Shown in pieces: positions 1 through 28,394 of a DNA stretch of 28,394 nucleotides. Below the pieces are notes generated by a model. That model did not search any database, had not been told where the DNA came from, and saw nothing but the letters and a program-made list of their open reading frames with translations. The DNA is from Streptomyces sp. NBS 14/10. Lineage in GTDB: Bacteria; Actinomycetota; Actinomycetes; Streptomycetales; Streptomycetaceae. Made by a program: the position numbers and the translations under genes. The stretch covers positions 1 through 28,394 of the forward strand of contig NZ_NCSM01000026.1 in assembly GCF_002224125.1 (NCBI RefSeq), written 5' to 3'. Each line of letters begins with the position of its first letter. Position 1 is the stretch's first letter.

Positions 1-339
1 CCGTTCGTCGCGCTCGCGCACCCAGTCGAGCGCACCGCTGGGCTGACCGGCTTGGCCACTGCGCGGCAGCAGCTGCGGCGGAGCGCAGCGGAGCCAGCCG
101 TAAGCTCAGCCATCCACCGGGCCGAGGAATCGGGACAACGGGCCAGCCGCCCCCCTTCCCCCTTCTCGCTGGCGCTTTGGACCCGGAGGGTCCGAGACGA
201 AACCCGCACCCGCCCGAGCCGAATGCCGCGAGACGGCGCACAGGCGCAGGCGACGCGCAGCGAAGCCGACGCGCAGCGAAGCGGAGCGCACCCACTCGCA
301 ACGCGGAGCGCAGCGAAGCCCACCGCGCACGCTGAGACG
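1..339. other. Repeat-rich left-edge region, no convincing gene
   Basis: I find no coding region I can defend here. Frame 1 on the plus strand is open from the window edge to 576, but its product is Arg/Ala/Ser-rich low complexity and runs antisense into the lipoprotein gene. On the minus strand the last ~60 bases could encode the piece SGALDWVRERDE of a gene continuing leftward. That frame is closed by a stop at 106-108, and the only start codon I see downstream of it is a GTG at 19-21, so a truncated gene cannot be confirmed. The region holds several copies of a GGAGCGCAGCG(A/G)AGCC-like element (79-94, 304-319 and related units at 251-282). It also holds a small hairpin, GGACCC-gga-GGGTCC, at 179-193. 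Confidence 0.5.
251..282. repeat. Two exact 16-bp direct repeats
   Basis: The 16-mer CGACGCGCAGCGAAGC occurs twice head to tail (251-266 and 267-282). Related GCGCAGCG(A/G)AGC units lie at about 79-94 and 304-319, so this looks like a locally amplified intergenic element. Function unknown. Confidence 0.8.
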
Positions 340-981
340 TCATCGAATGTGGGTCAGGGCAGTGGCGGCGACCGACGCCCCCGCGGGACACGTTCCATCC
401 TGCGCCACCCCGCGGTCCGGAATGGTCGTGGTGCCGACCAAGTGGTCTGTGTCGCGCAGTGCGACGAAGATGAAGCAGATCCTCTGGAATTCGGCCTGCA
501 CGGCCTGGTGCTGCCCCACCGGCACCTGCGTGACGCGCCCGTTCTTGGTCATGGTCTTCGCGTAGGACAGTGGTAGATCCAGTGCGAGGCTGACGTTCTG
601 GCCCGCCAACTTCCACGCGCACGTTGCCCCGTGCTTGCCGGACTCCTGTTTCCCCTCGCCACTGATTCTGAGGGCGGCGAGGTCGTGCCTGTCGAGGGCG
701 AGGCACGGCCGCGATGCCAACTGCGCCTGGGTGTACTTGCTCGGCTGCGCTGCGGCTGAGGGCGCGGCGGAGGGCGAGGCGGAGGACGAGGGCGCGGCGG
801 AGGCGGAGACGGAGTACGAGGCGGAAGACGAGGATGTCGGCCGGGGGGACGATGGCTGCGACGCGTCCTGCCCGCTCGAACACCCGGCGCTGAGCATGCT
901 TACGGCAAGTACAACCACAAGGCCGCCTGTTCGGCGGGAGCGCCCGCCCCGGGAACGCTGATCGAGATCGAATCGCGGCAT
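340..981 (-). CDS. Probable DUF3558-like secreted lipoprotein
   Basis: Predicted 213-aa exported lipoprotein. The N-terminus has Arg residues, a hydrophobic stretch (GGLVVVLAVSML) and a lipobox LSAGC, so the mature protein should be lipid-anchored at the Cys on the outer face of the membrane. A long Ser/Ala/Pro linker follows. The C-terminal globular part has three Cys (PCLAL, GATCAWK, DGTCPAG) plus one in QRICFIF, and resembles the DUF3558 family common in actinobacteria. That assignment is from pattern memory and is moderate. I chose the ATG at 981 because it places a normal signal peptide directly at the start; an in-frame start at 1101 would add 40 residues partly encoded by the 11-bp repeat array. 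No good ribosome-binding site is visible. The role is unknown; DUF3558 proteins are often surface-exposed with no known enzyme activity. Confidence 0.7.
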   Translation of the reverse strand: MPRFDLDQRSRGGRSRRTGGLVVVLAVSMLSAGCSSGQDASQPSSPRPTSSSSASYSVSASAAPSSSASPSAAPSAAAQPSKYTQAQLASRPCLALDRHDLAALRISGEGKQESGKHGATCAWKLAGQNVSLALDLPLSYAKTMTKNGRVTQVPVGQHQAVQAEFQRICFIFVALRDTDHLVGTTTIPDRGVAQDGTCPAGASVAATALTHIR

Positions 982-1072
982 ATCGGGACGGTAGTGGCGC
1001 CGTGCAGGGACCGGTCCCGGCGGTGACTGCCCGGGCCGGATTGGCCTCGTAACGCCGGCGTAGGCCGCCGCT

Positions 1073-1127
1073 TGGCCAACCCCTGGCCAACCCCTGGCCA
1101 ACCCGTGGCCAACCCCTGGCCAACCCC
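1073..1127. repeat. Five tandem copies of an 11-bp repeat
   Basis: Five head-to-tail copies of TGGCCAACCCC (1073-1083, 1084-1094, 1095-1105, 1106-1116, 1117-1127); the third ends CCCG instead of CCCC. Each unit contains the palindrome TGGCCA. The array lies between the FBP gene and the lipoprotein gene, about 90 bp upstream of the lipoprotein start. It could be a regulator-binding array with one site per helical turn or a slippage product. Confidence 0.9.
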
Positions 1128-1173
1128 ACCTCTAAGCACGCCGCAGACTTTCCGCAGGCCCGGGTCCATATAG

Positions 1174-1665
1174 TCAACCAGTCACCTTGGCGAAGAACTC
1201 CGCGACGTTCGAGACAGTCCGCGCGACCTTCTCCTCCAGCGTGAGCGATTCCTGGATCCGCCCGTCCGCGCCCGCGTCCTTCTTGCCCCGTACGTACAGC
1301 GAGCAGGCGAGGTCGCTGCACATGTACGTGCCGACCGAGTTGCCCTGCTGTCCGGCCTGCCGGGCCTTCGGGGCGACCATCAGGGAGACGCCGCCCGTGT
1401 GGGAGGTCAGGCATATCGAGCACATGCCGCGCCGGATCTGCCAGGACGCGGGGCTGGGGCAGCGCAGCTGGAGGCCTTTGGGGCTGCCGTCCAGGATGGC
1501 GACGAGGTAGGCGCGTTCGGAGGCCTGGGGGTCTCGCCAGCCGAGGAAGTCCAGGTCGTCCCAGGGGCGGTCGGCCAGGTCGCGGGGGATGGAGAGGCGT
1601 TTGGCCTCGCCCTTGGTGCAGTTCACGAACGCGGTACGGATCTCTTGCTCGGTCAGTGGCTTCAT
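1174..1665 (-). CDS. FBP (EF-G-binding, FusB-like) zinc-finger protein
   Basis: 163-aa cytoplasmic protein of the FBP family (elongation factor G-binding; FusB/FusC relatives). Known members bind EF-G on the ribosome, and the Firmicute versions give fusidic acid resistance. The N-terminal part starts MKPLTEQEIRTAFVNCT. The C-terminal half carries the treble-clef zinc site: MCSICLTSHTGG supplies CxxC and MCSDLACSLY supplies a second pair (CxxxxC), followed by the basic segment VRGKK. The ATG at 1665 is preferred because the N-terminal motif begins there; the frame continues upstream through the operator and is not credible. The gene is divergent from the TetR regulator, with 71 bp between start codons, and the shared region carries a perfect inverted repeat, so it is probably repressed by that regulator. 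Whether it mediates drug resistance or ribosome recycling in this organism is inference. Confidence 0.85.
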   Translation of the reverse strand: MKPLTEQEIRTAFVNCTKGEAKRLSIPRDLADRPWDDLDFLGWRDPQASERAYLVAILDGSPKGLQLRCPSPASWQIRRGMCSICLTSHTGGVSLMVAPKARQAGQQGNSVGTYMCSDLACSLYVRGKKDAGADGRIQESLTLEEKVARTVSNVAEFFAKVTG

Positions 1666-1672
1666 GAGAGCC

Positions 1673-1701
1673 AAGCTAATTTGCCTAAGAGTCCTAGGCA
1701 A
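1673..1701 (-). promoter_or_regulatory. Candidate promoter of the FBP gene
   Basis: On the minus strand TTGCCT (1701-1696), 17-bp spacer, TAGCTT (1678-1673). It overlaps the plus-strand promoter and the operator, so one bound repressor could block both. The -10 is a moderate match. The start codon at 1665 would lie only 1-2 nt past the expected transcription start, so the mRNA would be nearly leaderless. Confidence 0.45.
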
Positions 1702-1705
1702 ATTA
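1677..1705. promoter_or_regulatory. Perfect inverted repeat, probable TetR operator
   Basis: TAATTTGCCTA (1677-1687), 7-bp spacer AGAGTCC, then its exact reverse complement TAGGCAAATTA (1695-1705). It lies in the 71-bp region between FBP and tetR and overlaps candidate -35 elements on both strands. The size and symmetry fit a TetR dimer site. Binding by the neighbouring TetR is inferred from position. Confidence 0.8.
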
Positions 1706-1709
1706 ATAA
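1681..1709 (+). promoter_or_regulatory. Candidate promoter of the tetR-SGNH unit
   Basis: TTGCCT (-35, 1681-1686), 17-bp spacer, TAATAA (-10, 1704-1709). The expected start near 1716 leaves a ~21-nt leader containing the purine-rich AAGGGAAGGG ahead of the ATG at 1737. The -35 lies inside the inverted repeat, which suggests autorepression. Confidence 0.6.
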
Positions 1710-1736
1710 TACGTTCTGTCGAGTGAAGGGAAGGGT

Positions 1737-2306
1737 ATGGCAAACGAAGTACTCACCATGGAGCGTCTGATCCAGGCGGGCGCGGAGCTCGCCGACGAGG
1801 CCGGATTCGAACAGGTGACCGTTTCGGAGCTCGCCCGGAGGCTCGACGTCAAGGTCGCGAGCCTGTACTCGCGGCTGAAGACCTCCCAGGACCTCAAGAC
1901 CGGGATCGCCCTGCTCGCCCTGGAAGAACTCGCCGACCGCGTCGCCGCCGCCCTGGCCGGACGGGCCGGCAAGGACGCCCTGGCCGCCTCCGCCAACGTC
2001 TACCGCGACTACGCCCGCGAGCACCCCGGCCGCTACGCCGCCACCCAGCTCAGGCTCGATTCCAAGACGGCGGCCGCCAGCGCGGGCGTCAGGCACGCGC
2101 AGATGACGCGGGCCATCCTGCGCGGCTACGAGCTGACGGAGCCGGACCAGACGCATGCGGTCCGGCTGCTGGGCAGCGTCTTCCACGGCTACGTCAGCCT
2201 GGAGCTGGGGGGCGGCTTCAGCCACAGCGCCCCCGACACCGAGGAGACCTGGTCGCGGATCCTGGACGCGCTCGACGCCCTGCTGCGGCACTGGCCCGCG
2301 CCCTGA
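1737..2306 (+). CDS. TetR-family transcriptional repressor
   Basis: 189-aa one-component regulator. Residues ~8-55 form the DNA-binding domain (ERLIQAGAELADEAGFEQVTVSELARRLDVKVASLYSRLKT in segments), with the TetR signature of a helix-turn-helix followed by LYxxLKTxxDL. The remaining ~130 residues are the ligand-binding/dimer domain and resemble the WHG-type C-terminal domain. The start is supported by an AAGGGAAGGG purine run just upstream. The gene is divergent from FBP and 50 bp upstream of the SGNH esterase on the same strand. Together with the perfect inverted repeat in its promoter this suggests autoregulation and control of both neighbours. The ligand cannot be deduced. Confidence 0.92.
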   Translation: MANEVLTMERLIQAGAELADEAGFEQVTVSELARRLDVKVASLYSRLKTSQDLKTGIALLALEELADRVAAALAGRAGKDALAASANVYRDYAREHPGRYAATQLRLDSKTAAASAGVRHAQMTRAILRGYELTEPDQTHAVRLLGSVFHGYVSLELGGGFSHSAPDTEETWSRILDALDALLRHWPAP

Positions 2307-2356
2307 CCAGCCAGAATCCACGTACTGAGAGCAACAGAGAGCGACAGGTCGAGACG

Positions 2357-3616
2357 ATGCACACCACCGACCACGGCTGGATCAGCACACCCGTCACCGC
2401 CGACCTGCTGCGCGGCGCCCTCGACCTGGAGCGCACCGCGCACGGGCTGCTGCCGCACCGGCTGCCCGCCCGGGCCCGTGCCCAGTGTGCCGACGGGCAG
2501 CTCGCCATGGTGGAGTCCCAGCCCTCCGGCGTGCGGCTGGTCTTCCGGACCGAGGCCACCGCCGTGGAACTGGACACGCTGCCCACCAAGCGGATCTACG
2601 TGGGCGCCCCGCCCCGGCCGGAAGGCGTGTACGACCTGCTGGTCGACGGCCGTCTGGCCGGGCAGGCCAGTGTGGCCGGCGGCAACACCCTGACCATCGA
2701 CATGGCCACCGGGGCCACCGAGCACCGGCCCGGCCCGGTCGGCACGCTCCGGTTCACCGGACTGCCCGACGGCGTCAAGGACGTCGAGATCTGGCTGCCG
2801 CACAAGGAGACCACCGAACTGGTCGCTCTGCGCACCGACGCCCCCGTCGAGCCCGCACCGGACCGGGGCCGGAAAGTGTGGCTGCATCACGGCAGTTCGA
2901 TCAGCCACGGCTCCGATGCCGCGAGCCCCAGCACCACCTGGCCCGCGCTCGCCGCCTCCCTCGGCGGCGTGGAACTGATCAACCTGGGTCTGGGCGGCAG
3001 CGCCCTGCTCGACCCGTTCACCGCCCGCGCCCTGCGGGACACCCCCGCGGACCTCATCAGCGTCAAGATAGGCATCAATCTGGTCAACGCCGATCTGATG
3101 CGGCTGCGCGCCTTCACCCCCGCCGTCCACGGCTTCCTCGACACCATCCGCGACGGCCACCCCACCGCACCGCTGCTGGTCGTCTCGCCGATCCTGTGCC
3201 CCATCCACGAGGACACGCCCGGCCCCACCTTCATGGACTTCACCGAACTCGGCGCCGGACGGCTGCGGTTCCGGGCCGCGGGCGATCCGGAGGAGCGGGC
3301 GAGCGGGAAGTTGACCTTGGGCGTCATCCGGGACGAGCTGGCCGGGGTGGTGGCGCAGCGGGCGGTCGAGGACCCGAATCTGTACTACCTCGACGGCCGT
3401 GACCTCTACGGCCGGGCCGACGCCGCCGAACTGCCGCTGCCCGACGAACTCCACCCGGACGCCGCCACCCACCGGCGTATGGGCGAGCGTTTCGCCGAAC
3501 TGGCCTTCACCGCCGACGGCCCCTTCGCGCGCCGCGCCGCTCTCACGGACGGCGGCGCTCTCACGGACGGCGGCGCTCTCACGGACCGCGGCGCTCTCAC
3601 GGACCGCGGCGCCTGA
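2357..3616 (+). CDS. SGNH/GDSL-family hydrolase
   Basis: 419-aa putative esterase or lipase. The N-terminal ~170 residues look like a beta-rich domain and the catalytic SGNH domain follows. Block I is H-H-G-S-S-I-S-H-G at 177-185: Ser181 aligns with the nucleophile of GDS, while the usual Asp is Ser180. Block II is NLGLGGSA, block III GINLVN, and block V D363-E-L-H366, the DxxH catalytic pair. I see no signal peptide, so it is probably cytoplasmic. The C-terminus ends in four 6-residue repeats (ALTDGG / ALTDRG) encoded by near-identical 18-bp units. It follows tetR by 50 bp and probably shares its transcript. The substrate is unknown; acyl or acetyl ester or carbohydrate deacetylation are possible. 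Confidence 0.88.
   Translation: MHTTDHGWISTPVTADLLRGALDLERTAHGLLPHRLPARARAQCADGQLAMVESQPSGVRLVFRTEATAVELDTLPTKRIYVGAPPRPEGVYDLLVDGRLAGQASVAGGNTLTIDMATGATEHRPGPVGTLRFTGLPDGVKDVEIWLPHKETTELVALRTDAPVEPAPDRGRKVWLHHGSSISHGSDAASPSTTWPALAASLGGVELINLGLGGSALLDPFTARALRDTPADLISVKIGINLVNADLMRLRAFTPAVHGFLDTIRDGHPTAPLLVVSPILCPIHEDTPGPTFMDFTELGAGRLRFRAAGDPEERASGKLTLGVIRDELAGVVAQRAVEDPNLYYLDGRDLYGRADAAELPLPDELHPDAATHRRMGERFAELAFTADGPFARRAALTDGGALTDGGALTDRGALTDRGA
3539..3610. repeat. Four 18-bp in-frame repeats at the SGNH gene 3' end
   Basis: Units GCTCTCACGGAC(G/C)GCGGC at 3539, 3557, 3575 and 3593 encode ALTDGG, ALTDGG, ALTDRG, ALTDRG. The first two and the last two are identical pairs, which points to recent duplication. 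They add a tail after the hydrolase fold. Confidence 0.92.
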
Positions 3617-3618
3617 GC

Positions 3619-3648
3619 CGGCTCAACCCGCCGCGGCTCAACCCGCCC
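3619..3648. repeat. 15-bp direct repeat across the permease stop codon
   Basis: CGGCTCAACCCGCCG (3619-3633) and CGGCTCAACCCGCCC (3634-3648). The minus-strand stop TGA (3638-3640) lies in the second copy, and the first copy carries an in-frame second TGA. A 10-bp palindrome GAGCCGGCTC sits at 3615-3624 in the 21-bp gap between the converging genes. Confidence 0.8.
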
Positions 3649-6310
3649 CGGCACGCACCGCCTTGGCGAGTGCCACCCGGGCCGGCAGCACGCTCGCCGC
3701 GAGCGCCAGCACCAGGCAGCCCGCCACCGCCGCCGCGACGGGCGCGGCGGGCACGATCAGCCGGACCGGGACGCCGAAGGTGCCGGTGAGGCCGGCGCGG
3801 ACGCCGAGCAGGGACGGGAGAGCGGTCAGGGCGCCGAGGACGGAGCCGAGGGCGACCACGAAGGTGGTCTCCGCCGCGACGGTCCACAGGACTTGCCGGA
3901 GCGTCGCGCCGGACAGGCGCAGCAGGCGCAGATCGCGCAGCCGGTCGGCGGTGGACATCAGGAGGGTGTTGGCGACGGCCACGCCCGTGCACCCCGCCGA
4001 CATGGCGACCAGCAGCAGGGTGAAGACCTCGACCAGACGGTCCTCCTCGGCGTCCGCGCGGCGCGCGTAGTCGGCCACGCTCACCTCCTCGGCCCCGAGC
4101 CCCCGGAGCGCGGCGGACGACGTGGCCGGGCCGGTGCGGTAGACGACGTCGGTGAGGGCGGAGGGGTCGTGGGCGCGGACCGTGGCCCTGGGGAGCAGCG
4201 CGGTGTACGGGGTGGGGGCCGTACGGTCGGCGAGGACCGCCACGATCCGCAGCCTCTCGGTGCGGCCGTCCTCGAAGGTGACCTCGGCGGTGGTGACCTC
4301 GGTGGAGGTGACCTCGGCGGTGGTGACCTCGGCGGAGGTGACCTCGGCCGTGGTGTGTCCGCCCAGCGTGGTCAGCGCCGACTCGGTCACGGCCACCGTC
4401 CCGGGGCCGCGCAGCCGGGCGAGCGATCCGGAGACGGTCCGCAGCCGGTGATGGACGTCGGCGAAGGCGCCGGGGTCGATGCCCGCGGCCTCCATGGGGG
4501 TCTTCGCCGCGCCTCCGTAGACGGTCGTGGCCAGCAGCCCCGTCCCCGGGACGGATCCGGCGGCGGCGTCGGACAGCCCCGGGGTGCCGTCGCGGGCGAC
4601 GACGGCGGCCTCGGCCCGTACGGAGGCGGTGTCGCGGGTGGCGTAGGAGTGCACGGAGGTCTGGGTGTTGCCCGTGATCAGGACGACGAAGCCGACGGTG
4701 GCCAGGACCGGGGCGGTGGTCGACGCCGTACGCCGCACCGCCGTCAGCATCCCCTCGCTCACCAGCATGCCGCCTGCGCCACGCCCGCGGACGAGGGGCC
4801 AGGAGACGGCCCGTACGAGGGGCGGGACCACGGCGGGGACGAGCAGGGTCACGCCGGTGATCAGCCCGACGGCCGTGCACAGGGCGAGGGTGGTCATATC
4901 GGTCGGGTCGGCGAAGCCGGTCCCGGCCGCGGCCGCGCAGCCCAGGGCGGTGAAGGCGATACCGGTCAGCGCGCGGGCGCGGGTCATCGGGCGGTCGTCC
5001 GCGGCGGCCTCGCGCAGCGCCTCCAGCGGACCGGTCCTGGCGGCCCGGCGGGAGGCGGACCAGACGGCGGTCAGCGCGACGGCCAGACCGGCGGCGAACG
5101 TCGCGGCGAGCACCCACGCCTGACGGCGGACCGCGAAACCGGGCGGCAGGAAGCCCGCGTCGGTGAACACCGAGCCCAGCGCGGGGGCCAGCGCCGCGCC
5201 GAGCAGGGCCCCGGCGGCCGCGCCGGCCGCGCCGACGGCGAGCGCCTGCCCGTACAGCAGACGGCGCAGCTGGCGTCCGGTGGCGCCGACCGCGCGCAGC
5301 AGGCCGAGTTCGCGGCGGCCCCCGGCCACGCTGAAGGCGAACGTCGAGGCGACGACGAAGACCGTCGCGAAGGCCGACAGCGCGCCCATGGCGGTCAGCA
5401 CCTGGCCACCGATCCAGCGCGTCTTGGCGTCCTGTACGGGGGCCAGTTCGCTCCGCGCGGCGCCGTCGAGCACCGTGCCCGAGCCCGCGGCCGCCGAGTC
5501 CTTGGCCGCCGAGTCCTTGACCGCCGAGTCCTTGACCGCCGAGTCCTTGACCGCCGAGCGCGCCGCCGTCGCGACCGCGCCGGGGTCCGCGCCCCGCTCG
5601 GTCAGCAGGCCGATGACCCGCACCCCGCCGGACAGCTCGGCGGCGCGCTCGTCGGTCAGGTAGTAGCCGGGCCCGTCGACCGTGCCCGAGACGGTGAACC
5701 GCTCGGGCCCCGCCGCGGTCAGCAGCGTGATCCGCTCGCCCGGCCGGGCCCCGAGGGCGCGGTCGAGGGCCACCTCGTCGGACCGGTGCGGCGCGCGGCC
5801 CGCGGTGAGCCGGTACGGGGCGAGGGCCGCGCTGGACCAGCCGTGGCCCAGCCGGTCACCCTTCCGCTGCCCGGCGTCGCGTATGGGCTCGCCGTCCGCG
5901 ACCGCCTGCGCGTAGAAGGACCGGTCGGGCACCGCGCGCCGCACCCCGGGCACGGCGGCCAGCGCCCGCGTCAGCTCCTCCGTCTGCCGGGCGGACCAGG
6001 GGGCTCGCTCCAGGAACACCCCGTCGGGGCCGGTGCCGCCCTGGGCGCTCCGTACGAGCACGGGGGCGCCCGCGTACCGGCCGGGCACCCCGCCGTCCCC
6101 GGACAGCAGGATCAGCGCGCTCATGGTGAGGACCGCGACGCCCAGGCACAGGGCGGTGAACGAACCCGCGAAGGCCGTTCGGCGCGCCCGTACGGTGGCG
6201 ACGGCCAAGCCGAGCATGCCGCCGCCCCGGCGTCCCCTTCCGGCCCTCGTACCAGCCCTCCTACCGGCCCTCATGCCGCCGCGCGTACGGTCGCCGTTCC
6301 CCACCCTCAT
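3638..6310 (-). CDS. FtsX/MacB-like ABC transporter permease, two FtsX domains
   Basis: 890-aa integral membrane permease with the duplicated FtsX layout seen in actinobacterial MacB-type exporters. TM1 (FAGSFTALCLGVAVLTMSAL) is followed by an outside domain, an FtsX block beginning MGALSAFATVFVVASTFAFS with the coupling motif RRELGLLRAVGATGRQLRRL, a second outside domain, and a C-terminal FtsX block (LLLVAMSAGCTGVAVANTLL ... LRLLRLSGATLRQVLW). The ATG at 6310 overlaps the ATPase stop codon as ATGA, implying translational coupling. A later ATG at 6217 (MLGLAV) is an alternative that would drop an Arg/Gly-rich leader. Both outside domains contain 5-residue tandem repeats (AVKDS near residues 250-273; EVTTA-like near 653-678). 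It probably exports a peptide, lipid or drug, or moves lipoproteins. Confidence 0.9.
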   Translation of the reverse strand: MRVGNGDRTRGGMRAGRRAGTRAGRGRRGGGMLGLAVATVRARRTAFAGSFTALCLGVAVLTMSALILLSGDGGVPGRYAGAPVLVRSAQGGTGPDGVFLERAPWSARQTEELTRALAAVPGVRRAVPDRSFYAQAVADGEPIRDAGQRKGDRLGHGWSSAALAPYRLTAGRAPHRSDEVALDRALGARPGERITLLTAAGPERFTVSGTVDGPGYYLTDERAAELSGGVRVIGLLTERGADPGAVATAARSAVKDSAVKDSAVKDSAAKDSAAAGSGTVLDGAARSELAPVQDAKTRWIGGQVLTAMGALSAFATVFVVASTFAFSVAGGRRELGLLRAVGATGRQLRRLLYGQALAVGAAGAAAGALLGAALAPALGSVFTDAGFLPPGFAVRRQAWVLAATFAAGLAVALTAVWSASRRAARTGPLEALREAAADDRPMTRARALTGIAFTALGCAAAAGTGFADPTDMTTLALCTAVGLITGVTLLVPAVVPPLVRAVSWPLVRGRGAGGMLVSEGMLTAVRRTASTTAPVLATVGFVVLITGNTQTSVHSYATRDTASVRAEAAVVARDGTPGLSDAAAGSVPGTGLLATTVYGGAAKTPMEAAGIDPGAFADVHHRLRTVSGSLARLRGPGTVAVTESALTTLGGHTTAEVTSAEVTTAEVTSTEVTTAEVTFEDGRTERLRIVAVLADRTAPTPYTALLPRATVRAHDPSALTDVVYRTGPATSSAALRGLGAEEVSVADYARRADAEEDRLVEVFTLLLVAMSAGCTGVAVANTLLMSTADRLRDLRLLRLSGATLRQVLWTVAAETTFVVALGSVLGALTALPSLLGVRAGLTGTFGVPVRLIVPAAPVAAAVAGCLVLALAASVLPARVALAKAVRAGAG
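4278..4352. repeat. Five 15-bp in-frame repeats in the ABC permease
   Basis: Units GTGACCTCGGYGGWG-like start at 4278, 4293, 4308, 4323 and 4338; on the coding strand they give a repeating (T/S)(A/T)EVT pentapeptide. They lie in the second extracytoplasmic domain. Confidence 0.9.
5491..5558. repeat. Four and a half 15-bp repeats in the ABC permease
   Basis: CCGCCGAGTCCTTGG/A at 5491, 5506, 5521 and 5536 plus a partial unit at 5551; the last three full copies are identical. They encode A(V/A)KDS pentapeptides in the first extracytoplasmic domain. Confidence 0.92.
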
Positions 6311-7074
6311 GCCGCCGCCTCCAGCACCGACATCCGCGCGGCGATGGCCGCCGCCCCGGGCCGGTCCGCCAGCTCGTCGGCGACCCGCCCGTCGGCCAGG
6401 AAGACGACCCGGTCGGCCCACGCGGCAGCGGCCGGGTCATGGGTGACCATGACCAGCGTCTGCCGGTGGCGGTCGACCAGGCCGCGCAGCAGGCCGAGCA
6501 CGGCGCGTGAGGTGGTGATGTCCAGCGCGCCCGTCGGCTCGTCGGCGAAGAGCACCGCGGGGCGGCTGATCAGCGCCCGTGCGATGGCAACCCGCTGCTG
6601 CTGGCCGCCGGAGAGCCGGTCCGGGCGGTGTCCGGCGCGGTCGGCGAGGCCGACCTCGGCGAGCGCGGCGGCCACGTGGGCGGGGTCGGGGCGGTGGCCC
6701 GCAAGACGCAGCGGGAGGGCGACGTTCTGCTCGGCGGTGAGGGCGGAGACCAGGTTGAAGGACTGGAAGACGAAGCCGATCCGCTCCCGCCGCAGCAGGG
6801 TCAGGGCCGTCTCGTCCAGCTCCCCGGTCTCCGTGCCGCCGATGACGACGCGCCCCTCGGTCGGCCGGTCGAGCCCCGCCGCGCAGTGCAGCAGCGTGGA
6901 CTTGCCGGAGCCGGAGGGGCCCATCACGGCGGTCATGGTGCCCTCGGCGAAGTCGAGCGTGACCTGGTCGAGGGCGGTGACGGCCCGCTCCCCCGTCCCG
7001 TACCGCCGGGAGACGGCGCGCAGTTCTATGGGGTGAGGGACGGGGTGGGGCGAGGGTGTTGCGGTGGTGGGCAT
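6307..7074 (-). CDS. ABC transporter ATP-binding protein (MacB/LolD type)
   Basis: 255-aa cytoplasmic ATPase that energises the adjacent FtsX-type permease. Walker A is GPSGSGKST (52-60), the Q-loop VFQSFNL (Gln104), the signature LSGGQQQR (154-161) and Walker B AVLFADEPTGALD (from 173). The switch His is in VMVTHDP. The IGFVFQSFNLVSALTAEQNV segment is characteristic of MacB/LolD/FtsE-like ATPases. The stop overlaps the permease start by 4 nt. It is divergent from the sensor kinase gene with 110 bp between starts, which suggests that the two-component system controls this exporter. No clear Shine-Dalgarno sequence is visible before the ATG. Confidence 0.95.
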   Translation of the reverse strand: MPTTATPSPHPVPHPIELRAVSRRYGTGERAVTALDQVTLDFAEGTMTAVMGPSGSGKSTLLHCAAGLDRPTEGRVVIGGTETGELDETALTLLRRERIGFVFQSFNLVSALTAEQNVALPLRLAGHRPDPAHVAAALAEVGLADRAGHRPDRLSGGQQQRVAIARALISRPAVLFADEPTGALDITTSRAVLGLLRGLVDRHRQTLVMVTHDPAAAAWADRVVFLADGRVADELADRPGAAAIAARMSVLEAAA

Positions 7075-7172
7075 GGCGCCGAGTGAACCGGCGCGGGGCG
7101 GGGCGGCACACGGGTGGCCGGGCTAGTCCCGATACTCCATCTGGCACTACTGTCCGCGGCCCGCCGCGCGGC

Positions 7173-7178
7173 TACGGT
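7173..7178 (+). promoter_or_regulatory. Candidate -10 for a leaderless sensor-kinase mRNA
   Basis: TACGGT ends 6 nt before the GTG at 7185, so the expected +1 coincides with the G of the start codon. There is no convincing Shine-Dalgarno sequence. This would be a leaderless transcript; no good -35 is seen. Confidence 0.4.
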
Positions 7179-7184
7179 CGAGCG

Positions 7185-8399
7185 GTGATCCCCCGAGACC
7201 CACTGGAAGCGCTGACCCGCGGGCCCGCCGGTTTCCTCCGCTCCTCCTGGCCCTGGCGGTCCGCCGGCTATCTGCTCGCGGGCGGGGTGCCGGGGGTCGC
7301 GTGCGGGCTCGCGGTGGCGGGCGTGGCCGCCTCCTGGGCGCGGATCGGCGCGGCGACGGCCGTGGTGTGCGCGCTGCTCGTGCTGGGCTGCGCCACCGTC
7401 GCGGCCCGCCCGTGGGAACGGCGGCGGCTGCGCCTGGTCGCGCCCCACACCAAGCTCAACGCCAAGCTCAACGCCAAGCCGTACGCACAGCCCCTCGCCA
7501 AGCCGTACGGACAGCCGTACGCGCGCGAGATCGGCCACGGCGCGCTGTCCGTCCTCGCCCTCGGCTGGGTCGATCTGGCTGTGGTCCTGGTGTCGTTGGG
7601 GATCCCCGGCGCGCTGCTCGCCGCGCCGCTGCAGCCCGAGGCCCCGCCCTGGGCCCGGCTCGGCGGCCCGCTCGCGGGTGCGCTGCTGCTGCCGGTGGCC
7701 GCGTATCCGATCGCCGCCTGGGCGGGGGCGCGGGCGGCCGTATCGCTGGCCGTACTGGCGCCCGGCGACGCGGAGCTGACGGAGGTACGGCGGTCCCGGG
7801 CGCGCCTGGTGGACGCGTACGAGGCGGAGCGGCGCCGGATCGAGCGGGATCTGCACGACGGGGCCCAGCAGCGCCTGGTCGCGCTGACCATGAAGCTGGG
7901 CCTGGCGGGGCTCGACCTGCCCGCCGGGTCGCGCGCGGCGCGCGAGGTGGCGGAGGCGCACCGGATGGCCAAGGACGCGCTCGCCGAGCTGCGCGAGCTG
8001 ATCCGCGGGGTGCATCCGCAGGTGCTGACCGAGCGGGGGCTGCCCGCGGCGGTGCGGGACGTGGCGACGCGCTCGCCGATGCCGGTGGACCTCGATGTCG
8101 ACCTGGAGCGGCGGCTGCCGCCCGCCGTGGAGGCCGCGGGCTACTTCGCGGTGTGCGAGGCGCTGGCCAACGCGGCCCGGCACAGCGGCGCGGACCGGCT
8201 GCGGGTCGGCGGGCGGCTGCGCGGCGGGGTGCTGGTGCTCGAGGTGACCGACGACGGGCGCGGGGGCGCGGACCCGGCCGCCGGGACCGGGCTGACCGGG
8301 CTCGCCGACCGGGTCGCGGCCGTGGACGGCAGAATGCTGCTGTCCAGCCCGGTCGGCGGGCCGACCCGGCTGCGAGTGGAGATTCCGTGCGGCGGTTGA
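7185..8399 (+). CDS. NarL/DesK-type sensor histidine kinase
   Basis: 404-aa membrane sensor kinase. The N-terminal ~200 residues contain about four hydrophobic segments (around AGYLLAGGVPGVACGLAVAG, ATAVVCALLVLGCATVA, WVDLAVVLVSLGIPGALLAA, LAGALLLPVAAYPIAAW) with little outside loop, so it may sense within the membrane. The HisKA_3 dimerisation domain reads RRRIERDLHDGAQQRL with His224 as phosphoacceptor. The HATPase_c domain shows EALANAARHSGA (N box), TDDGRGG and TGLTGLADRVAAV (G boxes). I take the GTG at 7185 because homologues usually begin VIPRDPLEAL-like; upstream residues look non-coding. A tandem KLNA/KPYA repeat (residues 90-113) lies in a hydrophilic loop. It overlaps the response regulator by 13 nt and is divergent from the ABC exporter. 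Confidence 0.92.
   Translation: MIPRDPLEALTRGPAGFLRSSWPWRSAGYLLAGGVPGVACGLAVAGVAASWARIGAATAVVCALLVLGCATVAARPWERRRLRLVAPHTKLNAKLNAKPYAQPLAKPYGQPYAREIGHGALSVLALGWVDLAVVLVSLGIPGALLAAPLQPEAPPWARLGGPLAGALLLPVAAYPIAAWAGARAAVSLAVLAPGDAELTEVRRSRARLVDAYEAERRRIERDLHDGAQQRLVALTMKLGLAGLDLPAGSRAAREVAEAHRMAKDALAELRELIRGVHPQVLTERGLPAAVRDVATRSPMPVDLDVDLERRLPPAVEAAGYFAVCEALANAARHSGADRLRVGGRLRGGVLVLEVTDDGRGGADPAAGTGLTGLADRVAAVDGRMLLSSPVGGPTRLRVEIPCGG
7452..7523. repeat. Six degenerate 12-bp in-frame repeats in the kinase gene
   Basis: Units AAGCTCAACGCC (x2, exact), AAGCCGTACGCA, CAGCCCCTCGCC, AAGCCGTACGGA and CAGCCGTACGCG encode KLNA KLNA KPYA QPLA KPYG QPYA, in the loop between two pairs of membrane segments. 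Confidence 0.85.
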
Positions 8400-9037
8400 G
8401 CGTGGTGATTGCGGAGGACGCCGTACTGCTGCGCGAGGGCCTGGTGAGCCTGCTTGAGCGGTTCGGGCACCGCGTTCCGGCGGCCGTCGGCGACGGCCCT
8501 TCGCTGGTCGCGGCCGCCCTGGAGCATGAGCCCGACGTCGTGATCGCCGATGTGCGGATGCCGCCCGGCTTCACCGACGAGGGGCTGCGGGCGGTGCGCG
8601 AACTCCAGGCGCTGCGGCCGTCCCTGGCGGTCCTGGTGCTCAGCCAGTACGTCGAGCAGACCTTCGCCGAGGAGCTGCTGGCGGCCCGGCGCGGCGCGGG
8701 CACCGGCTATCTGCTCAAGGACCGGGTCGGCGACGTCTCCGAGTTCACCGACTCGCTGGCGCGGGTGGCCGACGGCGGTACGGTGATCGACCCCGAGGTG
8801 GTGCGGCAGCTGCTGGCCCGCGGGAAGGACCCGCTGCGCCGCCTCACCCCGCGCGAGCGCGAGGTGCTGGCGCTGATGGCCGAGGGCCGCTCCAACTCCG
8901 CGGTGGCCCGGGCCCTGGTGGTCACCGAGGCGGCGGTCGCCAAGCACATCGCGAACATCCTGCTCAAGCTGGATCTCCCGCCCGCCCCGGACGACCACCG
9001 CCGGGTGCTGGCGGTCCTGGCGTATCTGCGGGGCTGA
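8387..9037 (+). CDS. NarL/FixJ-family response regulator
   Basis: 216-aa DNA-binding response regulator paired with the preceding kinase. The receiver domain begins LSVVIAEDAVLLREGL; Asp55 in DVVIADVRMPP is the phosphoacceptor, VLSQY supplies the Ser switch and LLKDR the conserved Lys. The LuxR-type HTH is TPREREVLALMAEGRSNSAV followed by TEAAVAKHIANILLKLDL. The start is placed at the GTG at 8387, overlapping the kinase 3' end; the TTG at 8396 or GTG at 8402 are alternatives. The overlap implies translational coupling. The likely target is the divergent ABC exporter promoter, inferred from position only. The stop codon lies in an 11-bp tandem repeat. Confidence 0.93.
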   Translation: MRRLSVVIAEDAVLLREGLVSLLERFGHRVPAAVGDGPSLVAAALEHEPDVVIADVRMPPGFTDEGLRAVRELQALRPSLAVLVLSQYVEQTFAEELLAARRGAGTGYLLKDRVGDVSEFTDSLARVADGGTVIDPEVVRQLLARGKDPLRRLTPREREVLALMAEGRSNSAVARALVVTEAAVAKHIANILLKLDLPPAPDDHRRVLAVLAYLRG

Positions 9038-9060
9038 GGCGGGGCTGAGGCGCGGCTGAG
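9028..9060. repeat. Three 11-bp tandem repeats over the regulator stop codon
   Basis: GCGGGGCTGAG (9028-9038), an exact second copy (9039-9049) and GCGCGGCTGAG (9050-9060). Each unit carries the CTGA that supplies the stop of the response regulator, so TGA is present three times. They lie in the 45-bp gap before the converging Ppx/GppA gene. Confidence 0.9.
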
Positions 9061-9082
9061 ACAAAGGCCGGTACCGGGCGGC

Positions 9083-10177
9083 TCAGGTCCAGGGAATGGT
9101 GGCGGTCTGGAGCCGCCCGGACCCGTACCGGCCGCGGGCTGTCGGCAGGGCCACGACGGAGGCGCCCACGGGGGCGCCCGCGACCTCGTGTGAAGGGCTG
9201 GGGACCGGGTGTGTCTCCAGCTCCCGGAGCCGGTCGAGCAGGACCCCTTCGCGCAGCGCCCAGGGGCAGATCCGCAGCTGTTCGATGCCCAGGACGTCCA
9301 TCGCGGCCTCCGCGACGACCGCACCGGCCAGGGCCTGGTGGGCGCGGGCGGCGGAGATCCCGCGCAGCCGGGCGCGCTCGGCCGCGCTCCTGGCGGCCAG
9401 CCGCGGCACCCAGGCGCCCAGCCGGTCCCGGTCCAGGACCCGTTCGGCGTACGGCCCGGCCTTGGCCTTCGGCGCGCCGGTCAGCCGGGCCAGCTGGGCG
9501 AAGGTCCTGGAGCTGCCGACGTGGGTCCGCGGCTCGGGCTGGCCGAGCAGCTCCTCGGCGGTTTCGCTGATGACGGACCGTACGAACTGGCGCAGCGCCT
9601 TGACGTCCCCCTTCTTCACCGGTCCGGTCTCGGGCAGATGATGGCGGGTCAGCCGCCCGGCGCCCAGCGGTACGGACAGGGCGACGGCGGGCTCGGCGCG
9701 GCTGCCGCAGGCGAGCTCCAGGGAGCCGCCGCCGATGTCGAGCAGCAGCATCTCCCCGGCCGACCAGCCGTACCAGCCGCGCGCCGCCAGGAAGGTGAGC
9801 CGCGCCTCCTCCTCGCCGGTCATGAACGTCAGCCGGATCCCGGTCGCGTCCTCGACCTCGGCGAGTACGGTCGGCCGATTGGCGGCGTCGCGGATCGCGG
9901 AGGTGGCGAACGGCACCATCGTGTCCACGCCGTGGGACTCGGCGACCGCCGCGGCCTCGGTCACCGCGGCGACCACCCGCTTGATCGCCTCCTGCTCGAT
10001 CACGCCCTGCCGGTCGGTGGACTCCGCCAGCCGCACCGGCCGTTTGAGCGAGGTCACCGGTTCGGGCGGACCGCCCGGCGTGAGGTCGGCGATACCGAGA
10101 TGGGCCGACTGGGAACCGATGTCGAGCACTCCGAGACGCATGTCTGCTGACTGTCCGTTCCCTGGAATTTCACTCAT
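9083..10177 (-). CDS. Ppx/GppA-family phosphatase (exopolyphosphatase-like)
   Basis: 364-aa protein of the ASKHA-fold Ppx/GppA family, which hydrolyses polyphosphate or converts pppGpp to ppGpp. Visible motifs are GVLDIGSQSAHLGIADL (first phosphate-binding loop), PFATSAIRDAANR, MTGEEEARLTFLAARGW (Glu-rich catalytic segment), LLLDIGGGSLELA (second phosphate loop) and VPLGAGRLTR. The first loop reads GSQS where GSNS or GTNS is usual. The start at 10177 is supported by AAGGAAAC just upstream; a second in-frame ATG at 10141 (MRLGVLDIG) matches the family start better, so the first 12 residues are uncertain. It is divergent from the metallo-beta-lactamase-fold gene. Polyphosphate versus pppGpp activity cannot be decided from sequence. 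Confidence 0.9.
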   Translation of the reverse strand: MSEIPGNGQSADMRLGVLDIGSQSAHLGIADLTPGGPPEPVTSLKRPVRLAESTDRQGVIEQEAIKRVVAAVTEAAAVAESHGVDTMVPFATSAIRDAANRPTVLAEVEDATGIRLTFMTGEEEARLTFLAARGWYGWSAGEMLLLDIGGGSLELACGSRAEPAVALSVPLGAGRLTRHHLPETGPVKKGDVKALRQFVRSVISETAEELLGQPEPRTHVGSSRTFAQLARLTGAPKAKAGPYAERVLDRDRLGAWVPRLAARSAAERARLRGISAARAHQALAGAVVAEAAMDVLGIEQLRICPWALREGVLLDRLRELETHPVPSPSHEVAGAPVGASVVALPTARGRYGSGRLQTATIPWT

Positions 10178-10362
10178 TGTTTCCTTTCCGTCGGAAGGTT
10201 CCCGGCCATCCGACCTGTGATGCCGGGTTTGATGCGGGTCGGCAGGAAGGTGTCACCAGGGCGGGTGATACGCGCCGGCCCCGCTCATGGGCCGCCGACA
10301 CCGTCCCGGCGGGGCCCGTGTGCCAGTTGACAACGCGGTCAGGCCCGGAACCATCGGGGGGA

Positions 10363-10391
10363 TTGGGCCGGATTCACGTCGTGCCTACGAT
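10363..10391 (+). promoter_or_regulatory. Candidate promoter for the MBL-fold gene
   Basis: TTGGGC (10363-10368), 17-bp spacer, TACGAT (10386-10391), about 60 bp before the ATG. A TTGACA at 10327-10332 upstream has no matching -10 at normal spacing. The rest of the 274-bp gap (10178-10451) shows no coding signal. Confidence 0.4.
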
Positions 10392-10451
10392 CATGGACAA
10401 GACCGTCATGGTGAGCGGCACCGTCAGAGTGAGAGGCAGCGGGACACAGCG

Positions 10452-11240
10452 ATGAGCGAGTCGATTTCTCCGGGAGCCTTGGCCGTGCGCTATCTGGGAG
10501 GGCCCACCGCGACCCTCGACATCGGTGGCGTACGACTGCTGACCGATCCGACGTTCGACCCGCCCGGGGACTATCCCATCGGCGAGCGCAAGCTCGTCAA
10601 GACCGCGGGCCCGGCCGTCGCGACCTCCGGCCTCGGCCCCGTCGACGCGGTGCTGCTCTCGCACGACCAGCACCCGGACAACCTCGACCGGGCGGGCCGC
10701 GCCTATCTCGACCACGCGGACCTGGTGCTCTCCACGGCGTCCGCGCGGGAGCGGCTGGGCGCGACCGTAACGGCGCTGCCGAACTGGGAGACCTTCGAAC
10801 TGCCGCGCCCGGCCGGCGGCACGCTGCGGATCACCGGCGTCCCGGCCCAGCACGGCCCGGACGGCACCGAGCATCTGGTCGGCGAGGTGACCGGTTTCGT
10901 GGTGTCGGGGGGCGGGCTGCCGACGGTGTATGTGAGCGGCGACAACGCCTCGCTGGACGTGGTGCGCGCGATCGCCGAGCGGATGGGGCCGGTGGATGTG
11001 GCCCTGCTGTTCGCGGGCGCCGCCTCGACCCCGCTGGTCCCCGGGGGCTTTCTGACCCTGGCCAGCGATCAGGCGGCCCAGGCGGTGCAGATCCTCGGCG
11101 CGCGGCAGGTCGTACCGCTGCACTTCGAGCACTGGGGGCATTTCACGCAGGGCGCCGACACGCTGGTCGACGCCTTCGAGGCGGCGGGTCTGACGGAGCG
11201 GCTGCACCTGCTGAAGCCCGGCGAGCGGATCGAGCTTTGA
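10452..11240 (+). CDS. Metallo-beta-lactamase-fold hydrolase (UlaG-like)
   Basis: 262-aa predicted cytoplasmic metallohydrolase. The opening GALAVRYLGGPTATLDIGGVRLLTDPTFDPPGDY is typical of the UlaG-like branch (beta-lactamase superfamily 2/3). The metal motif is LLSHDQHPDN (His71, His74, Asp76, with Asn77 replacing the second His of HxHxDH). Further ligands are probably in PAQHGPDG, YVSGDNAS and VPLHFEHWGHF. The ATG at 10452 is chosen because the conserved fold starts ~12 residues later; the weak GAGAGG ribosome-binding site is 15 nt upstream. It is divergent from the Ppx-like gene. UlaG proteins include lactonases and N-acyl-phosphatidylethanolamine-type phosphodiesterases; the substrate here is unknown. 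Confidence 0.88.
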   Translation: MSESISPGALAVRYLGGPTATLDIGGVRLLTDPTFDPPGDYPIGERKLVKTAGPAVATSGLGPVDAVLLSHDQHPDNLDRAGRAYLDHADLVLSTASARERLGATVTALPNWETFELPRPAGGTLRITGVPAQHGPDGTEHLVGEVTGFVVSGGGLPTVYVSGDNASLDVVRAIAERMGPVDVALLFAGAASTPLVPGGFLTLASDQAAQAVQILGARQVVPLHFEHWGHFTQGADTLVDAFEAAGLTERLHLLKPGERIEL

Positions 11241-11258
11241 GGACCATTCCTGACCATT

Positions 11259-11283
11259 CCTGAGGGCGCTCGGCGCCTTCAGG
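11259..11283 (+). terminator. Hairpin after the MBL-fold gene
   Basis: CCTGAGGGCGC-tcg-GCGCCTTCAGG: an 11-bp stem with one G-U pair and a 3-nt loop, 18 bp after the stop codon. There is no U-run, as is common in Streptomyces. It is preceded by a 10-bp direct duplication, GACCATTCCT, at 11242-11261. Confidence 0.65.
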
Positions 11284-11315
11284 AACCGGCGCTGAACCGG
11301 CGTCGAATCGGCGTT
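11283..11315. repeat. Three 11-bp tandem repeats upstream of the nuclease gene
   Basis: GAACCGGCGCT (11283-11293), GAACCGGCGTC (11294-11304) and GAATCGGCGTT (11305-11315) directly follow the hairpin. The remaining ~170 bp to the nuclease GTG contain a pyrimidine-rich stretch and no recognised gene. Confidence 0.8.
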
Positions 11316-11484
11316 TTCACGTAACGTTGGCCGACCGGCGGGCCCAGGGCCCTTGTCGGTCCATATCTACGCGCGTATTTTTGGCCCGGATTCCAAGTCG
11401 TCGCATTTCCCGCGCATTTCCTCCGCTTCTTCCCCGATTCTTCCCCGCGTCCCGCCATTCCCTCGTGCGAGAAAGAGCTTCATC

Positions 11485-13911
11485 GTGCCCGAACACATAC
11501 CCGCGGCGCTGCGTGGCCGTGGTGTCAAGGTTGCCGTCCTCGTAGCGCTTCCCGTCGGTCTCGTCGGATCGCTCATCGCCCTCCCCCTCACCGCCCAGGC
11601 CGCGCCGTCCGCGGACGCCGTCATCTCCGAGGTCTACGGAGGCGGCGGCAACTCGGGCGCGTCCCTCACCCATGACTTCATCGAGCTGGGCAACTCCGGC
11701 ACCGGGTCGTTCGACCTGAGCGGCTGGTCCGTCCAGTACCTGGGCGGTTCGCCCAGTTCCTCCTCCAAGTGGCAGGTGACCCCGCTCACCGGCAACATCC
11801 CCGCGGGCGGCACCTACCTGGTCCAGGAGGCCAAGGGCTCCGGCGGCGACACCGCCCCGCCGACCCCCGACGCCACCGGCACCATCGCCATGTCGGCGAC
11901 CAGCGGCACCGTGGCACTGGTCCACTCGACCACCGCGCTCACCTGCCTGACCGCCGAGGACTGCGCGGCGGACGGCACCGTCAAGGACCTGGCCGGCTTC
12001 GGCACCGCCGCGGTCCGCGAGTCCGCTCCCGCCACCGGCGCGGGCAACACCACCTCCGTCTCGCGCGACGCCGGGTTCCATGACACCGACGACAACGCGG
12101 CCGACTTCACCGGCTCCGCCCCGAGCCCCCGCAACACCACGGGCACCGGCGGCACCCCGACGCCCGAGCCCACCCCGGAGCCCACCGACACCAACCCCGG
12201 GCCGCTGCGCGTCCACGACATCCAGGGCACCACCCGGATCTCCCCGCAGAGCGGCAAGTCCGTCACCAATGTGCCCGGTGTGGTGACCGGCGTGCGCTCC
12301 ACCGGCTCCAAGGGCTACTGGATCCAGGACCCCGGGGCCGACGGGAACGCGGCCACCAGCGAGGGCGTCTTCGTCTTCTCCGGCTCCACCACCCCGCAGG
12401 TCAAGGTCGGCGACTCGGTGCTGGTCTCGGGCAAGGTGAGCGAGTACTACCCCGGCGGCAAGAGCAGCGGCACGCAGTCCGTCACCGAACTGACCGCACC
12501 CACGGCCGTGGTGCTCTCCTCCGGCAACGAGCTGCCGGAGGCGGAGGCCGTCGACCCGGCCACGCTGCCCGACGCGTACGCGCCGCAGGCCCAGGGCGGC
12601 GGCATCGAGTCCCTGGAGCTGAAGCCCGACGCCTACGCGCTGGACTGGCTCGAGGCGCACGAGGGCATGCGGGTGCGGATCGGCGACTCCCGCGTGGTGG
12701 GCGCCACCAACGGCTACGGCGAGACGTGGATCACCACCAAGCCGCGGCAGAACCCGACCCCGCGCGGCGGCACCGTCCTCACCGGCTACGACAACCCCAA
12801 CTCCGGGCGCCTGCTGATCGCCTCGCTCACCGGCGACCAGCTCAAGGCCGATGTCGGCGACACCCTCACCGGCACCACCGAGGGCCCCGTGGACTACGCC
12901 AACTACGGCGGCTACAACATCCAGGCGACGGCCCTCGGGAAGGTCACCTCAGGCGGGCTCACCCCGGAAGTGGCGAAGAAGGGCAAGGCCAACGAGGTCT
13001 CCGTCGCCACGTACAACGTCGAGAACCTCGACCCGACGGACCCGCGGAGCAAGTTCGACCGGCTCGCCGAGGGCGTCGTCAAGAACCTGGCCACCCCGGA
13101 CATCGTGAGCCTGGAGGAGATCCAGGACAACAACGGTGCCAAGGACGACGGCACGGTCGCGGCCGACAAGACCATCGCCCAGTTCATCGACGCCATCAAG
13201 GCGGCCGGCGGCCCCACCTACGACTGGCGCTCCGTCGACCCGGTCAACGACGCGGACGGCGGCGAGCCCGGTGGCAACATCCGCAACGTCTTCCTCTTCA
13301 ACCCGCGGCGTGTGAGCTTCGTGGACCGTCCGGGCGGCGACGCCACCACGGCCGTCGAGGCGGTCGGCGACGGCAGCAAGGGCGTCAGGCTGTCGGTCTC
13401 GCCGGGCCGGATCAACCCCACCTCCGACGCCTGGAAGAGCAGCCGCAAGCCACTCGTCGGCGAGTTCACCTTCCGCGGCGAGAAGCTCTTCGTGGTCGGC
13501 AACCACTTCAACTCCAAGGGCGGGGACCAGCCGGTGCACGGCGCCTTCCAGCCCCCGACGCTCGGTTCCGAGACCCAGCGCACGGCCCAGGCCAAGGAGG
13601 TCAACACCTTCGTCTCCGGTCTGCTCGCCAAGGACGCGAGGGCCCGGGTCGTGGTCCTCGGTGACATGAACGACTTCCAGTTCTCCAAGCCGCTGGCCAC
13701 GCTGACCGAGGGCGGCGTCCTCACGGACCTGATCAACACCCTTCCGGCCGGCGAGCGGTACAGCTACGTGTACGACGGCAACGCGCAGACGCTGGACCAC
13801 ATCCTGGTCTCGCCCGCCATCAAGAAGCCCGAGTACGACGTCGTCCACATCAACGCCGAGTTCTCCGACCAGAGCAGCGACCACGACCCGCAGGTCGTCC
13901 GCTTCAAGTAG
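11485..13911 (+). CDS. Secreted LTD- and EEP-domain endonuclease (ExeM/NucH-like)
   Basis: 808-aa predicted extracellular DNase. The signal peptide is RGRGVKVAVLVALPVGLVGS... ending at AQA|AP (cleavage after residue 39). It is followed by a lamin-tail domain (AVISEVYGGGGNSG ... DFIELGNSG ... LSGWSVQYLGG), a Pro/Thr/Glu linker, an OB-like middle domain (VTGVRSTGSKGYWIQDPG ... VKVGDSVLVSGKVSEYY) and a C-terminal endonuclease/exonuclease/phosphatase domain from ~505. Catalytic motifs are ATYNVENL, SLEEIQDNNG (metal Glu), VGNHFNSKGG (His), LGDMNDFQ (Asp727, Asn729) and SSDHDPQV (Asp799, His800). The GTG at 11485 follows AGAAAGAG and begins at the signal peptide; an earlier in-frame start at 11353 would spoil it. 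The likely role is to degrade external DNA for phosphate or nucleosides. Regulation is unknown. Confidence 0.92.
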   Translation: MPEHIPAALRGRGVKVAVLVALPVGLVGSLIALPLTAQAAPSADAVISEVYGGGGNSGASLTHDFIELGNSGTGSFDLSGWSVQYLGGSPSSSSKWQVTPLTGNIPAGGTYLVQEAKGSGGDTAPPTPDATGTIAMSATSGTVALVHSTTALTCLTAEDCAADGTVKDLAGFGTAAVRESAPATGAGNTTSVSRDAGFHDTDDNAADFTGSAPSPRNTTGTGGTPTPEPTPEPTDTNPGPLRVHDIQGTTRISPQSGKSVTNVPGVVTGVRSTGSKGYWIQDPGADGNAATSEGVFVFSGSTTPQVKVGDSVLVSGKVSEYYPGGKSSGTQSVTELTAPTAVVLSSGNELPEAEAVDPATLPDAYAPQAQGGGIESLELKPDAYALDWLEAHEGMRVRIGDSRVVGATNGYGETWITTKPRQNPTPRGGTVLTGYDNPNSGRLLIASLTGDQLKADVGDTLTGTTEGPVDYANYGGYNIQATALGKVTSGGLTPEVAKKGKANEVSVATYNVENLDPTDPRSKFDRLAEGVVKNLATPDIVSLEEIQDNNGAKDDGTVAADKTIAQFIDAIKAAGGPTYDWRSVDPVNDADGGEPGGNIRNVFLFNPRRVSFVDRPGGDATTAVEAVGDGSKGVRLSVSPGRINPTSDAWKSSRKPLVGEFTFRGEKLFVVGNHFNSKGGDQPVHGAFQPPTLGSETQRTAQAKEVNTFVSGLLAKDARARVVVLGDMNDFQFSKPLATLTEGGVLTDLINTLPAGERYSYVYDGNAQTLDHILVSPAIKKPEYDVVHINAEFSDQSSDHDPQVVRFK

Positions 13912-13920
13912 GCGACGTTT

Positions 13921-13953
13921 CGTGTGGCGTGCACACCGTGTGCACGCCACACG
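13921..13953. terminator. Very strong bidirectional hairpin terminator
   Basis: CGTGTGGCGTGCACA-ccg-TGTGCACGCCACACG: a perfect 15-bp stem with a 3-nt loop, 9 bp after the nuclease stop and 30 bp before the stop of the converging CBM2 gene. No U-run. It probably ends transcription from both sides. Confidence 0.85.
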
Positions 13954-13983
13954 TGCGTTGGGGCAGAAACAAGCCGGCCCCGC

Positions 13984-15891
13984 CTACCGCGTGTCGCAGC
14001 GGCGCCCGTTGAGCGCGAGGTCGGTGGGCGCGGCGTTTCCGGCGTCCCAGGAGCCGAGGAAGCCCACCTCAAGGGCCTCCCCGCCGCGGGCGGTCTCGTT
14101 GTAGTCGGCCGGGGTGACGGTCACCTTGCGCCCGTGCTGGACGAATTCGCCGTTCCACATCTGGGTGATCTGCTGTCCGTTCTCGAACTCCCAGCTCAGC
14201 CGCCATTCGTGGACCGTCTTACGGGGTGTGAGGGTGACCTTCGCCTGGAAGCCGTCGGGCCACTGGTTGTCCAGGCTGTAGCGGGCCGTGCAGGTGACCC
14301 CGACGGGCTCGGCGTGCTTGGGGGGACGCGTCTTGGACGGCTTGTCCGGGGACGAGCCACCGCTCGGCGACGGCGTCTTGGCCGGGGACTTCGTCGGGTC
14401 GGGCTGGTGGCCGACGGCGGTCGTGTCGGACGCGGGCGGGAGGGGCGACTGGGTGGTGGGGGCGCCCTTGGACGGGAGGGTGGGGCCGACCGTCGGAATG
14501 GTGTCCGGTCCCATGCCGCCGTCGGGCGGGAGCCCGTCGTCCCGGTTCCCGTCCGTGCTGGTGTAGGCGATGACGGCGATCACGGAGACCGCGGCGGCTG
14601 CCGCGAGGATCCCCGCCGCCCTCGTCCTGCCGCCCTTCCGGGGCCTGCGCCGCCGGCCCCCGCCGCCGCCCCGCCTCCGGCTCGGCACGCCGTGCCCGCG
14701 GATCACCCCGGTCGCGGCCGTCGCGCCGACCGCGGCGGCGGCGCCGAAGGCGCCGGCCGTGCTGGTGTCGGCCGTGCCTGCGGTGGTGAACGGGTCGGTG
14801 CTGCCGGTCGTGCCGAAGGGGTCGAACGTCTCGAACCCGTCGACCGAGTGCGCCGTGTTCTGTGCACCGGCGACCGTGCCGAACGGGTCGAACGCGTCGA
14901 AGGTGTCCTCCATACGCGGCGTGTCGGCCCCATGACCCGCATGCGCGTTACGGGCCTCATGGGCCGTACCGGACGTACGAGCCGCCGAGGCCTCCGCCGC
15001 AACGCCCGCCGCAGCCGCGCGCCCCGTACGGGACTTCCCGCGCCCGCCCCGTATCCCCTTGACGCGGTCCCACAGCGGCGGTCCCACGCTGCGCGCGAGC
15101 GTCTGCAGCCGCTTGCCGCCGGTGTGCTCGGCCGCGACCCTGCGCCGCCGCTCCAGGTAGGGCAGCCCGCCCCAGCCGAGGACGCCCCCGGCCAGGGCGC
15201 CGGGCAGCCCGCTGCCGTGCAGATACAGGCAGGCGGCCGCCTCCTTGCAGTGCACACAGCGGGCGAGGTGCTGCCACAGGTCCTCGGGCGCGGCGGCGTC
15301 CGGTGAGCGGGTCGCGGCGTCCAGCAGTCCGGCGTAGCTGCGGCACTCCTCGTCGTTGAGCGTGTCGACGTGGTTGCGCTGGCACAGCTCGCGGTACCGG
15401 GCACGGACCCGGGCGATCTCCTCGTCGGCGTAGGCGGAGTCCCAGCCCAGCCGACGGGCCACCGTGGTGAGGGACTGCGACTCGACTTCGACGGACCACA
15501 GCAGATCGGCGTCGACCTCCGGCAGGTCGCATAAGCCGCGCAGCGCGAGCGGCTGTTCTCGCCGTGGTGTGGCGTAGCGTCTGGCCCGGTCGGAGGTCAG
15601 CCAGATGCGCAGGGCCGGGTCGAGCCGGACGCCGGCCTGCCGGGCCTGCCAGTCGGCGGCCGTCTTCCGTACGGAGCTCAGGAGCAGTGGGAGCCAGGGC
15701 AGACGCGGCCCCCATGCCCGCGTCCGCGAGGTGCGGGTCTCCCGGATGCCGCGCCGGAACGCCTCGGTGGCCAGCCGCATTCCGTCCTGCGGACTGGTGG
15801 TGCACAGGTTCGCGTAGTCGAGTACCGCGTCCCAGTATTCGGAGAGCAGAGCAGTCTCGGATATGGCGTCAGGAGATGACTCGTGGGGCAT
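13984..15891 (-). CDS. Membrane protein: sigma-like N-terminus, His/Cys motif, TM, outside CBM2
   Basis: 635-aa protein with an unusual domain order. Residues 1-200 resemble a degenerate sigma factor: a helical region (LLSEYWDAVLDYANLC ... QDGMRLATEAFRRGI) and an HTH-like segment (SLTTVARRLGWDSAYADEEI). Around 206-222, HLARCVHCKEAAACLYL has the H-x3-C-x2-C layout of anti-sigma zinc fingers. A disordered region with two FDPFGT motifs and a basic RRRGGGGGRRRRPRKGG patch leads to one TM segment (~422-445), a Pro/Ser/Lys linker and a C-terminal CBM2-like domain (~530-635, with a flanking Cys pair VTCTARYS ... NGRRC and Trp in HEWRLSWEF, MWNGEF, GSWDAG). The positive-inside rule puts the sigma-like half in the cytoplasm. 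The ATG at 15891 has GAGGAAA 7 nt upstream, better than the GTG at 15906. Binding of cellulose or chitin and signalling to transcription are inference. Confidence 0.8.
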   Translation of the reverse strand: MPHESSPDAISETALLSEYWDAVLDYANLCTTSPQDGMRLATEAFRRGIRETRTSRTRAWGPRLPWLPLLLSSVRKTAADWQARQAGVRLDPALRIWLTSDRARRYATPRREQPLALRGLCDLPEVDADLLWSVEVESQSLTTVARRLGWDSAYADEEIARVRARYRELCQRNHVDTLNDEECRSYAGLLDAATRSPDAAAPEDLWQHLARCVHCKEAAACLYLHGSGLPGALAGGVLGWGGLPYLERRRRVAAEHTGGKRLQTLARSVGPPLWDRVKGIRGGRGKSRTGRAAAAGVAAEASAARTSGTAHEARNAHAGHGADTPRMEDTFDAFDPFGTVAGAQNTAHSVDGFETFDPFGTTGSTDPFTTAGTADTSTAGAFGAAAAVGATAATGVIRGHGVPSRRRGGGGGRRRRPRKGGRTRAAGILAAAAAVSVIAVIAYTSTDGNRDDGLPPDGGMGPDTIPTVGPTLPSKGAPTTQSPLPPASDTTAVGHQPDPTKSPAKTPSPSGGSSPDKPSKTRPPKHAEPVGVTCTARYSLDNQWPDGFQAKVTLTPRKTVHEWRLSWEFENGQQITQMWNGEFVQHGRKVTVTPADYNETARGGEALEVGFLGSWDAGNAAPTDLALNGRRCDTR

Positions 15892-15941
15892 GGAGGGTTT
15901 CCTCACTGACGAAACAAAAGGCGCCCCCGCCGGGCAACACT

Positions 15942-15969
15942 CTTATCAGGCCGGGCAGAGGATGGCCAA
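15942..15969 (-). promoter_or_regulatory. Weak candidate promoter for the CBM2 membrane protein gene
   Basis: On the minus strand TTGGCC (15969-15964), 16-bp spacer, GATAAG (15947-15942), about 50 bp before the ATG. Both hexamers are partial matches. The remainder of 15970-16057 shows nothing recognisable. Confidence 0.25.
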
Positions 15970-16057
15970 GAGGTCAGTGTTTTTCTCGGAGTTGAGGGAT
16001 GTTCCACTGTGGGGCCGCCCGAGCCTTTCACGGTTTCGTCACAAGTGGCAAGACACG

Positions 16058-16083
16058 AAACCCCCGGGCCGGGCCGGGGGTTT
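16058..16083 (-). terminator. Terminator of asnB
   Basis: AAACCCCCGG-gccggg-CCGGGGGTTT: a perfect 10-bp stem with a 6-nt loop and a terminal T run, 46 bp beyond the asnB stop. It separates asnB from the CBM2 protein gene, which is transcribed the same way. Confidence 0.85.
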
Positions 16084-16129
16084 TGGTCTATACCTGACGC
16101 AACGTCAGGGCCGGTTGGCGCAGTGTAGG

Positions 16130-17986
16130 TCAGAGCGTCAGCTCGACCTCGTACTGGCGCAGCCACGCATTCAGGCCGAGGACCATTTCGATCGGTTGCC
16201 GGGCGTCCTGGTTCGCCGCGTCCGCCGTGCGCCGGGCGGCGGCGATATCGAGCAGCGGGCGGACCGGAGCGTCGTCGTCGGCCAGCAGCTCGCGCAGCTC
16301 GGCCCGGATGGCGTCGGCGTACCGGGGGTCCTGGGTGCTGGGGTACGGGCTCTTGACGCGCTGGGCGACGGAGTCGGGGAGGAGATCGCGGGTGGCGGCG
16401 CGCAGCAGGGACTTCTCGCGGCCGTCGAAGGTCTTCAGCGACCAGGGCGTGTTGAAGACGTACTCGACCAGCCGGTGGTCGCAGAAGGGCACCCGCACCT
16501 CCAGGCCCACCGCCATGCTGGCGCGGTCCTTGCGGTCCAGCAGGAACTGGACGAAGCGGGTCAGGTGCAGATAGCAGATCTCCCGCATCCGCCGCTCGGT
16601 CGCCGAGTCGCCCTCGCGGTACGGGACCTCGGACAGCGCCTCGCGGTAGCGGTCGGCCTGGTAGGCGCCGAGGTCCACCTTGGCGAGCAACTCCGGGTGC
16701 AGCAGGGCCTCCCGGCCGCCGGTGCGGCTGCCGGTGAAGCCGAAGTCGCGGAACACCGCGAGCCAGGGGAAGGTGTCGGCGGCGACCGCCCGCGGATCGT
16801 GGAACCAGGAGTAGCCGCCGAAGACCTCGTCGGCCGACTCCCCGGACAGGGCCACCGTGGAGCGGTCGCGGATCGCCTTGAACAGCAGATACAGCGAGGT
16901 GTCGCTCTCGCCGGAGCCGAACGGCAGATCGCGGGCGGTCAGCGTGGCGCGGCGGTGGGCGGGATCCATCAGGGCGGCGGTGTCCAGGACGATGTCCTGG
17001 TGGTCGGCGTTCACATGCTCGGCGAGCGCATGGGCATAGGGGCCGTCGGGGGTGGCGCGCAACGCGTCGGCCTTGAAGTTCTCGGTCTGGCCGACGAAGT
17101 CCACCGCGAACGAGCGCACCGGCCCTTGTTTGTTCTCCGCCAGCCCGCGGGCGGCCAGCGCGGTGATCGCGGAGGAGTCGAGCCCGCCGGACAGCAGGGT
17201 GCACAGGGGCACATCGGCGATCAACTGGCGGGCGACGATGTCGTCCAGCAGCTCCCGCACCCGGTGGACGGTGGTGTCGGTGTCGTCGGTGTGGTCGCGG
17301 GTCTCCAGGCGCCAGTAGCGGTGTTCGGCCAGACCCTGGCGGCTGACCCGTACGACATGGCCGGGGCGCACCTCGTACATCCCCCGGTAGACCGCGTGGC
17401 CCGGGGTCTTGGTGAAGGCCAGCAGCTCGGCCAGGCCGTCGATGTCGACGGCGGGGCGTACGGCGGGGTGGGCGAGGATGGCCTTGGGCTCGGAGCCGAA
17501 GAGCACACCGTCGGGGGTGGGGCAGTAGTACAGCGGCTTGATGCCCATGCGGTCGCGGACCAGCAGGAGCTGCTGTTCGCGCGGGTCCCACAGGGCGAAG
17601 GCGTACATGCCGTTGAGGCGGTGGGTGAAGTCCTCGCCCCACTCCAGGTAGGCGTGCAGGGCCACCTCGGTGTCGCTGCTGGTGCGGAAGGCGTGGCCGC
17701 GGCCGAGCAGCTCGGCGCGCAGCTCGCGGTAGTTGTAGATCTCGCCGCTGTAGGTGGTCACCAGCACCGTGCGGCCGTCGCGCTCGACGGACATGGGCTG
17801 TTTGCCGCCCTCGATGTCGATCACGGCCAGCCGGCGGTGGCCGAGGGCGGCGTGGGTGTCCGTCCACATGCCTGCCGCGTCGGGGCCGCGGCAGGCCATG
17901 GTCGCGGTCATGGCGGCCAGGGTGTCGCGCTCGCGTTCGGCGGTGAGGTCCTGGTCGTACGAGATCCATCCGGTGATGCCGCACAT
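16130..17986 (-). CDS. asnB: Asparagine synthase, glutamine-hydrolysing (AsnB)
   Basis: 618-aa cytoplasmic class B asparagine synthetase: aspartate + glutamine + ATP give asparagine, glutamate, AMP and PPi. It starts MCGITGWISYD, so Cys2 becomes the N-terminal nucleophile of the glutaminase domain; this fixes the start at 17986 although the frame is open further upstream. GGAGGG lies ~12 nt before the ATG. Other glutaminase motifs are RGPDAAG, LGHRRLAVID and TYSGEIYNYRELR (oxyanion/Asn segment). The synthetase domain carries the PP loop LLSGGLDSSAITALA (~residue 262), SFAVDF and ALSGESADEVFGGYSWF. The C-terminus has LEVRVPFCDHRLVEYVF. Actinobacterial homologues also occur in antibiotic clusters, but no biosynthetic gene is nearby, so primary metabolism is likelier. 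It has its own terminator. Confidence 0.96.
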   Translation of the reverse strand: MCGITGWISYDQDLTAERERDTLAAMTATMACRGPDAAGMWTDTHAALGHRRLAVIDIEGGKQPMSVERDGRTVLVTTYSGEIYNYRELRAELLGRGHAFRTSSDTEVALHAYLEWGEDFTHRLNGMYAFALWDPREQQLLLVRDRMGIKPLYYCPTPDGVLFGSEPKAILAHPAVRPAVDIDGLAELLAFTKTPGHAVYRGMYEVRPGHVVRVSRQGLAEHRYWRLETRDHTDDTDTTVHRVRELLDDIVARQLIADVPLCTLLSGGLDSSAITALAARGLAENKQGPVRSFAVDFVGQTENFKADALRATPDGPYAHALAEHVNADHQDIVLDTAALMDPAHRRATLTARDLPFGSGESDTSLYLLFKAIRDRSTVALSGESADEVFGGYSWFHDPRAVAADTFPWLAVFRDFGFTGSRTGGREALLHPELLAKVDLGAYQADRYREALSEVPYREGDSATERRMREICYLHLTRFVQFLLDRKDRASMAVGLEVRVPFCDHRLVEYVFNTPWSLKTFDGREKSLLRAATRDLLPDSVAQRVKSPYPSTQDPRYADAIRAELRELLADDDAPVRPLLDIAAARRTADAANQDARQPIEMVLGLNAWLRQYEVELTL

Positions 17987-18110
17987 CGCGGTGTCGCTCC
18001 CTCCGGTCGGGTCGCCCCGGCGGCCACCGTACGCCGAAGTGATTGCATCGACCACCGGTAGCCTGGGGCAACGAAAAGTTCCGGCCAGAGGCGGGGCGGG
18101 GGCAGGTTGC

Positions 18111-18512
18111 TCAGCCAGTCCGGCTCTCGCGCCACTCCCGTACGACCCCGTCCACGTCGAACGGCACCAGATTCAGCGGCGGACCCTCGGGCGGCCGGCG
18201 CAGCGCCTCGCGGATCTTGTCGTTGATGTCCGCCAGGATCCGCCGCACCTCGGCCTCCGACCCGGCCGTGTGCGCCGCGGCCAGCGCGTCCTCCGCCTCC
18301 TTGCGCAGTACGAGCGCCGGGGGCAGGTAGGACAGGCCCTCGCGCCGTATCTTGTCCTTGACCCACCACATCGCGTCGTACGGCCTGTCCAGGCCCTGCA
18401 GCGGCTTGCCCCGCCCGGGCAGATCGTCGAAGTCGCCCCGCGCCTCCGCCTCGCGGATCTGTCGGTCGGCCCACGTCTCGAAGCTGATGCCGGGCGGCTT
18501 GCGTTCGGTCAC
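18111..18512 (-). CDS. DUF1992 (DnaJ-C28-like conserved domain) protein
   Basis: 133-aa small cytoplasmic protein. The N-terminal half carries the DUF1992 signature, the conserved domain also found in DNAJC28: WADRQIREAEARGDFDDLPG then GKPLQGLDRPYDAMWWVKDK. The second half is helical with LVLRKEAEDALAAA and INDKIREALRR. There is no J-domain. The GTG start at 18512 is supported by GAGGAG 7 nt upstream. It lies between the GlxA-type regulator (28 bp upstream) and asnB (124 bp downstream), all on the minus strand, so partial co-transcription is possible. I see no promoter or terminator I trust in 17987-18110. Biological role unknown. Confidence 0.9.
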   Translation of the reverse strand: MTERKPPGISFETWADRQIREAEARGDFDDLPGRGKPLQGLDRPYDAMWWVKDKIRREGLSYLPPALVLRKEAEDALAAAHTAGSEAEVRRILADINDKIREALRRPPEGPPLNLVPFDVDGVVREWRESRTG

Positions 18513-18540
18513 GGTGTGCTCCTCGTTCAGGTGCCCGCGG

Positions 18541-19620
18541 TTACTCCCATGGTGCCGAACGTGGTGCCTGATGTGGCGCCGAACGTGGCGCGCCGGGCGG
18601 TATCGACCGGGACCGGAACACCTGGCGGTAGGTCTGCGGCGAGACGCTGGTCAGCCGCCGGAAGTGGTGGCGCAGATTGGGCGCGGTGCCGAAGCCGGTG
18701 CGGCGCGCCACGCTCTCCACCGGTTCGTCGGTGGTCTCCAGCAACTCCTGCGCCAGCCGCACCCGCTCCTGAAGGATCCACTGCAACGGCGTGGTCCCGA
18801 GGGCGTCGCGGAAGCGGCGCGCGAAGGTGCGCTCGCTCATATGGGCCACCGCGGCCAGCCCGGCCACCGTCAGCGGCTCGTGCAGCCGCTCCCGCGCCCA
18901 CTGCAGCACCGGCGCGAGACCCTCGCCCCCGCCCGCCCGCGGCCGGACCGGGAGCTTGGCGTACTGCGTCTGCCCGCCCTCCCGGTGCGGCGGTACGACC
19001 ATCCGGCGGGCCACCTCGTTGGCCACCGCCGCGCCATGGTCCTGGCGCACCAGATGCAGACACAGATCGATCGCGGCCCCGGTGCCGGCCGAGGTGAGGA
19101 TGGAGCCGTCCTCGACGTACAGGGCCGTGGGGTCGAGGTCGACCTCCGGGAAGCGGAAGGCGAAGTCCGCGGCGTTCATCCAGTGCGTGGTCGCCCGGCG
19201 GTCCGCCAGCAGCCCGGCGGCGGCCAGGACGTACGCGCCGCTGCAGATGGAGACGATCCGCCGGCCCAGCTCATGGGCCTTGCGCACCGCGGTGACCAGC
19301 TCGGGCGGCGGGGCCAGCTGGACGGCCCGGGGGCAGGCGGCCACCACCACGGTGTCCGCCTCGACGAGGTCGTCGAGGCCGTACGGGGTGGGGATGCCCA
19401 GGCCGGCCGAGGTGCGCAGCGGACCGGGCTCGGCGGCGCACAGGCGCAGCTCGTACCACGGGTCGACGATGTCCGAGCGGTCGATACCGAAGACCTCGCA
19501 GGGGACGGCGAGCTCGAAGATGGGGGCGCCGTCGGCCACGGCGACGGCGACGATGTGGCGGGGCGTGTCGGCGGGGTGGGGCGTGTCGGCGGATCGGGGC
19601 GTATCGGCGGGACGGGCCAT
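18541..19620 (-). CDS. GlxA-family AraC-type transcriptional regulator
   Basis: 359-aa regulator with an N-terminal DJ-1/PfpI-like domain and C-terminal AraC HTH. The DJ-1-like part runs from IVAVAVADGAPIFELAVPCEVFG to about residue 200 and includes RRIVSICSGAYVLAAAGLL at the nucleophile-elbow position, where it probably binds a small molecule rather than acting as an enzyme. The AraC domain (~235-335) shows LTVAGLAAVAHMSERTFARR and FGTAPNLRHHFRR. The first ~20 residues contain three ADTP-type repeats, and the last ~15 repeat APRSAP. It is divergent from the amino-acid permease with 72 bp between starts, so that permease is the obvious target. In streptomycetes GlxA-type regulators often control amine or amino-acid metabolism or development; the ligand here is unknown. 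Confidence 0.9.
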   Translation of the reverse strand: MARPADTPRSADTPHPADTPRHIVAVAVADGAPIFELAVPCEVFGIDRSDIVDPWYELRLCAAEPGPLRTSAGLGIPTPYGLDDLVEADTVVVAACPRAVQLAPPPELVTAVRKAHELGRRIVSICSGAYVLAAAGLLADRRATTHWMNAADFAFRFPEVDLDPTALYVEDGSILTSAGTGAAIDLCLHLVRQDHGAAVANEVARRMVVPPHREGGQTQYAKLPVRPRAGGGEGLAPVLQWARERLHEPLTVAGLAAVAHMSERTFARRFRDALGTTPLQWILQERVRLAQELLETTDEPVESVARRTGFGTAPNLRHHFRRLTSVSPQTYRQVFRSRSIPPGAPRSAPHQAPRSAPWE

Positions 19621-19648
19621 GGCGGGAATTTAGCGCACCATGGCATTT

Positions 19649-19665
19649 CCGCCGATGGTCGGCGG
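19649..19665. promoter_or_regulatory. Inverted repeat between GlxA regulator and permease
   Basis: CCGCCGA-tgg-TCGGCGG, 7-bp perfect arms, 3-bp spacer, in the 72-bp divergent region. A possible operator for the regulator. In GC-rich DNA such a short palindrome can arise by chance. Confidence 0.4.
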
Positions 19666-19692
19666 GTGGCCGCATCGGCGAGGCTGCCGGGC

Positions 19693-21135
19693 ATGAGTGA
19701 ACCGGGCATGAGCGAACCGCCACCAGCGCCACCAGGGCCACCACCGTCACCTCACCGCCCCGCGCCCGCCGGGCGGCTCACCGCGCTCCAGGGCACCGCG
19801 CTGTACGTGGGGGCGGTACTGGGCACGGGCGTCATCGCGCTGCCCGCGCTCGCGGCCGAGACCGCGGGCCCCGCCTCGCTGCTGGCCTGGCTGGCGCTGG
19901 TCGTGGTGTCCGCGCCGCTGGCCGCCACCTTCGCCGCGCTCGGCGCCCGCTACCCCGACGCCGGGGGCGTGTCCACGTACGCCCGGCTCGCCTTCGGCGA
20001 GCGGACCGCGGCGGTGGTCGGCTGGTGCTTCTACCTCGCGGTGCCCCCGGGCGCGTCCGCCGCCGCGCTGTTCGCCGGCTCGTACACCGAGGCCGCCGTG
20101 GGCGGCGGGACCGCGACCCGTACGGTCACCGCGGTGGTGCTGATGGCCATCGTCACCGCCGTCAACACCGCCGGGCTGCGGGTGACCGGGCGGCTGCAAC
20201 TCGCGCTCTCGGGGCTGCTGATCGCCCTGCTGCTGGGCGCCGTCGCGCTGTCCCTGCCACAGGCGCGTACGGAACACCTCGAGCCCTTCGCCCCGCACGG
20301 CTGGGCCGCGATCGGCTCGGCGGCGGCGCTGCTGGTGTGGAGCTTCGCGGGCTGGGAGGCGATCACCCACCTGGCGGCGGAGTTCCGCGACCCGGCCCGG
20401 GACCTGCCCCGGGCCACCGCGGCCGCCGTCGTGATCGTCGGGGTGCTGTATCTGGCCGTGGCGTTCGCCGTCGTCGCGGTGCTCGGCACGGGTGCGGCCG
20501 ACGCCGACGCCCCGCTGGGCGAGCTGATGGCCCGCGGCATGGGCGGCAACGCCCGGCTGCTCGCCGCCGTGGCCGCGCTCCTGCTGACCATCGGCACCAT
20601 GAACGCGTACTACGCCGGCGCGGCCAAACTCGGCGCGGCCCTCGGCCGGGACGGCGCGCTGCCGGGGTGGCTGGGGCGCGGCGGCAGCGCGGGCGAGATC
20701 CCGCGCCGCAGCCTCGGGTTCGTCTCGTCGCTGGCCTTCCTCAGCCTGCTCGTGGTGACCGCCGCCCACACGGACGCCCGGCCCCTGGTGCTGCTCACCA
20801 CGGGCTCCTTCGTCACCGTGTACGCGATCGGCGTCGCCGCCGCGCTGCGCCTGCTGCCCCGGCGCGGGGCGATCCGCGCGGCGGCGCTGGCGGCGCTCGT
20901 CGCGGTCGCCGCGCTGCTGGTGATGTCGGGCCGGTATCTGCTGTGGCCGCTCGGCGTGGCCGGTGCGGCGCTGCTCTACCAGCGGCTGAGGGGGCGGGTG
21001 AAGGCCGGGCGGGGGAAGACCGGGCGGGTGGAGGCGGGGCCGGTGAAGACCGGGCGGGTGAAGACCAGGCCGGTGAAGACCGGGCGGGTCCCAGAGGAGT
21101 CGGACACCCCCGTCGAAGTGGCGGAAACGGGCTGA
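19693..21135 (+). CDS. APC-superfamily amino-acid permease (YjeH-like)
   Basis: 480-aa integral membrane transporter with roughly a dozen hydrophobic segments. The first reads LTALQGTALYVGAVLGTGVIALPALAAETAG in sections; GAVLGTGVxALPALAA is characteristic of the YjeH branch (methionine and branched-chain amino-acid exporters in E. coli). Other conserved parts are RYPDAGGVSTYARLAFGE, WSFAGWEAITHLAAEFRDP and IGTMNAYYAGAAKLGAALGRDG. The ATG at 19693 follows GCGAGG; a second ATG 15 nt on (MSEP repeated) is an alternative. The C-terminal ~30 residues are a basic tail of six KTGRV-like units. It is divergent from the GlxA-type regulator. Export rather than uptake is inferred from the YjeH similarity. 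Confidence 0.9.
   Translation: MSEPGMSEPPPAPPGPPPSPHRPAPAGRLTALQGTALYVGAVLGTGVIALPALAAETAGPASLLAWLALVVVSAPLAATFAALGARYPDAGGVSTYARLAFGERTAAVVGWCFYLAVPPGASAAALFAGSYTEAAVGGGTATRTVTAVVLMAIVTAVNTAGLRVTGRLQLALSGLLIALLLGAVALSLPQARTEHLEPFAPHGWAAIGSAAALLVWSFAGWEAITHLAAEFRDPARDLPRATAAAVVIVGVLYLAVAFAVVAVLGTGAADADAPLGELMARGMGGNARLLAAVAALLLTIGTMNAYYAGAAKLGAALGRDGALPGWLGRGGSAGEIPRRSLGFVSSLAFLSLLVVTAAHTDARPLVLLTTGSFVTVYAIGVAAALRLLPRRGAIRAAALAALVAVAALLVMSGRYLLWPLGVAGAALLYQRLRGRVKAGRGKTGRVEAGPVKTGRVKTRPVKTGRVPEESDTPVEVAETG
21001..21090. repeat. Six 15-bp in-frame repeats in the permease tail
   Basis: Units of AAGACCGGGCGGGTG type start at 21001, 21016, 21031, 21046, 21061 and 21076 and encode (K/E)(T/A)(G/R)(R/P)(V/G). 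The second and fourth are identical. They build a Lys/Arg-rich cytoplasmic tail. Confidence 0.9.
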
Positions 21136-21255
21136 ACGCCCCCAGCTGTCGCCCCAGTCGTCGGCCCCCCGGTGCCCCGCGTTCCGGTTGGCGGGTACGG
21201 TGCCGATCAACGGCCGGAGGCAGGCCGCTGCGACGGTGCACGGGGGTAACTGCGC

Positions 21256-24200
21256 GTGGGTATCGGGGATTTCATCCCGGATGGGGTGGAGGACTGGGTC
21301 GAGGACCGGGTCGAGGACGTCGGTGGGGCCATCGACGTCGCCGGGGACTGGACGGGCGACCGGCTGGATGACGTCGGCTGGGAGAGCGGTGCGGACTGGG
21401 TCCGGGACAAGTCGGACTCGACGGCGAACGCGCTGGGCGCGGATGTCGACGAGATGCAGCTGGGCGAGAGCGAGGATCCGAAGAAGCTGATCCACGGCAG
21501 TCCGTCGAAACTCCGCTCAACGGCCGGCCATCTCACGGACTTCAAGACCGCGTTCAACAATGTGGGCAAGGGGTTGCGGGGGCTCGGTTCGCGGTCGTTG
21601 AAGGGGAAGGCGGCGGAAGCCTTCCGGGAGAGCGTGTCGGTCGAGCCGAAGAAGTGGTTCACGGCGGCGGATGCGTGTGAGAAGGCGTCGGGGGCGCTGG
21701 AGCGGTTCGCGGGGACGGTGGAGTGGGCGCAGGGTCAGGCGGAGGAGGCGATCCGGCGCTACAAGAAGGGCAAGAAGGCCTCGGAGGACGCCCGCTCCGC
21801 GCATAACGACAAGGTGTCCGCGTACAACAAGGCGGCGGACGCCTACAACGCGCTCCCCGCCGACAAGCGGGATCCGTCCTCGCTGCCGGACAAGCCGGGT
21901 GCGTTCCACGATCCGGGGGCCGCTGACATCAAGGCCGCGCAGGATGTGCTGCAGGAGGCGCGGCGGCAGCGGAACGAGGCACATGGAGTGGCGAAGACGG
22001 CGGTCGAGGCGGCGCGCGATGCCGCACCGAAGAAGCCGTCGTACGCCCGGCAGGTGGGGGACGGGCTGGCGGGGCTGTCCCTGGACACCAGCCACTTCCT
22101 GGGCGGAGTGGTCAAGGGCACAGCGGGTCTGCTGAACTTCGTCCGGTCGGTGAACCCGATGGACCTGTACAACATCACACACCCCGCCGAGTACGTGACC
22201 AACCTCAACAACACCGCCGCTGGTCTGCTGCGGATGGCGAATGACCCGCGCACCGCGCTCAAGGGAATGTGGGACACCTTCCAGAAGGATCCGTCGGAGG
22301 GTGTGGGGCGTCTGGTGCCGGAGTTGATCGGGACCAAGGGTCTTGGAGGGGCGAAGGCGGCGATCACGGCTGCTGAGCGGCTGCCGGGGACCTTGGTCCG
22401 GGCCGAGCGGTCCGGGTTGCAGACGCTTGCCAAGGACGGGGCGGCGCCGCACGCCACGCCGGATGGGGCGAAGACCGCGGGTCATACGGATCCGGTGGAT
22501 CTGGCGACGGGGCGGATGTTTCTGTCGCAGCGGGATGTGGTGCTGCCGGGGGCGTTGGCGCTGGTGTTTGTGCGGCGGGTGGAGTCGGGGTATCGGGCGG
22601 GGCGGTGGTTCGGGCCGATGTGGTCGAGCACGGCCGATCAGCGGCTGGAGATCGGTGCGCGGGGTGTGGTGTTCGTCGCCGAGGACGGGCTGCTGCTGTC
22701 GTACCCGCACCCGGCGCCCGGCGTGCCGACGCTGCCGGAGCTGGGCCCCAGATGGCCACTGGAGCGCACGGTGGAGGGCGACTACACGCTCACCGATCCG
22801 GACACCGGCCGCACCTGGTACTTCACCGGCCCGGAGGGCGGGGGTGACGGCGAGGCCCTGCTGGCGGAGCTCGGCGACCGCAACGGCCACCGTCTGACCT
22901 TCGAGTACGACGTGCATGGCGCGCCGACCGGGATCGTCCACAGCGGCGGCTACCACCTCAAACTCACCACCGCCGACGGCCGCATCACCGCTCTCCACCT
23001 GGCAGGCGCGGCACCGGACGGCGCCGACCAGGAGCTCATCCGTTACGCGTACACGGACGGCAATCTGACCGAGGTGGTCAACTCCTCGGGGCTGCCGCTG
23101 CGGTTCGAGTACGACGCCGAGCGCCGGATCAGCGCGTGGATCGACACCAACGACCGCCGCTACGACTACGTCTACGACAACCGCGACCGGGTGATCGGCG
23201 AGGGCGGCACCGAAGGACATGTCTCGGTGCGTATCGACTACGGTCCGGCCGACGAGCGGACCGGTCACCGGATCACCACCGTCACCACGCCCGAGGGCCA
23301 TGCCACCCGCTATCTGATCAACGACCGCTGCCAGGTCATCGCCGTGACCAACCCGCTCGGCCACACCACCCGTACCCAACGCGACCGTTACGGCCGGATC
23401 CTGTCCCGCACCGATGCCCTGGGCCGGACCACCACCTACACTTACGACGCGGCCGGCCGGCTGACCTCCCTGACCACCCCCGACGGACATCAGCGGACCG
23501 CCGCCTACAACGACCTGGGCCTGCCGGTGGAGGTCACCCACGCGGACGGGGCCACCTGGCGCTACGCGTACGACGAGCGGGGCAACCGCACCGCCACCAC
23601 TGACCCGTTGGGCCACACCACCCACTACGCCTACGACGACCACGGCCACCTGACCTCGACCACCAACCCGCTCGGCGACACCACCCACATACGCTGCGAC
23701 GGGGCCGGGCTCCCCGTCGAGATCACCGATCCGCTGGGCGCGACCACCACCTACCACCGCGACGCCTTCGGCCGCCCCACCGCCGTCACCGACCCGCTCG
23801 GCGCCACCACCCGCATGGAGTGGACGGTGGAGGGCCGTCCCGCGCGGCGCACCGCCCCGGACGGCGCCGAGCAGACCTGGACCTACGACGGCGAGGGCAA
23901 CGTCACCGCTCACGCGGGCGCGGGCGGCGGTGTGACCCGTTATGAGTACACCCACTTCGATCTGCTGGCCGCCCGGACCGACCCGGACGGGGCCCGCTAC
24001 GAGTTCACGCACGACACTCAGCTGCGCCTCACCGAGGTGACCAATCCCCAGGGCCTGACCTGGACGTACACCCACGATGCGGCCGGCCGCCCGCTCAGCG
24101 AGACGGACTTCGACGGCCGCACCCTCGCCTACGACTACGATCCGGCGGGCCAACTGATCTCCCGCACCGACCCGCTGGGCCAGACCATCCGCCTCGCATA

Positions 24201-25953
24201 CGACGGCTGCGGCCGGATGGTCCGCAAGGACGCCGACGGCCAGGTCACCACCTGTACCTACGATCAGGCCGGGCGGCTGATGGAGGCCGTCGGCCCGGAC
24301 GCGGCGCTGACATACCGGCGGGATCGTATGGGCCGGGCCATATCGGAAGTCGTCGGCGACCGGGTCCTCACGCGCACCTACGACGCCCTGGGCCGCCCCG
24401 TGCGCCGCACCACCCCCTCCGGCGCCAAGTCCACCTTCGCGTACGACGCGGCGGGCCGCCGCACCACGCTGACCACCTGCGGCCACGCCCTCGACTTCAC
24501 GTATGACGCGATAGGCCGGGAAACCGCCCACCGACTTGGGCCTAACGCCTCACTCGCGCAGATCTGGGACCCGGCCGGACGACTGACAGAGCAGACCCTG
24601 AGCGACCCAGAGGGCGGAACCCTCCAGCATCGGGCGTACACCTACCGCCCCGACGGCCACCTGACCGCCATCGACGACCAACTGCGCGGCCCCCGCACCT
24701 TCGACCTGGACGCGGCGGGCCGGGTCACCACCGTCCGGGCCGAGGGCTGGACGGAGACCTACGCCTACGACGACGCGGGCAACCAGACCCACGCCACCTG
24801 GCCACACGAACACCCCACCCCGGAGGCCACCGGCCCGCGCACCTACACCGGCACCCGCATCACCCACGCCGGACGCCTCCGCTACGAACACGACACCGCC
24901 GGCCGCCTCACCCTCCGCCAGAAAACCCGCCTATCCGCCAAGCCCGACACCTGGCGCTACACCTGGGACGCAGAGGACCGCCTGACCACCGTCACCACCC
25001 CCGACGGCACCCTCTGGCGCTACCTCTACGACCCCCTCGGCCGCCGCACCACCAAACAACACCTCGCACGCGACGGCAAAACGGTCCTCCAACAGACCGA
25101 CTTCACCTGGGACGGCACCACCCTCGTAGAACAGACCACCACGACACCGGACCTGCCTCACCCGGTGACGCTGACTTGGGAACACGACGGCAACCGCCCC
25201 CTGACCCAGACCGAACGCGTCACCGAGGCCACCACCCAGCGCGAGATCGACCGCCGCTTCTTCGCCATCGTCACCGACCTCGTCGGCGCCCCCACCGAAC
25301 TCATCGACGAGACGGGTGACATCGCCTGGCGCGCCCGTCCCTCGCTCTGGGGCACCACCACGCCCGAGGACCCCACCGGCACACCCCACACCCCCCTGCG
25401 CTTCCCCGGCCAGTACCACGACCCCGAAAGCGGCCTCCACTACAACCACCACCGCTACTACGACCCCACCACCGCCCGCTACCTCACCCCCGACCCCCTC
25501 GGCCTGGCCCCCGCCCCCAACCCGGTCGCCTACGTCCCCAACCCCCACCGCTGGGCCGACCCGCTGGGGCTCACGCCCTGCCACTTGCTGGATTACCTCC
25601 CCGAGGAGCGCCCGGACGGAGAGCTGGTGTTCGCCGGTCATGGCGGCCTTGAACCCGACCTGCCGACGTTCGAGGTGCCCGAGGGCACGAGCGTCGCCGT
25701 GTACTCCGATGTCGGCGAGCCCCTGACGCTCTGGGAGGCGAATCACGTCATTGCCGGGCACCCGAGTGTGCCGATTGCGCATGTGTACCAGCCGGGGGAC
25801 ATAATGCCGGACTTCACCCTGGCCCCGAAGGACGATATGGCCCTCCGTGGCAATTACATCGGCACGGAGAAGAACCCGGTCCCGTTGTCGTTCATGCTCG
25901 ATCCGCACATGGGCCGAGTGCACTGGGCCGCGTGCAGCACGATCATCGAATGA
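21256..25953 (+). CDS. RHS-repeat polymorphic-toxin-like protein with T7SS-type N-terminus
   Basis: 1565-aa secreted toxin or adhesin candidate. Residues 1-~130 (GIGDFIPDGVEDWVEDRVED ...) resemble the T7SS-secreted/LXG-like N-terminus of actinobacterial RHS proteins. A helical, probably coiled-coil region runs 140-270. A DUF6531-like segment starts ~411 (DPVDLATGRMF). Over 20 YD/RHS repeats follow (YDAAGRLT-type) up to the RHS core (RFPGQYHDPESGLHYNHHRYY, YLTPDPLGLAP, ending WADPLGL ~1433-1439). The variable tip (1442-1565) has VFAGHGGL (His1462) and VHWAACS (Cys1560) and resembles the domain I remember as 'putative adhesin Stv'. The start is GTG with GGGGG 9 nt upstream. The shell would encapsulate the tip. 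Third-position codon usage shifts along the gene. GNAT follows at 29 bp. Tip function is unproven. Confidence 0.9.
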   Translation: MGIGDFIPDGVEDWVEDRVEDVGGAIDVAGDWTGDRLDDVGWESGADWVRDKSDSTANALGADVDEMQLGESEDPKKLIHGSPSKLRSTAGHLTDFKTAFNNVGKGLRGLGSRSLKGKAAEAFRESVSVEPKKWFTAADACEKASGALERFAGTVEWAQGQAEEAIRRYKKGKKASEDARSAHNDKVSAYNKAADAYNALPADKRDPSSLPDKPGAFHDPGAADIKAAQDVLQEARRQRNEAHGVAKTAVEAARDAAPKKPSYARQVGDGLAGLSLDTSHFLGGVVKGTAGLLNFVRSVNPMDLYNITHPAEYVTNLNNTAAGLLRMANDPRTALKGMWDTFQKDPSEGVGRLVPELIGTKGLGGAKAAITAAERLPGTLVRAERSGLQTLAKDGAAPHATPDGAKTAGHTDPVDLATGRMFLSQRDVVLPGALALVFVRRVESGYRAGRWFGPMWSSTADQRLEIGARGVVFVAEDGLLLSYPHPAPGVPTLPELGPRWPLERTVEGDYTLTDPDTGRTWYFTGPEGGGDGEALLAELGDRNGHRLTFEYDVHGAPTGIVHSGGYHLKLTTADGRITALHLAGAAPDGADQELIRYAYTDGNLTEVVNSSGLPLRFEYDAERRISAWIDTNDRRYDYVYDNRDRVIGEGGTEGHVSVRIDYGPADERTGHRITTVTTPEGHATRYLINDRCQVIAVTNPLGHTTRTQRDRYGRILSRTDALGRTTTYTYDAAGRLTSLTTPDGHQRTAAYNDLGLPVEVTHADGATWRYAYDERGNRTATTDPLGHTTHYAYDDHGHLTSTTNPLGDTTHIRCDGAGLPVEITDPLGATTTYHRDAFGRPTAVTDPLGATTRMEWTVEGRPARRTAPDGAEQTWTYDGEGNVTAHAGAGGGVTRYEYTHFDLLAARTDPDGARYEFTHDTQLRLTEVTNPQGLTWTYTHDAAGRPLSETDFDGRTLAYDYDPAGQLISRTDPLGQTIRLAYDGCGRMVRKDADGQVTTCTYDQAGRLMEAVGPDAALTYRRDRMGRAISEVVGDRVLTRTYDALGRPVRRTTPSGAKSTFAYDAAGRRTTLTTCGHALDFTYDAIGRETAHRLGPNASLAQIWDPAGRLTEQTLSDPEGGTLQHRAYTYRPDGHLTAIDDQLRGPRTFDLDAAGRVTTVRAEGWTETYAYDDAGNQTHATWPHEHPTPEATGPRTYTGTRITHAGRLRYEHDTAGRLTLRQKTRLSAKPDTWRYTWDAEDRLTTVTTPDGTLWRYLYDPLGRRTTKQHLARDGKTVLQQTDFTWDGTTLVEQTTTTPDLPHPVTLTWEHDGNRPLTQTERVTEATTQREIDRRFFAIVTDLVGAPTELIDETGDIAWRARPSLWGTTTPEDPTGTPHTPLRFPGQYHDPESGLHYNHHRYYDPTTARYLTPDPLGLAPAPNPVAYVPNPHRWADPLGLTPCHLLDYLPEERPDGELVFAGHGGLEPDLPTFEVPEGTSVAVYSDVGEPLTLWEANHVIAGHPSVPIAHVYQPGDIMPDFTLAPKDDMALRGNYIGTEKNPVPLSFMLDPHMGRVHWAACSTIIE

Positions 25954-25982
25954 CCGGTCGTACGGAGCAAGGAGCACACGAC

Positions 25983-26585
25983 ATGACCGACCGCGTCGAG
26001 CTGGTGTGGCCGACCACATTGGACGACGCGCTGCGCGCGAGGACCCACCGGATGGTCCACGCCGTCAGCGAGACCGGCGGGGCCATCGGCTATCTCGCGC
26101 CGCCCAGCCGCGCCGAGACAGACGGCTGGCTCGACGGCGTCCTGGCCGACGTACGGACCGGGGACGCCGCGTTCGTCCTGGCGACGTCGGCGGACGGGTC
26201 GGGCGAGGTGCTGGGCTGCGCGCTGTGGCGGCGGCGCGCGACCGTGGCCAGCTACCGTCACACCGCCGAGCTCCAGCAGGTCATGACCCACCCCGCGGCC
26301 CGGGGCCGGGGCATCGGCCGGCTCCTGGTGTCCGCGCTGATCGAGAACGTACGCACGGCCGGTCTGGAGCTGCTGCTCCTGGGCGTACGCGGCAACAACC
26401 ACGGCGCGATCGCGCTGTACGAGGACCTGGGTTTCCGGGAGTGGGGCCGGCTGCCGAGCGGGATAGCCGTGGGCGACGAGCGTTTCGACGACGTCAGGAT
26501 GTACCTGGAGCTGGGCCGCCCCGACGGGGTCGCGGTGCACGGCTCGGCGGCGGTCGGCGCGGGGGCCTCGGCGCGCCGCGCGTGA
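25983..26585 (+). CDS. GNAT-family N-acetyltransferase
   Basis: 200-aa acetyl-CoA-dependent acetyltransferase. The GNAT core has ELQQVMTHPAARGRGIGRLL (beta4 and acetyl-CoA loop Q/RxxGxG/A, here ARGRGIG), ENVRTAGLELLLLGVRGNN and AIALYEDLGFREWGRLP (beta5-alpha4). The start at 25983 is set by AAGGAG 8 nt upstream. An in-frame ATG at 25950 overlapping the RHS stop (ATGA) is possible but lacks a ribosome-binding site. It lies 29 bp after the RHS gene, surely on the same transcript, at the position where immunity genes of polymorphic toxins normally sit. It could modify the RHS tip or its target, or be unrelated. The last ~25 residues are Ala/Gly-rich and probably flexible. Confidence 0.88.
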   Translation: MTDRVELVWPTTLDDALRARTHRMVHAVSETGGAIGYLAPPSRAETDGWLDGVLADVRTGDAAFVLATSADGSGEVLGCALWRRRATVASYRHTAELQQVMTHPAARGRGIGRLLVSALIENVRTAGLELLLLGVRGNNHGAIALYEDLGFREWGRLPSGIAVGDERFDDVRMYLELGRPDGVAVHGSAAVGAGASARRA

Positions 26586-26587
26586 TC

Positions 26588-26617
26588 GAGGGCCCGGCGT
26601 GGCGGCTCCGGGTCCTC
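26588..26617. terminator. Hairpin between GNAT and the WYL regulator
   Basis: GAGGGCCCGG (26588-26597), 10-nt loop, CCGGGTCCTC (26608-26617): a 10-bp stem with one G-U/A-C mismatch position, exactly between the two converging stop codons. Probably a bidirectional terminator. Confidence 0.6.
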
Positions 26618-26623
26618 ACGGCG

Positions 26624-27343
26624 TCACGGCGGGGGTGTGAGTGAGGCCAGCGCGGCGGGCCGTACCGCACCAGCAGCGACCGAGCCGCGCAGCAGTTCGG
26701 CCAGGTCATGGGGGCGCGCCTGCTCACCGGTCGGAGCCGCCGCCGCGATCCGGTCCAGCCGGAAACCCCGGCCGGCCCGCCGTATGCGGCACCAGGCGAT
26801 GAGGTACCACCAGCCGTCGGCGGTGAGCAGCCCGGCCGGTTCCACGACGCGGTCGCTTTCGCGTCCCGCCGCATCGACGTAGGACAGCCGCAGCACCTTG
26901 TTGTCGCTGACGGCCTGTTCCACCGCGGCGCGGACCGCGGCGTCGGTCCGCGACGGCAGCGCGACGATCCGTGCGGCCAGTTCCCGGGCCGCCGCCGAGG
27001 CGGGACCGGTCAACGAGGCCGTGATCTTCTGGTAGGCCGTACGTGCCGCACCGGCGTAGGGAGCGGCGGTGTCGGCCGCGGCCAGCGCGGCGGCCAACGC
27101 CCAGGCCTCATCGGCGGTGAAGTGCATCGGCGGCAGAGTCATCGCCGGGTCGATCGTCCAGCCCCCGCCGCGCCCGGGTGTGGTGCGCACCGGGACACCG
27201 GACTCCATCAGCGCCTGAAGGTCACGCTGCACCGTGCGCGTGCTGACTTCGAACCGTGCGGCGAGCGCCGCGACCGTCAGCGGCCGCGGCGCCGCCGCGC
27301 GCAACTCTTCCACCAGCGCGTAGAGCCGGGCAGTGCGGTTCAT
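26624..27343 (-). CDS. WYL-domain (YafY-type) transcriptional regulator
   Basis: 239-aa regulator. The N-terminal winged HTH of the DeoR/HTH_11 type (RLYALVEELRAAAPRPLTVA ... FEVSTRTVQRDLQALMESGV, then the wing TTPGRGGGWTID) is followed by a linker and a WYL domain (~150-215): NKVLRLSYVDAAGRESDRVV, EPAGLLTADGWWYLIAWCRIR, FRLDRI. In this family the WYL core is W-W-Y-L as seen here. WYL domains sense nucleotides, nucleic acid or other ligands. It starts 16 bp after the hydrolase stop codon on the same strand, so the two form an operon in which the regulator probably controls its own unit. No strong ribosome-binding site is visible. Confidence 0.92.
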   Translation of the reverse strand: MNRTARLYALVEELRAAAPRPLTVAALAARFEVSTRTVQRDLQALMESGVPVRTTPGRGGGWTIDPAMTLPPMHFTADEAWALAAALAAADTAAPYAGAARTAYQKITASLTGPASAAARELAARIVALPSRTDAAVRAAVEQAVSDNKVLRLSYVDAAGRESDRVVEPAGLLTADGWWYLIAWCRIRRAGRGFRLDRIAAAAPTGEQARPHDLAELLRGSVAAGAVRPAALASLTPPP

Positions 27344-27359
27344 GAGGCCGACGCTACCG

Positions 27360-28292
27360 TCACGCGTTAGCCAGGAACTCGCGCTGACGCTCCTGCTCCC
27401 GTTCGGTGATGGTCAGCGGGAACAGGGTGAAGCCGTGCATCGCGCCGGCGACGACGCCCAGCTGCACGGGAGCGCCCGCCGCCTGCCACCGCTGGGACAG
27501 AAACAGAGAGTCGTCCAGCAGCGGATCCTCCGTACCGACGACCATCCGGGCGGGCGGCAAGCCGGTCAGGTCGGCGAACAGCGGCGAGATCTCCGCGGCG
27601 CGGCGCCGCTCCGCCCCCATCCCGGGTGTGACCAGCTCATAGCTGCCCCGCAGCGTGTCGGTGTTGCTCAGCAGCCGCCTGGAGCCGAACGACCGCTGGC
27701 TCGGCGTCATCGACAGGTCGTACGGGCCGAAGAGCAGGTTGGCGGCCCGGAAGGCACCCGTGATGCCGTGCCGGTCGCGAAGGCGCAGCAGCGTCACGAC
27801 ACTCAGGTGGGCGCCGGCCGATTCGCCGCCGATCAGCAGCCGCCCGGTGCCGAACTCGGCCGCGGCGTGGCCCACCAGCCACCGGGCTGCCGCTTCACAG
27901 TCGTCGGGCCCGGCGGGAAACGGGTGCTCCGGCGCCAGCCGGTACTCCACGCTCACAACAGCCAGCCGCGCCCGCACGGCCAGCCGCCACAGCCTCTCAT
28001 CCTGCCTGTCCGCAGAGCCGAACGCCCAGCCACCCCCGTGTAGGTGCAGATACACGCCGTCGACCTGCCCCGGCAGGAACACCCGGACCCCCACCCCACC
28101 AGCAACGACGCGATCTTGGCCATGCGGCAGCCTCACGGGTGGTGTGTCGCCACCGAGGCGGTTACGCCGCAGGCGCGCCAGCACGGTCGCGTCCGGTGTT
28201 TGCTCGCGGGGCGGGCGGTTCGCGGCAGCGGCCTCGAATTGCTCGTTGAACGCCAGGGTCTCGCCGAGGCAGTCCTCATCGGTGATCGTCAT
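27360..28292 (-). CDS. Alpha/beta hydrolase, HSL (hormone-sensitive-lipase) family
   Basis: 310-aa carboxylesterase-like enzyme. The HSL signature HLHGGGWAFGS forms the oxyanion hole; the nucleophile elbow is IGGESAGAHLS (Ser of GESAG); the acid is probably Asp in VGTEDPLLDDS and the base His in AGAMHGFTLF. VVSVEYRLAPEHPFPAGPDD is also diagnostic. No signal peptide, so cytoplasmic. The ATG at 28292 (MTITDED) is preferred; a GTG at 28325 would add 11 residues and has only a weak, distant AGGAAA. It is the first gene of a unit with the WYL regulator. Likely substrates are short-chain esters. Confidence 0.92.
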   Translation of the reverse strand: MTITDEDCLGETLAFNEQFEAAAANRPPREQTPDATVLARLRRNRLGGDTPPVRLPHGQDRVVAGGVGVRVFLPGQVDGVYLHLHGGGWAFGSADRQDERLWRLAVRARLAVVSVEYRLAPEHPFPAGPDDCEAAARWLVGHAAAEFGTGRLLIGGESAGAHLSVVTLLRLRDRHGITGAFRAANLLFGPYDLSMTPSQRSFGSRRLLSNTDTLRGSYELVTPGMGAERRRAAEISPLFADLTGLPPARMVVGTEDPLLDDSLFLSQRWQAAGAPVQLGVVAGAMHGFTLFPLTITEREQERQREFLANA

Positions 28293-28394
28293 GCCGTCGA
28301 CAGTCGCAGCTGTCCGCGACAACACCCTGTCACCGTTTCCTGGTGAGCTGCGTCATAGCAGTGAGGGCGGGGCGTTAGTGGGACGTTAGCGGCT
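28293..28394. other. Upstream region of the hydrolase at the right edge
   Basis: No gene seen. CGTTAG occurs at 28373-28378 and 28384-28389, 11 bp apart, reaching the window edge. On the minus strand TATGAC (28357-28352) could be a -10 for the hydrolase operon, but no matching -35 is present. Confidence 0.4.

Follow-up and report, generated by a model that had tools for sequence, protein, structure and literature searches.

Does a protein that joins a sigma-like fold, an anti-sigma-like zinc motif, a transmembrane (TM) segment and a carbohydrate-binding domain in a single chain act as a transcription switch, as a receptor of another kind, or as an anchor for its outer domain? The question is raised by a gene in a 28,394-nucleotide stretch of Streptomyces sp. 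NBS 14/10 (positions 1 to 28,394 of contig NZ_NCSM01000026.1, hereafter the window). An earlier note had read the product as a one-polypeptide sigma/anti-sigma/sensor switch comparable with the clostridial SigI/RsgI systems, or alternatively as a binding protein with a degenerate anchor.

Gene and protein layout

The reading frame lies on the minus strand (13984..15891) and encodes 635 residues from an ATG at 15891, with GAGGAAA directly 5' of it, to a stop codon at 13984–13986. The mechanical ORF start is an in-frame GTG at 15906, and the family alignment supports the ATG at 15891 instead. All features described below are on the minus strand. Residues 1–257 form an all-helical module at the N terminus, in which the AlphaFold model places a sigma2-like fold (residues 5–88, 15628..15879) and a sigma4-like helix-turn-helix fold (residues 100–177, 15361..15594) with a recognition helix at about residues 152–167 and an acidic residue at position 158. 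These are followed by a ZAS/zf-HC2-type zinc motif (residues 183–221, 15229..15345) and a segment (residues 226–250, 15142..15216, VLGWGG..YLERRR) marked out by the alignment and by dN. A variable linker (residues 258–407, 14671..15120), longer than in most aligned relatives, leads to a basic patch, RRRGGGGGRRRRPRKGGRTR (residues 405–424, 14620..14679), directly N-terminal to a single TM segment (residues 425–443, 14563..14619), whose mean hydropathy of 2.29 is the highest in the protein. A second hydrophobic stretch (residues 379–397) has a value of 1.52 and is not taken as a TM segment. Since the basic patch precedes the TM segment, the N terminus is presumably cytoplasmic by the positive-inside rule. 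The predicted extracellular part consists of a linker rich in Pro (24%) and Ser/Thr (27%) (residues 460–533, 14293..14514) and a CBM2 domain identified by Pfam and alignment (residues 534–632, 13996..14292). Structural modelling, motif, hydropathy and Pfam thus bear out every part that the earlier note had listed: the sigma-like N terminus, the H-x3-C-x2-C motif, the basic patch, the one TM segment, the Pro-rich linker and CBM2.

A sigma fold beyond the reach of sequence models

Pfam and NCBIfam scans find no Sigma70 match in the window protein, and none of 18 other family members scanned has one above the cut-off. PDB phmmer and PDB profile searches of the window protein do not arrive at a sigma identity, and the protein is not among the 120 TIGR02937 matches in its own genome, for which 150 of 300 candidates were scored. 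Because these direct sequence routes failed, structure and profile–profile comparison were needed to establish the sigma identity. Residues 5–88 and 100–177 model as sigma2 and sigma4 (pLDDT 89, pTM 0.87) and align with ECF sigma2 and sigma4 domains in a fold search, and a profile–profile comparison with the same genome's ECF sigma factors runs co-linearly across residues 3–176 (probability 96.2, P 2.2e-9). The comparison of residues 1–200 with sigma folds that had been proposed as a check therefore returns a similarity by both methods. The fold matches also include PhyR domains (3t0y, 9cb6, 2lfw). As to membership of ECF group IV, the sigma2 and sigma4 folds are present and the curated sigma-70 family models are unmatched. 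The co-linear homology across both sigma domains is what would be expected if the protein were still a working ECF sigma factor of altered promoter preference, which proteolysis frees from the ZAS and the membrane to direct a polysaccharide regulon, as proposed for ECF52. This is the main rival to the reading preferred here, and it is possible, if somewhat unlikely; the lack of a Sigma70 match in the window protein and in the 18 other members weighs against it.

The same genome encodes a second one-piece protein (locus L016, 600-2387, minus strand, G000:C24) with a Sigma70_r2 match (E 4.9e-13), an H-x3-C-x2-C motif, hydrophobic segments, a Pro-rich linker and a C-terminal part without family assignment. 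About 8 kb from its gene lies L077 (G000:C24:30951-31598), which, like L075, has a DAEDL motif and the zinc motif and ends shortly after, with no TM segment found.

Family, distribution and phylogeny

The named homologues are nearly all from Streptomyces, with a few from Actinacidiphila and one labelled Stenotrophomonas. A profile of residues 1–260 matches at least 115 of 121 same-family genomes at E 1e-3, each of these genomes having between one and eight matches, and the lineage of the window protein is present in at least 17 of the 121 (E < 1e-76, the next match being 8.8e-52). In a sample of 150 genomes of the genus, the CBM2 branch including this lineage is found in at least 59 at E 1e-60, with one match each and no stop inside the matched stretch in any of the 59. 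In a class-wide sample, at least 49 of 197 genomes match at 1e-10, the best match outside the own family being 1.9e-17. These profile searches scored a portion of the first-look candidates (21 of 137 in the own genome, for instance), and absences are accordingly soft.

The rows of the alignments were chosen manually: the window protein was joined by 37 of 82 homologues in A1, by 61 of 96 in A2 and by 45 of 110 in A4. The 70 rows of the wider family were likewise picked by hand among the matches listed. Domain scans of 20 wider members distinguish proteins of ECF52-type make-up (Sigma70_r2, zf-HC2 and NPCBM: L091, L099, L092), proteins with Sigma70_r2 and a ricin lectin (L066, L069 and, weakly, L065), and proteins with Sigma70_r2 and no sensor family found (L102, L097, L113). 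No sigma match is found in nine proteins with a ricin lectin (L105, L088, L109, L108, L110, L068, L098, L106, L111), in L063, which has CBM2, or in L064, which has CBM2 and a ricin lectin. In the 62-row tree, from which eight near-identical rows of the window clade were dropped, a 29-row clade with a support of 100/100 unites the window protein, its CBM2 relatives, a 19-row ricin branch and L064; L098, L106 and L111 fall outside it, among the rows termed intermediate. Since the intact, intermediate, CBM2 and ricin groups were drawn from the tree and the motifs, a tree without the trait columns serves as an independent check on them, and in this tree, from which L098 was also left out, the support is still 100/99. 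In its observed make-up the window protein has a CBM2 domain outside and one TM segment, with a ZAS-type zinc motif fused to a sigma2–sigma4 fold inside, and the part of the genus that has kept its gene carries it in single copy.

Zinc motif and following segment

The zinc motif consists of H208-x3-C212-x2-C215 preceded by C183, with 24 residues between C183 and H208 and an extra cysteine at position 221. Among 20,000 shuffled versions of the window protein, H-x3-C-x2-C turns up in 0.29% and C-x20-30-H-x3-C-x2-C in 0.02%. The four residues C183, H208, C212 and C215 are invariant in all 62 family rows and in all 70 rows of the wider family, and zf-HC2 is matched at the equivalent place in L102 (E 2.3e-5), L099 and L092. 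If the fused sigma fold were a working sigma factor, an invariant zinc motif would imply that there is something to inhibit. In the segment that follows, V237, G239, W240, Y245 and R249 are invariant in the family alignment.

The zinc region is poorly defined when modelled alone (pLDDT 62.6, from 46 rows, the larger model having 62), whereas together with the sigma fold it reaches block means of 81–97 over residues 181–250, which suggests that the ZAS-type region packs on the sigma fold. No feature varies less than the ZAS motif, and intact siblings are encoded in the same genomes as clade members (L087 with L056, L091 with L050). Both observations would suit a ZAS half that acts in trans, under carbohydrate control, as the anti-sigma factor of a different ECF, while the sigma fold fused to it serves as a competitive plug. 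However, the dependence of the zinc region on the sigma fold for its definition fits an internal clamp equally well, and this trans-acting arrangement is considered very improbable.

The CBM2 sensor and its exchange

The CBM_2 Pfam match (E 1.1e-25, 90.4 bits against a cut-off of 24) covers residues 534–632. The Cex CBM2 (1exg, 6qfs) has Trp at each of the three positions aligned with W544, W579 and Y597, which we take to be the cellulose-binding positions of CBM2. The end cysteines C534 and C632 are conserved. The binding face of CBM2 looks intact from the alignment, with cellulose, chitin or xylan as candidate ligands. Six CBM2 matches are found in the own genome; the frames of the other five resemble, by eye, secreted enzymes or binding proteins, and the window protein is the only one among them with the helical inside module.

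An intact-looking binding face would also be expected of a passive adhesin, in which CBM2 attaches the hyphae to cellulose or chitin, with the cytoplasmic part surviving as a relic that serves only for anchoring. However, the sensor has been exchanged within the family (a ricin lectin, CBM2 or the two together) and the cytoplasmic part retained, which speaks against such a relic, as do the invariant zinc ligands and the conservation of newly acquired residues described below; the adhesin reading is judged improbable. P0083 and P0084, near relatives of the window lineage, have a ricin lectin in place of CBM2 and keep the inside part. L064, with a ricin lectin and CBM2 both outside, may be a case of stacked sensors or a midway stage in their exchange.

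Residue changes in the drifted clade

The Gln and acidic residues of region 2.2 have a role in sigma70. The sigma2 residues that contact the beta' coiled-coil are described as conserved, and the contact as electrostatic, in the available part of PMC6411747. The region-2.2 Asp (residue 39 of the window protein) is present in all 24 intact rows, in one of 17 CBM2-clade rows, with Glu in two more, and in none of 19 ricin-clade rows, counts that are partly by construction, given how the groups were drawn, and that, like all 36-row and 24-row counts here, exclude the ten intermediate rows (including L064). Residue 39 is not acidic in 14 of the 17 CBM2-clade rows and is Met, Leu or Ile in the ricin members, and on the tree without trait columns its loss needs at least two changes. 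The recognition helix has changed as well. Residues 152–162 carry a net positive charge in 23 of 24 intact rows, in no CBM2 row of 17 and in one ricin row of 19; this first half of the –35 recognition helix is thus negative or neutral in 35 of 36 clade rows. Over residues 152–167 the mean charge is +2.2 in the intact, –0.1 in the CBM2 and +0.6 in the ricin rows, with +1 in the window protein. Hence the recognition helix is less basic but not strongly acidic, and a provisional description of it as acidic was reworded, the charges relative to intact relatives showing reduced basicity only.

The –35 contacts were mapped from the available part of PMC6713349, in which R173 of sigmaE, at the position of residue 158, contacts –35 DNA. 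R161 of the window protein is at the position of sigmaE R176. When the 62-row family was compared with 20 typical ECFs, picked by hand together with L016 from the 120 TIGR02937 matches of the own genome, no family row had the region-2.2 Asp (Glu in five) or the Gln, one of 62 had a basic residue 156, and residue 158 was acidic in 62 of 62, a position never basic in intact relatives. Residues 152–162 had a negative charge in 48 of the 62 family rows and one between +1 and +3 in all 21 ECFs. Residue 42 is Gln in 16 of the 20 typical ECFs, but its loss is uninformative because Ala, Gly or Ser already stands there in all 24 intact relatives, including those of ECF52 type, and the loss was dropped as a sign of lost core binding. 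Likewise, the loss of basic residues 156 and 158 was toned down as a trait specific to the clade: residue 156 is basic in only 5 of 24 intact relatives, which are mostly atypical at these positions already.

Other positions have become fixed or common in the clade. Y245 and R249 are present in 36 of 36 clade rows, against Tyr in 7 of 24 intact rows, which mostly have Ala or Val at position 249. C170 is found in 15 of 17 CBM2 and 15 of 19 ricin rows, in 6 of the 10 intermediate rows and in none of the 24 intact rows, and R161 in 24 of 24 intact, 5 of 17 CBM2 and 6 of 19 ricin rows; each of the two needs at least six changes on the tree, so that neither is a single event. The sigma2 residue C30 is an older feature, shared by 22 of 24 intact rows. 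C30 (15802-15804) and C170 (15382-15384), the latter in 30 of 36 drifted rows, could possibly form a disulfide or metal link; for ECF57, the available part of PMC8999054 puts forward a Cys pair that joins sigma2 to sigma4.

For the working-sigma reading these changes cut both ways, R161 being kept in the window protein while Asp39 and the positive recognition helix of intact relatives are lost. A conserved lack of polymerase or promoter contacts had been named beforehand as a sign against the switch; it is partly seen, at Asp39 and in the charge of residues 152–162 (not positive in 17 of 17 CBM2-clade rows), but the window protein keeps R161, and position 42 and mostly position 156 are atypical in the intact relatives too.

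Selection on the cytoplasmic module

dN/dS was estimated by the Nei–Gojobori method, which is crude on DNA this rich in GC, and the eight printed pairs are not independent, three coming from the trio L049/L050/L051. In the four close pairs (these three and L054/L056), dN/dS is 0.08–0.24 for sigma2, 0.04–0.17 for sigma4, 0–0.29 for the zinc region, 0 for residues 226–250 (dN = 0), 0.27–0.41 for CBM2 and 0.35–0.99 for the linkers. Sigma4 has a lower dN/dS than CBM2 in all eight printed pairs and sigma2 in seven, the exception being L049/L052 (sigma2 0.42, CBM2 0.40); L055/L057 has high values (sigma2 0.78, CBM2 1.03). The wide-pair sigma medians are 0.285 for the window clade, 0.351 for the ricin clade, 0.477 for the ECF52-type proteins and 0.195 for the intact ricin proteins; they give no sign that constraint in the clade is weaker than in all of its intact relatives. 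The pattern points to a sigma fold under selection and speaks against a decaying anchor. In particular, the stronger constraint on sigma4 and, with one exception, on sigma2 than on CBM2 is not what the adhesin reading predicts, and together with the newly conserved residues it makes the degenerate anchor, the alternative that the earlier note had allowed, the disfavoured one.

Gene neighbourhood

In the window the gene lies between those for an LTD/nuclease protein and an asparagine synthase. The 19 window ORFs scanned give no sigma or zf-HC2 match. The LTD/nuclease gene (11353-13911, plus strand), convergent with the receptor gene, encodes 852 residues with a Lamin Tail Domain and an exo/endonuclease-phosphatase domain. 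Farther along, 21256-25953 (plus strand) encodes a 1565-residue protein of polymorphic-toxin-like build, in which RHS repeats are combined with a T7SS signal domain, DUF6531 and, at the C terminus, a Stv adhesin domain.

The asparagine synthase, LTD nuclease, beta-lactamase-fold and DJC28 genes of the window have no match at the relatives' loci (flanks of up to about 1.5 kb), and this absence of window neighbours beside the relatives would be in keeping with a stand-alone adhesin. Six of eight larger loci of relatives share parts of a neighbourhood that is absent from the window: an RsgA-like GTPase (four loci), Ada/AlkA (five), an FAD oxidase (five) and a family-less gene (four), one member of which has a weak radical SAM match. 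A ROK/HTH gene of the sugar-kinase-or-repressor type lies about 3 kb from the clade gene in five of the eight loci, though not beside the window gene, and could be functionally linked to the clade gene. Its representative at L118:1955-3382 (minus strand) was scanned as ROK-family plus HTH, has counterparts in L117, L119, L120 and L124, and is possibly sugar-related. Ten proteins scanned from four relatives' loci include a SpoIIE/HATPase_c_2 protein (L121), an HATPase_c protein (L122) and a GntR regulator (L119), and no sigma or zf-HC2 protein. Neither at the window nor at the relatives' loci do neighbouring genes point to a partner.

Proposed mechanism

These observations lead to a reading, to which we give about an even chance, in which the protein is a carbohydrate receptor derived from ECF52-like sigma factors, with a sigma fold under selection that is probably not an ordinary promoter-reading sigma factor and that delivers its output by protein contacts. 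Topology and the ECF52 model suggest that CBM2 would bind insoluble polysaccharide, cellulose or chitin, outside the cell, that binding would be relayed by a conformational change or by regulated intramembrane proteolysis, and that the ZAS/sigma-fold module would thereby be opened or freed. Because of the residue changes in the clade, this module is most likely not an ordinary promoter-reading ECF sigma factor, and once freed it may act through protein contacts in the sigma/anti-sigma/RNA polymerase network, using the sigma fold as a binding surface. A more specific form of the proposal is rather doubtful: the pseudo-sigma/ZAS unit might be a signalling or decoy module whose availability is altered by polysaccharide binding and which competes for, or releases, the partner of a real ECF such as an intact ECF52-type sibling, perhaps gated by C30–C170.

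Comparison with known systems

The closest published class is ECF52, whose definition in PMC5826349 (sigma, zinc finger, TM, Pro-rich extension and carbohydrate-binding domain in one chain) describes the window protein as well. According to the available parts of PMC5826349 and PMC8999054, ECF52, represented by SCO4117 of Streptomyces coelicolor, is a one-piece sigma/anti-sigma/TM/carbohydrate-binding class for which release by proteolysis has been modelled. In the same part of PMC5826349 (2018), SCO4117 is called the first characterised ECF52 member, and a version of it cut back to lack zinc finger, TM and lectin showed activated expression of its own gene. ECF52-type proteins are considered to convert extracellular carbohydrate into transcription. 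The one-polypeptide switch of the earlier note is thus sound in its parts but not new as an idea, ECF52 having been published with the same release scheme (PMC5826349, PMC8999054, as far as available).

The window protein and ECF52 proteins are actinobacterial and have in common sigma2–sigma4, a ZAS-type zinc finger, a TM region, a Pro-rich linker, a carbohydrate-binding domain and a homologous cytoplasmic part, and this common architecture and ancestry is a further point for the working-sigma reading. They differ in the sensor, which is CBM2 in the window protein but NPCBM in ECF52, and in the membrane region, with one TM segment as against two hydrophobic peaks in L091, L092 and L099. Unlike ECF52, the window protein has no Sigma70 Pfam match, belongs to a separate clade and has lost the region-2.2 Asp, and its clade has invariant Y245 and R249 and a common C170. 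It does not group with the NPCBM-bearing ECF52-type rows, for which L091, L099 and L092, picked by domain make-up, stand in, SCO4117 being outside the tree. A search of the own genome for the NPCBM of SCO4117 returned no ECF52; it gave one frame that is by eye alpha-galactosidase-like (L007/L009) and one short frame (L008/L015). Members of the ricin-lectin clade (L105, L088, L109, L108, L110, L068) resemble the window protein in their drifted sigma part, zinc motif, TM and Pro-rich linker and differ in having a ricin B lectin as sensor; they form the other main branch of the 29-row clade.

In SigI/RsgI of cellulolytic clostridia, a polysaccharide-binding module outside is coupled to sigma control inside. 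That system, however, is split over two proteins, and SigI is not classed as an ECF nor RsgI as a ZAS protein. At the window locus no separate anti-sigma gene is found among the ORFs scanned. The parallel drawn in the earlier note holds as an analogy only. PhyR offers a precedent for a sigma fold used without promoter recognition, and its domains match the sigma part of the window protein in the fold search; but PhyR is a soluble response regulator that is not known to have a ZAS, TM or lectin part. In the literature searched, no counterpart was found for one-piece sigma mimicry under the control of an extracellular carbohydrate, and no description of the drifted clade, which the main ECF classification papers may contain.

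The one-piece architecture is therefore already known, and what appears to be new, judging from the literature searched, is the separate drifted clade. As a sister clade it would be a natural experiment in which parts of a sigma/anti-sigma fusion persist once promoter recognition seems to have been abandoned, and in the new use to which the fold is put, and it makes the question of whether a sigma fold without sigma function can be a signalling device directly testable in laboratory streptomycetes.
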